Below are positions 1 to 64,000 of a stretch of 64,000 nucleotides of DNA, one piece after another. Below the pieces are notes generated by a model. It did not search any database. It was not told the DNA's origin and was given only the letters and a program-made list of their open reading frames with translations. How positions within the stretch are numbered: the first letter of the stretch is position 1; each line of letters starts with the position of its first letter. The position numbers were made by a program, and so were the translations under genes. The stretch comes from Cyanobacteriota bacterium (GTDB lineage Bacteria > Cyanobacteriota > Cyanobacteriia > CACIAM-69d), in NCBI GenBank assembly GCA_022402445.1, contig JAKRSF010000007.1:1-64000 (forward strand), read 5' to 3'.

Positions 1-49
1 CGGTTTCCAGGCTCGATGACTACAGCCTAACTTCCTTAAGTTGAAGCCA

Positions 50-73
50 GTGGGGAAAACCCCGCCCCTACGG
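50..73. repeat. GC-rich hairpin sequence, possible dispersed repeat
   Basis: The segment contains the perfect hairpin GGGGAAAACCCC (52-63) followed by GCCCCTACGG. A smaller hairpin (AACTT-CCTT-AAGTT) precedes it at 29-42. GC-rich palindromes of this style recur between genes of many cyanobacteria, and other palindromes of similar build lie at 22689 and 27055 here. It sits at the window edge without a visible gene, so its role (terminator of an upstream gene or interspersed repeat) cannot be decided. Confidence 0.3.
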
Positions 74-163
74 TGATGGATGGATTAACGCTCAAAAAAA
101 ACGGGGGATGGACATTGCCCACCCCACCAAGGGTTGAGGATTCGAGGGGGTCGGGGTCTAGGG

Positions 164-346
164 TTAACCCTTTTGGACCAACACCCAGCGGGCCTGCATT
201 TTCGGGTAGTCGAGGCCGGTGGGTTCCCAGCGACAAATCAATTCCATTTCCGGTTCCTGGGCCGATCGCGGGGGCTGCCACGGGGTCGCGGTGGTGGCGG
301 TTTGGACGGCGGCGGCGGCGGGTTGGGTCTTGCGTGCAGCGTTCAT
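164..346 (-). CDS. Small hypothetical protein (60 aa)
   Basis: A 60-residue reading frame on the minus strand, read towards the window start. The ATG at 346 is preceded by a good ribosome binding site (AGGGGG, 6 nt upstream). The N-terminal half is Ala/Thr/Pro-rich and low in information. The C-terminal part (residues about 33-60) is compact, contains two Trp and one Cys, and ends WVLVQKG, which looks like a real folded tail. There is no membrane segment. It lies downstream of trmD on the same strand, separated by about 180 nt. I do not recognise the family. The good ribosome binding site argues for a real gene; the short length and biased N-terminus argue for caution. Confidence 0.45.
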   Translation of the reverse strand: MNAARKTQPAAAAVQTATTATPWQPPRSAQEPEMELICRWEPTGLDYPKMQARWVLVQKG

Positions 347-530
347 GATGAACCCCCTAATATCTCACTTCAGGCTGGGTCCGCGATCGCGGGTTTGGGG
401 TGGGTGGCTCAAGGCGCTTCTTTAAGGACTTGATAACCTTCCCTTAACTTTTATCTTAGTCGAAAAATCCGGGACCGCCAGGGGGGTGGCCAATCCGTCG
501 CAAAACTCAATATGGGCTCAAGGTCGGGGG

Positions 531-1247
531 TTAGGGTTGGGCGTCGGGCGGGGGGGCGGTCGGGGATGGGTCGTGGCGGGCGAGGAGGTCGGGGCGGCGC
601 GATCGCGTGCGGTCAAGCTGCTGCTGCCGTCGCCAGGTGGCGATCGCCTGGTGGTTGCCCGAGAGCAGGACGGGGGGCACTTCGAGCCCTTCAAAGACGG
701 GGGGGCGGGTGTAGTGGGGATAGTCCAGGAGGCCGTCTTCAAAACTGTCCGCCGCGATCGAGGCGGTTTTGCCCACGGTGCCCGGTAGGAGACGGATGGT
801 GCCGTTGAGCAGGGCCAGGGCCGGGATTTCGCCGCAGGTGAGGACAAAATCCCCGAGGGAAATTTCCCGATCCACCCAGCCCATGACCCGTTCATCGACC
901 CCTTCGTAGTGGCCGCACAGGAGGATGAGGCGATCGCGATCGCGCACCAGTTCCCGGAACAGTTCCTGGGTCATGGGCTGGCCCTGGGGGGAAAAATAGA
1001 TGGTTTCGCTGCGATCGCAGGGGGGCAGGGAGTTGAGGGCCGCGACGATCGGTTCTGGCTTCATGACCATGCCCACGCCGCCGCCGTAGGGTTCGTCGTC
1101 TACTTTGCGGTGTTTGTCGGTGGTGAAATCTCGGGGGTTGGTGCAGTGGACCTCGGCGATGCCCCGCGCGATCGCCCGACCCATGAGGCCCGTGGTCAGG
1201 GGCGAGGTGAAAAATTCCGGGAAGAGGGTCACAAGGTCGAAGCGCAC
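531..1247 (-). CDS. trmD: tRNA (guanine-37-N1)-methyltransferase TrmD
   Basis: TrmD methylates N1 of G37 in tRNAs that read CNN codons, using SAM, and so prevents +1 frameshifting; it is a cytosolic SPOUT/trefoil-knot enzyme. Family motifs are present in order: MRFDLVTLFPEFF at the N-terminus, PYGGGVGMVMKPEP (about 53-66), the knot loop CGHYEGVDERV (about 111-121), GDFVLTCGEIPAL, and the linker segment FEDGLLDYPHYTRPP. The 238-residue length is normal. The last ~25 residues are Pro/Arg-rich and look like a HIP1-driven extension rather than conserved sequence. It lies 51 nt downstream of the SAM hydroxide adenosyltransferase gene on the same strand, so the two may be co-transcribed. Confidence 0.97.
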   Translation of the reverse strand: MRFDLVTLFPEFFTSPLTTGLMGRAIARGIAEVHCTNPRDFTTDKHRKVDDEPYGGGVGMVMKPEPIVAALNSLPPCDRSETIYFSPQGQPMTQELFRELVRDRDRLILLCGHYEGVDERVMGWVDREISLGDFVLTCGEIPALALLNGTIRLLPGTVGKTASIAADSFEDGLLDYPHYTRPPVFEGLEVPPVLLSGNHQAIATWRRQQQLDRTRSRRPDLLARHDPSPTAPPPDAQP

Positions 1248-1298
1248 GGGGTACCGTCCGAGGTTGTGGGGGCATGGTTTTCGTATCAGGCCGGTCCA

Positions 1299-2174
1299 TT
1301 ATCCCAGGAGGACCGTCACGGGATCTGCCCAGGTGAAGGGGACGATCGCGGCGGCGCTGTGGCCGTTGCAGGCGATTTCGACCCAGCCGTGGCTACCGAT
1401 GAGGGCGAGGGGGCTGCCAAGGGGGACGTCGCCGTAGGTGCGGGCGCTGCTGATAGCGCGATCGCCCACCACGGCCCGCCAGGTTTTGTGCAGGACGCGA
1501 TCGCCGGGAATGTTGGTGATGCCGTTGCCGAAGTGGTCAATGTATTGAATCTGGCCCTGAATTTGACCCGCGATCGCGGCGCTCCCGTCCACGGCCAGTT
1601 CCGTCAAAGTTAAGGGGAGCAAATCTTGCAGGCTATCCGGGGCGATCGCGCGGCCCAGGGTTTCCAGCGGCGTACCCATCGCCAAGCGGGCCGCCACCGG
1701 GGCAAAGATGTCGCGCCCATGGAACGTAGAACTCGGGTTCGGGGTGCGCCACGCGCCCGGTTCCGTCAATTCCACCGCCGCGATCGCCGGGTACCGCTCC
1801 AGAACGCCGCCAAACAGGCCATTGTCCGGCCCCACCAGCCAACCGCGATCGCACCGCACCGCCACCGCACGGCGATCGCCCCCCACCCCCGGATCCACCA
1901 CCGCCAAATACACCGTCTCCGGCGGGAAATAATCCACCGCATTGGCAAGGCAAAATCGCCCCGCCCGCACATTTTGACGGGGCACTTCATGGCTCAAATC
2001 CACCAAGGTTGCCGTCGGCGCAAGGGTCAGCATCACCCCCTTGAGGACGCCCACATACCCATCACGCAGGCCAAAATCCGTCATCAGTGCGATCGCGCGA
2101 TCGCCCGTCCCCTGGCCTCTGTCCCTATCCATTCCTCCCTCCGAGTTATTGATCGCGCCCTGGGGATAGGTCAC
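1299..2174 (-). CDS. SAM hydroxide adenosyltransferase (DUF62/SAM hydrolase family)
   Basis: Characterised members of this family hydrolyse S-adenosylmethionine to adenosine and methionine, using hydroxide activated by a conserved Asp-Arg-His set; the physiological role is unclear. Visible motifs: IALMTDFGLRDGYVGVLKG near residue 28, the Asp of VDLSHEVP, VDPGVGGDRRAVAVR (Asp and Arg), GPDNGLFGGV, and STFHGRDIFAPVAA with the conserved His. The C-terminal barrel contains YIDHFGNGITNI, typical of the family. The start at 2174 lies 9 nt after the stop of the giant kinase gene, which suggests translational coupling; an internal Met (residue 15) is an alternative start. 291 aa is a normal length. 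Confidence 0.92.
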   Translation of the reverse strand: MTYPQGAINNSEGGMDRDRGQGTGDRAIALMTDFGLRDGYVGVLKGVMLTLAPTATLVDLSHEVPRQNVRAGRFCLANAVDYFPPETVYLAVVDPGVGGDRRAVAVRCDRGWLVGPDNGLFGGVLERYPAIAAVELTEPGAWRTPNPSSTFHGRDIFAPVAARLAMGTPLETLGRAIAPDSLQDLLPLTLTELAVDGSAAIAGQIQGQIQYIDHFGNGITNIPGDRVLHKTWRAVVGDRAISSARTYGDVPLGSPLALIGSHGWVEIACNGHSAAAIVPFTWADPVTVLLG

Positions 2175-2183
2175 ACGATTCCC

Positions 2184-5100
2184 CTAATCGCTATTTTCAA
2201 GAATCGGTAGACGGATACAAAATTCGGTACCCTTATCCAATTCAGACCAAACCTGCAAGCTGCCACCATGCTTTTCTTCGACAATTTGACGGGCGATCGC
2301 CAATCCTAGACCCGTACCCTTGCCCACACCTTTGGTGGTGAATAGGTGATCAAAGATCTTCTGCTGCACCTCTTCCGGCATTCCTTTGCCATTATCAGCA
2401 ATCCGAATCTCAACCTGTTCCTCAGCCGTTGCTGTAGTGATGGCAATTTGTGGCGAGCTGGCTTTGATTGCTTCAAAGGATTGGGTCTGTGTCATTTCAT
2501 CAAAAGCATCGATCGCATTGGCCAGAATATTGATAAAGACTTGATTGAGTTGTCCAGGGAAGCAAAGCACTTCCGGGATCTCTCCATAATTTTGCAGAAT
2601 TTCAATGGCAGGACGACTAGCACTGGCCTTGAGGCGATATTTAAGAATCAGCAATGTGCTGTCAATGCCCTCATGTAGGTTGGCGCTGATTTTGCGATCC
2701 GTATCCGCCCGCGAGAACGTACGCAGACTGGTGCTGATATTCGAAATGCGATCAGTCGCATTCTCCATTGATTCCAGGAGTTGCGGTAAATCCTCGATCA
2801 AGAATTCCAGATCAATATCTTCGGCATTATCCTGAATCGTCTCGACATCCTTAGGGTAATGCTGCTGATAAAGGGCAAGATGCTCCAGTAAATCTTGCAC
2901 ATACTCCTTAGCATTGCTGATGCTACCCTTGAGGAAACCAATGGGATTATTGATTTCATGGGCAATGCCAGCCACAAGATTGCCCAGGGACGCCATTTTT
3001 TCACTCTGCACAATTTGCAGTTGAGATTGCTCAAGCTGTTGAACATAGGTTTGGGCCTGCTCATAGAGACGGGCATTTTCGAGGGAAATTGCGGCTTGAG
3101 CGCAGAGACTGTTTAGCAGCTCGACGCGATCATTCGTAAATGCCCCCGTCGCCAAATTATTCTCTAAATATAAAATGCCCTTCAGCTTTCCTTGATGCAA
3201 GATTGGACTACACAGGACACTTTTAGGCTGACAGCGAATAACATATGGGTCATTGACGAGCGCTGGATCTGCGATCGCATCAATAATGACAACGGTTTGC
3301 TGATTACGCCTAACCTTATAAATCAGGCTGAGGGGAACACTCTGACTTTCCTCAACAGGAATGCGCTGTAATACAATCGGCTCTGAACCTTCAACAATCA
3401 TCCCCTTGACTAGGATGCGATTATCTCGTTCCAGCATCAGCACGCATTTATTACCTCCAGCATTCTCGATGATGATCGACAGCAATGCTGAAAGCAGTTT
3501 TTGTAGTTCGATTTCGCTAGAAAGCGCTTGAGACGCCTTGAGAATTGCTTTGAAATCTAAAATATCTGAGATATGCCCCGTCGAAGTGCTTAAGCCTGTA
3601 GAGGTACTACTGTTCAAGGCAAAAATGGTTTCATTCGTGAGTAGGGGCGAACGATCCTGCTGGAGAATCGGGGCCAAAAGTTGAGGATAGCGATCTTCAA
3701 GATCAATAACTTTAGCTTTGGCTCCCCAGCGGGTGTAGGCATAATAGGCATCGATCATATATTCGCCAGCCAGGCGCAATTTATCCCAATCCAGATAGAA
3801 TCTAGCGGCAAGTTCATTGGCAAGGGCTTCTTCATTCAGAAATTGATTTTTTTTGCTGAGGAAAATTGCCTTGTCATAGCACTCAGATGCTTCAACTCTT
3901 TTGCCTAAAACTCGATGCTCTTCTGCCTCAACCAAATACCATTTATGCAAGTGGTTCATTGGAGCATTGTCCGACCACTGGCGCAGAATGGCCTTGTGGG
4001 ATTGGACCTGAAGCAAAATTTTGTTTTGCTCTACCTCCGGTTGACTGGGGAAAATTGCCAGATAGGTTAAAGCGGCATAGAAGTGGAAGACTGGTACGAA
4101 AATAGACGCCGATACGGCCATCAAACAGGGCTTGGCTTGATCGATAGAATTGAGTGCATCTGGATAACTTCCAAAATGGTAGGCCAGCAAAAGCTTGTAG
4201 ATATGAGCTTGGGCGATCGCGATCAGATCATTATCCTGTTGATGTTTAGGCAACATCAGCGTTTCATCGTAGGTATCGCCAATCAAGCGATGGGGTTGAT
4301 CGACTAATTCAATTAAATTTTCTACCGCTTGCTTTCCCAGATTTAGATATGCCTGTGCAGAATATTGCTTAACCTGAGCTAGGGCCACACTATAGTCCAC
4401 CAAATCTGATAGCAAATCATGCAATTCCTCACCACTGAAGAATCTGTTGCTGCTGGAACCACTCAGGGCAAAGCCCGCATGCAAGAAGTCTCCAGTTTCC
4501 ATGCCAGCGTTATAGGCGGCTTTCAACATTGGATTGGTGGCCTTCAATGGCTCTTTAGAATGTTGAATGAAGCAGCCGAAGAGGCACATGACGACGGCGC
4601 TAATCTTTTGGGTATTAAACTTTTCCAGTCGCTCTAGCAAATCTATGGCTAACTTACCAAAGGCATAGCCTGCGACAGGGTCTTCCAAAAAAGCACACAG
4701 AACCATTCCATGAATTCCATACCCCGTAATTGATGCCGCAGTATTGCCGAACTTGAGAGACAAGCTCACCATCATCGCGCTTAGCCAAGGTAATAACGCG
4801 GGCATTCCTTGGATGATTGGCGAAAACAGCATTCCCATAATCTCTAGAGCTGCCTGAGCTGTGGGATCACCCATGGCTGGCATATCAACCAGATCTTCAA
4901 TTTGCGTACCCTCCAGTTGCGCGGCAAGAGTTTGCAGGGTTTCCTCAATCTTCGCCTCGTTAATTTCCGTGGGGAGTTCTATGCCCAGTTCCCCTAGGAC
5001 ATGTCTGCCGATCGCGATCGCCTCTAGTACGTTACTTTGGAGGACCTGTGCTGCAATTTGAATTTCATAGATTTTGATTTTGTCATTAATGGTTTGAGCC

Positions 5101-7616
5101 GATCGCAGCACTATTGCAGCCAGCTCTTCCATTTCATCAAGTTCACCATTTAAATAGGCAGCTTCTCCAGCCAGCACATACAGATTCAGAGCTAATTCAT
5201 ACCCATGCTGCCAGCAATTTGGTTCGAGTAACCCGAGTCCTTTTTGTAGATAAACTCTGGCGGCGGCGTAAGCCGTGGCGTTTCTTGCCTTCACGCCCGC
5301 TTTCAAATTCAGTTGAGCCAGTGCTTGCCGATCAATGGTCGTAGTAATTAATTCAATTCCTAAATTTAAATGTCCGACAATATCAAATAGTTTCTCCTCA
5401 AGTTCTTCCTCAGATGAATTTTGCTCAAGCAGTCGTCCTATTGTGAAATGGGTTGCAATTTTTTGATCGTCAGGAATCAGAGAGTAAGCGGCCTGTTGAA
5501 TACGATCATGCAAAAAACGATATTTAGGATTTGCTAGATTTTCTGCATTAGCTTGTTCGGGCGTTTCCGATTGAAAAAACTTGTAGATTTGACTGCTGGG
5601 TAAGATTAACCCCTCCTGCAGGGCTTTCCAGAGGGCAGTCGCAGCCTCGGTGGGTGGTTGCTCTGAGACGATCGCCAGAGTCGTCAAATCAAACTGGTTG
5701 CCAATGCAGGCGGCTAATCTGAGTATCTGTTGCGTTTTATCCGGCAATTTCTGCAATTGCGCCGCCATAAATTCCACCACATCATCGGTTAGAAGTAGTG
5801 TATTGATCTGGACAATATCGCATTCCCAGTGGCGACGATCGCTGTTGAAACTGATCTGCCCTTCCCCATGCAAAGCCTTGAGAAATTGGGTAGTAAAAAA
5901 AGGATTGCCTTGAGTTTTACCATCAATTAGCTTCGTCAGGGGTTGAGCCAAATCCACTGAACAATTCAAGGTGTCTGCAATCAGATGATTGGTATCCTCG
6001 AATGCCAGCGGGGATAGGGTAATTGTATTGACGATCGCGCGAGCTTGCTTGATCTCTTCCACCGTCGAGATAAAGGGATGGACCGGCGACACCTCATTGT
6101 CTCGATAGGCACCTAAGATCAATAGATAGCTCTGATCATGCATCAACAGTTTGAGTAGCTGAAGCGAAGCGGGATCAGACCACTGCAAGTCATCCAGAAA
6201 AATCACCAGGGGATGATCTGCGGTGGTAAATACCTCGATAAACTTTTGAAATAGTCGATTAAAGCGATTCTGGGCTGCACTGCCCGACAGTTCTGAAACA
6301 GGGAGCTGTTTGCCAATGATTTGCTCTAGTTCTGGAATGACCTCAACCAAAATTTGTCCATTATCTTTGACAGATGCGAGGATTTTGGCTCGCCACTGCG
6401 CGAGCTGCTCATCGGACTCAGAGAGCAATTGCCCCATCAAATCCCGCAGGGCCTGTACAAAAGCCGATAGGGGAACATTACGATTGAATTGGTCAAATTT
6501 GCCCTTGATGAAATAGCCCCTTTGGCGGACGATGGGCTTATGAACTTCATTCACAACTGCGGTTTTCCCAATCCCTGAAAAACCCGAAACCAGCATGAGT
6601 TCTGAACTGCCGTCCGCCACCCGATCAAATGCCTGCAACAGCGTTTGAACTTCCCTTTCTCGTCCGTAGAGTTTCTCTGGAATTAGAAAGCGATCGCTTA
6701 TGTCCTGCTCCCCCAGATCAAAAGGGGCGATCGCGCCGGTTTCCTGCCACTGGGTCAAGCACTGACTCAGATCATGTTTGAGTCCTAGGGCGCTTTGATA
6801 GCGATCTTCGGCATTTTTCGCCATGAGCTTGCTGACGATCGCGCCCACCATCCCAGGAATCTTAGGGTTGCGCTTATCAGCGGGCAGGGGCATCTTAGCG
6901 ATATGGCAATGGATCAGCTCCAGCGGATCATCCGACTCAAATGGGAGTTTGCCAGTCAACAGTTGATAGAGCGTTACCCCGAGGGCATAAAAATCTGCCC
7001 GATAGTCAATGCCCCGATTCATGCGCCCGGTTTGTTCGGGGGCCAGGTAGGCCAAGGTGCCTTCGAGGACATGGGCACTCTGAATATCCTGGGTTTCCTT
7101 GGGCAATAGAGAGGCAATACTAAAGTCAATAAGCTTGATTTGCTTGGTCTCGGGATGAATGAGAATATTGGCGGGCTTGATGTCCTTATGGACCACTTGA
7201 TGCTGATCTAGGCCATGCAGAATATCCGCTATTTGTAGGGCTATTTTCAGAACATCCGCCAACTCCAATGACTGCTGCTGCCGATATCGCTCTAGCGCGA
7301 CACCTCCCCAATCTTCCATGACTAATGCATAGCTATTCCCCACGGGTTCTAGGCTCAAGGGCTGAACGATTCCAGGCATGGGGAGTGCATTTTCGTCGGT
7401 AATGCACCGCATAATCGTGTGCTGGTTACGGAACTGCACCAACTCGCTAAAGCTGGGATATTTCCGCTGCAACACCTTGATCACCACTGGCCGTTGGGTC
7501 GCTGTTTGTATCGCTCGATACACTGCTGTTCGAGATCCCAGATACAGTTGCTCGATGATGTGATAGCCAGGGAGGCTAGGGAATGGGTGGGAGGAGATAT
7601 TGTCAGTTAGTTTCAT
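2184..7616 (-). CDS. Giant Ser/Thr kinase - AAA ATPase - GAF - histidine kinase signalling protein (1810 aa)
   Basis: A hybrid sensor of the cyanobacterial HstK type. Domain order: eukaryotic-type protein kinase (about 15-285) with the ATP-site Lys in VVIKVLQ, catalytic loop VVHKDIKPANILI and LAPEQTGRMNRGIDYR; a predicted ATPase (about 310-600) with Walker A GFSGIGKT and Walker B VIFLDDLQWSD; a long alpha-helical TPR-like middle (about 650-1340); GAF (about 1360-1510); coiled linker; and a C-terminal histidine kinase with H-box GIAHEINNP (about 1550), N-box NILANAIDAF, and G-boxes DNGKGMPEE and GKGTGLGLAIARQIV. The magnesium-binding DFG appears as DFS (LIDFSIAS), as often seen in this subfamily. 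No membrane segment was found, so it is probably cytosolic. No receiver domain or response regulator gene adjoins it. The gene is AT-richer and much poorer in HIP1 sites than its neighbours, which suggests recent acquisition or different selection. Confidence 0.95.
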   Translation of the reverse strand: MKLTDNISSHPFPSLPGYHIIEQLYLGSRTAVYRAIQTATQRPVVIKVLQRKYPSFSELVQFRNQHTIMRCITDENALPMPGIVQPLSLEPVGNSYALVMEDWGGVALERYRQQQSLELADVLKIALQIADILHGLDQHQVVHKDIKPANILIHPETKQIKLIDFSIASLLPKETQDIQSAHVLEGTLAYLAPEQTGRMNRGIDYRADFYALGVTLYQLLTGKLPFESDDPLELIHCHIAKMPLPADKRNPKIPGMVGAIVSKLMAKNAEDRYQSALGLKHDLSQCLTQWQETGAIAPFDLGEQDISDRFLIPEKLYGREREVQTLLQAFDRVADGSSELMLVSGFSGIGKTAVVNEVHKPIVRQRGYFIKGKFDQFNRNVPLSAFVQALRDLMGQLLSESDEQLAQWRAKILASVKDNGQILVEVIPELEQIIGKQLPVSELSGSAAQNRFNRLFQKFIEVFTTADHPLVIFLDDLQWSDPASLQLLKLLMHDQSYLLILGAYRDNEVSPVHPFISTVEEIKQARAIVNTITLSPLAFEDTNHLIADTLNCSVDLAQPLTKLIDGKTQGNPFFTTQFLKALHGEGQISFNSDRRHWECDIVQINTLLLTDDVVEFMAAQLQKLPDKTQQILRLAACIGNQFDLTTLAIVSEQPPTEAATALWKALQEGLILPSSQIYKFFQSETPEQANAENLANPKYRFLHDRIQQAAYSLIPDDQKIATHFTIGRLLEQNSSEEELEEKLFDIVGHLNLGIELITTTIDRQALAQLNLKAGVKARNATAYAAARVYLQKGLGLLEPNCWQHGYELALNLYVLAGEAAYLNGELDEMEELAAIVLRSAQTINDKIKIYEIQIAAQVLQSNVLEAIAIGRHVLGELGIELPTEINEAKIEETLQTLAAQLEGTQIEDLVDMPAMGDPTAQAALEIMGMLFSPIIQGMPALLPWLSAMMVSLSLKFGNTAASITGYGIHGMVLCAFLEDPVAGYAFGKLAIDLLERLEKFNTQKISAVVMCLFGCFIQHSKEPLKATNPMLKAAYNAGMETGDFLHAGFALSGSSSNRFFSGEELHDLLSDLVDYSVALAQVKQYSAQAYLNLGKQAVENLIELVDQPHRLIGDTYDETLMLPKHQQDNDLIAIAQAHIYKLLLAYHFGSYPDALNSIDQAKPCLMAVSASIFVPVFHFYAALTYLAIFPSQPEVEQNKILLQVQSHKAILRQWSDNAPMNHLHKWYLVEAEEHRVLGKRVEASECYDKAIFLSKKNQFLNEEALANELAARFYLDWDKLRLAGEYMIDAYYAYTRWGAKAKVIDLEDRYPQLLAPILQQDRSPLLTNETIFALNSSTSTGLSTSTGHISDILDFKAILKASQALSSEIELQKLLSALLSIIIENAGGNKCVLMLERDNRILVKGMIVEGSEPIVLQRIPVEESQSVPLSLIYKVRRNQQTVVIIDAIADPALVNDPYVIRCQPKSVLCSPILHQGKLKGILYLENNLATGAFTNDRVELLNSLCAQAAISLENARLYEQAQTYVQQLEQSQLQIVQSEKMASLGNLVAGIAHEINNPIGFLKGSISNAKEYVQDLLEHLALYQQHYPKDVETIQDNAEDIDLEFLIEDLPQLLESMENATDRISNISTSLRTFSRADTDRKISANLHEGIDSTLLILKYRLKASASRPAIEILQNYGEIPEVLCFPGQLNQVFINILANAIDAFDEMTQTQSFEAIKASSPQIAITTATAEEQVEIRIADNGKGMPEEVQQKIFDHLFTTKGVGKGTGLGLAIARQIVEEKHGGSLQVWSELDKGTEFCIRLPILENSD

Positions 7617-8193
7617 CGACTTGGGCGATCAGGGTGATCTAAAGCTGGTTGATATTGTCTAGAATTCCCAGGCAGGGGAATAATCACGTCAAGGCTCTGA
7701 TGTACCCGTGGAGCGATTGAGTAGGGTAAGTCCATCCTACACATACTAATATTACATTGCAATTGCAGAGTGATTCACTATTGCGAGGCCACCTCTTTTG
7801 GTAAAGCGTTTTCAATGGGGTGCGATATGATCCAGGGATTACGAATGTCATTTCGCAACTGCCCCACAGTATTCTGATTGAGAGGTGTTTATCGTAGTCA
7901 GAATGCTCTGACGACAGGCTCTGGAGATTCTGCCTCCAACAATTTTTTTTACACGCCAAGGTTTTTTTTAAAAAAAATACCTCTCGTCAAAATTTTGCCG
8001 GTGATGTCATTTGGCTTGATGTTTGCCCGAAAATTTTTAGCATTTTTTCTTTTCAAGGGCCGTTGGAAGCGTGAACGGCTGATGAGGTTTTAGCCTGGAG
8101 TTGTTTATCATATAGACCCCGCTAGCCGTGACCTCAGCCTATTCGAGCCTCCTTTGAAGGCGAATGGCAATAGTCTGTTCTGGAGATGAGTTT
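7617..8193. other. AT-rich intergenic region with palindrome
   Basis: This 577-nt spacer separates the divergent giant kinase and cryptochrome genes and must hold both promoters. It has no HIP1 site and is the most AT-rich part of the window. A near-perfect palindrome of eight T followed by eight A, flanked by AGG and TACCT, lies at 7959-7982. A short inverted pair GTAGG/CCTAC lies at 7721-7740. A TATAGA hexamer at 8111-8116 could be a -10 box for the cryptochrome, but no convincing -35 accompanies it. Short reading frames on both strands (for example 7684-7959, minus) look unlike genes and may be remnants of an old insertion. Confidence 0.4.
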
Positions 8194-9777
8194 GTGAGTT
8201 ATACCACCGTTGTTTGGTTCCGAAATGATCTGCGCCTGCGGGACCATGAGCCCCTCGTGGAAGCGATCGCGCGGGGGGCCTCGGTCATTCCGGTCTATTG
8301 CTTTGATCGTCGCCAGTTCGGGCGCAGTTCCTTTGGCTTTGCGAAAACGGGCCGTTTCCGGGGGCAATTTCTGCTGGAAAGCGTGGCGGATTTGCGGCGA
8401 TCGCTGCGGGCGATCGGGGCAGATTTAGTCATCCGGGTCGGCGCACCGGAAATAGAAATCCCCACAATCGTGCGGCACGTTAAGGCCAGCGCCGTCCACT
8501 ACCACGAGGAGGTCACCGCCGAAGAATTGGTCGTCGATCGCGCCCTAGAGGCGGCCCTCGCTGACGACGGCATTGAATTGGCGGCCTTTTGGGGCAGCAC
8601 CCTCTACCACCCGGACGATCTGCCCTTCGCGATCGCGGCCCTGCCGGACCTGTTCACCCAATTCCGCAAGCGGGTCGAGCAGGACGCCAAAATCTACCCC
8701 CCCCACGATGCCCCCCACCGGCTCCCGCCCCTTCCGGGGGATTTAGATGTGGGGGCGCTGCCGAAGTTGGCGGACCTCTACGACCCGGATCTGTGGGCGG
8801 AATTGGGCGGCGAGGACGCGATCGCGGCGGATCCCCGGGGCGTTTTGACCTTCACCGGCGGCGAGAGCGCAGGCTGGGAACGGCTCCAGGACTACTTCTG
8901 GCGCGGCGACCACCTGCGGCGCTACAAACAAACCCGCAACGGGATGCTCGGCGCGGACTATTCCTCTAAATTCTCCCCCTGGCTGGCCCTGGGGTGCCTT
9001 TCTCCCAAAAGTATCCACGCCGAAGTGCAGCGATATGAGCGCGATCGCGTCCAGAACGACTCGACGTACTGGCTGATTTTTGAACTGCTGTGGCGGGACT
9101 ATTTCCGCTTCGTCGCCACCCGCTACGGCAACGCCCTCTTCAAATCCGCCGGTCTCCAGGGGCTCGACCTGCCCTGGCAACAACCCTGGCCCCAATTTGA
9201 CCAATGGCGCGCGGGCAAAACCGGCTTTCCCCTGGTGGATGCCAACATGCGCGAACTGGCCGCGACGGGATTTATGTCCAACCGGGGCCGTCAAAATGTG
9301 GCGAGTTTTCTAACCAAAAATCTGGGCATTGATTGGCGCATGGGGGCGGAGTGGTTTGAATCCCAATTGATTGACTATGACGTATGCAGCAACTGGGGCA
9401 ATTGGACCTACACCGCCGGAGTGGGCAATGATGCGCGGGGCTTCCGATTTTTTAATATTTTCAAGCAGTCCAAGGACTACGATCCCGACGGTTCCTACGT
9501 GAAATATTGGCTGCCGGAATTGGGGCGGGTGCCGATCGCAAAAATCCATCAACCGTGGCAACTGACGGCGGAGGAGCAGCGCCGCTGTGGGGTTCAGTTG
9601 GGGGTGGATTACCCCAATCCCATGGTGGATCTGTTCCAGTCCGCCGCCGCCAATGAACGGCTTTATAATGCCGCGATCGCCCCCAGCGGCCCCCAATCCT
9701 TCCGGCGATCGGGCCAAAAACCGATCAAAAAATCAACCCAAAAGCCCACCAAAAAATCAGACCGCCGGGATCGGTAG
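8194..9777 (+). CDS. Cryptochrome DASH / photolyase-family flavoprotein
   Basis: DASH cryptochromes are FAD- and folate-binding blue-light flavoproteins that repair CPD lesions mainly in single-stranded DNA and may have signalling roles. The N-terminal antenna-binding domain starts TTVVWFRNDLRLRDHEPL and includes RGQFLLESVADLRRSLRAIGA, a family signature. The FAD-binding helical domain holds RYKQTRNGMLGADYSSKFSPW-like sequence, FELLWRDYFRFVA, ANMRELAATGFMSNRGRQNV and IDYDVCSNWGNW. I prefer the GTG start at 8194, which has GGAG at 8182-8185, over an ATG ten codons upstream that lacks a Shine-Dalgarno; this gives 527 aa. The last ~25 residues are a Lys/Arg/Pro-rich basic tail that could help DNA binding. 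A terminator-like structure follows. Confidence 0.93.
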   Translation: MSYTTVVWFRNDLRLRDHEPLVEAIARGASVIPVYCFDRRQFGRSSFGFAKTGRFRGQFLLESVADLRRSLRAIGADLVIRVGAPEIEIPTIVRHVKASAVHYHEEVTAEELVVDRALEAALADDGIELAAFWGSTLYHPDDLPFAIAALPDLFTQFRKRVEQDAKIYPPHDAPHRLPPLPGDLDVGALPKLADLYDPDLWAELGGEDAIAADPRGVLTFTGGESAGWERLQDYFWRGDHLRRYKQTRNGMLGADYSSKFSPWLALGCLSPKSIHAEVQRYERDRVQNDSTYWLIFELLWRDYFRFVATRYGNALFKSAGLQGLDLPWQQPWPQFDQWRAGKTGFPLVDANMRELAATGFMSNRGRQNVASFLTKNLGIDWRMGAEWFESQLIDYDVCSNWGNWTYTAGVGNDARGFRFFNIFKQSKDYDPDGSYVKYWLPELGRVPIAKIHQPWQLTAEEQRRCGVQLGVDYPNPMVDLFQSAAANERLYNAAIAPSGPQSFRRSGQKPIKKSTQKPTKKSDRRDR

Positions 9778-9822
9778 GGGGCGATCGCGCACCTTCCATT
9801 CTCCTGCCCCATCGCTAATGGA

Positions 9823-9904
9823 AACGCACCGCCCTAGGGAGCCATCGCCGATGCGTTTTGGTCGGAACGCGATCGCGGGGTCTTCACAGGTCGGTGCGTT
9901 TTTT
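9823..9904 (+). terminator. Long-loop terminator-like inverted repeat after the cryptochrome gene
   Basis: AACGCACCG (9823-9831) is complementary to CGGTGCGTT (9892-9900), and the right arm runs into a T stretch to 9904. A nested small hairpin (GCGTT ... AACGC) lies inside the ~60-nt loop. It begins about 45 nt after the cryptochrome stop codon. The same arm sequence recurs in the pgm terminator at 54796-54833. Confidence 0.45.
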
Positions 9905-10014
9905 GGCGGAGTTGGTGCGTTTAGGAGAAGGGCGCGATCGCAGGACTTTAACCATGTCGAACGCCCCCTACGGGAGAGCGCACAGGAATGGGCCTAATCG
10001 TGTCAGGCTTAGCC

Positions 10015-10125
10015 TTAACCCTTGCTTTCGCGGCTCGCCGTTTGGATATAGAGAATCAGCAAAAAGGCGGCGGGGACGGCGACAAAGAGAATGCTGGCGA
10101 TAAAGCCCAGATCATTGACTTGCAT
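10015..10125 (-). CDS. psbM: Photosystem II reaction centre protein M
   Basis: A 36-residue single-span membrane protein that sits at the PSII dimer interface. Translation from the ATG at 10125 gives [18 protein letters not shown] followed by [18 protein letters not shown]. This matches the PsbM pattern M-x-V-N-x-L-G-F-I-A-x-x-L-F-V-x-x-P-x-A-F-L-L-I-L-Y-x-x-T almost position by position, and ends at a TAA at 10015-10017. One transmembrane helix covers about residues 6-28. It lies 52 nt downstream of the flavoprotein gene on the same strand and could be its last cistron. No clear Shine-Dalgarno is visible. Confidence 0.95.
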
Positions 10126-10177
10126 GGGTGCTGGCCTCTGTTTTCTAAAGTCTTATGGGAATCGATCAAATCATTCC

Positions 10178-11575
10178 TTAGGATACACCAGCCCTCTGCC
10201 CTGGCGATCGCGGGGGGGCTCCGGCCCGCATCCAGGGGAATCGATCAAGATCCTGCCGCCGTAACCCCTGCCCCAGGGCGATCGCGATCGCGTGGATCCA
10301 AGCCGGTGCCTCGGACCCGAAGGCGCAGGCCCCCAGGAGGCGATCGCCGGGGCCGCAGATCAGCAGTTGCCAGCCCAGGCCGCGATCGCGATCGGCGCTT
10401 TGGACCGCACGGCCGAGATCCTGGCGGTGGAGGCGGATGCGATCGCCCCAAATGCGACGGGCGCTGGCGACGGTATGGCCCACCTGGGCGAGAGGGGGAT
10501 CCGTGGCGAGGATCTGCGGCACCAGGCCATAGTCCATCGGCGGAATCGGCTGACCCAGCAGGGGCGCGATCGCGGTGGTCAACTCCACCTGGGTCACGGT
10601 TTCATCGCCCCAACCCCCCAGCAAAGATCCCGCCAAGCGCAGGGCCGGATGGGCGGTGCGGAGGTGGCGATCGGCGGCGATGCCCTCGGGGCCGACGGTG
10701 ACCCCCAGGGCCGCTAAATTCCACCGATCGCGCGGCTGACGGCCCGTCGCCCACAGGATCTCATCCACCGCCAGGGCGATCGCCCCCACCTGCACCCACG
10801 GCTGCCCCTGGATCCGCTGGCCGTGGATCACCGGTGAATCGAGGGCGATCGTCACCCCCGCCGCCGTCAGCAGCGATCGCGCGGTCCGCTCCAGCTCGTC
10901 CGCCAGGGTGGGAATCAGGGCCGATCCCGCCACCGCCAGGGTCACCGCTGCCCCCAGGTTTGCCAGGGCCAGGGCCAGGGTGACCGCCTCGGGGGTGCCC
11001 CCCACCACCAGCCAGCGGGTCGGGCGATCGCGCGCAACGGAAGCCCCCAGCAGTCGTTGGGTCGGATCCTCGGGCGTTGTCCAGGGCAACTCCTCAACCC
11101 CCGGCACGGTCGGTTCCGCCCAGGGAGCCTCCTCTAGCAATAGATAATGGCGAGCTTTGAACCGGCGATCGCCCGCCCGCAGCACCGGCCACCCCCCGCG
11201 ATCGCGCTCAAATCGAGGTGAAATATCCCCGTCCCACAGGACCACATCAGCCCCCGCCGCCGCCGCGATCGCCCAATCCTCCACGGAAAATTGCCGCCCA
11301 TGCAAAAGCCGCGATCGCCCCTGAAGCATTTCCAAAGGCGGCATCACCCCAGCCAGCCCCGTCCCCCAGCCCCACCGGGCTCCCCAGGCCGCCCCACCCC
11401 GCGCCGCCGCCGCCCGCATCAACCCCAGGGCACCGCTCCCCACCACGGATTCCGGCGATCGCGCCGCCACCACCGCCACCCGCCGCAGCGGACCTAGCCG
11501 CAGGGCCGCCTCCAGGGCCAGGGCACCGGATCCCACAATCACCCCGTCGTACCCATACCCCCGCTGCTCAGCCAT
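10178..11575 (-). CDS. Pyridine nucleotide-disulphide oxidoreductase-like flavoprotein lacking the redox cysteines
   Basis: A two-dinucleotide-fold FAD/NAD(P)H protein of the lipoamide dehydrogenase / mercuric reductase fold. FAD site: YDGVIVGSGALALEAALRLG (residues about 8-27). NAD(P)H site: RWLVVGGTPEAVTLALALANLGA. Second FAD motif: DEILWATGRQPR, then LRLAGSLLGG. C-terminal dimerisation domain: RLHRQDLGRAVQSADRD and CGPGDRLLGACAFG. The segment where the family carries its CxxxxC disulphide (right after the first Rossmann helix) reads GSGALGLMRAAAARGG and contains no cysteine, so it cannot run the usual disulphide chemistry. It may be a diaphorase-like reductase. It precedes psbM by 52 nt. 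465 aa is a normal family length. Confidence 0.85.
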   Translation of the reverse strand: MAEQRGYGYDGVIVGSGALALEAALRLGPLRRVAVVAARSPESVVGSGALGLMRAAAARGGAAWGARWGWGTGLAGVMPPLEMLQGRSRLLHGRQFSVEDWAIAAAAGADVVLWDGDISPRFERDRGGWPVLRAGDRRFKARHYLLLEEAPWAEPTVPGVEELPWTTPEDPTQRLLGASVARDRPTRWLVVGGTPEAVTLALALANLGAAVTLAVAGSALIPTLADELERTARSLLTAAGVTIALDSPVIHGQRIQGQPWVQVGAIALAVDEILWATGRQPRDRWNLAALGVTVGPEGIAADRHLRTAHPALRLAGSLLGGWGDETVTQVELTTAIAPLLGQPIPPMDYGLVPQILATDPPLAQVGHTVASARRIWGDRIRLHRQDLGRAVQSADRDRGLGWQLLICGPGDRLLGACAFGSEAPAWIHAIAIALGQGLRRQDLDRFPWMRAGAPPRSPGQRAGVS

Positions 11576-11727
11576 ATCGGTTCACGAATGCCCCAAGTCC
11601 CTACAGTCCAGCCACTTCAAGTGAACCATTATTGCAACCCACCTCGCTGGCCGTGGCTCCCGTGGCCGATGGAGACCGCGATCGCGGCCAAGATTTTCTA
11701 GCTTATGTTAGATTTTGCGCATTCAAC

Positions 11728-12111
11728 CTAGTCTTCTGGCGCTTCCGTCAAAACCTGCGATCGCCACGCCGCATCATTAGGCCGAAATCCCACCGCGATC
11801 GCCCGACCCCCGCGCACGAATAGGGGACGCTTCAGCAACATCGCATCCGCCGCAAACGCCTCGATCCACTCCACCGCCCCCCAGGTTTGGCGCTCCGGCC
11901 CCAACGCTCGGTAGGCTTGCCCTGACGTATTGCGCAGCGGCCCAAACCCCAACTGCTCCACCCACTGGGCGATCGCGGCGCGATCGGGCGGCAGTTCGCG
12001 GGTATTGATCCACTCGTAGGTCAGCCCCGCCGGAGCCTCCGTCGCCAACCAGGCCAGGGCCTTTTTGCAGGTGCCGCAGGTGGGAATGCCGTAAACGTAA
12101 AGAATCCCCAT
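11728..12111 (-). CDS. Spx/ArsC-family thioredoxin-fold protein
   Basis: The ArsC/Spx/YffB family shares a thioredoxin fold with an N-terminal redox Cys; members are arsenate reductases, the regulator Spx, or uncharacterised. The sequence begins MGILYVYGIPTCGTCKKALAWL with a CxxC (C12, C15), followed by INTRELPPDRAAIAQWV and LRNTSGQAYRALG, then LLKRPLFVRGGRAIAVGFRP, the standard family C-terminal block. The CxxC looks more Spx-like than the CxS/CxI of many YffB proteins, but Spx proper is a Firmicute regulator, so regulatory function is not implied. Length 127 aa is slightly above the family norm. It stands alone between the flavoprotein and HU genes. Confidence 0.88.
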   Translation of the reverse strand: MGILYVYGIPTCGTCKKALAWLATEAPAGLTYEWINTRELPPDRAAIAQWVEQLGFGPLRNTSGQAYRALGPERQTWGAVEWIEAFAADAMLLKRPLFVRGGRAIAVGFRPNDAAWRSQVLTEAPED

Positions 12112-12113
12112 GG

Positions 12114-12142
12114 TCTTTAGGGCGAAAATTCAATTGTGTCAA
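12114..12142 (-). promoter_or_regulatory. Possible promoter for a near-leaderless Spx/ArsC-like transcript
   Basis: On the minus strand TTGACA (12142-12137) is followed after 17 nt by TAAAGA (12119-12114). The ATG of the Spx/ArsC-like gene begins two bases after that hexamer, so a transcript starting at the usual distance would be leaderless. The -35 is perfect but the -10 is poor. Confidence 0.3.
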
Positions 12143-12430
12143 GGGTTTGGCCCCTTGGGTCAGGCAATGCTAACATGCGCCCCCCGGCGATCGCGCGGGA
12201 GCCCCCCAGGGTCGCCTACCCCCACCCCCAGGATTAGGCCGCAGTCAGGGGGGAGATGCCCATCCGTCAGAATTCCTGAAATCCTTATCTAGAAAGCATT
12301 ATAGGGAATTGGCGGCCGCGATCGCCCCGCCCCCATCCCCCGCGATCGCCCCCGGCAACCATCCCCCCAAAGGGCTGCAATCGCTTACCCCGCTTGGATT
12401 TGAAGAACCATGAATTTTCCGCAAACCTAC
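12143..12430. other. Intergenic spacer upstream of HU
   Basis: The spacer between the divergent Spx/ArsC-like gene and HU holds several HIP1 sites and C-rich stretches. No reading frame with a ribosome binding site and no convincing RNA structure was seen. Confidence 0.5.
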
Positions 12431-12458
12431 TTGCGTCCCCAGTGAGTCAGGGTAGAAT
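12431..12458 (+). promoter_or_regulatory. Sigma-70-type promoter of the HU gene
   Basis: TTGCGT (12431-12436) and TAGAAT (12453-12458) are separated by 16 nt and lie about 40 nt before the HU start codon, a good housekeeping promoter geometry. Confidence 0.5.
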
Positions 12459-12498
12459 CGCTGAAAACCCTACAACACAAGCAACACAAGGAGTTTCC

Positions 12499-12774
12499 AT
12501 GAATAAGGGCGAATTGATCGACAAGGTGGCCGAGAAGGTCGATGTCACCAAAAAGGAAGCCGACGCCATCCTCAGTGCCGCCGTCGAGATCATCATGGAG
12601 ACCGTCGCCGAGGGCGAAAAGGTGACCCTGGTGGGCTTTGGGACGTTTGAACGGCGCGATCGCCAGGCCCGCGAAGGCCGCAACCCCAAAACGGGCAAAA
12701 AGCTCCAGATCCCGGCCACCAAGGTGCCCGCCTTCTCCGCTGGCAAGCAGTTTAAGGATGCCGTTGCCCCCTAG
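12499..12774 (+). CDS. hup: DNA-binding protein HU
   Basis: HU is the histone-like nucleoid protein that bends DNA non-specifically as a dimer. The 91-residue product reads MNKGELIDKVAEKVDVTKKE at the N-terminus, then VTLVGFGTFERRDRQAREGR and NPKTGKKLQIPATKVPAFSAGKQFK, with the beta-arm tip (RNPKTG) that intercalates into DNA. I start at 12499 because AAGGAG lies 5 nt upstream (12488-12493) and the family begins here; a longer frame from 12394 has no such support. Single gene with its own promoter. Confidence 0.97.
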   Translation: MNKGELIDKVAEKVDVTKKEADAILSAAVEIIMETVAEGEKVTLVGFGTFERRDRQAREGRNPKTGKKLQIPATKVPAFSAGKQFKDAVAP

Positions 12775-12872
12775 GTTTCTCTAGGCGAGGGGCGGGCCAA
12801 CGATACTCTGCGGAATCCGCTGGGGGGGGTGGGGTGACTGGGGCGTGAAGGTGAGGTCACCCCCGCCCTTCG

Positions 12873-14186
12873 CTACAGCCGCCGCACCCGGAGTTCGTAG
12901 GTGCTCGCCTCCTCGCCCGCCTCTATGACGATGCGATATTGGCCGTCCTGGGGCAGTTGGACCACCTGCTGACGGGTTTGGCGGGCCAGGTGGCGACCGT
13001 CTTGGCCCAGGAGATCCAGGCGCAGGTTGGGGTCCATGGTGATCAGTTGGATTTGGACGCGACCGCGCCGCCCGTCCATGAGCCATTCCTGACGCTCGCC
13101 CGCCGCGATCGCCGTCTCCACCATGCCCATTTGAGTGAGGGGGTCCAGCGAGAGGGCTCGGGGGCCGATGGAGGCTGGGGCCGCGATCGCCGCCGCCGTC
13201 TCCAGAACTGGATCAAACGTCAGCGCCAATTGATAATCCGTTAGGCTGCCGCTGTTATCCACCCGCAGGTCATAGCGTCCGGGGGCGGGCACTTCGACGG
13301 AAAGCTGCCGCTGCCGGAAGCGGGCACGGGTTTCGCCGGTGGGGGTCACCACGCTGAGGCGCACGCCCAGATCCGGAGACAGCACCAGGGCATTGAGCCG
13401 TCCTGGGAGCGCATTCACTTGCCAAACGTCCTGTTCGCCGGGGGCGAGGCGATCGCGCACCGTCGCAAACCCTTGGTCGGGGTTCAGGGCCAAGGTTGTC
13501 GGGGCCAAGGGCCGTTGCGGGGCTGGGCCAAAGCCGGTGGCCGGGGCCGCGATCGGAGGGGGGGGATCGCCGTCCGCCGAAACCATGGGCTGCGCCATCG
13601 GAGGGGGGGAATCGCCGTCCGCCGGAGCCGTGGGCATGGCCATGGGGGCCGCCGTGGGCATGGTCCTGGGGACCGCCGTGGGTATAGCCATGGGGGCCGC
13701 CGAAGCGCTACAGCCCAGGGACGATGTGGATCCATTGGGCATCACTGCCCCGCACAGGAGCGTTCCCTCCAGCAGCGCCCCGGTGAGGTCCGCCCCCCAG
13801 AGGTAGGCATAGCGCAGGTCCGCCCCCCGCAGGTCCGCCCCCCGCAGGTCCGCCCAGGTGACCACCGCATGGCTCAAGTTAGCCCCCGGCAGACTCGCCC
13901 CCTGCAAATTCAGGCCGCTCAGATCATTGCCCCGCAGGTTGCACCCGGCACAGGCTCGCCGCTGCACCAGGGCTTCCCGGGCCGTCTGGGGGGCGCTGCC
14001 GAGGGCCGGGGCGATCGCGCTGATGACCGCCCCTGACGCGATCGCCCCCACAAGCGCCCCTGGGGCCATGGCACCGAGCCTCCAGAGGGCGCGCCCTGTT
14101 GCCCTCCGCGCCCCGAAATCCATCGCGCTCCGCAGTTTCCCGCGCAAATCCCGCTGATGCCGCCAACCCTGACCGTCCATCCCCAT
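12873..14186 (-). CDS. Pentapeptide-repeat protein with PPC-like C-terminal domains
   Basis: Start taken at ATG 14186, which follows GGGGAGG by 5 nt; the longer frame to 14432 would run through the nrt promoter. Of 437 residues, about 25-65 form a hydrophobic segment resembling a signal or anchor ([27 protein letters not shown]). Residues about 75-150 carry pentapeptide repeats ([36 protein letters not shown]) that fold as a right-handed quadrilateral helix. A low-complexity Ala/Pro/Met linker with repeated MAxPTAxP and SADGDxPPP units follows. Two related beta domains close the protein (about 230-335 and 350-437; [17 protein letters not shown] and [17 protein letters not shown]), resembling bacterial pre-peptidase C-terminal domains. 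It is probably exported. It is divergent from nrtB across 480 nt. Substrate unknown. Confidence 0.75.
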
Positions 14187-14400
14187 AAACCCTCCCCAAT
14201 CCACCTGTGCCCCTAAGTTAACAGCGCCCTTTCCCCCACCACAACTACCCGCGATCGCGGCGATCGCCCGTCCCCCCAAACGCCCCACGGATCCCGCCCC
14301 CCGCGATCGCCGCAACTCGCCCAAACCCAATCGATTTATCCCAGGGATCCATCGACCACGCATGGGCATCATGCAGCTTTCGCATGGACCTTTAGAAAAT

Positions 14401-14442
14401 GTATCTGGGGGTACAAAACCTTTAGGGGGCATTTTTTAGGAT
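14401..14442 (+). promoter_or_regulatory. NtcA-activated (class II) promoter of the nitrate cluster
   Basis: GTA (14401-14403), eight bases, TAC (14412-14414) is a perfect NtcA site. Exactly 22 bases later comes TAGGAT (14437-14442), fitting the TAN3T -10 box. GTAN8TAC-N22/23-TAN3T is the established architecture of promoters switched on by the nitrogen regulator NtcA with 2-oxoglutarate under low ammonium. Transcription should start near 14449, giving a leader of about 218 nt before nrtB. Confidence 0.88.
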
Positions 14443-14513
14443 GAGCCCAACTTTACCGATGCTTTACCATTAGCGAAACATTCGGTAATGCTAGGGCAAA
14501 ATATAGGCATTCA

Positions 14514-14621
14514 ATGGATCACCATTGGGTTGATCTATGGGTTCCAAGCTTTTACCTTTGGGAAGCATTTGGAACAATCTTTAGGAATTCAAGCCCAGGC
14601 GAATTTCTAACAGATTCATAG
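14514..14621 (+). CDS. Possible upstream ORF in the nrtB leader (35 aa)
   Basis: ATG at 14514 opens 35 codons ending in TAG at 14619-14621. The product begins MDHHWVDLWVPSFYLWEAFG and is rich in Trp and aromatic residues. There is no Shine-Dalgarno. It lies wholly inside the predicted nitrate-cluster leader. It may be chance; a leader peptide is a possibility. Confidence 0.2.
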   Translation: MDHHWVDLWVPSFYLWEAFGTIFRNSSPGEFLTDS

Positions 14622-14666
14622 CCCAACTCACCCCCCTTGACCTGATCGCCGTCACCTCGCCAAGCC

Positions 14667-15533
14667 ATGACCACTGCAACCCCCAAATCCCCTTCCAGCG
14701 CCTTGAAATCCAACGGGATACACCGCTCCCTTGGGAAAATACTTGGCAAAGGGGGAGAAAATATTATCTTCCCGGCCCTAGGGTTTTTGGCGGTTCTTTT
14801 CATTTGGAGCATCCTCGCCAAATTAACCGAAAACAACCTCAGTAAGCTGCCCGATCCGGTGCAAACCGTTGAAGATAGTATCCCCTACCTGGAAAATTTC
14901 TTCTCCACGACCCAAGGGGACATGGGCATCTTCTGGCTCACCCTCTTTAGTCTCGGGCGGGTTGCGGCTGGGTTTCTCATCGCCACCGCGATCGCGGTGC
15001 CCCTGGGGTTTTGGGTGGGCACCTCCCGCAAGGCCGCCAAGGCCATCATGCCCCTGGTGCAGCTTGGTAAACCCATCTCTCCCTTGGCCTGGTTGCCGGT
15101 GGGCATCGTCATCTTTTCCACCTTTGAAAGTAAGGATCTACCCGCGATTTTCGTAATCGTGGTGACCTCCCTGTGGTCCACATTAATCAACACGGCCCTG
15201 GGGGTCCACGCCATTCCCAAGGACTATTGGAACGTGGCGCGGGTGCTGAAGATGCCCAAATTTAAAGTGGTCACCGAAATCATTTTCCCTTCGACCTTGC
15301 CCTACATTTTCACCGGCCTTCGCCTGAGCCTGGGGACCGCGTGGCTGGTGATTGTTGCTGCAGAAATGTTGACCGGCGGAGCGGGAATTGGATTTTTTGT
15401 CTGGGATGTTTACAACACGGGTGATACGAGCCTGGTGCTGTTTTCCCTCGTCCTCATTGGCCTGGTGGGCCTGATGCTCGATCAGGTGGTTGTATTCATT
15501 GAGCGGCTCATTGTTGGACGCTCGAAGACCTAG
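14667..15533 (+). CDS. nrtB: Nitrate ABC transporter permease NrtB
   Basis: Inner-membrane permease of the NrtABCD nitrate/nitrite importer. The 288-residue protein has an N-terminal helix (IIFPALGFLAVLFIWSILA) and further membrane segments about 85-115, 130-150, 155-175, 215-235 and 255-275. The cytoplasmic EAA loop that docks the ATPases is visible as DYWNVARVLKMPKFKVVTEI followed by IFPSTLPYIFTGLRLSLGTAW. It is the first gene of the cluster and starts about 218 nt after the predicted NtcA-dependent start site. In most described cyanobacterial clusters nrtA comes first; here nrtB does. A bicarbonate (Cmp) permease would look similar, but narB downstream makes nitrate the substrate of choice. 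Confidence 0.93.
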   Translation: MTTATPKSPSSALKSNGIHRSLGKILGKGGENIIFPALGFLAVLFIWSILAKLTENNLSKLPDPVQTVEDSIPYLENFFSTTQGDMGIFWLTLFSLGRVAAGFLIATAIAVPLGFWVGTSRKAAKAIMPLVQLGKPISPLAWLPVGIVIFSTFESKDLPAIFVIVVTSLWSTLINTALGVHAIPKDYWNVARVLKMPKFKVVTEIIFPSTLPYIFTGLRLSLGTAWLVIVAAEMLTGGAGIGFFVWDVYNTGDTSLVLFSLVLIGLVGLMLDQVVVFIERLIVGRSKT

Positions 15534-15627
15534 GGCGATCGCGGCCTCCACCCGGACCTAAAATTCCTGCTTGTTTCCCCATTAGCACCTCCATCGCCGA
15601 CCCATTACCGTTACTAAATCAATCGCC

Positions 15628-17025
15628 ATGACCCTAGATCGTCGCAGATTCCTGAAGTATTCCGCCTACGCCGCCGCCGGTTTCACCGTAGCCGCCTGCA
15701 ACTCCGGGGGTGGTCAGAATGTCGCCGACACCACGGCGGAAACCACCGAAGGTGCCACCCCCCTCGGGCGTCCAGCGGTGGACTTTGGCACCCTGGAAAA
15801 GACGGATTTGACCATTGGGATCATTCCCCTCACGGACTGTGCTCCCCTGGTCATTGCTAAGGAAAAGGGCTTTTTCGAGAAATATGGCCTCAATGTCACC
15901 ATCAACAAGGAGGCCAGTTGGGCAACGGTTCGTGATGGCCTAATTCAAGGGCGATTGGATGCGTCCCATGCGGTTTGTGGGATGCCTTTGCTCTCGGAGT
16001 TGGGGCCGGATAAAGCGCCCATGCGATCGCTCATGATGCTAGATCGCAATGGCAACTCCATGACCCTCTCGAAAAAGGCTTGGGAGGCGGGCATTCGCCC
16101 CTGGTACGAGTACGGCAGTTTCGATGAGTTTGGGGCCGCCTACCGGAAGTACATCACCAGCCAAGGGGAGCCGCCGACTTTTGCGGTGGTGTTCCCCTCC
16201 TCCATGCACAATTACAACACCCGCTATTGGCTATCAGCCATGGGGATCAATCCTGAAACGGATATGAAGGTCATTGTGATTCCGCCGCCCCAAATGGTGG
16301 AAAACATGAAGGCGGGAACGATGGATGGCTATTGCGTTGGGGAGCCCTGGAACCAGCGGGCAGTCTTTGATCAGGTGGGCTTCACCGCGACCGCAGATCG
16401 CGATGTCTGGCAGGGGCATCCGGAAAAGGTGCTGGCGACGATGCAGTCCTGGCTCGATGCCAATCCCAATACCGCCAAGGCCCTGGTGGCGGCGGTGATT
16501 GAAGCCTGTGAATATTGCGATGTCATGGACAATCGCCTGGAGGTGGTGGAAATCATTTCCCAGCGTCCCTACGTCAATGCCAAGGTGGAATACGCCAAGG
16601 CATCCATGTTGGGCACCTACAATTACGGTGGTTTTGACGGCCAAGATCGCACCCAGCCGATTCCGGATTACAACCTATTCAACTTCATGGAAACGGATTA
16701 CATGAAGGCCAGTAATAATGCCAACTATCCCTGGGCATCCCATGGGGTTTGGCTGCTCACCCAAATGATTCGCTGGGGGCAGTTGCCCGACATCAAGGAA
16801 TATCCGGCGGATGCGGATGCCATCATTGATCGGGTCTATCCGGTGACGGTCTATGGGGCGGTGGCGGATGCCATGGGCATTTCCTATCCGAAGGGGGAAC
16901 GGATGATGAAGGAGCCTGGATCGTTCTTCATTGATGGCCGGGAATTTAATCCGGAGGATCCGGTGGCCTATCTCAATGGTTTTGATATTCGAGCGGGCGC
17001 GCCTCGGACGTTTTCTTTCACCTAG
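15628..17025 (+). CDS. nrtA: Nitrate-binding lipoprotein NrtA
   Basis: Periplasmic substrate-binding component of the nitrate importer. The N-terminus DRRRFLKYSAYAAAGFTVAAC combines a twin-arginine motif with a lipobox ending at a Cys, so export by Tat and lipid anchoring are likely; a Ser/Thr/Glu linker follows. The binding domain has the family blocks IGIIPLTDCAPLVIAKEKGF, ASWATVRDGL, VVFPSSMHNYNTRYWL, PPPQMVENMKAGTMDGYCV and GEPWNQRAV. The same blocks occur in the C-terminal half of NrtC. 465 aa is normal. The start at 15628 is 94 nt after nrtB. CmpA is the close paralogue, and the narB context decides for nitrate. Confidence 0.93.
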   Translation: MTLDRRRFLKYSAYAAAGFTVAACNSGGGQNVADTTAETTEGATPLGRPAVDFGTLEKTDLTIGIIPLTDCAPLVIAKEKGFFEKYGLNVTINKEASWATVRDGLIQGRLDASHAVCGMPLLSELGPDKAPMRSLMMLDRNGNSMTLSKKAWEAGIRPWYEYGSFDEFGAAYRKYITSQGEPPTFAVVFPSSMHNYNTRYWLSAMGINPETDMKVIVIPPPQMVENMKAGTMDGYCVGEPWNQRAVFDQVGFTATADRDVWQGHPEKVLATMQSWLDANPNTAKALVAAVIEACEYCDVMDNRLEVVEIISQRPYVNAKVEYAKASMLGTYNYGGFDGQDRTQPIPDYNLFNFMETDYMKASNNANYPWASHGVWLLTQMIRWGQLPDIKEYPADADAIIDRVYPVTVYGAVADAMGISYPKGERMMKEPGSFFIDGREFNPEDPVAYLNGFDIRAGAPRTFSFT

Positions 17026-17319
17026 TTAGGGATCCGTTTTTCCGTAATGCCATCAATGGCTTATGGCGATTCTGCGGATGGGAAAAGGGGATTGGGGGGG
17101 ATTATTTCTTCCCGTGGGCGATCGCCCCTCAGCCCCCTATCCGATCGCCGGTGGCGGTGATGGTGCCCAGCTTGACAGCCCATGCCCACCTCAACCGGTT
17201 AGGGTATGGCCCATTACCGCATCGGTCCCGATTGAGTTGGATTTAGATTGATCCGCCGTGGGCATTTGATCCTTAGCCTCCTTGCTCCCCTAGCCTCCCC
17301 TAGCACCCCCCTCAAGGCC
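17026..17319 (+). other. Spacer between nrtA and nrtC
   Basis: About 290 nt without a gene. A short hairpin GCCAT-CA-ATGGC lies just after nrtA and G-rich DNA follows. No NtcA site and no clear terminator is visible, so readthrough from the upstream promoter is plausible. Confidence 0.4.
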
Positions 17320-19362
17320 ATGTCAGCATTTTTAGAAGTTGATCATGTTGATCGCGTTTTTGATCTGCCGGATGGCGGCACCTACATCGCCCTAGAAAAT
17401 ATTTCCCTGAAGATTGAACAGGGGGAATTCGTGACGCTGTTGGGCCATTCGGGCTGCGGAAAATCGACGCTCCTCAACATTGTGGCGGGCCTCGATCAAC
17501 CCAGCAGTGGTGGTGTGGTCCTGGAGGGGCGGCAGGTGAATGAACCGGGGCCGGATCGGATGGTGATTTTCCAGAACTATTCCCTGCTGCCCTGGAAAAC
17601 GGTGCGCGAAAATATTGCCCTGGCGGTGGATACGGTCTGCAAGGAGTTGCCGCCGGGGGAGCGGACCGCGATCGTCGATCGCCACATTGAAATGGTGGGC
17701 CTGATGGCGGCGGCGGATAAGTATCCGGGGCAACTGTCGGGGGGGATGAAGCAGCGGGTGGCGATCGCGCGGGGGCTGGCGATTCGGCCTCGGGTGCTGC
17801 TGCTGGATGAACCCTTTGGGGCGCTCGATGCCCTCACTAGGGGGGGCTTGCAGGAACAGTTGATGCGCATTTGTGAGGAGAGTCAAGTCACCTGCATTAT
17901 GGTCACCCATGATGTGGATGAGGCGCTGCTCCTGAGTGATCGCGTGGTGATGCTGACCACGGGGCCATCGGCGCGCGTCGGCCAGGTGCTCAAGGTGGAT
18001 ATTCCCCGCCCCCGGCACCGCATGGAGGTGGTGAATCACCCGAGCTACTACGCCCTGCGCAATGAAATGGTGTACTTCCTCAACCAGCAAAAGCGCAGTA
18101 AGAAACGCAAGGGCCAAGTGGCGGTTCCCCAGGAAAGCAGCGGTGCGATCGCGGCCCACGGCCTCGAAAAAGTGAATCTCAATTTGGGCTTTATCCCCCT
18201 AACGGACTGCGCGCCGCTGATCATGGCCCAGGAGAAGGGGTTCTTTGCGAAGCACGGCCTCGATCGCGTCACCCTGCACCGTCAACCCAGTTGGAAGGCC
18301 ATTTCCGTGGGCGTCGCGGACGGCAGCCTCGATGGGGCCGCCATGGTGGCGGGGATGCCCCTGGCCATGACCTTGGGATCGAGCGACTTTGCCCCCACCG
18401 CCACGATCGCGCCGATGGTCCTCTCGCGCAATGGCAATGCCATCACCTGGAGCCGCAAACTGTACGACGCGGGCATCACGGATCTGACGGCCTTTAAGGG
18501 ACATATCCAAGCGGATCCAGATAAGGTCCATACGTTCGGCATGGTTCACCCCAGCTCCATGCACAATCTCATCCTGCGCTACTGGCTCGCCTCCGGCGGC
18601 ATTGACCCGGATTGGGATCTGAGCCTCGCGATCGTGCCGCCGCCCCAAATGGTGGCCAACCTCAAGGCGGGCAATATCGATGGCTACTGTGTCGGAGAGC
18701 CCTGGAACTCCCGCGCGGTGCAGGATGGCATCGGCGTGGTCATGGCCACGGATTTGGATCTGTTCCCCGACCATGTGGAAAAGGTGCTGGGGGTGTCGGA
18801 AGCCTGGGCGCAGCAGCATCCCAAGACCTTGGTGGCCTTGATTGCGGCCCTGCTGGAGGCTTGTGAGTATTGTGATGATCGCCGCAACCGTGAGGAGATC
18901 CTGGCGGTGCTCTCGCAGCCAGACTATGTGGGCCTTGCGCCGGAGGTGATGGCCCCTGGGTTCTACGGTTCCTACGATCGCGGCCTCGGCGGCGAACCGG
19001 AGGCGCTCTATCAATTCAATCGCTTTTTTGTGGACAAATCCGCCAGTCCCGATTGGGTTCAATCCCTTTGGATGATGGCGGAAATGGCCCGCTGGGATAT
19101 TATTCCCTTCCCGAAAAATTGGGTCGAGGTGACGGAGCGGATCAATCCTTCGGGGCCATACCTGGAGGCGGCGCGACTGTTGGGCTTACCGACGGCGGCC
19201 CGCGATCGCAAACCCTTCACCCTCTTTGATGGCACGGTGTTTGATCCCGATGTGCCCTTGGATTACCTCAACAGCCACATGATTAAACGCAATGCCCGCG
19301 TTGAAGAGGTGCGAATTGATGAAATCTTTAGCTGCTCGATTAGTTTGCCGAAGGGGGCTTAG
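17320..19362 (+). CDS. nrtC: Nitrate transporter ATPase fused to a substrate-binding domain, NrtC
   Basis: NrtC is the ATPase of the nitrate importer with a C-terminal NrtA-like domain that mediates inhibition of uptake by ammonium. Residues 1-255 are the ABC domain: Walker A GHSGCGKST (42-50), Q-loop IFQNYSLLPW, signature LSGGMKQRVAIARG, Walker B VLLLDEPFGALD, and switch His in MVTHDVDEAL. Residues about 282-680 repeat the NrtA fold (LGFIPLTDCAPLIMAQEKGF, VHPSSMHNLILRYW, PPPQMVANLKAGNIDGYCV). I start at the ATG at 17320 (weak AAGG close by) because the ABC domain begins there; a TTG at 17248 would add 24 poorly conserved residues. 680 aa fits the family. Confidence 0.95.
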   Translation: MSAFLEVDHVDRVFDLPDGGTYIALENISLKIEQGEFVTLLGHSGCGKSTLLNIVAGLDQPSSGGVVLEGRQVNEPGPDRMVIFQNYSLLPWKTVRENIALAVDTVCKELPPGERTAIVDRHIEMVGLMAAADKYPGQLSGGMKQRVAIARGLAIRPRVLLLDEPFGALDALTRGGLQEQLMRICEESQVTCIMVTHDVDEALLLSDRVVMLTTGPSARVGQVLKVDIPRPRHRMEVVNHPSYYALRNEMVYFLNQQKRSKKRKGQVAVPQESSGAIAAHGLEKVNLNLGFIPLTDCAPLIMAQEKGFFAKHGLDRVTLHRQPSWKAISVGVADGSLDGAAMVAGMPLAMTLGSSDFAPTATIAPMVLSRNGNAITWSRKLYDAGITDLTAFKGHIQADPDKVHTFGMVHPSSMHNLILRYWLASGGIDPDWDLSLAIVPPPQMVANLKAGNIDGYCVGEPWNSRAVQDGIGVVMATDLDLFPDHVEKVLGVSEAWAQQHPKTLVALIAALLEACEYCDDRRNREEILAVLSQPDYVGLAPEVMAPGFYGSYDRGLGGEPEALYQFNRFFVDKSASPDWVQSLWMMAEMARWDIIPFPKNWVEVTERINPSGPYLEAARLLGLPTAARDRKPFTLFDGTVFDPDVPLDYLNSHMIKRNARVEEVRIDEIFSCSISLPKGA

Positions 19363-19545
19363 GTGATGACTGTTGCCTAGGGCGCGATCGCGGCCTTGAT
19401 TGCTGGTGATTGCATAACCCAATCCATCAGGGTTTTGGCCCCATCAATTAGGCCATGGTCGCCCCATGGTTTTGGTTAGGCCCGCGATCGCCCCCCTCTT
19501 TTTTCATCCGTCTTCCCATCCTCCCCACGACGGCTGCCCTGTACC

Positions 19546-20415
19546 ATGCTCCTCAATCCTTCCATGTCTGGCCCCACCAATTCCACGCCCACCGCCGACT
19601 TTTCCATGGCCAATCCCGGTGATGGCACCAAGTTTTTAAGCATTAACCAGGTCTCCAAAAGCTACCCCACCCCGACCGGCGTTTATCCCGTACTGGAGAA
19701 TGTCAATCTTCAGGTGGATCAGGGGGAATTTATCTGCGTAATCGGCCATTCCGGCTGCGGTAAATCGACCCTTTTGAACATGGTGGCGGGCTTTTTGGAG
19801 CCTACGGCCGGTCAAATCAGCCTTGAAAACCAGACCATTCAAGAGCCAGGACCGGATCGCATGGTGGTGTTTCAAAACTATGCGCTCTTGCCCTGGAAGA
19901 GTGTTTACGAAAATGTGCTGTTGGCGGTGGAAACCGTCTATGGGGAAAAGTCCAAGGCTGAACATCGGGAAATCGTAGACCAACATTTAGAAATGGTGGG
20001 GCTGACGGAAGCGGCCCATAAGCGCCCCGATGAAATTTCGGGGGGGATGAAACAGCGGGTTTCGATCGCGCGGGCCTTAGCCATTTGTCCGAAGGTTTTG
20101 ATTTTGGATGAACCCTTTGGGGCCTTGGATCCGATTACGCGAGAGGAATTGCAGGACGAACTGCTCACCATTTGGCGAGAAAATAAGGTGACGGCCCTGA
20201 TGATTACCCACGATATTGATGAGGCCCTTTACCTGGCCGATCGCCTGGTGATGATGACCAATGGCCCGTCTGCCACCATTGGCGAAGTGGTGGATATTCC
20301 CTTCCAACGGCCCCGCGATCGCGCCCTAATGCTCGAGGATCCGCGCTATTACGAATTGCGTAACCAGGCCCTCGACTTCCTGTACAATCGCTACGCCCAC
20401 GATGATACGGAATAG
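19546..20415 (+). CDS. nrtD: Nitrate transporter ATPase NrtD
   Basis: Second, stand-alone ATPase of the NrtABCD importer, pairing with NrtC under the permease. Walker A GHSGCGKST (67-75), Q-loop VFQNYALLPW, signature ISGGMKQRVSIARA, Walker B VLILDEPFGALD and MITHDIDEALYLADR are all intact. It is closely similar to the NrtC ATPase but ends without a binding domain at 289 aa. The first ~28 residues are Ser/Thr/Asn/Pro-rich and unconserved, so a start at Met7 or Met21 is possible. It lies 183 nt after nrtC and 115 nt before narB. Confidence 0.95.
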   Translation: MLLNPSMSGPTNSTPTADFSMANPGDGTKFLSINQVSKSYPTPTGVYPVLENVNLQVDQGEFICVIGHSGCGKSTLLNMVAGFLEPTAGQISLENQTIQEPGPDRMVVFQNYALLPWKSVYENVLLAVETVYGEKSKAEHREIVDQHLEMVGLTEAAHKRPDEISGGMKQRVSIARALAICPKVLILDEPFGALDPITREELQDELLTIWRENKVTALMITHDIDEALYLADRLVMMTNGPSATIGEVVDIPFQRPRDRALMLEDPRYYELRNQALDFLYNRYAHDDTE

Positions 20416-20530
20416 CCTGACGAAATTGATTGCAACCATCAATTCAAACGTCTCAGTTCCAGGACTGATGGCCATCTAAACTCACAGACCCATTCCACAA
20501 CCCTCCTCAAGATCGAGAACAGCATCAGCC

Positions 20531-22648
20531 ATGGATTCGGTGAAAACCATCTGCCCCTATTGTGGTGTTGGGTGTGGCCTGGAAATATTTGGGGCGGCGG
20601 ATAAACGGCGGGTGCGGGGCGATCGCGACCATCCCTCTAGCCAGGGCCTGGTGTGTGTGAAGGGGGCAACGATTCTAGAGTCCCTAGAGCGCGATCGCCT
20701 GACCTATCCCATGATGCGATCGTCCTTGACGGAACCCTTCCAGCGCATCAGTTGGGATCAGGCCCTCGACGCGATCGCGGCTCGCATCCGGGCGCTATTG
20801 GTAACCCAGGGGCCGGACAGCATTTGCATGTATGGCTCTGGGCAGTTTTTGACGGAGGATTATTATGTGGCCCAAAAGCTCATTAAGGGCTGCTTAGGTA
20901 CGAATAATTTTGATGCCAATTCCCGCCTTTGCATGTCGTCGGCGGTGTCGGGTTACATTCGCAGTTTCGGGGCCGATGGACCGCCCGCCTGCTATGACGA
21001 TCTCGAACAAACAGATTATTTATTTGCCATTGGCACCAATACCGCCGATTGCCATCCCATCGCCTTCAATCGCTTCCGCAAATACCACAAGGCCCAGGGC
21101 GATCGCGTTAAATTAGTCGTCGCTGATCCCCGCCGTACGGCCACCGCAGAAGTGGCGGATTTGCACCTAGCCATTCGTCCTGGCAGCGACATTGATCTCG
21201 TCCACGGCATCGCCCATTTATTGTGGCAGTGGGGCGCGATCGCGAAGGATTTTATTATTGACCATACGGAAGGATTTGAAGCCTATCTCACCCTTTTGAA
21301 GGACTACACCCCCGATCGCGTGGCCGATCGCTGTGGCATTGACCGGGCCGATCTAGAAACCGCCGCCCGCTGGTGGGCCGAATCGGAGCGTGTTCTGTCC
21401 ATTTGGTCCATGGGCATCAACCAATCCGCCGAAGGCACCGCAAAAGTTCGCAGTATCATCGATTTACACCTGCTGACGGGGCAAATTGGCCGCGCCGGAG
21501 CCGGTCCCTTTTCCCTGACGGGGCAGCCCAATGCCATGGGGGGCCGGGAGGCGGGCGGCCTCGCCAAACTCCTGCCCGGTTATCGCCTCATCAGCAATGC
21601 CGCCGATCGCGCGGCGGTGGAACAGTTTTGGCAGGTGCCCACCGGTCGCATTTCGCCACGGGAGGGCCGCGACGCCTGGGGCATCATCGAAGGGCTGGAG
21701 AGGGGAGAGGTGGGCCTGCTGTGGATTGCGGCCACCAATCCGGCGGTGAGTTTTCCGGATCTCAACCGCACCAAGGCGGCCTTACAAAAGTCCCCGTTTA
21801 CGATCTACCAAGACGCCTACTACCCCACGGAAACGGCGGCCTATGCCCATCTGCTGCTGCCTGCCGCCCAGTGGAGTGAGAAAAGCGGCACCATGACCAA
21901 TTCCGAGCGGGTGGTGACCCTATCCCAGGCGTTTCGGGAGCCACCGGGGGAGGCGCGGGCGGACTGGGAAATTTTTGCGGCGGTGGGGCGGCGTTTGGGC
22001 TTTGGGGCGCAGTTTCAGTTTGGGGATGCGGCGGCGGTGCATCGGGAATTTGTGCAACTGACGGCGGGTCGCCCCTGTGATATGTCCGGAATGGATCACG
22101 ATCTGCTGGCGAAGGGGGCGCTGCAATGGCCTTGTCCCCGCGATCGCCCGGACCACAAAAATCTCACAAAGCGACTCTATGAAAAGGGCCAATTCCATAC
22201 GCCGAGCGGGCGGGCGCGCTTTTCCGCCTGCGATACGGTGGGGCTAGCGGAGCCGCCGGACGATGACTATCCGCTGGTGTTGACCATCGGGCGGCTGTAC
22301 GGCCACTGGCACACCCAAACCCGCACGGGGCGCATTGATAAGATCCGCAAAATGTACCCGGAGCCGTTTCTCGAAATCCATCCGACCGATGCGCTGCCCC
22401 TGGGCCTGGTGGATGGGGAGCCGGTGGTGGTGCGATCGCGCCGGGGGGTGGCCCAATTTCCCGCGCGGGTGACCACCGCGATCGCGCCGGGGACGGTGTT
22501 TGCGCCGATGCACTGGGGATTTTTGTGGGCGGACGGGGCCGAGGCCAATGCCCTGACCCATCCGGCGGTGTGCCCCGATTCGTTGCAGCCGGAGTTGAAG
22601 GCGTGTGCGGTGCGGGTGGAGCGACCCGAGAAAATGGGTGATAAGTGA
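20531..22648 (+). CDS. narB: Ferredoxin-nitrate reductase NarB
   Basis: NarB reduces nitrate to nitrite with electrons from reduced ferredoxin, using a 4Fe-4S cluster and a bis-MGD molybdenum cofactor; it is cytoplasmic. The cluster ligands are C8, C11, C15 and C42 (CPYCGVGC ... GLVCVKG). The molybdenum ligand is the Cys of [10 protein letters not shown] (C134). The cofactor-binding segments include [32 protein letters not shown] and the C-terminal molybdopterin-dinucleotide domain with [18 protein letters not shown]. No signal peptide; 705 aa is the expected length. It is the terminal enzyme of the nrt cluster, and narM follows. Confidence 0.96.
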
Positions 22649-22688
22649 TGATTTACAAGTGACTCTTGTGCTGTAAAACCGTCTGTAG

Positions 22689-22708
22689 CAAGGGGCTTAA
22701 GCCCCTTG
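22689..22708. repeat. Perfect 20-bp palindrome after narB
   Basis: CAAGGGGCTTAAGCCCCTTG is a perfect palindrome 40 nt after narB and 24 nt before narM. It lacks a T run. Its form matches palindromic intergenic repeats found across cyanobacteria. It may stabilise the narB mRNA 3' end or attenuate readthrough into narM. Confidence 0.5.
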
Positions 22709-22732
22709 TCTTGCGAGGGCTGGGATGATTGA

Positions 22733-23239
22733 ATGACCTGGCCTAGGGCCGCTGCTGTGGGAATTGGAGGGGCGATCGCGGTGATTTTTCAATTTGAGCA
22801 AGAATTTATTGAATCGCTTCGGTGCATCCCCATGGCCGTGCGGTTTCGGTTGGATCGGTGCGGCGTCAAGCTCAAGCTGGTCCACTGGAATGCCCTGACT
22901 TTGCCGGAGCGGCGATCGCTTCTGGAATGGCCCTGCGGTACGGCGGCGGAGGTGGCGGCCTATGGTGATCGCCTCAAGGATTTAGTGGAAGCGCGCACGG
23001 GCGATCGCCCCAAGGATTTGCCCATTGACGAACCGTTCCCCTGGCAGATCGAGGCCGTACCGCCCGCCATCCGCGATCGCGCCGCCGCCCTCGCCGTGAC
23101 CCTGACCGATGACCAGTGGCGATCGCTCGACGACCTCCAGCGGTTTGCCCTAATTAAACTCAGCCGCCCCAGCCACGAAAACGCCAACTTCGGCCCCGCC
23201 CTCCGGGAATTTGGCCTGACGGCTGAACCGATCGCCTAG
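22733..23239 (+). CDS. narM: Nitrate reductase-associated protein NarM
   Basis: The family is required for active NarB in cyanobacteria, probably acting in maturation or electron delivery. The core begins FQFEQEFIESLRCIPMAVRF followed by RLDRCGVKLKL, then WNALTLPERRSLLEWPCGTAAEVAAY, and ends FALIKLSRPSHENANFGPALREFGL; these are the characteristic blocks. The start at 22733 adds a hydrophobic 17-residue lead that is not typical; a GTG at 22781 (before IFQFEQEF) is a plausible true start and would give 152 aa. It directly follows narB, separated by the palindrome at 22689-22708. Confidence 0.88.
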   Translation: MTWPRAAAVGIGGAIAVIFQFEQEFIESLRCIPMAVRFRLDRCGVKLKLVHWNALTLPERRSLLEWPCGTAAEVAAYGDRLKDLVEARTGDRPKDLPIDEPFPWQIEAVPPAIRDRAAALAVTLTDDQWRSLDDLQRFALIKLSRPSHENANFGPALREFGLTAEPIA

Positions 23240-23258
23240 CGGAATGGTCTGGAACGCC

Positions 23259-24077
23259 CTAAATTTCCACTTCAGAAATTTCTGACACATCGGGCAGCGG
23301 CGTTGCGATCGCCTCCCCCCAGCAGCGCCCCGCAAACCCACAGCGATCGCACGGAGATCCCGCCGCCGTCCGATCCGCCTGGGGGAGACTTTCACCGCCC
23401 AAAAACGCCCGTCGCCCCTGATCAATCAGGCCCAGCAGGCGATCGAGGTCCGCGCGATCGCGATCGTAGGCCGCCCCATCGTAGGGCAGCGTCACCGACG
23501 TGGGTTGTTCAGCCCCCCGCACAAACCAATAGGTCATGGCGATCGCCTCCGGCGGCCAGCCCGTCGCCGCCAGCATCCAACGGTAGAGCCGCGTTTGCCA
23601 CGATCGCGCCAGATGCTCCGATCGCGCCGGTTGCGGATAGGTCTTCCAATCAACAATCGCCGCGCGCCCCCCCCCGAGCGCCAGCAAATCGTAGATCACC
23701 GTCAGGCGATAGGCCCCCCGCACCCGCGTCAGCCGATGTTCACTCGATCGCGTCAGGGTCGCCGTTTCTCCCAACAGCTCCGGAGCCGCCGCCACCAGCG
23801 ATCGCCAGCACCGGTCCAATTCCGGATCCGTCGCCAGCACCGGCCCCACATCAATCCCCAACAAATGCTGCTGCGCCACCAGATGGAACCGATTTCCCCA
23901 ATCCATGCGATCGCGCTGGCCCCCCTCCACCACCTGCCCCCACCGCTCCAGGTAGCGATACTGAAACAAACGGCCACACCGCTCCATCGCCTCCAACTGC
24001 CCCTGGGCGATCGGCAGCAGCGGCCCCGTCAGGTCCCCGTTCGTCCGTCCCGCCGTTGCCGCCCTTTTCGCCATCAA
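23259..24077 (-). CDS. PD-(D/E)XK nuclease with four-cysteine Fe-S signature (RecB/Cas4-like)
   Basis: A stand-alone exonuclease-like protein. The RecB-type nuclease motifs are visible: D130 (VIYDLLAL), D143-x-K145 (AAIVDWKTYP) and the QxxxY motif WQTRLYRW (Q161, Y165). One Cys near the N-terminus (C34, MERCGRLFQYRY) and three near the C-terminus (C243-x2-C246-x5-C252, SPCDRCGFAGRCWG) match the arrangement that holds a 4Fe-4S cluster in AddB, Dna2 and Cas4 proteins. There is no helicase domain and no cas gene nearby. 272 aa. It begins 3 nt after the stop of the upstream lipoprotein gene on the same strand, so the two are probably coupled. It converges with narM with only 19 nt between stops. 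Confidence 0.85.
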   Translation of the reverse strand: MMAKRAATAGRTNGDLTGPLLPIAQGQLEAMERCGRLFQYRYLERWGQVVEGGQRDRMDWGNRFHLVAQQHLLGIDVGPVLATDPELDRCWRSLVAAAPELLGETATLTRSSEHRLTRVRGAYRLTVIYDLLALGGGRAAIVDWKTYPQPARSEHLARSWQTRLYRWMLAATGWPPEAIAMTYWFVRGAEQPTSVTLPYDGAAYDRDRADLDRLLGLIDQGRRAFLGGESLPQADRTAAGSPCDRCGFAGRCWGEAIATPLPDVSEISEVEI

Positions 24078-24080
24078 TCC

Positions 24081-24590
24081 CTAGGGAGCCGTGCAATAGG
24101 CATTCACATCCTGCACCAACTGCTGCTCCTGCTGGGCCACCCCATCGGTCACCTTCGTCGCGTCGCTAATATCCTGCTCGATTTGCTTCGATTCCTTAAA
24201 AATTGCTTCACTATTGGCCGGACTCTCCTCACTGCGCTGCCGCCGATCGAGGTCCGCCACCCGCTTCTGGGCCGCCGCCAACCGCTCCGACGCCCGAGCC
24301 AAATCGTTGTACACCTGGGCAAACTGGCCTTGATACTGCTGAAGCTGCGTATCCGAAAGCTTCACCTGCCCCACCTCCGCCGCCAGGGCCTTCATCTGGG
24401 TCGCCAGGTTTTCCATCACCTCCGCGCTCGGATTTTGGCTGGTGTTGGCTTTGGCGTATTCCTGGCCGATCGCCTGACTTTTATTAAGGGTTTCGATCAA
24501 ACGATTGCACTGGGCCACCTTCGCCTCACCGCAGGCGCTCAGCCCCAGGGCCAGACCACCGGCCACCAGGGCGCGGCTCAGCAGTTGCAT
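24081..24590 (-). CDS. Helical lipoprotein of unknown function
   Basis: Starting at ATG 24590 the product begins MQLLSRALVAGGLALGLSAC, a signal peptide with lipobox LSAC. A longer frame from 24701 adds 37 residues before the signal and is less likely. The mature part (about 150 residues) is Gln/Ala/Glu-rich, almost certainly helical coiled coil (LQQYQGQFAQVYNDLARASE, RLAAAQKRVADLDRRQ), with a second Cys just after the lipid Cys and one near the end (NAYCTAP) that could form a disulphide. I do not recognise the family. It is the first gene of a pair with the Fe-S nuclease, 3 nt apart, although the predicted compartments differ. Confidence 0.7.
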   Translation of the reverse strand: MQLLSRALVAGGLALGLSACGEAKVAQCNRLIETLNKSQAIGQEYAKANTSQNPSAEVMENLATQMKALAAEVGQVKLSDTQLQQYQGQFAQVYNDLARASERLAAAQKRVADLDRRQRSEESPANSEAIFKESKQIEQDISDATKVTDGVAQQEQQLVQDVNAYCTAP

Positions 24591-24812
24591 CGGTTGGGGC
24601 ACTCGGCCAAACGTGGTGGGGCGTTTCACGGGGACTGGTTCTCCAACGGTCAAACGGGGATGGCCCTTGGCGAAATGATTGCCCAAAGGCTTGCCTATCA
24701 TACCCCGTAGCCGTCTATCCTAAGCTTGCGCGATCGCGGCCCCGACAACCGCCCCATGCTTCTATATTTTTTGCTAAAGCGCCCGTTCAACCCCCTCCCT
24801 TGCTAGTTCCCT

Positions 24813-25856
24813 ATGCCCCCTGACTCGGATTTTTCGCGCCGTTTGCTGGCCTGCGCCGATCGCCTCGTTGCCCACCTGGACCACTTCGAGCGGGCGAGGG
24901 TGCTGGTGGTGGGGGATTTGACCCTCGATGAGTTTGTCAATTGCTACGTCGAGCGCATCTCCCGCGAAGCGCCGGTGCCGATCATTCGCCATGAGCACAC
25001 CCGGCAGGTGCCCGGTGGCGGGGCCAATGCGATCTATAACCTGGCGAAACTGGGGGCGCGGGTGACGGCGGCGGGGCTGGTGGGGACCGATGCCCAGGGG
25101 GCGGCCCTGCGATCGCTCTTTGAAAATGCCCACATTGATACGGCGGGGCTGGTGGCGGAGGGCGATCGCCCCACGGTGACGAAATCGCGCATTTCCGCCC
25201 ATTCCCGCCAGTCGGTGACCCAGCAGATCGTGCGCATTGATCGCAAGTCCGACGATCCCCCCCAGGCGGAAATTCTGGAACGGTTGGCGGCCTTTGTGCG
25301 ATCGCGGGCCGCCGATGCCGACGCCGTGGTGTGTTCCGACTATGGGGACGGCACGTTCACGGCGGAAACCATCGCCGCCGCCCTCACCGGCACCCCCTGC
25401 ATCGTCGATGCCCAGAACGGCCTCGATCGCTACCGGGGAGCCACTTGGTTTACCCCCAACCTCCCGGAGGCGGAGCGGGCCGTGGGCTACCGGGTGGAAA
25501 CCGCCGCCGACTTGCTCCGGGCGGGCCAGGATTTATTGGCGCTCACCGCCGCCGAACTGATCCTCATTACCCGAGGGGATGAGGGCATGAGTCTCTTTGG
25601 CCGCGACGGCACCGTGGACCACATTCCCGCCTTCAACCGGGCGGAGGTCTACGATGTCACCGGTGCGGGGGACACGGTGGTGGCGGGCCTGACCCTCTGT
25701 CTGGCGGCGGGGGGCAGCCCCTGGGAGGCGGCGGTGCTGGGGAATTTGGCGGCCAGTTTGGTGGTGCGTCAGGTGGGCACCGCGACCACTTCCGTGGCGG
25801 AAATGCGCGACGCCCTCGATCGCCTCCTGCGGCTCCACCAGGCGCAAATTTCCTAA
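24813..25856 (+). CDS. PfkB-family sugar kinase, HldE kinase-domain-like
   Basis: A ribokinase-fold sugar kinase. Conserved parts: ARVLVVGDLTLDEFVNCYVE (31-47), the sugar-site GGGANAIYNLAKLGARV (68-84), VDAQNGLDRYRGATWFTPNLPEAE (198-221), and the ATP/catalytic DVTGAGDT (281-288) with catalytic Asp 287. The motif set is closest to the kinase half of HldE/RfaE, which phosphorylates heptose 7-phosphate at C1 on the way to ADP-heptose; the second (adenylyltransferase) half is absent. 347 aa. It lies 66 nt before dTDP-glucose 4,6-dehydratase, which supports a sugar-nucleotide or envelope-glycan role. Exact substrate uncertain. Confidence 0.85.
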   Translation: MPPDSDFSRRLLACADRLVAHLDHFERARVLVVGDLTLDEFVNCYVERISREAPVPIIRHEHTRQVPGGGANAIYNLAKLGARVTAAGLVGTDAQGAALRSLFENAHIDTAGLVAEGDRPTVTKSRISAHSRQSVTQQIVRIDRKSDDPPQAEILERLAAFVRSRAADADAVVCSDYGDGTFTAETIAAALTGTPCIVDAQNGLDRYRGATWFTPNLPEAERAVGYRVETAADLLRAGQDLLALTAAELILITRGDEGMSLFGRDGTVDHIPAFNRAEVYDVTGAGDTVVAGLTLCLAAGGSPWEAAVLGNLAASLVVRQVGTATTSVAEMRDALDRLLRLHQAQIS

Positions 25857-25922
25857 CCAACCGCGCCGTTTATTGCCCGTTTTTGATCGCCCGTTCTCTC
25901 TAGTTGTGACCCGTTCAAATCC

Positions 25923-27026
25923 ATGACCTTTGCCCCTTCCGATCGCGCCGCTCGTCGTTTGGTGATTACCGGCGGTGCTGGTTTTATTGGCTCGAATTTT
26001 GTGCGCCATTGGTGCGATCGCTACCCCACCGATCGCGTGGTGGTCCTCGATGCCCTGACCTATGCGGGGAACCGGGCCACATTGGCGGATCTGGAGGCGG
26101 GCGATCGCCTGCGGTTTGTTCAGGGGGACATCGGCGATCGCGCCCTGGTGGATCAACTGCTGCGGGACGAGCAAATCGACACGATCGCCCATTTCGCCGC
26201 CGAATCCCACGTTGATCGCTCGATCCTCGGCCCCGCCGCCTTTGTGCAAACCAATGTGGTGGGCACGTTTACATTGCTAGAAGCCTTCCGGCACCATTGG
26301 CAGGCCGCCGAGGGCGATCGCGATCGCTACCGATTCCTGCATGTATCCACCGATGAGGTCTACGGCAGCCTCAGGGAAACGGACCCCGCCTTCACGGAAA
26401 CCACCCCCTACGCCCCCAACAGCCCCTATTCCGCCTCCAAAGCGGGCAGCGACCACCTGGTGCGGGCCTATTTTCATACCTACGGGATGCCCGTCCTCAC
26501 GACCAACTGTTCCAATAACTACGGCCCCTACCACTTCCCGGAAAAGCTCATCCCCCTGATGTGCATCAACATCCTCCTGGGGAAACCGCTGCCGGTCTAT
26601 GGCGACGGCCAGAACGTGCGCGACTGGCTCTATGTGCGGGACCACTGCACCGCGATCGAGACGGTCATCCACCGGGGCCAGCCCGGAGAAACCTACAACG
26701 TGGGGGGCAATAACGAGGTCCGCAACCTGGATCTCGTCAAACTCCTGTGTGGCCTGATGGACGAACTCGCGCTCCAGTACGGCGTGACCCTACCCCAGAG
26801 CCCCAGTGAATCCTTGATTACCTTTGTGGCCGATCGACCGGGCCATGACCGCCGCTACGCGATCGACGCCAGCAAAATCAAGCGGGAACTGGGCTGGGAG
26901 CCGTCGGTCACCGTCGAGGAAGGGCTGCGGCAGACGGTGGCCTGGTATCTCCAGAATGAGGCGTGGTGGAAGCCGCTCCTGTCGCCCGCCTACCAGGACT
27001 ACTACAGCCAGGTGTACGGAACCTAG
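25923..27026 (+). CDS. rfbB: dTDP-glucose 4,6-dehydratase
   Basis: Converts dTDP-glucose to dTDP-4-keto-6-deoxyglucose, the second step to dTDP-rhamnose and other deoxysugars. A short-chain dehydrogenase with NAD site GGAGFIGS (17-24), catalytic TDE (143-145) and Y169-x3-K173 in [12 protein letters not shown]. The [19 protein letters not shown] and [16 protein letters not shown] blocks are diagnostic of RfbB/RmlB, as is [14 protein letters not shown]. 367 aa, cytosolic. It follows the PfkB kinase gene. The other rml genes are not in the window. Confidence 0.95.
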
Positions 27027-27054
27027 GGCATGGCTACCCATTCCGTCCCCGTAG

Positions 27055-27073
27055 GGGTTGGGTCTCCCAACCC
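27055..27073. repeat. Hairpin repeat after rfbB
   Basis: GGGTTGGG-TCT-CCCAACCC is a perfect 8-bp stem with a 3-nt loop, 28 nt after the rfbB stop. No T run follows. Together with the flanking GTAGGG it resembles the GTAGGGGTTGGG-type interspersed repeat seen in cyanobacterial spacers; it may serve as a terminator. Confidence 0.45.
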
Positions 27074-27199
27074 TCGCCCCACCGATCACCCCAACCCCGT
27101 TCAGCCTCGGGAGGTCAAGCCCCAACCCAATCCCGCGCTCATTCCAGCCCTGCCCATTTCGAGCTAAATTGGTACCGGTCAACCGCCAGCGGTGGCCCT

Positions 27200-27273
27200 G
27201 GGGCTGTGGCTCAGATGGATAGAGCAAGCGCCTCCTAAGCGCTAGGTCGCGGGTTCGAATCCCGCCAGTCCCG
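27200..27273 (+). tRNA. trnR-CCU: tRNA-Arg (anticodon CCU)
   Basis: A complete cloverleaf can be drawn: acceptor GGGGCTG paired with CAGTCCC, D-arm GCTCAGATGGATAGAGC, anticodon stem AGCGC/GCGCT with loop CTCCTAA (anticodon CCT), five-base variable loop, T-arm GCGGG-TTCGAAT-CCCGC, discriminator G. CCA is not encoded. No intron is present, although some bacteria carry a group I intron in this tRNA. Confidence 0.95.
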
Positions 27274-27300
27274 TCCCAACCTTAAAACGCCTAAAAACGC

Positions 27301-30168
27301 CTACTTCCCGAGGGCACCCTTGGGGTAGGCGATGCGCTGGTGGTTCACCTGCTGCCACACCCGGACGAAGATTTCCGCGATCGCGCTCAAATCCGCCCGA
27401 CTCAGGCCCGCATCCACCAACTGGCGATCGCGCCACCGCGCCCGCACAATTTTGGTGACCATCGACAGGGCCTCGTCGTAGGTGGCATCCTTGAGCGATC
27501 GCAACGCTGCCTCACAGGAATCCGCCAGCATCACAATCCCCGTCTCGCGGGTCTGGGGAATCGGCCCCGGATAGCGGAAATCCTCCTCCTCCACCAGCCG
27601 ACAGCCCTGGGTGCGCGACTGGGACAGATCACGCCCCGACGCCCCCTGCCGCTCCAGCGCCTGGTGATAGAAATAGGCGATCGTCATCGTCCCCTGGTGC
27701 TCCGGAATAAACGCCTGGATCGCCTTCGGCAACCGGTAGCGCCGCGCCATCAGCAGCCCCTCCGTCACGTGGCGTTTAATGATCGCCGCACTGCGCCAGG
27801 GATCATCAATGGTGTCGTGCTTATTGGGGCCGCCCATCTGATTCTCGATAAAGCTATCCGGATCGTGCAGCTTACCGATGTCGTGGTAGAGCGTCCCCGC
27901 CCGCACCAGCTCCACATTGCAGCCCAAGGTCCGCGCCGCCGCCTCCGCCAAACTCGCCACAAAGAGCGTGTGCTGGAACGTACCCGGAGCCTCCGCCGCC
28001 AGCCGTTTCAATAAAGGCCGGTTCGGGTTTGACAGTTCCGCCAGACGGATCGGCGTCACCAGGTCAAACAAATGCTCCAGGTACGGGCTCAGGCCCAGGG
28101 CCACCACACACCAGGCCAGACCCGCCACCCCATAGAGCGCCGCCGACCCCAGCACCGTGGACCACACGGACCCCGCCGCCGCGCTGTCAATGAGATTCAC
28201 GACGAGGTAGACGGCCCCCTGGGTGAGCCCCACCGCCAGCCCCAAAAAGGCCATTTCCTCGCGCGATCGCAGCCGCCCCGCCAGCAGCGCCGCCAGCAGC
28301 CCCCCCGCCCCATTCGCCAGCAGAAAATTCCATTCCACCACCGTGCCGAAGGGCAGCACCGCCGTCATCAGCACCGTGGTGAGCGCCCCCACCACCGAGC
28401 CGTAGAAACTGCCCACCAACAGCCCCACCGCTGGCAAATTAGTCAGGGCTCCCCCCATGCCCAGGGGCAGCGATGCGCTCAGGTTCGCCAGCAGGGGAGT
28501 GCTCGCCAGCAGCAGCAGCAGCAGCACATGGTCCCGCCGCCGCAACCCGCGATGGAGCCGCTGTTCAATCAGGCCGAACAGGGCGATCGCGATCGTCACC
28601 ACCCCCGCCAACTGCAACAGCCCCTGACCATTGACCCCCCGACGGCTGAGATCGTAATGGTCCAACAGGGCCAACTGACCGGGCAGAATCTTTTCACCCG
28701 CCCGCACCACCAACTCATTGGCCTGCCGCGACACCAGCACCGGCGGCACATCCTCGGCGGCCTTTTCCGCCCGCTCCCTCGTCAGGGCCGGATCCGGCAC
28801 CAGGTTGGGCCGCTGCACGGTGCTCTGGAGCAAATCCGTTGCCAGGGGACGTCCCGCTGGCGGCACCAGTAATTCCACCTGGAGGCGGATCGCCTGCCCC
28901 AGGAGCCCCTCCGTCACGCCGGGGGCGATGCCGTGGATCAGCAAGCGTTCCAGGGCCTTTTGGGTGCCCAGGCGGGTTTGTTGCCACTGGTCATCGGCCA
29001 AATCAAAGAGCAGGGCCGGGTAGGTGGCGAAGGGGGTTTGCTCGGCGGCGGTGGCCGGAGCGGTGGTGGCAGTGGCGGCGGGGATCGAGGGGGGGGCCGC
29101 TTCCCGTAGGGCTGCCCCATAGCGCCGTCGGGCGGCGAGGATGCGATCGCGCAGGGCCGCAAATCCAGCCCCGTTGCGATCGCGGTAGGCCCGCAACTCC
29201 CGCAGGACCACCCCATAGCGACGGCCCTCGAAGCCTTCGGGGGACTCAACCGCCAGCCCCGGATTCGACGGATTCAAAACCTGCTCCAGCAGCCCCGCCC
29301 AGGTTTCCGGCGAGGCCGATCGCAAGTAAGACTGCACCCCCGTCGAGAGGAGGGCCGTATCCATAAACGGCAGCGGCCCCGCCACCCGCCGCAGTTCCGT
29401 CCCGCGATCGAGCAGGCGCGCCAGATCATCCTGCATCTGCCGATTCACCGCCGGATCCACCCGCAGGACCGGCGTCACCCCCTTGCGGGCATCGCTCTGG
29501 AGTAATTCTGTAGTTTTGCGATCGACCACCGTCGCGTCATAGGGGGCGCGGATGTCCTGGGGGGCCACGGTGCCCACATCGTAGAGGGGCTGGTTGAGGT
29601 AGGGGTGGCTCATGGCCGCCGTCAGGACCGCGATCGCCACCACCAGCAAAATCCGTGCATGGGACTGGCGCGCCGTGGTGCGCCGTCGCTGCTGGGTAGA
29701 AATGGGCTGGCCCGGACTGGCCGCACACAGGCACGACTGCCAATAGCCCACCTGGTGCTCCATGCGGTGCCCCATCCGCCCCCAGAGGCGCTGGAGGGCC
29801 GCCAGCCAAGGGAACCGGGCCTCCGATCGGTGGCGATCGCGGCCCCGGTGTCCGGCCAGACCCTGGCCAAAATGCCAGCGATGGACCTGCTGAAGGAGGA
29901 ACTGGGGGGGTTTCATAGCATCTGGGGACGGGGGCGGCGCGATCGGCAGGGCCGAGGCACCAACCTGGGTCTGCGCTGAAGCGGGGGCAGCAGACCGCCT
30001 AGGAACACGGGCCGGAGAGGCGGAAATCTCAGGGGCGGCGGCGGGGGCCTCTGGGGAACCGGTCCCCCCTGGGGGCGGCGGCCATAGGGCCCCGGAGGAC
30101 CGATCGCGGGGGCGATGGGGGCGGTCGGTCGGCGGGCGAACGGTATAGTTTCCCATGATTAATATCAT
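27301..30168 (-). CDS. 7TM-HD phosphodiesterase, PgpH/YqfF-like (c-di-AMP hydrolase candidate)
   Basis: Members with this architecture (PgpH) hydrolyse cyclic di-AMP. The layout here: a ~165-residue cytoplasmic Pro/Ala/Arg-rich N-terminus of low conservation, TM1 (about 171-187), a large external 7TMR-HDED domain (about 190-505, starting DVGTVAPQDIRAPYDATVVD), seven membrane helices (about 515-700) and a cytosolic HD domain (about 715-930). Catalytic HD motifs are intact: TLYHDIGKLHDPDSFIENQ, then IIKRHVTEGLLMARRYRLP and IPEHQGT. 955 aa is longer than usual because of the N-terminus; Met85 (MKPPQFLLQQ) is an alternative start. It lies 123 nt downstream of the ADP-ribosylglycohydrolase-like gene on the same strand. 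Confidence 0.9.
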   Translation of the reverse strand: MILIMGNYTVRPPTDRPHRPRDRSSGALWPPPPGGTGSPEAPAAAPEISASPARVPRRSAAPASAQTQVGASALPIAPPPSPDAMKPPQFLLQQVHRWHFGQGLAGHRGRDRHRSEARFPWLAALQRLWGRMGHRMEHQVGYWQSCLCAASPGQPISTQQRRRTTARQSHARILLVVAIAVLTAAMSHPYLNQPLYDVGTVAPQDIRAPYDATVVDRKTTELLQSDARKGVTPVLRVDPAVNRQMQDDLARLLDRGTELRRVAGPLPFMDTALLSTGVQSYLRSASPETWAGLLEQVLNPSNPGLAVESPEGFEGRRYGVVLRELRAYRDRNGAGFAALRDRILAARRRYGAALREAAPPSIPAATATTAPATAAEQTPFATYPALLFDLADDQWQQTRLGTQKALERLLIHGIAPGVTEGLLGQAIRLQVELLVPPAGRPLATDLLQSTVQRPNLVPDPALTRERAEKAAEDVPPVLVSRQANELVVRAGEKILPGQLALLDHYDLSRRGVNGQGLLQLAGVVTIAIALFGLIEQRLHRGLRRRDHVLLLLLLASTPLLANLSASLPLGMGGALTNLPAVGLLVGSFYGSVVGALTTVLMTAVLPFGTVVEWNFLLANGAGGLLAALLAGRLRSREEMAFLGLAVGLTQGAVYLVVNLIDSAAAGSVWSTVLGSAALYGVAGLAWCVVALGLSPYLEHLFDLVTPIRLAELSNPNRPLLKRLAAEAPGTFQHTLFVASLAEAAARTLGCNVELVRAGTLYHDIGKLHDPDSFIENQMGGPNKHDTIDDPWRSAAIIKRHVTEGLLMARRYRLPKAIQAFIPEHQGTMTIAYFYHQALERQGASGRDLSQSRTQGCRLVEEEDFRYPGPIPQTRETGIVMLADSCEAALRSLKDATYDEALSMVTKIVRARWRDRQLVDAGLSRADLSAIAEIFVRVWQQVNHQRIAYPKGALGK

Positions 30169-30291
30169 ACCGTTCCCATTTGAACGGCTTAGAACGGGGT
30201 AAGGGGAGGATTGAATCGCTGGAACTGGGGTCTAGGGGCGGCCCTGGGGGTGGGGGCAAATCAATGGCGGTGGGGCGGATGGTCTCAGGCC

Positions 30292-31236
30292 CTAGGAACT
30301 GCGGCGAAAAACTTGGGGGCTCGGGGCAAGGACGGCGAAGGGGGCCGCCGTGGAGCCGTTCATCGGGGCGATCGCGTCGAGGCGGCCTGCCCAACGGTTG
30401 AGGTGCTGCTCCCCCTGGGCGATCGCCTGGGCGGTGGCGGCGGCATCGAGGGCCAAGAGGGCGTCCGGATCAATCCGCTGGGCTCCACCGATGGCCCCCG
30501 CGATCGCGCCGGTCAGCAGGGCCGCCCCCCAGCCACCGGTGCGGGCAGCCCCCTCCACGGCCAAGGTCCAGGTGCCGCCGGTCTGGGCGATCGCCTGGAA
30601 CGTCGCCGCCAGAATCCGCCGTGGAGCCTCCAGATCGAGGGCGCGATCGCGATCGGGCTCGGGGGCCGCATGGTCCGTCATCTCCAACGGATCCGGGGCC
30701 AGGGGCAAGGGGGATCCCAGGGCCTCGCGCAGGGCCGACTGCACCGGTTCGCCCCAGGTGCGCCGCACCCCCTGGGCCAGCAGTGCCCTAAGCCATAGCT
30801 CATAGGGCGGATGCGGCGCGATCGCCCCCGCCACCCCCCAGGCGATCGCCTCAAACCACGGGCGCAACATCCCGTGATCGCCATCGGACAGCAGGGGCAA
30901 CGCCGCCAGCGATCGCACCAGGGCCAGCTCCAGCCCCGCCGCCACCCCCTCCTGCAACTCATCATGGTGCCCCAGCCCCGCCACCACCCCCGCCCCTAGG
31001 GCAATCATGGGAGTGGTCACCCCATCCAGCGGCCCTGGGCCTAAGGGTGATGCCGACAAAACGCCGCCGCCACCCCCTATCCCCATCCCCCACCGCAGGG
31101 CATCGAGCGCAACCGAGGCCCCCTGGGACCGGCCCCGCCCATCCCCCTGGAGCGCCAACGCCCCATAGGCCCCCAGCCACAGGCCCCGGAAGCGCTCCGA
31201 TAAAGACACTTGCATCAAGTCCGTGCTCCATACCAT
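30292..31236 (-). CDS. ADP-ribosylglycohydrolase-fold protein, probably catalytically degenerate
   Basis: The helical ADP-ribosylglycohydrolase fold is suggested by RFRGLWLGAYGALALQGDGR near the N-terminus and by the C-terminal WTLAVEGAARTGGWGAALLTGAIAGAIGGAQ, which aligns with the family's final metal-binding helix. Active members carry Asp-x-Asp there and a Thr-Asp-Asp type motif early; here these positions hold Gly, Trp and Ala, so magnesium binding and hydrolase activity are doubtful. Similar degenerate homologues exist in cyanobacteria. 314 aa, no membrane segments. Its partner is likely co-transcribed PgpH-like protein 123 nt downstream. Family assignment is moderate. Confidence 0.6.
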   Translation of the reverse strand: MVWSTDLMQVSLSERFRGLWLGAYGALALQGDGRGRSQGASVALDALRWGMGIGGGGGVLSASPLGPGPLDGVTTPMIALGAGVVAGLGHHDELQEGVAAGLELALVRSLAALPLLSDGDHGMLRPWFEAIAWGVAGAIAPHPPYELWLRALLAQGVRRTWGEPVQSALREALGSPLPLAPDPLEMTDHAAPEPDRDRALDLEAPRRILAATFQAIAQTGGTWTLAVEGAARTGGWGAALLTGAIAGAIGGAQRIDPDALLALDAAATAQAIAQGEQHLNRWAGRLDAIAPMNGSTAAPFAVLAPSPQVFRRSS

Positions 31237-31294
31237 GCTTAAACAGTCAAAGGTATCGCGATCGCAGACCCCATCAAACGGCCCCGTGGTTCCG

Positions 31295-31323
31295 TGGTGG
31301 CCCCTAGGGGGAATCGAACCACC
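31295..31323 (-). other. tRNA 3'-end-like fragment
   Basis: Read on the minus strand, a T-arm-like GGTGG-TTCGATT-CCCCC is followed directly by TAGGGGC and CACCA, like the 3' end of a tRNA. One T-stem pair is mismatched. No anticodon arm, D-arm or matching 5' acceptor (GCCCCTA) is found upstream on the same strand, so this is at most a remnant. It lies between the ADP-ribosylglycohydrolase-like gene and the alpha/beta hydrolase. Confidence 0.3.
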
Positions 31324-31399
31324 GGCCCGCCCGCGCGATCGCCCCTGGGTGCCCCATCACCCCCGTATCGAGCGCTGATCGCCCCGCCTCCGTAACCCC

Positions 31400-32281
31400 A
31401 TGACCCACCTCTCCTCCCCCCCCCAAAACTCCGCCCATTGGCAACACGGCCATGTGACCACCAACGGCGTGCGGCTGCACTATGTCACCCAAGGGGAGGG
31501 GCCGTTGCTGCTGTTGCTCCACGGCTTCCCTGAATTCTGGTACTCCTGGCGCTATCAAATCCCGGCCCTGGCCCGGAGCCATAAGGTGGTGGCCCTGGAC
31601 CTGCGGGGCTATAACGACAGCGACAAACCTACCGCCGTGGCGGACTATCGCATGGATCTCCTGGTGGCGGATACCGTCGGTGTCGTGAAAGCCCTGGGCT
31701 ATAGCCGCTGCACCCTGGTGGGCCATGACTGGGGCGGCGCGATCGCGTGGCATGTGGCCGCCGACCATCCGCAGATGATCGAGAATTTGATCATCTTGAA
31801 CCTGCCCCACCCGGCCCGAATGGTGCAAGGGTTGAGAACCCCCCAACAGTTGCTCAAAAGTTGGTATATCTTCTTCTTCCAACTGCCGTGGATTCCGGAG
31901 TGGCTGCTGCAATGGGGCGATTATCGCCCGATTGAAATGGCCTTGATCAATAGTACGGTCGATAAAAAGGCGTTCTCCCCGGCGGATCTTGCAGCCTACC
32001 GCACGGCCGCTGCGAAGGGGGGGGCGATCACGGCGATGCTGAACTACTACCGGGGGCTGTTTGGGGGCGGTTTTCTGGCCCGTCCGTGGCCGCTGCTGAC
32101 CATGCCGACGCTGCTGATCTGGGGGGAGGAGGATCTGTTCCTGGGCAAGGAGTTGACCTACGGGACGGAGCAGTATGTGCAGGATTTGCAGGTGCGCTAT
32201 ATCCCCCAGTGCGGCCATTGGGTGCAGCAGGAGCGGCCTGCGCTGGTGAATCAATATATTCAAGAGTTTTTGGCGGAATGA
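31400..32281 (+). CDS. Alpha/beta hydrolase, epoxide hydrolase-like
   Basis: The alpha/beta-hydrolase fold is clear: oxyanion loop LLLLHGFPEFWYSWRYQIPAL, nucleophile elbow LVGHDWGGAIAW with Asp as nucleophile, LLIWGEEDLFLG carrying the acid, and the catalytic His in IPQCGHWVQQERP. HGFPE plus GHDWGG is characteristic of soluble epoxide hydrolases and haloacetate/haloalkane dehalogenases; cap-domain Tyr residues (NYYRGL) favour epoxide hydrolase. 293 aa, no signal peptide. The stop codon overlaps the start of the downstream peptidoglycan-binding gene (ATGA), so they are co-translated. Confidence 0.88.
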   Translation: MTHLSSPPQNSAHWQHGHVTTNGVRLHYVTQGEGPLLLLLHGFPEFWYSWRYQIPALARSHKVVALDLRGYNDSDKPTAVADYRMDLLVADTVGVVKALGYSRCTLVGHDWGGAIAWHVAADHPQMIENLIILNLPHPARMVQGLRTPQQLLKSWYIFFFQLPWIPEWLLQWGDYRPIEMALINSTVDKKAFSPADLAAYRTAAAKGGAITAMLNYYRGLFGGGFLARPWPLLTMPTLLIWGEEDLFLGKELTYGTEQYVQDLQVRYIPQCGHWVQQERPALVNQYIQEFLAE

Positions 32282-32661
32282 TGGGGCGATCGCGGGGGCG
32301 ATGGGGGATGTGGGGGCTGGCGCTGGTGCTGCTGGGGGGGGTGCCCCTGGTGGGGGGTCCGGCGATCGCCCAGGGGCGGTGTCGGCCGGCGGCTCCGTTG
32401 CCGTTGCGGCAGGATTTTGTGGAATTGGATGTGGGCGATCGCGGTCCGGCGGTGCGGCAGGCCCAGACGCTGCTGCGATTTTTGGGGTTTGAGGGGTCGG
32501 GGGCGGAGGGGTTTTCGGGGGATTTTTACGATGGGGCGCTGGCGGAGGCGGTGCGCCAATTTCAGCAGCAGCTTGGCCTAGAGCCCACCGGCCGCCTGGA
32601 TCTGCGGACCTGGCAGCGCCTCTTGCCGCCAGCGGATCCGACGCGATCGCCCTGTCCCTAA
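32278..32661 (+). CDS. Secreted peptidoglycan-binding (PG_binding_1) protein
   Basis: The start lies in ATGATG at 32278, overlapping the TGA of the upstream hydrolase gene. The N-terminus (MGRSRGRWGMWGLALVLLGG ... AIAQG) is a signal peptide with a plausible cleavage after AIA. The rest is one peptidoglycan-binding domain: VELDVGDRGPAVRQAQTLLR, FLGFEG, GDFYDGALAEAVRQFQQQLG and LDLRTWQRLL. Such domains anchor proteins to the cell wall. There is no attached catalytic domain, which is common in cyanobacteria. 127 aa. Confidence 0.88.
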   Translation: MMGRSRGRWGMWGLALVLLGGVPLVGGPAIAQGRCRPAAPLPLRQDFVELDVGDRGPAVRQAQTLLRFLGFEGSGAEGFSGDFYDGALAEAVRQFQQQLGLEPTGRLDLRTWQRLLPPADPTRSPCP

Positions 32662-33011
32662 GGTTGTTTACCCTGGGCTAATCTCACGCCTGTGATCTGG
32701 ATCTCCCCCTGGGGGCGCTGCGATCGCGTCCATCACCCGGTGCGATCGCCCCACCCCCACCCCCCATAGGATTCAATGGTTCCATCAGGCATCCGGGGCC
32801 AACCACCCCCAAACCCCGTCGCCAGAATCTATCTCAAAATATGATCGCCCGCCCCGCCCAATTCACGGAATCTTTAAAAACTCCCCCGCAAACTTTGCCG
32901 ATTCTTTACGGATCTCCCCCGACCCACTCACTAGAATCAGGGAAACAGAGCCAGTAAAGACCCCTCCTCCCACTCGAAGCAAACCCGCAAGATATCTGAG
33001 AGCACGCCACC
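32662..33011 (+). other. Intergenic region with candidate promoter of the PEP-CTERM gene
   Basis: This 350-nt spacer holds HIP1 sites and C-rich sequence, then turns AT-richer. A TAGAAT hexamer (32932-32937) is a likely -10 box about 75 nt before the PEP-CTERM start, with no clear -35. An imperfect direct repeat, roughly TCTTTA(N)5-6CTCCCCCG, occurs at about 32871-32888 and 32903-32920, just upstream of it, and could be a regulator site. No gene seen. Confidence 0.4.
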
Positions 33012-33914
33012 ATGACCGGACTCCTCCAAAAACTTCTCCTCAGTGCCTCCATGGCCGCTGGCATGGGCTTCGTCGCTAGCGCCCCCGCGATCGCAGGCTC
33101 CCTGACCGGCCCGAGCACCACCGGCAACGTCCTGATCTACTGCTCCGACGGCACCACCACCACCGTTTGCAGCGACCTCACCGGAGCCCTCGTCGGCAGC
33201 GCCCTCGCACCGGGCGGCAACGTCGAACTGGCCGCCGACAGCGAAAGCGGCAGCTTCGACTTCAACAGCTACTCCAGCCTCACCGGCACCATCGGCGGCA
33301 AAGCGATCGAATTCCGCAGCCTCGTGAAAAGCGACTGGAGCCTAGAATTCACCAAATCCTGGCTCGCCAGCGTCGCCACCGGCAACGGCCTGAACCTCGC
33401 CACGGTCTATCCCACCGCAGGGGGCATGACCCTCGGAGCCCTGCTCAACCAAGCGGCCAACCTGCTGGTGGTCGGCAATCAACTGGCCGCCCTCAGCGAT
33501 CCGAACCTCTCCTTCGTTAACCAAGACAACACCACCGGCACCATCACCGTCGGTTTAGCGGGCCACGACAACATCGGCACCCGGCTGCTGTCGGCCATCA
33601 ACAGCTCCGCCCTGCCTTCGTCCCAGCGCGCCGTCTTCTCCAGCATCCTCAGCGGCCTCGGTCCCCTCCAGGCCAGCGAACTGGTGAAGGTGATCTACGA
33701 CGGCCAAGAGCGCATTTTCTACTCCACCTCGGCCACCGGTTCGGGCCAAACCGCCGGGGATGATGGCGTCTCCCACAGCGGCACCTACCTGATCAGCTTT
33801 GAAGGGGAAATCGTCGAGCCCCCGACGAAGGTTCCCGAACCGTCGGCCCTGCTGGGTCTAGCGGCGGTGGGCGGTTTGGTGGTGGCCCAAAAGCGCCGCG
33901 CCGCCAAGGGTTAA
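33012..33914 (+). CDS. PEP-CTERM sorting-signal protein
   Basis: A secreted protein: signal peptide about 1-28 (LLLSASMAAGMGFVASAPAIAG), a Ser/Thr/Asn/Gly-rich body of about 240 residues, and a C-terminal PEP-CTERM signal (VPEPSALLGLAAVGGLVVAQ followed by KRRAAKG). The PEP motif, hydrophobic helix and Arg/Lys tail direct processing by an exosortase at the membrane. Low Lys and no Trp-rich catalytic motif suggest a structural extracellular protein. I recognise no enzyme domain. 300 aa. Codon use is strongly C-ending, a possible mark of high expression. It has a strong terminator 134 nt downstream; no exosortase gene is in the window. Confidence 0.88.
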   Translation: MTGLLQKLLLSASMAAGMGFVASAPAIAGSLTGPSTTGNVLIYCSDGTTTTVCSDLTGALVGSALAPGGNVELAADSESGSFDFNSYSSLTGTIGGKAIEFRSLVKSDWSLEFTKSWLASVATGNGLNLATVYPTAGGMTLGALLNQAANLLVVGNQLAALSDPNLSFVNQDNTTGTITVGLAGHDNIGTRLLSAINSSALPSSQRAVFSSILSGLGPLQASELVKVIYDGQERIFYSTSATGSGQTAGDDGVSHSGTYLISFEGEIVEPPTKVPEPSALLGLAAVGGLVVAQKRRAAKG

Positions 33915-34047
33915 GCCATTGGGCAAGGGGGGCCAGTTCCCCCCTCCCCGTCCGGTTATGGTGGCTGCCCTAGGCCACGCAATTTGTCCCTGGGGGCGTT
34001 TCAGTCCAGGGGCACTGGGTTAGCTTACGAAGGTTTTCTGCTCTGAT

Positions 34048-34100
34048 GGGCCGCAGTGGGGTCAGGTTGATCCTTGAGAACTGCGGCCCTTACTTTTTTT
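34048..34100 (+). terminator. Rho-independent terminator of the PEP-CTERM gene
   Basis: GGGCCGCAGT (34048-34057) pairs perfectly with ACTGCGGCCC (34080-34089) across a 22-nt loop, followed by TTAC and seven T (34094-34100). Confidence 0.75.
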
Positions 34101-34258
34101 GGATTGGTTTTGTGGTTGGCCCGATGGTTGGCGGAACAGTTTGCCCCGGTGGTGGGTAGGGGGGCTGCCCTGCGGATTGAAGGCTGTATCCCCAGGGCGG
34201 GCGGCCCATCGACCATGGCCCCAGGGGGTTTGGCATGGGTTTGGCGGGGCTGTGGTCC

Positions 34259-34311
34259 AAAAAATCACCCCCAGGCCAAGACTAAAGATGCGGTCAAGGC
34301 ATGGGGGTGAT
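34259..34311 (-). terminator. Rho-independent terminator of rpsU
   Basis: On the minus strand ATCACCCCCA (34311-34302) pairs with TGGGGGTGAT (34273-34264). Inner GCC/GGC and GAC/GTC pairs extend the stem, and six T follow (34264-34259). It lies about 50 nt after the rpsU stop. Confidence 0.75.
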
Positions 34312-34363
34312 GGGGTGGCAAGGATGCCGTGTCTAGGATTTGGAATCCTGAAGCGCGCAGGGC

Positions 34364-34543
34364 CTAACGATAGCGGCGCTTGCGGCGGGCGGCGGCGGCC
34401 TTACGCTTGCGCTTTTCGATGGGGGTTTCGTAGTAGCGGCGATACTTCACGTCGGCCAGAATGCCGGCCTTGGATACCTGACGCTTGAATCGACGCAGGG
34501 CGGATTCAATCCCTTCGTTTTCACCCAAAACCACTTGGGTCAT
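34364..34543 (-). CDS. rpsU: 30S ribosomal protein S21
   Basis: S21 is a small basic protein of the 30S platform near the anti-Shine-Dalgarno. The 59-residue product [20 protein letters not shown] ... [25 protein letters not shown] is a full match to the family, with the usual Arg/Lys-rich tail. I start at ATG 34543 because AAGGAG lies 8 nt upstream; a GTG three codons earlier overlaps that site. Monocistronic, ended by the terminator at 34259-34311. In cyanobacteria S21 genes often respond to cold. Confidence 0.97.
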
Positions 34544-34841
34544 GCAATTCACTCCTTGAACAGTTGATAGACGATGGACAGGTCGGCTACTAATAGCTGG
34601 GCGGTTCGAGCTTCCTTCGGCGGGCGTGGGGCCGTCGTGGGTGGGCTGAACGGCGCGCGGGATGCCCTGGGGGGATGGGCCGTATGGCTATACCCCAGAA
34701 CCGCCATTCTACCATGGGAGTGCTTGGTTTTTGGGGGCGGATTTGGGCGGGGGATCTACGCGGCTGGGCCGTTCTCTGCCATGATTTTTGGGGCGAAGGG
34801 TTGGAGTTTGGTTGGGCGTTAGGGCCGATAGGAGGTTGGAG
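34544..34841. other. Divergent spacer between rpsU and murF
   Basis: About 300 nt, G-rich on the plus strand. It must hold promoters for rpsU (minus) and murF (plus), but no consensus -35/-10 pair stands out. No gene or RNA structure was recognised. Confidence 0.4.
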
Positions 34842-36224
34842 ATGGTGGCTGGGAGTCGGGCGATCGCGCCGTTGCGGTGGGGGGAGTTGGCTCGGGTGAC
34901 AGGGGGGGTGCCGTTGGGCTGGTCCCTGGTGCGGGAGGGCGATCGCGCGATCGCGGGCATCACGACGGATTCGCGGCAGGTGCGGGCGGGGGAGGCGTTT
35001 GTGGCCCTGCGGGGGGAGAATTTTGACGGCCACGGGTTTGTGGCGACGGCGCGAGATCGCGGGGCGGCGATCGCCCTGGTGGAGCGGCCGATTTTGGATG
35101 ATCACGAAAAACCGCTGTTGCCGCAGTTGGTGGTGAAGGATGCGCTGGCGGCCTATCAGGGGCTGGGGCGGGCGTGGCGATCGCGGTTTGAGATCCCGAT
35201 TGTGGCGATTACGGGGTCGGTGGGGAAGACGAGTACGAAGGAATGTTTGGCGGCGGTGCTGGGGACGGCGGGGGCGGTCCACAAGACGTTCGGCAATTTT
35301 AATAATGAGATTGGGGTGCCGAAGACGCTGCTGCAATTGGACGGCTCCCATGATTTTGCGGTGGTGGAGATGGCGATGCGCGGGCGCGGCCAGATTGCGG
35401 AGCTAGCGCGGATGGCGGTGCCGACGGTGGGGGTGATTACGAATGTGGGGACGGCCCATATTGGCTTGCTGGGGTCGGAGCAGGCGATCGCGGAGGCGAA
35501 GTGTGAACTGCTGGCGGAGCTGCCACCGGGGGCGATCGCGGTGCTCAATGGGGATGATGAGCGGCTGATGGCGACGGCGGCCCAGGTGTGGTCCGGCGAG
35601 ACGGTGACCTATGGCCTCAAGGGGGGCGATCTGCGGGGGGATTTGACGGGGGATGGGGCGATCGTGGTGGGGAATGAGCGGTTCCCGCTGCCGTTGCCCG
35701 GTCGGCACCATGCCCTGAATTTTTTGGCGGCGCTGGCGGTGGCGCAGGTGGTGGGGGTGCCCTGGGAGCCGTTGAAGGGGGGGATTGCGATCGCGTTGCC
35801 GGAGGGGCGATCGCGGCGGGTGCGGCTGCCGGAGGATATTGAGCTACTCGACGAGACCTATAATGCGGGCCTCGAATCGATGCTGGCGGCCCTGGATCTG
35901 TTGGCGGAAACGCCGGGGGGGCGGCGGCTGGCGGTCCTGGGTACGATGAAGGAGTTGGGCGATCGCGCGGCGGAGTTTCACAACCGGGTGGGGCAGCGGG
36001 CGCGGGAGTTGGCCCTCGATGGGCTACTGGTGATGGCGGATGAGCCGGTGGCGCGGGAGATGGCGACGGGGGCGGCGGGGATCCCCTGCGAATGTTTTGA
36101 CGATCACGAGGCCCTGACGGCGCGGATCAAGGAAATGCTGCGACCGGGCGATCGCTGGCTGTTCAAGGCGTCCCATTCCGTGGCGCTCGATCGCGTGGTC
36201 CAGGCGATCGCCTCGGAGGAGTAG
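34842..36224 (+). CDS. murF: UDP-N-acetylmuramoyl-tripeptide--D-alanyl-D-alanine ligase
   Basis: MurF adds D-Ala-D-Ala to the UDP-MurNAc-tripeptide in the last cytoplasmic step of peptidoglycan precursor synthesis. Start at ATG 34842, preceded by GGAGG (34831-34835). N-terminal UMP-binding domain: ITTDSRQVRAGEAFVALRGE. ATP site: VAITGSVGKTSTKE (122-135). Mur-ligase centre: KTFGNFNNEIGVPKTLL, VVEMAMRGRGQI, ITNVGTAHIGLLGS. C-terminal domain: LLDETYNAGLESMLAAL and LGTMKELG. 460 aa, a normal length. Its stop is only 3 nt from the stop of the convergent GTPase gene. Confidence 0.96.
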   Translation: MVAGSRAIAPLRWGELARVTGGVPLGWSLVREGDRAIAGITTDSRQVRAGEAFVALRGENFDGHGFVATARDRGAAIALVERPILDDHEKPLLPQLVVKDALAAYQGLGRAWRSRFEIPIVAITGSVGKTSTKECLAAVLGTAGAVHKTFGNFNNEIGVPKTLLQLDGSHDFAVVEMAMRGRGQIAELARMAVPTVGVITNVGTAHIGLLGSEQAIAEAKCELLAELPPGAIAVLNGDDERLMATAAQVWSGETVTYGLKGGDLRGDLTGDGAIVVGNERFPLPLPGRHHALNFLAALAVAQVVGVPWEPLKGGIAIALPEGRSRRVRLPEDIELLDETYNAGLESMLAALDLLAETPGGRRLAVLGTMKELGDRAAEFHNRVGQRARELALDGLLVMADEPVAREMATGAAGIPCECFDDHEALTARIKEMLRPGDRWLFKASHSVALDRVVQAIASEE

Positions 36225-36227
36225 GGG

Positions 36228-38249
36228 CTAGGCATCCTGGAGGCGATCGCGGTACCGGCGATGCAGTTCCTCTATGGATAGGCCCTCTAGCCAATATTCC
36301 AGGAGGGCATAGCCCAGGGCGCGGGCGTCGCGATCGGGGGGATGGCCCCCGGTGGTCACGATCGGCCAGAGGCGTTTTAGGTCGAAGGTGAGGGATTTTT
36401 CGCCGCTGATCCCGTCGATCGCGTCGGTTTCTGCGGATGCTTCGGTGTTTGAGGGTTCCTGGGCGATCGCGGTGAGGTCGGACGGGCGATCGCCCCGCAG
36501 AAAGTCAAACAGTTCATAGGCCAGTTGCAGCTTACCGATCACCACCGGCAACTGCTCCACGGGGATCTGCTCCGCCAGGACCGCCGCCAGGGACGCTTGG
36601 CCCGTGGTCATGATGGATAGAAAATGCAGGACCGGGCTCTTGAGCATGGCCGTGAGGCCCTGGGTGGTGGACATCTGGAACACATATTTGTCGATGATGC
36701 GGGCGGCGGCGATCGCGCGGCGGTCCAAACGGTTAAAGAAACGGGCCAAACGCACCTGTTTCGTCGGTTCCAGGTGATCCATCAGGGCGGCGGCCAGGTC
36801 ATCGAGCCCCCAACCCTCGCGCCCCGCCCCATCCGGCAGCACCACTGGCAACACTACCGCCGCGCGATCGCCCAGCACCTTCTGACGGTAGGCCACCGCC
36901 TCGCGGATATGTTGCTCCTTCGGGCGATCGCCCGTCCGCCACCCATAGGGGGGCCGCCATTCCCGCACGGGCCGCAGGCGATCGACCTGGGTAACCACCA
37001 CGATCGCGCGGCCGTCCGCCTCCCCCTGCTCCCGCCGCAGGCGCGCCACCCCATCGAGCAACTCCCCATCCATCGCCAGGGCCGGATCCGTCGCGGGGGT
37101 CACCAAAATCGTCAGATCCGCCGCGATCGCCGCCGCCAACACGCGATCGCGGAATTCCCCCTGATCGACCTGTTCATATCCCGGCGTATCCCACAGATTT
37201 AGGGTTTCCCCCGTCGGGGCGCGCCAGCGGTAGGGCCGCACCGCCGCCGTACTGGGCAGCACGTCCGTTTCCGCCAAATTTTCGTCAAACAGGCCATTAA
37301 TTAAACTGCTCTTGCCCGCCCCCGTGCGCCCGATCAGCAGCAAATTCACGGGCCGTTGCGCGATCGGTTCCGGCGGTTCCGCCCGCTCCAGCAGCGATCG
37401 CACCGTCGCCGTTTGGGATTGGGCCGGGACTGGGGGAGCCACCTGGAACGTCTCCGCCGGGAGGGTCGAGCCGCCATAGAGGGCGATCGCGCGGCGGCAG
37501 AGATTTTGTAGGGCCGCCTCCCGCAACAGTTGATTGAGATTCGCCAGGAGCTGCTGATTGGCGCGATCGCCCAGGGGTTGACTCAGGAACCGCGCCGCCG
37601 CCGCCGCCGGATTGAGCAGCCATTGGCCCCAACCCCACAGGCGCAACAGCTTGCGGGCCGTCGGTTCGAGCCGTTGATAAACCCCATAGGCCCGGTAGGC
37701 TTGCCCCACCGTCACCCGCCCCAGCACCGGCGACAGTTGCGCCATCCAGCGGTCCAAATCATCCACCGTCCCCCGCAGGAGGCCATAGGCTTGGGGCACA
37801 TAAATTTCCAGCAGCGGGTCCGGCACCTCCGGGTGATAGCTCCGGGCCACCCCCGCCACCAACGTCGTGCAGCGGCCCCAAAACTGATCCCAATTTTCCC
37901 AGAGGGGGCCATCCTGCCGCGCCTCCTCAATCACCTGGGCCAGCAGGGCGAGGGCTTGCCGTTCCGCTTCGGCGGCGGGGGGCGGCGCGGTTTGGGGGAA
38001 TGTTTTAGGCGCGCTAGAGGTTTCTGGCAGATCCAGATCCGCGATCGCGGCCTCCAAAGACGCCACCACGGGCCGGGTCCAGCGGCCCAGCAGCCAGCGC
38101 CAGCCCACCAACACCACCGCCACGATCGCCCAAATCCAACTGAGGCCCCAGGTGTGCAACTGCACCAGCGCGATGGAGATCAACGCCACCGCGATCGCGA
38201 TCGGCGGCAACGCCAACACCACCCACTGCCAGCGTTTGAGGGAAATCAT
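36228..38249 (-). CDS. Membrane-anchored GTPase (Era/YcjX-type G domain)
   Basis: Two N-terminal hydrophobic segments (about 10-30 and 36-56) anchor the protein. A helical region follows, and a dynamin/Era-like G domain begins near residue 300: G1 LLIGRTGAGKSSLINGLF, G3 NLWDTPGYEQ, and G4 as VVVTQVDRLRP (TQVD in place of NKxD). A switch region Thr (LPSTAAV) precedes G3. The C-terminal part includes a possible membrane-associating stretch (TAMLKSPVLHFLSIMTTGQA, SLAAVLAEQIPVEQLPVVIG). 673 aa. Similar GTPases are widespread in cyanobacteria with no settled role, perhaps in membrane organisation. It lies 36 nt after the glycosyltransferase gene on the same strand. Confidence 0.8.
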   Translation of the reverse strand: MISLKRWQWVVLALPPIAIAVALISIALVQLHTWGLSWIWAIVAVVLVGWRWLLGRWTRPVVASLEAAIADLDLPETSSAPKTFPQTAPPPAAEAERQALALLAQVIEEARQDGPLWENWDQFWGRCTTLVAGVARSYHPEVPDPLLEIYVPQAYGLLRGTVDDLDRWMAQLSPVLGRVTVGQAYRAYGVYQRLEPTARKLLRLWGWGQWLLNPAAAAARFLSQPLGDRANQQLLANLNQLLREAALQNLCRRAIALYGGSTLPAETFQVAPPVPAQSQTATVRSLLERAEPPEPIAQRPVNLLLIGRTGAGKSSLINGLFDENLAETDVLPSTAAVRPYRWRAPTGETLNLWDTPGYEQVDQGEFRDRVLAAAIAADLTILVTPATDPALAMDGELLDGVARLRREQGEADGRAIVVVTQVDRLRPVREWRPPYGWRTGDRPKEQHIREAVAYRQKVLGDRAAVVLPVVLPDGAGREGWGLDDLAAALMDHLEPTKQVRLARFFNRLDRRAIAAARIIDKYVFQMSTTQGLTAMLKSPVLHFLSIMTTGQASLAAVLAEQIPVEQLPVVIGKLQLAYELFDFLRGDRPSDLTAIAQEPSNTEASAETDAIDGISGEKSLTFDLKRLWPIVTTGGHPPDRDARALGYALLEYWLEGLSIEELHRRYRDRLQDA

Positions 38250-38285
38250 GATTTCGGCTCCATGGGGCTCCTGTGCAAACGCGCG

Positions 38286-40052
38286 TCAAAATTCCCGCGC
38301 CACCTCATTGCCATTTTGGACCGCCACTGGCCCAGACTCCGGCGGCGAGAGGGTTTCCGCGCGATCGCGCCCCAGCAACACCAGCCCCTCCGCCCGCCCC
38401 AGCTCCTGGGCCTCCACCAAATCCACCTCCCCGAGCCGCCCCACCGGCACCAGGGCAAACCCCATGGCCGAAGCGGTCCACAGTTCCCGCAACTCCTCCG
38501 GCCCTCGGGACACCACCTCACAATTGCAATAGAAATTCAGCGAAGGTCGCCCCACCGATCCGAGGCCATAGACCGTCGTCTTCGGCGGCACCGCCGTTTG
38601 CAGGAGCGCCGCCACCGGCTTCACGGCAAAATTTTCCCCCAACTCCCACACCCAGTAGCCCGACGCCATAAACACCGCCAAAGCAACATAGGTACCCCAG
38701 GCCAGCACCGGCAGCGACTGGCTATCGCGCTGGCCAAACAGCCACGCCGCCACCCCATAGCTGCCCCCCACCAGCCCCAGGGCCGTCACCACCGCCCAGT
38801 CCGCTTCCACGTCCATGACGGAAAAATAAATCCCCGCCCCCAAACTCGCCAGACTCATCGTTGCCAGCAGCACGGCGATCGCCTTCGGGAAAGGCACCTG
38901 GGACAGCCGGGGACGAATCGACAGGCCCAGGGCGCGATCGCCCTCCCACAGCACCGCCAGATAGCGCCCCGCCAGCAGGGCCAACGGCGGATAGAGCGGC
39001 AAAATGTACCAGGGCAATTTCGTGCCCATCAGGGAAATGGTCAGGCCATAGACCCCCACCCACACCAGGGCCAGCCGCGCCCAGGGCCACAGGCGATCGC
39101 GCCACGCCAGGGCCGCCCCCCCCGGCACAAACAGCAGCCACGGCCACGCATATTTCAACAGTTCCAGAACGTAGTACCAGGGGGGGCCGCCGCGATCGTT
39201 CTTCGCCGCCGCCACCCGCCCAAAGGACTGCACCCACAGGTTTTCCTGGAGGAATTCGGTGCCGTACTGCTGGGCCTGGAGCCCATACCACCCCCCAATC
39301 GGCAACAGGCCCAACAGCAGCCCCAGCCACAGGTACGGCGATCGCAGCAGCCGGGGCGTATCCCACAGCCAAAAGCCCAGAACGATCGCGGCGAACGGCA
39401 GCACCAAAATTCCCTTCGTCATGGCGATCGCCCCCAGGGCCAGCCCCGTCCCCAGCGCCCAGCGCACATTCCGCCGCGCCTTGAGGGCACAGAACGCCAC
39501 GGCGGTGGCAAAGCACAAAATCGCCCCATCCAGCATCGCCAGCCGCCCATGGCGCACCACCGGCAGCCAGGTCAAATACACCAGCGCGGACCAGACCGCG
39601 GGCGATCGCCGCCAAAACGCCTCCCGCGCGATCGCATAGACCAGCGGCACCGACAGGGCCGTCAGGAGCGCTCCCGGCAGCCGCGCCGCCATTTCATGCA
39701 CCCCAAAAACCCGATAGCTCGCCGCCATCGCCCAATGGACCAGGGGCGGCTTATTGAAATAGGGGCGACCATTGAGGGTCGGAAAAATCCAGCGCTCATC
39801 CTGGGGCGACGCCTCCACCATTTCCCGCGCCACCTGGGCGGCGATGCCCTCATCCCAATCCCGCAGGGGCACCCGATCTAGGTTCAGGCCAAACAGCAGC
39901 AGGGCCATCGCCAGCAGCGTCGCCAGCCAGCGCCCGTCAATCCAGTGCGATCGCCGCCGCCAACGCCCCGACGCGCGATCGCGCCACCAGGTTCGGTCGG
40001 GGGTCGCCGCCGGGAGTTGCGGTTCATCGTGGCGCGGCGAACGATCAGACAT
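38286..40052 (-). CDS. ArnT-like membrane glycosyltransferase (GT83 family)
   Basis: Polytopic membrane transferase that uses a polyprenyl-phosphate-linked sugar donor. The first external loop carries the catalytic acidic motif LRDWDEGIAAQVAREM, followed by FPTLNGRPYFNKPPLVHWAM, the family signature of ArnT and PMT-like enzymes. About eleven to thirteen hydrophobic helices cover residues 45-480. A soluble periplasmic domain ends the protein. 588 aa. The acceptor could be a lipid A-like lipid, an exopolysaccharide or a protein; nothing in the sequence decides. The gene is divergent from the membrane protein at 40256, and the GTPase gene follows it by 36 nt. Confidence 0.88.
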   Translation of the reverse strand: MSDRSPRHDEPQLPAATPDRTWWRDRASGRWRRRSHWIDGRWLATLLAMALLLFGLNLDRVPLRDWDEGIAAQVAREMVEASPQDERWIFPTLNGRPYFNKPPLVHWAMAASYRVFGVHEMAARLPGALLTALSVPLVYAIAREAFWRRSPAVWSALVYLTWLPVVRHGRLAMLDGAILCFATAVAFCALKARRNVRWALGTGLALGAIAMTKGILVLPFAAIVLGFWLWDTPRLLRSPYLWLGLLLGLLPIGGWYGLQAQQYGTEFLQENLWVQSFGRVAAAKNDRGGPPWYYVLELLKYAWPWLLFVPGGAALAWRDRLWPWARLALVWVGVYGLTISLMGTKLPWYILPLYPPLALLAGRYLAVLWEGDRALGLSIRPRLSQVPFPKAIAVLLATMSLASLGAGIYFSVMDVEADWAVVTALGLVGGSYGVAAWLFGQRDSQSLPVLAWGTYVALAVFMASGYWVWELGENFAVKPVAALLQTAVPPKTTVYGLGSVGRPSLNFYCNCEVVSRGPEELRELWTASAMGFALVPVGRLGEVDLVEAQELGRAEGLVLLGRDRAETLSPPESGPVAVQNGNEVAREF

Positions 40053-40255
40053 AGACCTGGGGGGTGACGGAGGATCTACCGAGCCGGGAATGTTTGGACG
40101 GGCCTGGGGGAGCCTTCAACCGATGGGGGAGAAGCCTTTGGCGGGGATGACCCCACCCGCGATCGCCCCTATGGGTATCTTATACTTTGCCTGTACTTGG
40201 CCTGGGTCGGAGCCCCGCCCCGAGCGCGCCGGTCAATCACCAGGAGCCAGTCCCC

Positions 40256-41794
40256 ATGCAGCTTTCGCCCATTGTTGATATCGCCATCGGCCTGCTGTTC
40301 ATCTACCTGATTTTTAGTTTGCTGGCTTCGGAACTTCAGGAGATCCTGGCGACGCTGCTGCAATGGCGGGCGGTCCACCTCAAGCGGACGATTGAGCAAC
40401 TGTTGGCGGGCGGTGCGGGGGGCGATCGCGATGTGGGGGCCGATCCAAGGGTGGATCAACAGATTGCTGAGGTGCGCCAGTTGGCCGATCGCCTCTACGA
40501 AAATCCCATCGTCAGCACCCTCAACTACGAGGCGCGGGGACTGCTGGCGGGGATTTTTCGGAAGAGCTTCCGCGCGATCGCGGGCCTGTTCACCCTGGGG
40601 CGATCGCCCTTTGGCTCCAACAACACCAGCGGCCCGTCCTACATCCCCAGCAGCACCTTTTCCGATGCCCTGCTCTCGACGCTGCACCTGCCGGAGTTGG
40701 TGCATTTAGTGAGTACCAAGCGGCTCAAGCATTTCAAGGCGCAGCTTTTTGGCAGTGTCCACAAATCCCTCAGCGCCCACCTGGGTCAGGCCGCGATCGC
40801 GCAATTCATCGCCCGCTTTGAAGAACGGCTCACCCTGATCGTGGAGGACTACGAGGCGCAGAAATTCACCCTGGCGGCCACCCTCGGGCGAATGGATGCC
40901 CTCTTTGGCCGCTTCATTGAAGTGATCGAAAGCCGCACGGACTACGGCGAGGTGGAAGACCTCAAGGTGCTGCGCGGCGACCTGTTTGAGGATGGGGGCG
41001 AGTATGGGATTTTGTCCGCGTCCCTGCGGCCCAGCGTCGAGGAGGTGCTGTCGGCCCTGCGGACCAAGGGGGAAGCCTACCAGGAGCTATTAAACGCCCT
41101 GGCGGCCTTTGCAACCCCTGAGGATCCGACGCGCCAAACCCTGGAACGGGCGATCGCGAAGTTGCCCAATTCCGTCCAGGACAGTTTGCTGAGTTTGGCC
41201 CAGCGGGTGCGGCGCAAAACCACGGCGGTGCAGAACGATCTGATGGATTTCCAAATGGAGGTGGAAGCCTGGTACAACCGGGCCCAGGAGCGGGCGGCGG
41301 GGGTCTATCGTCGCAATGCGCGCGGCATTTCCCTGCTCATTGGCATCGCGATCGCGATCACCGTCAATGCCGACACGTTCCACATGATCCATAGCCTCAG
41401 TGCCGATCGGGTGCTGCGGGGGGCGATCGTCTCCGCCGCCGAGCAAACCGTCACCAACAATCCCCCGGCCCCCGGCCAACCCCTCGATGCGGATGCCCTG
41501 CGCCGCCAGGTGGATCCCCTCCTCGATGAACTGGGCCTACCGATCGGCTGGACGGGCGATCGCCTCCAAAAGCAACTGTACCCCGCCCCCTACTGCCCCC
41601 CCGCCGCCTCAGAAACCGCCGCCCCGGCGGACTGCCAACAGCCCAGCTTTGCCCTCTGGCTCTGGATCCGCGTCCGGGTTGTATTCGGCTGGATCGTGAC
41701 CGGCGTCGCCATTTCCATGGGGGCACCCTTCTGGTTTGACCTGCTCGGCAAAATCATGAAGGTCCGCAGCATCGGCAAAAAAACCGAATCGTAG
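40256..41794 (+). CDS. Conserved-looking membrane protein of unknown function
   Basis: Start at ATG 40256, preceded by AGGAG at 40242-40246. The N-terminus (residues 5-30) is a membrane helix running into an amphipathic segment (IVDIAIGLLFIYLIFSLLAS, ELQEILATLLQWRAVHL). A large, mainly helical soluble part follows (about 40-350), with Arg/Glu-rich coiled sequence (LSLAQRVRRKTTAVQNDLMD). Two more hydrophobic segments lie near residues 355-375 (ISLLIGIAIAITVNADTFHM) and 465-490 (VRVVFGWIVTGVAISMGAPF). Two Cys in the late loop between them could form a disulphide. 512 aa. Similar proteins with a short N-terminal helix and STxxR-type coils are seen in many bacteria, but I know of no function. Confidence 0.75.
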   Translation: MQLSPIVDIAIGLLFIYLIFSLLASELQEILATLLQWRAVHLKRTIEQLLAGGAGGDRDVGADPRVDQQIAEVRQLADRLYENPIVSTLNYEARGLLAGIFRKSFRAIAGLFTLGRSPFGSNNTSGPSYIPSSTFSDALLSTLHLPELVHLVSTKRLKHFKAQLFGSVHKSLSAHLGQAAIAQFIARFEERLTLIVEDYEAQKFTLAATLGRMDALFGRFIEVIESRTDYGEVEDLKVLRGDLFEDGGEYGILSASLRPSVEEVLSALRTKGEAYQELLNALAAFATPEDPTRQTLERAIAKLPNSVQDSLLSLAQRVRRKTTAVQNDLMDFQMEVEAWYNRAQERAAGVYRRNARGISLLIGIAIAITVNADTFHMIHSLSADRVLRGAIVSAAEQTVTNNPPAPGQPLDADALRRQVDPLLDELGLPIGWTGDRLQKQLYPAPYCPPAASETAAPADCQQPSFALWLWIRVRVVFGWIVTGVAISMGAPFWFDLLGKIMKVRSIGKKTES

Positions 41795-41908
41795 GGGGTG
41801 GGTCTGCCAAAGCGCCCCCGCGCGATCGCCCCAAAACCGCTCAACCGTTTGCATATCAAGGATCCTGGGGGCAGGGCAGAGGAGATCCGGTGCGGGGATG
41901 GGATGCCC

Positions 41909-43510
41909 CTAGCCGCCCGGTTTCACCTGAAAGAGGGGACAGCAGCCGGTGGGATCCACCTGCCGTTGGGCCAGGGGCGACTCGGGATTGCGGCAGTGGC
42001 GCTTGCGGTAATAGCGGCAGGTTTGGCAGCAGTTCAGTCCGGGCGGCACCCACTGACGCCCCTCCCGCTCGATTAATTCCTTCTGGGACAGGCCCCGGAT
42101 CGCCAGTTCATTCCCCTGCCAGCGCACCTCGATCGCGCCGGTTTCCGCCAGGGCCTGCCAGCGGCTGTTGTGGATGATGTCCTCGGGCAGGTGGAGGGTG
42201 ACGCCGTCGGCGGTTTTCACCAAATCCCCTTCGTAGCGATCGACCGGGGCGGCGGGCTGGATGAACACTTCGCCGATGGGCAATTCCAGGCGGCTGCCGT
42301 CCTTGGGGCAATGGAGCTGGTAGCGGCTGTTGAGTTCTTCGATGCCCGCGAGGTCCGCCAAATCCTCCCGCGCGCCGTGGACCAAAATGGCGTGCTGGGG
42401 CCGCAGGTTGTGGACCAGTTGCAGGGTGCCCAGGACGTCGCAATGTTCCGAGAGCATGTAGAACTCTAGGGGGGTGCCGCAGCGGACGGCCACCTCGAAG
42501 GCGCGATCGTTGAGGGATTCGGGGCCGGTGTCCGAGAGCAGGATTGACCATTCCCCCCGGTCAAAGTAGCGATCGAGGGGTTTTGTGTAGTCCGCCAGGA
42601 CAAGGCAGGGGCGATCGCCGGGGCGGCCATCCCGTTTGCTGTGGAGCCGTCGCACCCGTGGCAGCACCCGCTCATCCCAGAACAGGTTTTGGTGGCGGGC
42701 GAAATTCTGGACGGAACTGGGCAGTTCATCGACGATCGCCAAATAGGCATCACACCCCGCCGCGATCGCCTCATCCACCCAGATCGTAAAATCGCGCCCG
42801 GTGAAGTAATGGTGACTGCGCAGGAGCATGAGTAATTCCTGGCCCAGGCCCAGCATCGGCAAAGGCATCAGGACCGATCGCCCCGCCCCGAGCAGGTGGC
42901 GAATCCGTTCCGCCAGTTGATTTTCCTGGTTGCGGCGGCGGGGATGGCGGGCGGTGCCGTAGCCCCCTTCGAGGATCAGCACATCCGGCTGGAGCGATCG
43001 CACCTCCGCCAGGGGCAGCCCATCCACAAGCCGCTCCCCCGACAGGAAAAAGTCCCCCGTGTAGACCACCCGGTAGGTGCGGCCATTGGGGGCGCGGTAC
43101 ACAATCAACGCCAACGCCGCGCCGGGTAAATGGCCCGCCGGGAATAATTCGATCGTCAAACCCTCTGCCAGGGCGATCGCCTGCCGCCAGGGAATGCCCT
43201 GAAACCAACTGGCCGTCGGGGTCGGGACGCGATCGCGCCAGGCCAGGGGCAGCAATTTCGCCGTCACCTCACTGGCATAGATCGGCACCTCCGGGAAGGC
43301 TGATCGCAACGCCAGCAGCCCCGCCGCATGGTCACTGTGGGCATGGCTGCAAAAGACAAAATCCGCCGGTCGCCCACCGGACACCAGCAGGGGCGAAATG
43401 TCGCGCATTCCGCAGTCCAGCATCAGCCGGTAGGGGCCGATCTGCATCAGCAGGCACACCCCCTCATCCGCCGTGCCGACGCTATAGGGCAAGCAAGCTA
43501 GGTCGCTCAC
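41909..43510 (-). CDS. Beta-CASP metallo-beta-lactamase (RNase J/CPSF-like) with Cys-rich C-terminal tail
   Basis: The metallo-beta-lactamase core has the zinc ligands HAHSDH (56-61, FCSHAHSDHAAGLL), a later His (FPAGHLPGAALALIV), and the Asp of VVYTGDFFLSG. The beta-CASP region follows (SVLMPLPMLGLGQELLMLLR, the Glu-containing LSEHCD and HAILVHGARED). This architecture is typical of RNA-processing nucleases. The last ~45 residues are unusual: CCxxC (NCCQTCRYYRKRHC) and GCCPLF place six to seven cysteines together, fitting a zinc or iron-sulphur site. No signal peptide. 533 aa. Possible RNA endo- or exonuclease; substrate unknown. Confidence 0.88.
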   Translation of the reverse strand: MSDLACLPYSVGTADEGVCLLMQIGPYRLMLDCGMRDISPLLVSGGRPADFVFCSHAHSDHAAGLLALRSAFPEVPIYASEVTAKLLPLAWRDRVPTPTASWFQGIPWRQAIALAEGLTIELFPAGHLPGAALALIVYRAPNGRTYRVVYTGDFFLSGERLVDGLPLAEVRSLQPDVLILEGGYGTARHPRRRNQENQLAERIRHLLGAGRSVLMPLPMLGLGQELLMLLRSHHYFTGRDFTIWVDEAIAAGCDAYLAIVDELPSSVQNFARHQNLFWDERVLPRVRRLHSKRDGRPGDRPCLVLADYTKPLDRYFDRGEWSILLSDTGPESLNDRAFEVAVRCGTPLEFYMLSEHCDVLGTLQLVHNLRPQHAILVHGAREDLADLAGIEELNSRYQLHCPKDGSRLELPIGEVFIQPAAPVDRYEGDLVKTADGVTLHLPEDIIHNSRWQALAETGAIEVRWQGNELAIRGLSQKELIEREGRQWVPPGLNCCQTCRYYRKRHCRNPESPLAQRQVDPTGCCPLFQVKPGG

Positions 43511-43584
43511 GGCCGTCGCCTTCTCCCCTCTTGGACGTTCACTAACGCTTACCCCCAGCCCGCGATCGCGCCGCCGGGACGATG

Positions 43585-43707
43585 CTAATGGGCGGAGCCG
43601 TTGCCATGGTAGTCATCGGAGTCATAGAACCCGTTCTTGGTGCCGAAAAACAGGCAGGCCAGGGTGAAGACCACGGTGAGGGCGGGCAGAATGATTTTGA
43701 TATCCAC
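43585..43707 (-). CDS. 40-aa single-span membrane protein of thylakoid-subunit type
   Basis: GTG start at 43707 with AAGGAG 9 nt upstream (43722-43717). The product is MDIKIILPALTVVFTLACLF followed by FGTKNGFYDSDDYHGNGSAH. One membrane helix covers residues 4-22; a short polar C-terminal tail is rich in Gly, Asp, Tyr and His. The strong ribosome binding site and the conserved-looking tail make it a real gene. It resembles the very small single-helix subunits of photosynthetic complexes; NDH-1 subunit P is one candidate from memory, not from a comparison. It lies 75 nt after the beta-CASP gene start, upstream of it on the same strand. Confidence 0.7.
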   Translation of the reverse strand: MDIKIILPALTVVFTLACLFFGTKNGFYDSDDYHGNGSAH

Positions 43708-43945
43708 GGGCTCAAGCTCCTTGCCGCCGGGTTGGGGCAGTTGCAACGGACGGGGCGATCGCCCTGGGGTGGAGGGTTGCGGTGGCGCGATCGCCGCCAA
43801 AATTCCCTTCATCCTGGGCCGTTTCTCCCGCTACTGAGTCTAAACGGTGCCTCTGGAATTTGCATGGGCGGCGTAACACACTGAAGCGAAGGGCGCGATC
43901 GCGGGAGCTGCTGCGGGTGCGGGCGGTGCCGTACGTTGGCGGGTT

Positions 43946-44575
43946 TTAGGGGGTTGGGGGTTTGAGGGCTTGGCCTTCGTAGAAATAGCCGCCGATTTTC
44001 GGGAATTCTGGGGCGTAGGCGGCGGCGATCGCGGCGTCTGGAAAACGCTTTTGGACGATCGCGGCGATATTGCGGTTGAGGTGGCAGCCGTCGCCGATGC
44101 GTTTTTGGATGGGGTTGAGGCGGTCCTGCCACCGGGCGATCGCGGGATCGGGCGACCGGCCATGCTCGATGAACAGGAACGTGCCCCCCGGTTTGAGGAC
44201 GCGCCACACCTCATCGATCGCCGTTTCCACCTCCCGGATGCTGCATAGGGTCCAGGTGCTCACCACGCAGTCGAAGGTGCGATCGCCATAGGGCAACGCC
44301 TCCCCCCCCAAGGGCCGCAACTCCACCGGAAAGGGCGCAGCGGCCAACCGACGGCGGGCCAAACGGTTCATGCCCCCATTGGGATCGATCGCCGCCAGGG
44401 ATGCCACGCGATCGCGGTCATAGAACGGCAGATTTAGCCCCGTCCCAAAGCCAATTTCCAACACCTCCCCCGCCGCCGCCGACAGGAGCGATCGCCGCCG
44501 CTGTGCAAAACTCTCGCCCCCCATCACGCGATCGAGCAGGCGCGGCATCACCACCGTGGAATAGAACTGCTTCAT
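43946..44575 (-). CDS. Class I SAM-dependent methyltransferase
   Basis: A Rossmann-fold methyltransferase of the Methyltransf_11/UbiE-like group. SAM motif I is VLEIGFGTGLNLPFY (38-52), motif II acidic end is AAIDPNGGM, and the post-motif blocks are FDCVVSTWTLCSIREVETAI and VLKPGGTFLFIEHGRS. The C-terminal part QDRLNPIQKRIGDGCHLNRN resembles the phospholipid or thiol methyltransferase-like subgroup. 209 aa. Substrate not predictable. It lies 27 nt downstream of the glycine-zipper membrane protein on the same strand, likely one transcript. Confidence 0.88.
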   Translation of the reverse strand: MKQFYSTVVMPRLLDRVMGGESFAQRRRSLLSAAAGEVLEIGFGTGLNLPFYDRDRVASLAAIDPNGGMNRLARRRLAAAPFPVELRPLGGEALPYGDRTFDCVVSTWTLCSIREVETAIDEVWRVLKPGGTFLFIEHGRSPDPAIARWQDRLNPIQKRIGDGCHLNRNIAAIVQKRFPDAAIAAAYAPEFPKIGGYFYEGQALKPPTP

Positions 44576-44602
44576 GGATCCAAACCCTGCAAGGACAACC
44601 CC

Positions 44603-45124
44603 CTAGGCCCGCCCCGGTTCCGTGTAGCCCTGCATACTGTCGGGATTGAGGGGGCGCAGCAGCTCCGTCGCGCGGCGCATTTCCGTCGGATCGCAGTCCC
44701 GCACCGCCAGCAAATACATGCCCGCCCCGAGGCGGTTGCGGTAGGGCAAATCGTCGCCGCTGCCCACCACCAGCCCCGTGCCGCCCCCCACAAACAGACC
44801 ACCCATGCCGCCCGCGATCGCGCCGAGCAGACCGCCCACGATGTGATTACCCACGGCCCCGGCCCAGGGGGAAAAGGTTTCTAGGCCAGAAATGACGCTA
44901 AAGGTCACCCCCGCCGCGAAGCCAAAGGGAATCGTCCAGAACCACATGAAGCGGATTTGGTTCCAAGCCTGCTGGCGGGGATCGAGTAGGCCAAATTCGT
45001 CGGCGGTTTTGTAGCCCTTGCCCACGATCGCGAGGCGCTTGAGTTCAAACCCCGCCTTTTCGAGGACCGTGTAGCCCTCTTCGGCCTGGATGCGATCGGT
45101 GAATACGGCGATTAGATAACTCAT
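44603..45124 (-). CDS. Glycine-zipper membrane protein of unknown function
   Basis: The N-terminal ~50 residues form a small alpha/beta domain (MSYLIAVFTDRIQAEEGYTV, LEKAGFELKRLAIVGKGYKT) recalling the ferredoxin-like fold of DUF1269-type proteins. Two hydrophobic Gly-rich segments follow (about 60-85 and 90-125; VGGLLGAIAGGMGGLFVGGG), a glycine zipper likely to insert in the membrane. A C-terminal hydrophilic segment ends the 173-residue protein. It may sense stress or mediate membrane association; this is guesswork. It is the first gene of a pair with the methyltransferase. Confidence 0.7.
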   Translation of the reverse strand: MSYLIAVFTDRIQAEEGYTVLEKAGFELKRLAIVGKGYKTADEFGLLDPRQQAWNQIRFMWFWTIPFGFAAGVTFSVISGLETFSPWAGAVGNHIVGGLLGAIAGGMGGLFVGGGTGLVVGSGDDLPYRNRLGAGMYLLAVRDCDPTEMRRATELLRPLNPDSMQGYTEPGRA

Positions 45125-45386
45125 GGTGGCAATGGGGATGGGAATCGGGGTGGGGAATGGAACGGCGGTGGCGGCGGTTTCTATCCTACCGAGCGGGGGT
45201 CGATCGCTGGCGGCTGGATCCTGGGAATACTCAAGGTGGGAGATGCTGTCTTGGGGAACCTAGGCCGCCGCGATCGCGGTCCATAGCTAGGGTTGAGGTG
45301 ATCCGGCCTCGGGAATTTGCCCCCTTCACCCCCCAGTGCAAGTCCAACGAGTCCAACTGATTCAAATTCCGTCCCATTCAAATTCC

Positions 45387-46133
45387 ATGTCCATGGCCAT
45401 CCCCGTCGAATCCGCGTCATCGTCGCCCCTGGGGGTTGGGGTTGCGCCGCGCGATCGCCCCCATCTGACCGTCGTGGTGGCCACCAGTCTCGATGGCAAA
45501 TTGGCCGATGGCACCGGTGCGCGGGGACGGTTTGGCTCACGGGCCGATCGCGCCGCCCTCGAAAGCCACGTCGCCGCCGCCGATGGGGTTCTCATGGGGG
45601 GAGCCACCCTGAGGGCCGAGGGCACCGCCATGCGGGTGATCGATCCGGCTAAGATCCAATCCCGGCGCGATCGCGGCCTTCCGCCCCAGCCCGTCCAGAT
45701 CATCGCCACCCAAGGGGATCTCGATGGGGCACTGCCGTTTTTTCAGCAGCCCGTGCCCCGTTGGCTGCTAACGGACGAGGCTGGGGTTGATCGGTGGCGC
45801 GATCGCCGCGAATTTGACCAGGCGATCGCCATCCCCACCACCGCCGCAGGGCTAGATTGGACCTGTGCCCTGTCGATCTTGCGGCAGCGGGGCCTAGAAC
45901 GGATCGCCGTCCTCGGGGGGGGTCGCCTCATCGGTGCGCTGCTGCTGCTCGATGCGATCGATGAACTGCACCTGACCCTGTGTCCCCTGCTGATCGGTGG
46001 CGATCGCGCCCCCACCGCCGCCGACGGCCCCGGTTTACCCCTCGCCGCCGCCCGCCGCCTCGATCTCGTCTCCGTCCAACAGATCGACGAAGAGGTTTTT
46101 TTGTCCTATCGCCGGAGCAGAAACTCCCCATGA
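45387..46133 (+). CDS. RibD C-terminal-domain (pyrimidine reductase-like) protein
   Basis: A dihydrofolate-reductase-fold NADPH reductase of the RibD_C family. Blocks: LTVVVATSLDGKLADGTGAR (about 27-46), FGSRADRAALESHVAAADGVLMGGATLRAEG, IAVLGGGRLIGALLLLDAIDELHLTLCPLLIGG and a DR-rich tail. There is no N-terminal deaminase domain, so it is the reductase half only. In cyanobacteria such stand-alone reductases are candidates for the riboflavin pathway reduction step. Start taken at ATG 45387; Met two codons later is equally possible. 248 aa. Its stop overlaps the start of the prepilin gene (ATGA). Confidence 0.85.
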   Translation: MSMAIPVESASSSPLGVGVAPRDRPHLTVVVATSLDGKLADGTGARGRFGSRADRAALESHVAAADGVLMGGATLRAEGTAMRVIDPAKIQSRRDRGLPPQPVQIIATQGDLDGALPFFQQPVPRWLLTDEAGVDRWRDRREFDQAIAIPTTAAGLDWTCALSILRQRGLERIAVLGGGRLIGALLLLDAIDELHLTLCPLLIGGDRAPTAADGPGLPLAAARRLDLVSVQQIDEEVFLSYRRSRNSP

Positions 46134-46705
46134 TGCCCACCAACCGCCCCCCCCATCCCACCTCAGACCAGGGCTTCACCCTCCTGGAACTGCTCGTTGT
46201 CATGGCCTTTGCGGGCATCCTCGCCGCGATCGCCGCCCCCACCTGGAGCGGTTTCGTCAACAGCCAAGCCCTCGGCACCACCCAGGACACCGCCAGCCAA
46301 ATCAAACGCCAAGCCCAGGCCCGCGCCCGCCAAACCAAGGGCATCTGGAGCGCCTGCTTCCGCAACAACGGCAACGCGGGCGTGGAATATGCCGTCCAGC
46401 AAAACACCGCCAGCGAAAAGGGCTGCCCCCGAGGCACCTGGAAGCCCCTTTTGGGAGAACAGACCGATCGCACCGAAATCGTCGCGGGCGAAAGCAACCT
46501 CTGGGCCACTGGCGGCCATTACTACGTGCAATATGACGGCAACGGCTGGCTCACCAGGGACCTGCGCGCTGACCTAGAGGCGGACGGTCGCCGCTTGACC
46601 TTCCAGATCCGGGGCCTGCCCGCCAACGGAAACTACAGTTGCGTCTACACCAAAACCCTCCTCGGGGCGCTTCAGGTGGGGCGCGATGACGCTTGCGTAC
46701 CATAG
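46130..46705 (+). CDS. Type IV pilin-like prepilin
   Basis: The leader MMPTNRPPHPTSDQG is followed by FTLLELLVVMAFAGILAAIA, the prepilin peptidase site (cleavage between G15 and F16, Glu at +5). The hydrophobic helix supports pilus-like assembly. The mature part is about 175 residues, with Cys residues (IWSACFRNNGN, EKGCPRGTW, YSCVYTK, DDACVP) that probably form disulphide loops as in minor pilins or GspH-like pseudopilins. The start overlaps the stop of the RibD-like gene. No other pilus gene is in the window, so this is probably an orphan minor pilin. Confidence 0.85.
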   Translation: MMPTNRPPHPTSDQGFTLLELLVVMAFAGILAAIAAPTWSGFVNSQALGTTQDTASQIKRQAQARARQTKGIWSACFRNNGNAGVEYAVQQNTASEKGCPRGTWKPLLGEQTDRTEIVAGESNLWATGGHYYVQYDGNGWLTRDLRADLEADGRRLTFQIRGLPANGNYSCVYTKTLLGALQVGRDDACVP

Positions 46706-46903
46706 GGCTCCATTTCTCCGCCCTGGATTTATGGGCACCAGCAATTCCAGCAGTTCATAGGCCCAGGCAATACGTGGACTCAAACAACCGTATGAAGTTC
46801 CATCCCTGACGGCGATCTGGCGAACGGGGGGCATGTGAAGATGGACAGGCGATCGCCCATCGCAGCCCCGTTTTTGCCATCTCCCCCGCACGGCCCTAGC
46901 CCC

Positions 46904-47602
46904 ATGGAACTCCCCCCCACCGACCCGAACGCCCCCATCTTGATCGTCGAGAGCGATGAACTGCTCGCCCAGCGCATGGCCAATGATCTACAAGGGGCGG
47001 GCTATGAAGTGGCGATCGCGCGGGATGCCGCCAGCGGCCTCGCCCAAGCCAGCGAAACCTCCCATGCCCTCGCGATCGTTGATCGCCTCCTAGCCGGGGG
47101 AGACTCGGGCCTGTGGCTGTGCAACCACCTGCGATCGCGCCACACCCAGATGCCCCTGCTGCTGATCATCGCCCGCGACAGCGTCGAAGATCGGGTGGAA
47201 TGCCTCGAAGCCGGGGCCGACGACTACATCCTCAAGCCCTACCAAGCCGACGCATTTCTCAACCTGATCCACATCTACCTGCGTCCGGGCGACACCAGCG
47301 CCCCCCAACTGCGCTTTGCCGATTTGGTCCTGGATCTCAACCGCCGCTGCGCCGTCCGCCGGGGCCAGACCATCTCGCTCACCATGAAAGAATTCGAGCT
47401 ATTGCGCTTCCTGATGGAAAACCCCCGCGAGGTGCTCACCCGGGAGCAAATCCTCGAAAACGTGTGGGGCTATGACTTCATGGGCGAATCCAACGTGATT
47501 GAAGTGTATGTGCGCTATCTGCGGCTGAAACTGGAGGATGAGGGCCAAAAGCGGCTGATTCAGACCGTGCGCGGTGTGGGCTATGTGCTGCGGGAAGGCT
47601 AG
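46904..47602 (+). CDS. OmpR-family response regulator (NblR-like)
   Basis: Receiver domain (about 10-125) plus winged-helix DNA-binding domain (about 130-232). The presumed phospho-acceptor is D60 (ALAIVDRLLAGGDSG); the acidic pocket reads IVESDE, so one of the usual paired Asp is replaced; the conserved Lys is in ILKPYQ. The effector domain has LTMKEFELLRFLMENPREVL and the recognition-helix region VIEVYVRYLRLKLED. The receiver start IVESDELLAQRMANDLQGAG recalls NblR, the regulator of phycobilisome degradation; this is from memory. Start at ATG 46904. 232 aa. The PhnD-like gene starts 96 nt downstream and a histidine kinase follows. Confidence 0.85.
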   Translation: MELPPTDPNAPILIVESDELLAQRMANDLQGAGYEVAIARDAASGLAQASETSHALAIVDRLLAGGDSGLWLCNHLRSRHTQMPLLLIIARDSVEDRVECLEAGADDYILKPYQADAFLNLIHIYLRPGDTSAPQLRFADLVLDLNRRCAVRRGQTISLTMKEFELLRFLMENPREVLTREQILENVWGYDFMGESNVIEVYVRYLRLKLEDEGQKRLIQTVRGVGYVLREG

Positions 47603-47698
47603 GGGTGGCGATGCGGCGAAGTTTAGAAAACTTTTCCCCCACGGCCCTTGGCCCCCGCTAGGATCAGGGCGCTGTTGCCACGGGGAGGAGGAGCGCCG

Positions 47699-48748
47699 GT
47701 GAAACAACGGGATGGTTTGGGATTCGGTGGCCCAGATGGGTCAGGTGGCCCCGGTGGTTTGGTGGAGGGTTCTGGCCCCTGGGCGCGATCGCGCGGAGCC
47801 GTGGATCTCCCGGTGGCCCTCCCCCAACGGGGAACCCCGATCGCCTTTTTCGTCATTTTGCTCAGTTTGCTGCTGGGGGGCTGTGGTCCGGGGGGCGATC
47901 GCGGCCCAGCGGCGGCGGCAGGGCAACCCTCCCCGAGCCAGCGGGCCGATGGCCTCGTGCCCAATCCCGTGCGGCTGACCATTACCGATGTGCCCGTTCA
48001 GGCAGATCTAGAGGCGGAATATGGCCCCTTTCGGGATGCCCTCGCCGCCGCCATTGGCACCCACGTCACCCTCGTGGCCGTGGATCAGTTTGCCGCCGCC
48101 ACCCCAGCATTGGTGAATGGCCAGGTGGATCTGGCCCTGGCGGGGCCTGCGGAATATGTGCTGCTGCGGGCCAGGGCCCAGGTGATCCCCACCCTGGCCA
48201 TTTCTCGCCCGGATTTTCGGACGGTGATTTCCGTGCGCAAGGGCAGCCCCATACGGTCGATCGCGCAACTGAAGGGCAAGGCGATCGCCATCACCGAAGA
48301 GGGCACCACCGCCTCCCACCTGGGGGCTGCGGTCCTGCTGCGCGACCATGGCCTCGATGTGCTCAAGGATGTGCGGCTCATTCCCCTCTATGGGCGACAG
48401 GTGCAGGCGCTCGCGGGGGGCGAGGTGGACGCCTGGGCGGATTCAAGCCAGAATCGACGGCGGCGGATGCGGGAGGCCGCGATCGCGGAGGATGAATTCC
48501 CCATCATCGGCCAGGGGGCGGATCTACCCAACGATGTCTTCGTCGCCCGGTCTGGCCTGTCGCTCCAGTGGCTCGCCACCCTGAAGGAGGCCATGCTGGC
48601 CCATGAGACGGTGCTGATGGACGCCATTGTGAGCGTTCCCGCCAACCGTAAATACCTCGGCTCGAGTTTGGTCGGTGTGGTGGACGGCGACTATGACCCC
48701 GTGCGCAAGGGCTATCAATTGGTGGGTCAAGAATCCCTGCTGCGTTGA
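47699..48748 (+). CDS. PhnD-like phosphonate/phosphite-binding family lipoprotein
   Basis: Periplasmic solute-binding protein of the PhnD/phosphate-phosphonate family. GTG start at 47699 behind GGAGGAG (about 47684-47692). The signal ends in a lipobox (LLSLLLGGC, Cys62); its first ~45 residues are unusually long and Gly-rich, and no shorter start is obvious. The binding domain has VRLTITDVPVQADLEAEYGP, GQVDLALAGPAEYVLLRARA, SIAQLKGKAIAITEEGTTAS and PLYGRQVQALAGGEVDAWAD. No permease or ATPase is adjacent; a response regulator precedes it and a histidine kinase follows. The ligand may be a phosphorus compound or some other small anion. 349 aa. Confidence 0.82.
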   Translation: MKQRDGLGFGGPDGSGGPGGLVEGSGPWARSRGAVDLPVALPQRGTPIAFFVILLSLLLGGCGPGGDRGPAAAAGQPSPSQRADGLVPNPVRLTITDVPVQADLEAEYGPFRDALAAAIGTHVTLVAVDQFAAATPALVNGQVDLALAGPAEYVLLRARAQVIPTLAISRPDFRTVISVRKGSPIRSIAQLKGKAIAITEEGTTASHLGAAVLLRDHGLDVLKDVRLIPLYGRQVQALAGGEVDAWADSSQNRRRRMREAAIAEDEFPIIGQGADLPNDVFVARSGLSLQWLATLKEAMLAHETVLMDAIVSVPANRKYLGSSLVGVVDGDYDPVRKGYQLVGQESLLR

Positions 48749-49142
48749 GGGGCACCCCCCTGCAATTGCGGCTAGAGTTATGGGAAGACCGCTCAGGGAT
48801 TTTGGGGAGATCCTGGTCCTAAAACGTACCCCCCTGAGGGGATAGGGGGTGGTCCGTATCCCAGAAACAGGTCACTTCGGGGGAGGGTTGGTGCGGCGAT
48901 CGCGACGGCCAGCGGCCCTGGCGATCATTCATCCATACCGTAGGCGGTGGCCATTTCCGTTTATTCCATGTCCACCCCAGGTGCGCCGGGGCCGGTCTAG
49001 GGTCCGTTTGTCCCTCGGGCCTGGTGGCGGGGAGCCTCAGCGGCATTGCATTGTGTTTTACGCGACAGCCACGGCAACCTTGACGAAATTCCTGCGCCAT
49101 AGGCTACGTTTCAGGGGCGATCGCCGGACCCCCCTGGGTCAA
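48749..49142 (+). other. Spacer between the PhnD-like gene and the histidine kinase
   Basis: About 394 nt. It contains a C/G-rich palindrome ACCCCCC-TGAGGGGA-TAGGGGGT at roughly 48829-48850. The longer frame of the kinase through here encodes Arg/Pro-rich sequence without conservation signs and is not thought to be translated. No independent gene seen. Confidence 0.4.
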
Positions 49143-50954
49143 ATGGGCATTGCCTGGAAAATTGGCCTCGGCTATGGGACGGCCCTGGCGATCGCGGTGG
49201 CGGGGCCGCTGCTGGGGATGGCGGTGGGCGATCGCTACCAGCGGGCGGCGGAACGGAATTTGCTGCGCATTGATCGCCAGCAGGAGTTGCTCAGCCGCCT
49301 CGAAACCACCAGCCTCAAACTCCAGTCCCACCCTAGCCAACTGCTGGAGTCCCTGGGGGATCCCATCTGGTTCCGCTATCAAATCGGTGATTTTCGGACC
49401 CAGCGGATGCGCCTCTATGGGGTGCTCGATGAACTGACCCTGGGGGTTGAGGCGCTGGCCCAGGCGGAGGCGTCATCCACCGTGCGCCCGGAGGCTATGG
49501 GGGCGGCCCCGGCGATCGCAACGACCATCCTCACCATGGAGCGGCGCTATCGCGAGGTGATGGAACGATTCAATCAGGAAATGGACCTGCTCCAGCGGGG
49601 GATTGGATCCCAGGCGGCCCTAGATCAAAAGCGCCAACGGACCTTCCAATGGATCACCGGCGAAACCGCCGCCGACCTGCGGCTGAAGTGGAGCAATCTC
49701 TCGGAGGATCTGATCCTGCTGCTGCAACAGGTGGAGCGGGAACAGGAAGTGGCCTATGGGCAACTGGAGCGCTCCCAGCGGGTGCGCACGGCCCTGACCC
49801 TCGGGGCGCTGGTGACGGCGCTGGCGGTGGCGATTCTCTGGGCGATCGCGGTGTCCCGGGCGATCGCGGCCCCCATCGAGCGGGTGGCGATCGCGGCGGC
49901 CCAGGTGACCGAAGCGTCGGACTTTAGCCTACGGGTGCCGGTGGTGGGCCAGGACGAGGTGGCCCAGGTGGGGCGCGCCCTCAACCAATTGATCCAGTGG
50001 ATGGGGGACTACAGCCAGCAGTTGCGCGACAGCAATACGCTCCTAGAGGGGCGCGTCGAGGAACGCACGGCGGAACTGAAGGCGGCCCTGCGGGATCTCC
50101 AGCAAACCCAAAGCCAACTGCTCCAGAGCGAAAAACTCTCGTCCCTGGGGGTGATGGTGGCGGGCATCGCCCACGAGATCAATAATCCGGTCACGTTCAT
50201 TGAGGGCAATCTGGAGCATGTGACCCAATATGGCCAGGAGCTGCTGGCGGTGATTGATTTGCAGCAGGCGTGGTGGGAGCAGTTGCCGGACCACCTGCGC
50301 CCTGGGGCTCCCCCCTGGCAGGCGGCGGCGGTGGATTTGCCCTACATTCGCGAGGATTTGCCCCGGTTGGTGCGCTCGATGCAGGTGGGGAGCCAGCGGA
50401 TTGCGGCGATCGTGGCGTCCCTGCGGAATTTCTCGCGGCTGGATGAGGCGGATCTAAAAACGGTGGATCTCCATGAGGGGATCAATAGTACGCTGCTGCT
50501 GCTGAACCATCGCATCCAGGGGGCGATCGCCCTGACCCTGCGGTTTGGGGAGCTGCCGAAGCTGACGTGCTATCCGGCGAAGCTGAATCAGGTGTTTTTG
50601 AATTTGCTGACCAATGCCCTCGATGCCCTGGAGGAGGGGGCGATCGCGGCCCCGGCCCTGGAGATTTCGACCCATGATCTGGGCAATGGACAGGTCTGTG
50701 TGCGGGTCTGTGACAACGGACCGGGCATCAGTGAGGAAAATCAGCGGCGGCTGTTCGACCCGTTTTTTACGACCAAGCCGGTGGGCAAGGGGACGGGGCT
50801 GGGGCTGTCGCTGGTCTATCGCATCGTGCAGGAGCATGGGGGCTCGGTGCAGGTGAGATCGCGGCCCGGAGCGGGGGCCACCTTTTCCGTATATTTACCG
50901 GTAACGGTGCCAGAATTGGGATCAAGGGCGGGGCTAGGGCCTGGGGGATCCTAA
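49143..50954 (+). CDS. Membrane histidine kinase with HAMP domain
   Basis: Sensor kinase: TM1 about 5-27 (IGLGYGTALAIAVAGPLLGM), a ~185-residue helical periplasmic domain rich in Leu/Gln/Arg, TM2 about 220-242 (LGALVTALAVAILWAIAVSR), HAMP (about 243-295), a coiled segment, then DHp and ATPase domains. The H-box is LSSLGVMVAGIAHEINNPVTFIEGN (His near 343), the N-box FLNLLTNALDAL, and G-boxes VCDNGPGISEENQ and GKGTGLGLSLVYRIVQEHGG. No receiver domain. I begin at ATG 49143, where TM1 starts; no Shine-Dalgarno is obvious. 603 aa. It probably partners the upstream response regulator, with the PhnD-like lipoprotein as possible periplasmic input. Confidence 0.9.
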   Translation: MGIAWKIGLGYGTALAIAVAGPLLGMAVGDRYQRAAERNLLRIDRQQELLSRLETTSLKLQSHPSQLLESLGDPIWFRYQIGDFRTQRMRLYGVLDELTLGVEALAQAEASSTVRPEAMGAAPAIATTILTMERRYREVMERFNQEMDLLQRGIGSQAALDQKRQRTFQWITGETAADLRLKWSNLSEDLILLLQQVEREQEVAYGQLERSQRVRTALTLGALVTALAVAILWAIAVSRAIAAPIERVAIAAAQVTEASDFSLRVPVVGQDEVAQVGRALNQLIQWMGDYSQQLRDSNTLLEGRVEERTAELKAALRDLQQTQSQLLQSEKLSSLGVMVAGIAHEINNPVTFIEGNLEHVTQYGQELLAVIDLQQAWWEQLPDHLRPGAPPWQAAAVDLPYIREDLPRLVRSMQVGSQRIAAIVASLRNFSRLDEADLKTVDLHEGINSTLLLLNHRIQGAIALTLRFGELPKLTCYPAKLNQVFLNLLTNALDALEEGAIAAPALEISTHDLGNGQVCVRVCDNGPGISEENQRRLFDPFFTTKPVGKGTGLGLSLVYRIVQEHGGSVQVRSRPGAGATFSVYLPVTVPELGSRAGLGPGGS

Positions 50955-51041
50955 GGGCGTTTCGGGACGGCGGGGATCCTGAGGGCCGCTGGGACCGTCG
51001 GATCAGAGGTGATCACCGGACGCGACTGGGAGATATGGGCC

Positions 51042-51725
51042 ATGGTACGGCGGCAACGGACGGGCGGGATATGGGCGTGGCTGGGGGTGGGGGGCGGGGC
51101 GATCGCCCTGGTGATCCTGGTGCTGTGGGGGCGGCAGGGGGTGGCCCCGGCGATCGCGGGGATTGGCGGATCGAGCGGCGGCCCCAGTCACGGCCTGGTC
51201 CCCGGATCGAATGGCGGCGATAACCCCGGCGCGATCGCCCTTCACCACGCTCCCCAAGCGCCCCAGGATCAGCCCAGCCCCGGCCTAGCCCAGGAGCTGC
51301 CCCTGGAGGCGTGGCTACAGGTGGGGGATGAGATTGTGTGGTTTGAGGTGGCGCGCACGGCGGAGCAGCGATCGCGGGGGCTCATGTTCCGCACGGAGTT
51401 GGCGCGCGATCGCGGGATGGCCTTCTTTTTCGAGCCGCCGCGCCCCGTTTCCTTCTGGATGAAAAACACCCTCATTCCCCTGGATATGGTGTTCCTGCGG
51501 GATGGGGTGGTGCATCACATCGAAGCGAATGTGCCCCCCTGTGAGGCGTCCCCCTGTCCGTCCTACGGCCCCCAATCGTTCCAGCCGACGGATCTGGTGC
51601 TGGAACTGGCGGCGGGGCGCGCGGCGGAACTGGGCATTCAACCGGGCGATCGCCTGATCCTAGAATCGGTGGACTGGCCCGCATCGGACCTGAGCCCGTT
51701 GCCCTCTGGGAGTGCCGGGTCGTGA
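51042..51725 (+). CDS. DUF192 protein, membrane-anchored
   Basis: The N-terminus has one hydrophobic segment (GGIWAWLGVGGGAIALVILV), then a Gly/Ser/Pro/Gln linker, then a DUF192 domain (about 95-215): VARTAEQRSRGLMFRTELAR, FFFEPPRPVSFWMKNTLIPLDMVFL and VLELAAGRAAELGIQPGDRLIL. The family is small and of unknown function, often exported or associated with the envelope. Two Cys (NVPPCEASPCPSYG) sit in the variable loop. Start at ATG 51042; a GTG at 51009 is possible. 227 aa. It starts 87 nt after the histidine kinase stop. Confidence 0.85.
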   Translation: MVRRQRTGGIWAWLGVGGGAIALVILVLWGRQGVAPAIAGIGGSSGGPSHGLVPGSNGGDNPGAIALHHAPQAPQDQPSPGLAQELPLEAWLQVGDEIVWFEVARTAEQRSRGLMFRTELARDRGMAFFFEPPRPVSFWMKNTLIPLDMVFLRDGVVHHIEANVPPCEASPCPSYGPQSFQPTDLVLELAAGRAAELGIQPGDRLILESVDWPASDLSPLPSGSAGS

Positions 51726-51754
51726 GCGTCTGCCAAGGGCTCTCCCCGTTAAGC

Positions 51755-51760
51755 TAGAAT
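51755..51760 (+). promoter_or_regulatory. Candidate -10 box of mnmG
   Basis: TAGAAT, 31 nt before the mnmG start. No good -35 was found. The hexamer lies in the small palindrome CTAGAATCTAG. Confidence 0.35.
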
Positions 51761-51790
51761 CTAGCCCGCCCCCCGCCACCCTTTGACGCC

Positions 51791-53704
51791 ATGCTTTCCC
51801 CCAACGCCGTACCGTTCCAGGATGAATTTGATGTGATTGTGGTCGGGGCCGGCCATGCGGGCTGTGAGGCGGCCCTGGCGGCGGCGCGCCTCGGTTGCAA
51901 GACCCTGCTGCTGACCCTGAACCTGGACAAAATCGCTTGGCAGCCCTGCAATCCCGCCGTCGGTGGCCCCGCCAAATCCCAGTTGGTCCACGAGGTGGAT
52001 GCCCTGGGCGGCGAAATTGGCAAAATGGCGGACCGCACCTATCTCCAGCGGCGCATCCTCAATGCCTCCCGAGGCCCCGCCGTGTGGGCCTTGCGCGCCC
52101 AGACCGACAAGCGGGAATATGCGGCGGTGATGAAGCAAATCGTCGAAAATCAGCCGAATTTGTCCATCCGTGAGGCGATGGTGACGGATTTGGTCCTGGG
52201 GGCCAATGATGAGGTGGCGGGGGTGCAGACCTATTTTGGGGTGGCCTTTGGCTGCCGCGCGGTGGTGCTCACGACGGGGACGTTCCTGGGGGGCGTGATC
52301 TGGGTGGGCGATCGCTCCATGGCGGCGGGCCGTGCGGGGGAGTTTGCGGCGATCGGCCTGACGGAGACGCTGCAAAAACTCGGTTTCGAGACCGATCGCC
52401 TGAAAACCGGCACCCCGGCGCGGGTGGATCGGCGATCGGTGGATTTTGGCCGCCTAGAGGCCCAGCCCGGAGATGAGGAGCCCCGCTGGTTTAGCTTTGA
52501 TCCGGCGGTCCATCGGGAGCGATCGCAGATGCCCTGCCACCTGACGCGCACGACGGCGGAAACCCATCGATTGATCCGGGAGAATTTGCACCTGTCGCCG
52601 GTCTATGGCGGTTGGGTGGATGCCAAGGGGCCGCGCTATTGCCCGAGTATTGAAGACAAAATTGTGCGGTTTGCGGATAAGGAATCCCACCAAATTTTTA
52701 TTGAGCCGGAGGGGCGCGATACGCCGGAATTATATATTCAAGGGTTTTCGACGGGGCTGCCGGAGCGGTTGCAGTTGGCCCTGTTGCGATCGCTCCCTGG
52801 CCTCGAAGATTGCGTGATGTTGCGGCCCGCCTATGCGGTGGAATATGACTATTTGCCCGCGACCCAATGCTATCCAACCATGATGACAAAACGGGTGTCG
52901 GGGCTATTTTGTGCGGGCCAAATTAATGGCACCACAGGCTATGAGGAGGCGGCGGCCCAGGGCCTCGTGGCGGGGATCAATGCGGCCCGTTTGGCCCAGG
53001 AAAAATCGCCAATTATGCTGCCTCGGGAAAGTAGCTATGTGGGAACTCTCCTGGATGATTTGTGTACGAAGGAGTTGCGGGAACCCTATCGGATGTTGAC
53101 CTCGCGATCGGAATATCGGCTACTGCTGCGCTCCGATAATGCCGATCGCCGCCTGACGCCCTTGGGCCGTGAAATTGGCCTAATTGACGATCGCCGCTGG
53201 GAACAATTCCAGACTAAGCAGGCGAACATTGCGGCGGAACAGGAGCGGCTACAAACCTGCCGGGTGAAGGAAAATGATCCGGCGGCTCCGGCGATCGTGG
53301 CGGCCACCGGCGGCCCCATTAAGGGGTCCATTACCCTGGCGGAATTGCTCAAGCGGCCCGGTTTCCACTATGGCCAATTGGCGGAATTTGGCCTAGGCAA
53401 TCCGGCCCTAGAGCGCGCTGAAACGGAGGGGGCCGAAATTGAAATTAAATATTCCGGCTATATTCAGCGGCAGCAGCGACAGATCGAGGCGATCGCGCGG
53501 CAGGAAAATCGCCGTCTGCCGGAGGATTTAGATTATCAGGCCATTGAAACCCTCTCGAAGGAATCTCGGGAAAAGTTGGCGAAGGTGCGCCCCCTGACGG
53601 TGGGTCAAGCGTCGCGCATTGGTGGCGTCAATCCGGCGGACATTAATGCCCTGTTGATCTATCTGGAAATCCGCGATCGCCAACAGCAAACCGCCACCGT
53701 TTAG
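51791..53704 (+). CDS. mnmG: tRNA uridine-5-carboxymethylaminomethyl modification enzyme MnmG
   Basis: MnmG (GidA) is the FAD- and folate-dependent partner of MnmE that makes the cmnm5U34 modification of tRNAs. The FAD site is [21 protein letters not shown] (about 14-34). Signatures: [21 protein letters not shown] with the catalytic Cys, [37 protein letters not shown], and [27 protein letters not shown]. The C-terminal helical domain binds MnmE and tRNA. 637 aa is typical. Cytosolic, likely monocistronic. Confidence 0.97.
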
Positions 53705-53733
53705 GGACGCAATGGGTGAAGGATTCTGGGCCA

Positions 53734-54624
53734 TTAGTTCGGCATCCTTTGGGGTGGCTCGATGAGATAGCCCTCCGCCAAGAGGAACTGGCGAATCTCC
53801 CGGAATAAGGCTTCACGCCCTTGGCAACCATCCAGGGTGCAGCCGTCGCCCCGGTAGGCTTGCCGCACCCGAGTCCAGGCATCCTCCGTCTGGTTCAGCA
53901 GGGCTTTTGTAGCCACATAGGCCGCCAAAAATCCTTCGCCGCAGGCGTCCTGGGCACCGGTCACGCAGGTGCGCTGCTGCCCCTGGAATGCTTGCCACCA
54001 CCGAAACGCATCGCTATAAACTTCGTTGGGATATTGGCGGGTTACATCTAGGAACTGGCCGCGATCGTATCGCCAAATTTGCACCGGCATAGCGGATCCC
54101 GCAAAGGGGGCAAACTGATAGGCAAAGTTATTATTGGCGGAATAGAACTCCGGCACGCGATCGCCCTCCATATCCCTCAATTCATAGGCCGTGTGTGCCC
54201 AACTTTTCTGGGAATCTTCATAGCGATCAGTGGCCGAATTGTAGCGATAGACCAGGGAAAAAAAGCAGCAGTGGGCTCCGCCGCTGTACCAATCTAGGAT
54301 GATTTCCGGCTCACCATCCGCATCCAAATCACGAATGTTAAGGCCATCGTCCCTAGACCCCATCAGGCGACAGGCACCGGGTTCAATGGTTCGGGTCAAA
54401 ACCGTGCGATCGCCCCGTTCAATGACCACCTGGGCCGTGTTGTCGGGGCAGCCATTTTCTTCGTCGTAGGAAACCGTGGCCCGAATGGATCCCTCTTGGC
54501 GGGTGATGACTTTGGCGGCGGCGGGATTAGCTTGGGTGAGGAGCGCGATCGCGAGGCCGCTCCCCCACAAAAGGGTACGAAGTAAATGAAGACCACCCGT
54601 ACGGCGGAAGACGGAACTAGCCAT
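53734..54624 (-). CDS. Secreted hypothetical protein with repeat-like beta region
   Basis: ATG at 54624, preceded by GGGAG 8 nt upstream. The N-terminus is a signal peptide (LLRTLLWGSGLAIALLTQAN, cleaved near AAAK). The central part contains NIRDLDADGEPEIILDWYSG followed by GAHCCFFSL, an Asp-rich calcium-loop-like motif recalling FG-GAP/VCBS repeats, and ELRDMEGDRVPEFYSANNNFAYQF, which repeats the DxDxDGxxE pattern. The C-terminal part has several Cys pairs (TCVTGAQDACG, GDGCTLDGCQG), suggesting disulphides. 296 aa. No known family recognised; the family looks cyanobacterial in character. It converges on mnmG. Confidence 0.8.
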   Translation of the reverse strand: MASSVFRRTGGLHLLRTLLWGSGLAIALLTQANPAAAKVITRQEGSIRATVSYDEENGCPDNTAQVVIERGDRTVLTRTIEPGACRLMGSRDDGLNIRDLDADGEPEIILDWYSGGAHCCFFSLVYRYNSATDRYEDSQKSWAHTAYELRDMEGDRVPEFYSANNNFAYQFAPFAGSAMPVQIWRYDRGQFLDVTRQYPNEVYSDAFRWWQAFQGQQRTCVTGAQDACGEGFLAAYVATKALLNQTEDAWTRVRQAYRGDGCTLDGCQGREALFREIRQFLLAEGYLIEPPQRMPN

Positions 54625-54790
54625 GGCTTGCTCCCAAAGGATTGAAAAAAAATTAGTTTGAGTTGAATGTCCTGTTTAGCGCCGATTGAAGTGGGTGCGC
54701 TGGAATTTTAAAGGTTCTTAAGGATCCGCCGTCAAAATGCTATGGATAGGCTGGGATCGTCCCTGTCAAGTTTGGGGAAAATATCAGTCA

Positions 54791-54833
54791 AAAATGAACG
54801 CACCGGCAATTACTTAAACATTGCGGTGCGTTC
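54791..54833 (-). terminator. Rho-independent terminator of pgm
   Basis: GAACGCACCGGCAAT (54796-54810) and ATTGCGGTGCGTTC (54820-54833) form a long stem with one bulge and a 9-nt loop. On the minus strand it is followed by a T run (54794-54791). It lies about 65 nt beyond the pgm stop. The arm AACGCACCG also occurs at 9823. Confidence 0.75.
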
Positions 54834-54899
54834 GGAACAACAAAAAATTTAAAGTCGTGACGCGATCGCGGCGATCCTAGACAGTCTAGCCAATCGTCA

Positions 54900-56827
<1,928 letters not shown>

Positions 56828-57253
56828 ATGGCCTTTTGGTTACTGAAAACGGAGCCGAGCAACTATGCCTGGTCGGACCTGGAGCGCGATGGGCAAACGG
56901 TCTGGGACGGCATCGGCAACAACCTGGCCCTGAAATATGTGCGGCAGATGCGCCCCGGCGATCGCGCCCTCTTCTACCACACGGGCAAGGAGCGCCAAGC
57001 GGTGGGCATCGTCGAGGTGGTCAGCGAGCCCTACCCCGACCCGCGCCTCGATGACCCCAAACGCACCGTGGTGGATGTGCGCCTCGGGCGATCGCTCCCT
57101 CAACCGGTGGGCCTCGCCGCCATCAAAGCCCACCATGGGGAAACGGGCAGTTTTGAGGACTTTGACCTGCTCAAAATTTCGCGCCTTTCGGTGGTGCCTG
57201 TCAGCGAAGTTCACTGGCAACGTTTATTAGAAATGGGTGGCATTTCGCCTTGA
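56828..57253 (+). CDS. EVE domain protein (PUA-like fold)
   Basis: EVE domains bind modified bases, including modified cytosines, and are thought to act in RNA or DNA modification reading. Sequence blocks: MAFWLLKTEPSNYAWSDLER, TVWDGIGNNLALKYVRQMRPG, DRALFYHTGKERQAVGIVEV and PYPDPRLDDP, the canonical family run. 141 aa, the whole protein is a single domain. Start at ATG 56828, about 10 nt after a GGGAGGGA site. Cytosolic. Pgm lies divergent upstream. Confidence 0.92.
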   Translation: MAFWLLKTEPSNYAWSDLERDGQTVWDGIGNNLALKYVRQMRPGDRALFYHTGKERQAVGIVEVVSEPYPDPRLDDPKRTVVDVRLGRSLPQPVGLAAIKAHHGETGSFEDFDLLKISRLSVVPVSEVHWQRLLEMGGISP

Positions 57254-57444
57254 CAATTCCCATTGATGCGCCCGCCCAGTCCGTTGATGACATCGTTCCC
57301 GACCGCTTGGGATCAGAGGATAAAGCCCCTGATTTCAATCACCGACGCTCCATCCCATGACGTGTTTTACGGTTCCTGAAAAATCGTTTTTTTCCATAGC
57401 CTGAATCTCTTTCCTAACTACTCTAGAGCATTTCACCGTCAACC

Positions 57445-58719
57445 ATGGCTTCTTCCAACACCTCCCTCCAACCGTTGAACCTAAGCCAACTTTCCAGCGG
57501 CGAACGTTATCTCTATCAGCTTTTCGGCGCGATCGCGCGGGGCAACCTCCGAGTCACCAACCCCCAGGGCAAAACCTTTCAATTTGGCAACCCCGAACTC
57601 CAGCCCGCCCTTCACCTCAAGGTACTCAACCCCAAAACCTACGATCGCATCCTCAGCTTTGGCCCCCTCGGATTCTGTGAAGCCTACATGGACGGCTGGT
57701 GGGAGGAAGAAAACAACAACCTCTCCGAATTGACCGGCCTTTTCTATCGCGAAAACGTCTACGCCAACGCCAGCGCCAAACCCTCCCTCGCCCTCATCGC
57801 CAAAATCCTGCTCCAGCGCCTCGCCACCGTCCCCACGTCGATTAAAAACAGCTACAAAAACGTCCAATACCACTACGATTTGGGCAATGATTTCTATCAG
57901 CTATTCCTCGATCCCACCCTCACCTACTCCTGCGGCTATCAGCAAACCCCCGGCGATAGCCTCGAAACCATGCAGCGGCAGAAATATGAGCTGATCTGCC
58001 AAAAACTCGCCCTCCGGCCCGGTGAAACCCTCGTGGATATCGGCTGTGGCTGGGGCGGCATGTTGATCTACGCCGCCGAACATTATGGCGTCTCCGGCAC
58101 CGGCATCACCCTCAGCCAAGAACAGGCCAAACTCGCCCGCGATCGCATTGCAGAACGGGGCCTCGGCGATCGCATCACCATCAAAATCCAAGACTATCGA
58201 GAACTCAAAGGCCAGTTCGACAAATTTATTAGTATCGGCATGTTTGAACACGTGGGGCGCGGCAGTTTTGCCGACTTCATGGCCCAGGCCCGCGATCTCC
58301 TCAAACCCAACGGCACCGGTCTCCTCCACACCATCGTCACCGAGAGCGCCGAACGCAACGGCCCCTGGGTGGATAAATACATTTTCCCCGGTGGCTATGC
58401 CCCCCAACTACATGAATTGGCCAAGGAAATGCTCGAGGCCAAATTGACGATCGCGGACTGCGAAAACCTCAAGCCCCACTACGCCGAAACCCTCCGCCAT
58501 TGGAAGGAAAATTTCGTAGCCAACCGCGACGCGATCGCCGCCCTTGGCCCCACCTATGACGAGCGCTTCATGCGGATGTGGTACCTCTATCTCCAATCCT
58601 TTGAAGCCTCCTTCCGTTACGGCACCCTGCAAATTTATCAACTGCTGTTTTTCAAGGATAAACAGTGGACCCTAGGGATTCCCACCGCCTTTGGCACCCC
58701 CCTCGTCGCCAAGCAATAG
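57445..58719 (+). CDS. cfa: Cyclopropane-fatty-acyl-phospholipid synthase family methyltransferase
   Basis: Uses SAM to add a methylene bridge to unsaturated phospholipid acyl chains, or a related methyl transfer. The N-terminal domain (about 1-120) ends FCEAYMDGWWEEENNNLSEL, followed by NVQYHYDLGNDFYQLFLDP. SAM motif I is LVDIGCGWGGMLIYAAEHYG, followed by GITLSQEQ, and the active-site block is FDKFISIGMFEHVG. The catalytic TYSCGYQ and MWYLYLQSFEASFRYG tail are conserved. 424 aa is somewhat longer than E. coli Cfa because of the N-terminus. It has its own spacer; no promoter motif is certain. Confidence 0.93.
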   Translation: MASSNTSLQPLNLSQLSSGERYLYQLFGAIARGNLRVTNPQGKTFQFGNPELQPALHLKVLNPKTYDRILSFGPLGFCEAYMDGWWEEENNNLSELTGLFYRENVYANASAKPSLALIAKILLQRLATVPTSIKNSYKNVQYHYDLGNDFYQLFLDPTLTYSCGYQQTPGDSLETMQRQKYELICQKLALRPGETLVDIGCGWGGMLIYAAEHYGVSGTGITLSQEQAKLARDRIAERGLGDRITIKIQDYRELKGQFDKFISIGMFEHVGRGSFADFMAQARDLLKPNGTGLLHTIVTESAERNGPWVDKYIFPGGYAPQLHELAKEMLEAKLTIADCENLKPHYAETLRHWKENFVANRDAIAALGPTYDERFMRMWYLYLQSFEASFRYGTLQIYQLLFFKDKQWTLGIPTAFGTPLVAKQ

Positions 58720-58782
58720 CGCCCCAATCCTTCAGGAATTGCCCCAAAACATAGCCGGTGACCGCCCGCCGCGATCGCGCCC

Positions 58783-60501
58783 CTAGGCCACCGGAGCCTC
58801 CACCCCCAGACGCTCCTGCCGTTTCTGCAGCGCCTCCTGATAGGCCGCCTCTTCCTCCGCCCGCTCCGCCTCCAACTTCCGGCGCTCCTGCTCCGCCACC
58901 ACCGGCAACTTCAGCACCACCCCGATCATGTACCAGTAATAAACCGCCACCGGATCCACATCCAAGGGATAGTAATAGGTTTGATAGCTAATGAAGAGAA
59001 TAAACACCCAATAGCTCGCCCCAATGCCCCGCAGGTTTTTATCCTTCACCGAACGGTAGGCCCGGAAAGTCGTCACCGTAATTGCCGTCACGAAACAGAG
59101 CCAAAAAAGAAGCCCCCAGACCCCCACCTCAAACAGCACCTTCGGGAACCAAGTTTCCACCAGCGTCGTATCCCCAAATAATCGGGCCGAATTCGTCGCG
59201 CGGCCAATACCCATGCCCATCATCAGCAGCGACTTGCGCACCGACTTCCAGGTGAAATCAATTTGGTGACCAATAAAATCATCCGCCGGGGCCGCATTCC
59301 AGCGACTGACGAAACTATCAATCCGGCCTTGGATCACGTCAGGAAATAGAACCCAGGCCACTACCAGCCCAACAATCAAGCCGCCGCCAATGGGAATTAA
59401 TCGTTTTAAATTGGTAACTTGACCCGTCAAAACCATCAAAATAATCACAATCACCGGCACCAGGGCCAGGGCAATTCGCTGCCCAGAAATCACCGCATTC
59501 ACAAACACCCCCGCCATCCCCATCAGGCCCACAATGCGCCACTTTGCGGAGGGATCATTAAAGGCCGTCGTGAACGTCAAGGACGCATTGGCAATCAAAA
59601 ACCAAGCCCACTGCCACGGGGCCACAAAGGTACCCGGCAGGCGAATCATATTTTGGGATGGGCTCCAAACCAGGGATCCCCCCACGAAGCAGCGGGCGTC
59701 TAGGGTGGCGCGAAAGAGGGCATCCCCCACCAAGTGATCGGTCCCTTCGCAGCGGCCGGAGGAGAGCATTTGATATTGCACAAACCCCAGGGCGGCGCAG
59801 GTGATTGCCAGGACCGTGTGGAGCCGCGTGGTGAATAACAATTCCTTCGAGGAGCGAATGAGGTGATAGGTGCAGAAAATGAGGGGAATGTAGCCCAAGA
59901 ACACCTTGTAGCCCAATACGCCCAGGAGAAAGGGAGATTTATCGTCTTTGAAGGGGAAGGGTTTGTCAAGCTGCTGGCCCCCATTGATGAGGAAGAGTAC
60001 CAGCAGGCAATAGATGGTAAGAATGAGGAGCCAGGGCAGGATGGGTTTAAATTTATCGGGGATAAAAACGGATTCCTTTTTGGCTTTGCCCCGCTGCTTT
60101 TTGAGGAGTTGCACAAGGCCAGCCCAGGCGGGAAAGAAGAAGGCATCCTTGGCCAATTGGAGGATGGCGCTGCCCCCGAGGGCGTAGGTGACGGTGCCGC
60201 TAAAGGGTAGGTAGATGAAGAAGAACCAGAGGGCTTGGCGGGGGTAGAGATAGGACAGGGAAACGGCGAGGATGCCGGCGGGGGCCATGATGCCCATTTT
60301 GGGTTCGACGGCGACGCCGATAATCAGGCCCAGGACGGAGCCAACTGCGAGGAGGGGGGTGACGCGCTGGATGAATTGGGCGGTGGCTTTTTTGCGTTCC
60401 TTTTGCTGCTGTTTGAGGGCTTTTTTAGCTTCGGCGGTGAGTTTTACGGTTTGTTTTTTCTTTTTTTTGGCCGCTTTGGCTTTGGCTTTTTTCTTGGGCA
60501 T
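58783..60501 (-). CDS. hpsL: HpsL-like polysaccharide biosynthesis membrane protein (O-antigen ligase-like)
   Basis: N-terminus is a Lys/Ala-rich basic stretch (MPKKKAKAKAAKKKKKQTV), then about eleven membrane helices from residue 60 to 530. Segments such as EPKMGIMAPAGILAVSLSYLY and RQALWFFFIYLPFSGTVTYA recall HpsL of the hormogonium polysaccharide locus, and a large periplasmic loop with Cys (SSGRCEGTDHLVG, LDARCFVGGS) precedes the last helices, like Wzy/O-antigen ligases. The C-terminus is a coiled Glu/Arg-rich tail. Start taken at ATG 60501; the longer start at 60543 adds 14 residues. 572 aa. Function in this organism unproven; it converges on cfa with a 63-nt spacer. Confidence 0.75.
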   Translation of the reverse strand: MPKKKAKAKAAKKKKKQTVKLTAEAKKALKQQQKERKKATAQFIQRVTPLLAVGSVLGLIIGVAVEPKMGIMAPAGILAVSLSYLYPRQALWFFFIYLPFSGTVTYALGGSAILQLAKDAFFFPAWAGLVQLLKKQRGKAKKESVFIPDKFKPILPWLLILTIYCLLVLFLINGGQQLDKPFPFKDDKSPFLLGVLGYKVFLGYIPLIFCTYHLIRSSKELLFTTRLHTVLAITCAALGFVQYQMLSSGRCEGTDHLVGDALFRATLDARCFVGGSLVWSPSQNMIRLPGTFVAPWQWAWFLIANASLTFTTAFNDPSAKWRIVGLMGMAGVFVNAVISGQRIALALVPVIVIILMVLTGQVTNLKRLIPIGGGLIVGLVVAWVLFPDVIQGRIDSFVSRWNAAPADDFIGHQIDFTWKSVRKSLLMMGMGIGRATNSARLFGDTTLVETWFPKVLFEVGVWGLLFWLCFVTAITVTTFRAYRSVKDKNLRGIGASYWVFILFISYQTYYYPLDVDPVAVYYWYMIGVVLKLPVVAEQERRKLEAERAEEEAAYQEALQKRQERLGVEAPVA

Positions 60502-60711
60502 GGGACGTGGGGCGCTAGGGGTTAGCACTGCTCGATCCACCATAGCGCCCTGATTCCTGGGACGGCGCGGTAAGGTTTTAGCAGCGGTTTTGGCGGCGGC
60601 GGCGGGGTAGTGGGGGCGGGGCTCTGGCGATGGGTGGGGGCCTTGCCCCGATCGCGGCGTTTCGGGAGCGGTGTTGGTATTGGGCGTTTGCGTTGGGAGT
60701 TGAGTCCCCCT

Positions 60712-62259
60712 ATGGTGTGTGTTTGGTTTCCGTTCCGTCGCCGCGATCGCGCCCTGCAGGTGCCTGTGGGGCCATCGAGCCTCGGGGGCGATCGCAACTC
60801 GGACCCTTCGACCACGGCGATCGCCTCCCCGTGGGATGGGGACCCCATGGCCATCGCGCCGGAAACGGACCCGGAAATGGACCCGGAAATGGACCCAGCT
60901 TTTGATCCGGGAGAGGAGGATTTACCCGAAGCGATCGCCCCCGACCGGAACACCGCGATCGCCCCGAGGATCAACCTACTCGACGGCGAACCAAGCCAAT
61001 GGTGGTTTTGGACCCTGAGCATCGTCGCCCTCGCCCTGATGTCCGCCACCTTTGGGGCCACCTTGACCCTCTTCCTCCCCCTAGAGCGCAACCCCCTGAC
61101 CCGGGTCCAATCCTTCGCGGCGGAAATGCGCACCAAGCGATCGTTTCAGTACCGCCTGCGGCAACCGTTGAACCTACTCGTCATGGGGGTCGATGGCAGC
61201 ACCAACCCCGACAACCCCTTTGGGGGCCGCAACGACACGGTGCTGCTGATGCGGTTTGATCCCGCCCAGGAAACCACCAGCATCCTAGCGATCCCGCGCG
61301 ACACGGCGGTGGACATTCCCAACCTCGGTCGCCAGCGCATCGCCCATGCCAATGTCCACGGGGGCGTGCCGCTGCTGAAAAAAACCTTGGCCCTCAACTT
61401 CAACCAGGTGCGGATCGATCGCTACGCCCGCTTCCACAACGCCGCCTTCCGGGAATTCATTGATCTGCTGGGGGGGGTGGAATTGTTCGTGCCCAAGGCC
61501 ATGGCCTACACGGACCACAGCCAGCGCCTCGCGATCGCCCTGGAGCCCGGTTGGCAAACCCTAGATGGGGCCAGCGCCGAGCAATTCATCCGCTACCGGA
61601 GCGATCGCCTCGGGGACGTGGGGCGGGTGCAACGACAGCAGCTCCTGCTCCAGGCCCTGCGGCAGCGGATGGCCAGCCCCGCCGTCATGCTGGAATTGCC
61701 CCAGATCGCCCAGCTCGTGCAGCAATATGTGGACACGGATTTGCAGCGATCGGAAGTCCTGGCCCTGGCGAACTTTTTGCTGCATCAGGAGGACGATCGC
61801 CTGCGGCTGACCATGTTGCCGGGTACCTTTGGGCCAACGGGGCAACCGGCGGCGGGCCAATGGCTAGCCGATCGCGGGGCGGTGGATCGGCTGATGGCGG
61901 ACTTTTTTGGCATCGACCGGCGCGGCAGTGTCCTCCGCAGCAGCGCCACCAGTTTGGTGCTCCAGTCCAATTACCTCCAGGCCAATACGCGCATTGCGGT
62001 CCAGAATGCATCGGGCCAGCCGGACGGGGCCGCCGCGATCGTTGAACAGCTTCGGCAGGCGGGGTTTCGGCAGGTCACCGCGATCGCGGACTGGCCCGAG
62101 GTGCTCCACCAGAGCCAAACCATCGTGCAGACCGGCAACATCCCGGCGGGGGAAGCGGTGCAGCGGCGGCTGGGCACCGGTCGCCTCGTGGTGGCCGCCG
62201 TGGGGGATTTGGGGGCGGATCTCACCGTGCGGGTGGGTACGGATTTGGCCACGCCCTAG
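60712..62259 (+). CDS. LCP family cell-wall transferase (LytR/CpsA/Psr), with C-terminal LytR_C domain
   Basis: LCP enzymes transfer undecaprenyl-linked polymers to peptidoglycan or other wall acceptors. One membrane helix (WWFWTLSIVALALMSATFGA, then TLTLFLPL) follows an acidic N-terminus with a DPEMDPEMDP repeat. The LCP domain has LLVMGVDGSTNPDNPFGGRN, SILAIPRDTAVDIPNLGRQ and QFIRYRSDRLGDVGRVQRQQ. The C-terminal IAVQNASGQPDGAAAIVEQL and RQAGF resembles the LytR_C domain. Start is uncertain: 60610, 60712 or 60847 are all possible; none has a clear ribosome binding site. It stands alone, divergent from the HpsL-like gene. Confidence 0.9.
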   Translation: MVCVWFPFRRRDRALQVPVGPSSLGGDRNSDPSTTAIASPWDGDPMAIAPETDPEMDPEMDPAFDPGEEDLPEAIAPDRNTAIAPRINLLDGEPSQWWFWTLSIVALALMSATFGATLTLFLPLERNPLTRVQSFAAEMRTKRSFQYRLRQPLNLLVMGVDGSTNPDNPFGGRNDTVLLMRFDPAQETTSILAIPRDTAVDIPNLGRQRIAHANVHGGVPLLKKTLALNFNQVRIDRYARFHNAAFREFIDLLGGVELFVPKAMAYTDHSQRLAIALEPGWQTLDGASAEQFIRYRSDRLGDVGRVQRQQLLLQALRQRMASPAVMLELPQIAQLVQQYVDTDLQRSEVLALANFLLHQEDDRLRLTMLPGTFGPTGQPAAGQWLADRGAVDRLMADFFGIDRRGSVLRSSATSLVLQSNYLQANTRIAVQNASGQPDGAAAIVEQLRQAGFRQVTAIADWPEVLHQSQTIVQTGNIPAGEAVQRRLGTGRLVVAAVGDLGADLTVRVGTDLATP

Positions 62260-62272
62260 GGCCAAGCTGCGG

Positions 62273-62298
62273 GGCCAAGATTCAGGGCCAAGATTCAG
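62273..62298. repeat. Short tandem repeat after the LCP gene
   Basis: GGCCAAGATTCAG occurs twice in direct tandem (62273-62285 and 62286-62298), just after the LCP stop codon. A GCCCTAGGGC palindrome follows downstream. Confidence 0.5.
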
Positions 62299-62423
62299 GG
62301 CGATGGGGGGCAATTGCAACGCCCTAGGGCAAGCGACTAGACTTTTGGGGGAATAGAACCCGGTTTAATCGGGTCTGTTTTCCCTGGTTTTGATGCGTTG
62401 ATGCCGTTTCCCCCGTTGCCCCC

Positions 62424-64000
62424 ATGGATTTTTTTGGGTTGATGCTGTTGCGATCGCTAGGCCGCTGGCCAACCCTCTGGCGGGTGGGGGTCGGGGCGAT
62501 CGCGGTGGCGCTGGTGGGGGCGATCGCGGGGGAACGGACGGCGGCCAATCCGGCACCGACCACGCGATCGCAGCGATACCTCGCCTGTTTGCAGCGCTAC
62601 GGCGCAGAGCCCAATAACCTCGCCCTAGAGCAATGCAGCGGCGGCGGCGGCGCAATGGGCGATCCCCTACCGGCCCCGGCTAATCCCCCCATGGCCGCCC
62701 CCGCGACGGTTCCCGCCCCACCCCCAAGACCCCAGGCCCGCCCCGCGATCGCCCCGCCAGCAAGAGCCCAAACCGCAGCCCCCCAAGCCGCGATCGCCAC
62801 CTCCTACCGCGCCACGGAACGGATGCAAGCGGCCCTCGCCTGCCTGAGCCGCCACGGATCCGATCCCAACGCCGTCCTCGGGGAATGCGGAGCCTGGGGC
62901 AATGTCACCTTCAGCGGAGCCATGGCGGCGGCCAGCGGCGGCGGCAGCAACGGCATCTTTGGCAGCAGCGCCCTCAGTTTCGGCGCACCGGGGGCGATCG
63001 CCTCGGGGGGCAGCGCCGCCGTCAGCGCCTCGGGGGGATCAGGGGCCAGCAACGGCAACCGCAGGGGCGAAGGGCGACCCCCCACCGACGGCAATGGGGA
63101 CAGCAATGGCTTCCCCGTCGGGACCCCCAGCCGCACCCCTGGGGCACCGCGCACGGCGGAAGGGATTCCGGGCTTTTTTGATCCCGATCGCACCCCCTTC
63201 CTGTCCCCCAATGCCCAGCGCCCCGAACGTCGCCCGACGCCCTATGACGGCAATAACCTGGACACGGATCTGGGTCGCCTGGGCCTGACCCCCAGTGGCG
63301 ACGCCCTGGCGCGGGGTACCGTGTCGCCCCTCTTTGATCCGCGTCTGCTGGCGGAATTCATCTGCATCGAGTCGGGCAATGCCTACCGATTCTGTCGGGC
63401 GCGGCTGCCGGATGGGCCGTCGGGGCCGGGGGGGGCGATCGTCGCCACCGCCAGCGTTCCCTTCACCTGTGCCACGCCCGAATCGGAGTTGCAGGCGCGC
63501 AATGCGGCCCGTCTCCAGGCGGGGGAAACGACGTTTTATATCGGCTATGAGGTGAAGGAGCGGCAGAATTTTGACCCGATCGTGGCGCGGTTCGATCGCG
63601 GTCGCCAAACCTGGTGCCGCAATGACTATGAACTCACCCGCGATGACAGCACCGGCGTGGCGCTCCTGTGGGATGGGGGCGATCGCTTCTACGGAGCCTT
63701 TACGGATGCGGGGGATTTTGGCGAGGTGAGCGAAGATTTCCGGCGGTTTACGGCCTCGGGCTGGCTCAATCGCTACGGTCTGGGGAGCGGTGCCGAGGCA
63801 ACGGTGATTTTGCGGCTGGATCCGGCCACGGGTGTTCCCCGAACGGGCACCTATGTGACGGCGCTCCAGGGGAATGGGGCCAGCGGGCGATCTGTGCTCC
63901 AGCAGTGGGCTTTGGGGACGGATGGGACGGTGCAACTGCAACTGGATTCGGGCTTTTTCCCCCGCCGGGGCGATCGCGCGCCGTTCCAGTGCCGGGGCGG
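62424..64000 (+). CDS. Secreted Cys-motif protein of unknown function (3' end beyond window)
   Basis: ATG at 62424 opens a frame that runs without a stop to the window end (about 525 codons visible). The N-terminus MDFFGLMLLRSLGRWPTLWR and the following hydrophobic run form a signal peptide or anchor. Two related motifs follow: YLACLQRYGAEPNNLALEQC (about 50-69) and LACLSRHGSDPNAVLGECG (about 133-151), an internal duplication of a Cys-bounded unit, separated by Ala/Pro linker. A Gly/Ser-rich, then Pro/Thr-rich, linker leads to a C-terminal beta-rich part with further Cys (ICIESGNAYRFCRARLPDG, FTCATPES, WCRNDY) and the repeated terms YEVKERQNF and LDPATGVPRTGTYV. I do not recognise it. Confidence 0.7.
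   Translation, partial: MDFFGLMLLRSLGRWPTLWRVGVGAIAVALVGAIAGERTAANPAPTTRSQRYLACLQRYGAEPNNLALEQCSGGGGAMGDPLPAPANPPMAAPATVPAPPPRPQARPAIAPPARAQTAAPQAAIATSYRATERMQAALACLSRHGSDPNAVLGECGAWGNVTFSGAMAAASGGGSNGIFGSSALSFGAPGAIASGGSAAVSASGGSGASNGNRRGEGRPPTDGNGDSNGFPVGTPSRTPGAPRTAEGIPGFFDPDRTPFLSPNAQRPERRPTPYDGNNLDTDLGRLGLTPSGDALARGTVSPLFDPRLLAEFICIESGNAYRFCRARLPDGPSGPGGAIVATASVPFTCATPESELQARNAARLQAGETTFYIGYEVKERQNFDPIVARFDRGRQTWCRNDYELTRDDSTGVALLWDGGDRFYGAFTDAGDFGEVSEDFRRFTASGWLNRYGLGSGAEATVILRLDPATGVPRTGTYVTALQGNGASGRSVLQQWALGTDGTVQLQLDSGFFPRRGDRAPFQCRG

Follow-up and report, generated by a model that had tools for sequence, protein, structure and literature searches.

The segment 14360–14442 of the window, that is, of the whole 64,000-nucleotide stretch of DNA that was analysed, is very probably the promoter of an nrtBACD-narB-narM nitrate assimilation cluster, activated by NtcA and most likely boosted by NtcB. 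Scarce ammonium would raise the level of 2-oxoglutarate, and 2-oxoglutarate-bound NtcA would then occupy the box GTATCTGGGGGTAC, where, in the class II position, it would replace a −35 element and contact or recruit RNA polymerase to TAGGAT, with the RNA starting near 14449. NtcB, a LysR-type regulator, would most likely sit on the GCAT at 14360, the ATGC at 14371, and the GCAT at 14382, boosting transcription together with NtcA and adding activation linked to nitrate or nitrite. We infer the binding of NtcA and NtcB, the start point, and the co-activation at nrtB from the sequence, and likewise infer that the whole cluster forms one transcript. The candidate NtcB site is probably an addition to the earlier reading of this promoter, which is ordinary in kind, well supported, and slightly richer than first described. 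The coordinates of all features are collected in Table 1.

Table 1. Features of the nrtB promoter region and its gene cluster, and perfect NtcA-type sites of the genome.
Feature	Position	Strand	Remarks
Pentapeptide-repeat protein gene	12873–14183	−	start uncertain: 14183 or 14122
GCAT half-site	14360–14363	+	at −41; surviving half of distal NtcB-like box
NtcB-like proximal box, ATGC-N7-GCAT	14371–14385	+	half-sites TGC −29 and GCA −19, counted from the G of GTA
NtcA box, GTATCTGGGGGTAC	14401–14414	+	perfect GTAN8TAC; alignable with G001/G003 nrtB promoters
−10 element, TAGGAT (TAN3T)	14437–14442	+	22 nt (14415–14436) after the NtcA box
Predicted transcription start	14449	+	box centre 14407.5 + 41.5; class II rule as given in the accessible text of PMC3898017
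nrtB leader	14449–14666	+	218 nt; predicted fold stabler than shuffles
nrtB, nitrate ABC transporter permease	14667–15533	+	TIGR01183, 218.7 bits (cut-off 209.05)
nrtA-like, substrate-binding protein	15628–17025	+	NMT1_2
nrtC, ATPase with C-terminal NrtA-like domain	17320–19362	+	ORF listed from TTG 17248; ATG 17320
nrtD, ATPase	19546–20415	+	TIGR01184
narB, nitrate reductase (molybdopterin oxidoreductase)	20531–22648	+	homology and context
narM, nitrate reductase maturation protein	22733–23239	+	TIGR02664
Perfect site L119	G000:C4:23977-24018		before uroporphyrinogen-III C-methyltransferase gene, siroheme branch
Perfect site L120			before OmpR-type response regulator gene
Perfect site L121			before nirA
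Perfect site L122	G000:C7:520363-520404		before DUF3155 protein gene
Perfect site L123			before STAS-domain protein gene
Perfect site L124			before glnA
Perfect site L125			before nrtB of the window

The initial annotation had proposed a GTA-N8-TAC box followed by 22 nt and TAN3T at 14401–14442, and a base-by-base reading (GTA at 14401–14403, the eight spacer bases at 14404–14411, and TAC at 14412–14414) finds this pattern exact to the base. The 225 nt that it gave as the distance to nrtB agree with the interval between the last base of TAGGAT and the ATG at 14667. When the 483-nt stretch 14184–14666 was subjected to dinucleotide shuffling, a perfect N22 match arose on the forward strand in 3 of 20,000 shuffles and a match with a spacing of 21–23 nt in 15 of 20,000; the chance occurrence of the N22 pattern in this intergenic region is low. 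Both strands of the 64-kb window together hold two GTAN8TAC/TAN3T matches with a spacing of 20–24 nt, the second being at 7508 (spacing 21, TACAGT). The region shares every sequence feature of class II NtcA promoters (GTAN8TAC, about 22 nt, TAN3T, centre at about −41.5), as well as the type of gene they control, and the genome carries an NtcA gene. The earlier assignment as a class II NtcA promoter for the nitrate cluster thus appears sound, given the perfect site, the NtcA gene, the grammar shared with nirA and glnA, and the conservation before orthologous nrtB genes.

Downstream, the forward strand carries nrtB, nrtA, nrtC, nrtD, narB, and narM in this order. The best solved relatives of the nrtA-like product are nitrate transport ATP-binding protein chains, with NrtA at 237.5 bits and a bicarbonate transporter at 205.1 bits. 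A bicarbonate transporter is not the favored identity of the system, because nitrate transporter chains score best among the solved relatives (278.7 bits, with CmpC close at 268.1 bits) and the genes further along the cluster include narB and narM. For narB, none of the NCBIfam matches listed passes its cut-off. NrtB precedes NrtA also in genomes G001 and G032 (both by eye) and in locus L039 (RDYZ01000102.1, an Oscillatoriales MAG), and in L039 and G032 nirA lies directly before nrtB. The promoter described here differs from class II nirA promoters in that its first gene is nrtB, while nirA of the same genome lies on another contig (C6) behind a perfect NtcA promoter of its own. According to the accessible text of PMC9430850, nirA of freshwater cyanobacteria is often in an operon with transporter and reductase genes, whereas that of marine ones is not, so the separation of nirA is in itself already known. 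An NtcA site considered before nrtC (GTATGGCCCATTAC, 17204–17217) has its TAN3T at 26 nt (by eye) and is probably a chance match; the 20-kb stretch of G001 (L168) contains no exact GTAN8TAC before nrtC in the orientation of nrtB.

The transporter and reductase genes of the cluster compare differently with those of relatives. NarB is 72% identical to NarB of the family members G002, G004, and G005, whereas the NrtB-like proteins adjoining narB in these genomes have 41% identity to NrtB of the window, and the best matches to it anywhere in them reach 46–48%. The closest relatives of the window NrtB are instead found in G001 (77%), L039 (69%), and G032 (68%). The low NrtB identity despite 72% for NarB indicates that the transporter belongs to another branch, and, as judged from these comparisons, it may have been exchanged. 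In G001 and G003, NarB (L035–L038) is matched in two pieces within one frame of 819–825 residues, which suggests an insertion near residue 540.

Genes for both regulators are present in the genome. The NtcA gene (G000:C11:15793-16371) scores 382 bits where the cut-off is 245, and its product matches solved NtcA with 415.6 bits. Four LysR-substrate-domain matches occur in the genome. The one that lies at a distance of 4 kb from ntcA, the ntcB candidate (L160:1246-2190), reaches 403 bits to solved NtcB (8h3v), compared with 75 bits for the best chain under any other name; none of the 25 NCBIfam matches listed for it names NtcB or passes its cut-off. In G010, a homologue with 61% identity is encoded within the 20 kb surrounding nirA. 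Entry 8h3v holds chains named NtcA and NtcB, and presumably belongs to a paper on DNA looping. NtcB is described in the accessible part of PMC7699953 as a co-activator of the nir operon, and a Synechocystis ntcB mutant, in work cited in the text available of PMC5318462, could not respond to nitrite, and its growth on nitrate was slower by a factor of about three.

The window promoter can be aligned by MAFFT with those before nrtB in G001 and G003, which belong to another genus of the same family. Their boxes read GTT/GTC-ATCTAAGT-TAC, followed by 22 nt and TAGAAT, the first half-box being GTT or GTC, not GTA. Locus L039 has two perfect N22 sites upstream of nrtB, one at 199 nt from it and the other, which precedes nirA, at 1,898 nt. 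In G032 (L003; L040 is apparently the same contig), no GTAN8TAC occurs between nirA and nrtB, and the nearest one in L040, located 5′ of nirA, has no TAN3T within the next 40 nt. Second NtcA sites considered about 55 nt before nrtB in G001 and G003 (L002 and L004) are read as RNA structure, since each leader is predicted to form a hairpin in which the GTA half base-pairs with the TAC half, and they caution against taking every GTAN8TAC as an NtcA site. For comparison with nirA, 30 loci were taken from the 59 genomes with a match, and 29 of them were parsed after exclusion of L157. An exact GTAN8TAC is present in 28 of the 29 upstream regions, and GTN10AC with TAN3T at 21–23 nt in 26 of 29 within the stretch read. 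The nirA start codons of this set are approximate (that of the window genome, G000, is more likely the GTG 153 nt after the box start), but positions are counted from the NtcA box and are therefore independent of them.

Perfect N22 matches number seven among the 4,077,419 bases of the genome, compared with five for the reversed pattern, so by number alone the pattern does not exceed chance expectation, and the weight is carried by the genes that the sites precede and by conservation. The gene downstream of each of the seven sites was read; the translations served to identify nirA and glnA, and nirA was also identified by a homology match. Siroheme, to whose branch one of the other genes belongs, is the cofactor of nitrite reductase. 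The site before the DUF3155 gene runs into the likely start of that gene, and could reflect either chance or regulation. Both nirA and glnA are among the genes with canonical NtcA promoters in the accessible text of PMC3898017.

Upstream of the NtcA box lies an array of half-sites that resembles the corresponding region of nirA promoters. Its unit, TGC-N7-GCA, is a T-N11-A palindrome, the signature of LysR-type regulators; in Synechococcus PCC 7942, NtcB has the motif TGCA-N5-TGCA. In 17 of the 29 parsed nirA loci a TGC-N7-GCA starts 51 or 52 nt upstream of the NtcA box, and three of these 17 have an extra copy nearer the box, at 29 or 30 nt. One more locus, G016, carries just the copy at 29 nt. 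Neither copy is found in 11 of the 29 loci, including G058, whose stretch begins only a little before the box. G058 and G032 were omitted from the nirA line-up, because fewer than 110 nt of the stretch precede their sites, and G020 gave two sites. Among the resulting 28 promoter sites from 27 genomes, GCA is present at −41 in 21, and TGC is present at −29 in 20 and at −51 in 17. A profile was built from 19 nirA promoters, each from a different genus and all from outside the family of the window genome, and their consensus reads T.ATGCAgTtTtTGCATtg.ttt.ATGCAaAAAtTTCATa at −54 to −15. The nirA promoters thus have two boxes 22 bp apart, a spacing that would be expected of a LysR tetramer.

In the window, the proximal box is complete, and the distal box retains one half, its partner at −51 reading CAT, not TGC. 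The half-sites GCA at −41, TGC at −29, and GCA at −19 thus make up three of the four positions of the array, a combination reached in none of 20,000 shuffles and at 2 of 127,880 window positions, both being this same array read on either strand. Position −19 was added to the array after the window had been seen; without it (TGC −51, GCA −41, TGC −29), the window has two of three, which is reached at 96 of 127,880 positions. With the full nirA profile, the window promoter scores 7.1 and ranks 9th of 127,880 positions. The score of 12.0 for the proximal box is reached at three of the 127,880 positions, itself included, and the distal box scores −6.0 in register.

Allowing shifts of register separates the seven perfect sites further. 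Over 37 shifts, the best scores are 13.1 for nirA (at a 1-nt shift), 11.2 for the siroheme gene (at the same shift), and 7.1 for nrtB (without a shift), and the sites before glnA and the genes for the response regulator, the DUF3155 protein, and the STAS-domain protein score between −4.9 and −12.8. In register, the five perfect sites not preceding nirA or nrtB score as background, as does the genome's own nirA. Among 5,000 random places in the window, the best of 37 shifts is at least 7.1 at 18 and reaches 13.1 at none. Since it scores 11.2 at the same shift as nirA, the siroheme-pathway gene does not serve as a negative control, and is itself probably a further NtcB target. In L039, the array before nirA fits best 11 nt further out (22.0), and the fit before nrtB is weak (1.7 at a 1-nt shift, a value that the best of 37 shifts reaches at 61 of 5,000 random places). 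For the nrtB promoters in G001 and G003, the fit lies 3 nt in the opposite direction (+3), with scores of 9.9 and 5.5, and the proximal box is strong. Because a LysR-type palindrome and a half-site stand in a nirA-like register (the proximal box complete, the distal one half) and the genome encodes NtcB, the nrtB promoter is most likely a dual NtcA and NtcB promoter in which the complete NtcB box lies closer to the NtcA box than usual, by about two helical turns.

Whether the array has a part in this is the first point on which other readings diverge. NtcA might drive the cluster alone, the ATGC/GCAT array being a chance resemblance or the site of another factor. The missing −51 half-site, which leaves only the proximal box complete, would be accounted for in this way, and glnA, with a perfect NtcA site and no array, indicates that NtcA can act without one. 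Such a reading is nevertheless unlikely: it would leave to coincidence the register shared with the nirA promoters, the high rank of the profile score in the window, and its scarcity at random places even when shifts are allowed, as well as the strong proximal box at +3 before nrtB of G001 and G003, and the window genome encodes NtcB. A chance match of the entire GTAN8TAC-N22-TAN3T pattern, with the cluster using another promoter, would be in keeping with a genome count close to that of the reversed pattern, and the hairpins of G001 and G003, which are probably no NtcA sites, illustrate that GTAN8TAC near nrtB can arise otherwise. We regard it as highly improbable in view of the 3 of 20,000 shuffles and of the conserved placement before orthologous nrtB genes; moreover, the single sigma-70-like match in 14000–14800, where 0.5 are expected, lies at 14743–14770, inside nrtB.

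The NtcA- and most likely NtcB-dependent promoter favored here could in principle serve both directions, and the initial annotation had suggested that the divergent pentapeptide-repeat gene might share its regulation. The suggestion finds some encouragement in the palindromic nature of the NtcA box and in a pentapeptide-type gene lying divergently upstream in G001 too (by eye), but no TAN3T is present on the minus strand up to 46 nt away from the box, and the likely start of the gene is more than 200 nt away, so that control by a bidirectional NtcA site seems very unlikely. The 519-residue reading frame listed for this gene, with its start at 14432, would overlap the promoter, and the in-frame ATG codons at 14183 and 14122 are likelier starts, as judged from the sequence and, by eye, from the G001 homologue. 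The best NCBIfam match of the gene is the Alr5209 family, below the cut-off.

The nir operon promoter of Anabaena, in work attributed to Frias et al. in 2000 and to Han et al., is said to depend on both NtcA and NtcB. It likewise combines an NtcA box with an upstream LysR-type box, both regulators, and nitrate assimilation genes downstream. Predictions of the NtcB regulon were reportedly made by Lopatovskaya et al. in 2011. The window promoter differs from the lined-up nirA promoters in that its palindrome is at −29/−19, not −51/−41, and thus 22 bp, or about two turns, nearer, and in that its distal box keeps one half only. No description of such a shifted NtcB register was found among listings and some passages of the open-licence literature. 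In this cyanobacterium, the results assign an nrtB-first cluster that lies apart from nirA to the NtcA regulon, and probably to the NtcB regulon too, along with nirA and the siroheme-pathway gene, not glnA. More tentatively, and with some doubt on our part, the nrtB promoter may work with NtcA and NtcB two turns closer together, whole-turn shifts being tolerated, NtcB acting on the siroheme-pathway gene as well, and the leader possibly adding post-transcriptional control. If so, the nirA array of L039, one turn further out, would fit a co-activation that tolerates whole-turn shifts. The natural spacing variants (the usual register, 11 bp further out, and a proximal box only) provide test cases for the cooperation of two activators.

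The leader between the predicted start and nrtB contains a 56-codon frame (14440–14607), which was rejected as a conserved small protein gene: it has no Pfam match, and no relative better than E = 0.077 was found in the other five genomes of the family. By eye, the small reading frames in the leaders of the window, G001, G003, and L039 look unrelated, and no Rfam match up to E = 1 was obtained in 14000–15000. The predicted fold of the window leader has an energy of −63.2 kcal/mol, compared with −48.8 kcal/mol for shuffles (z = −3.7, none of 200 as good). Extended by 24 bases (14449–14690), it has z = −2.4 (1 of 200), and the leaders of G001, G003, and L039 have z values of −2.4 (2 of 200), −2.2 (6 of 200), and −0.5 (58 of 200), respectively.
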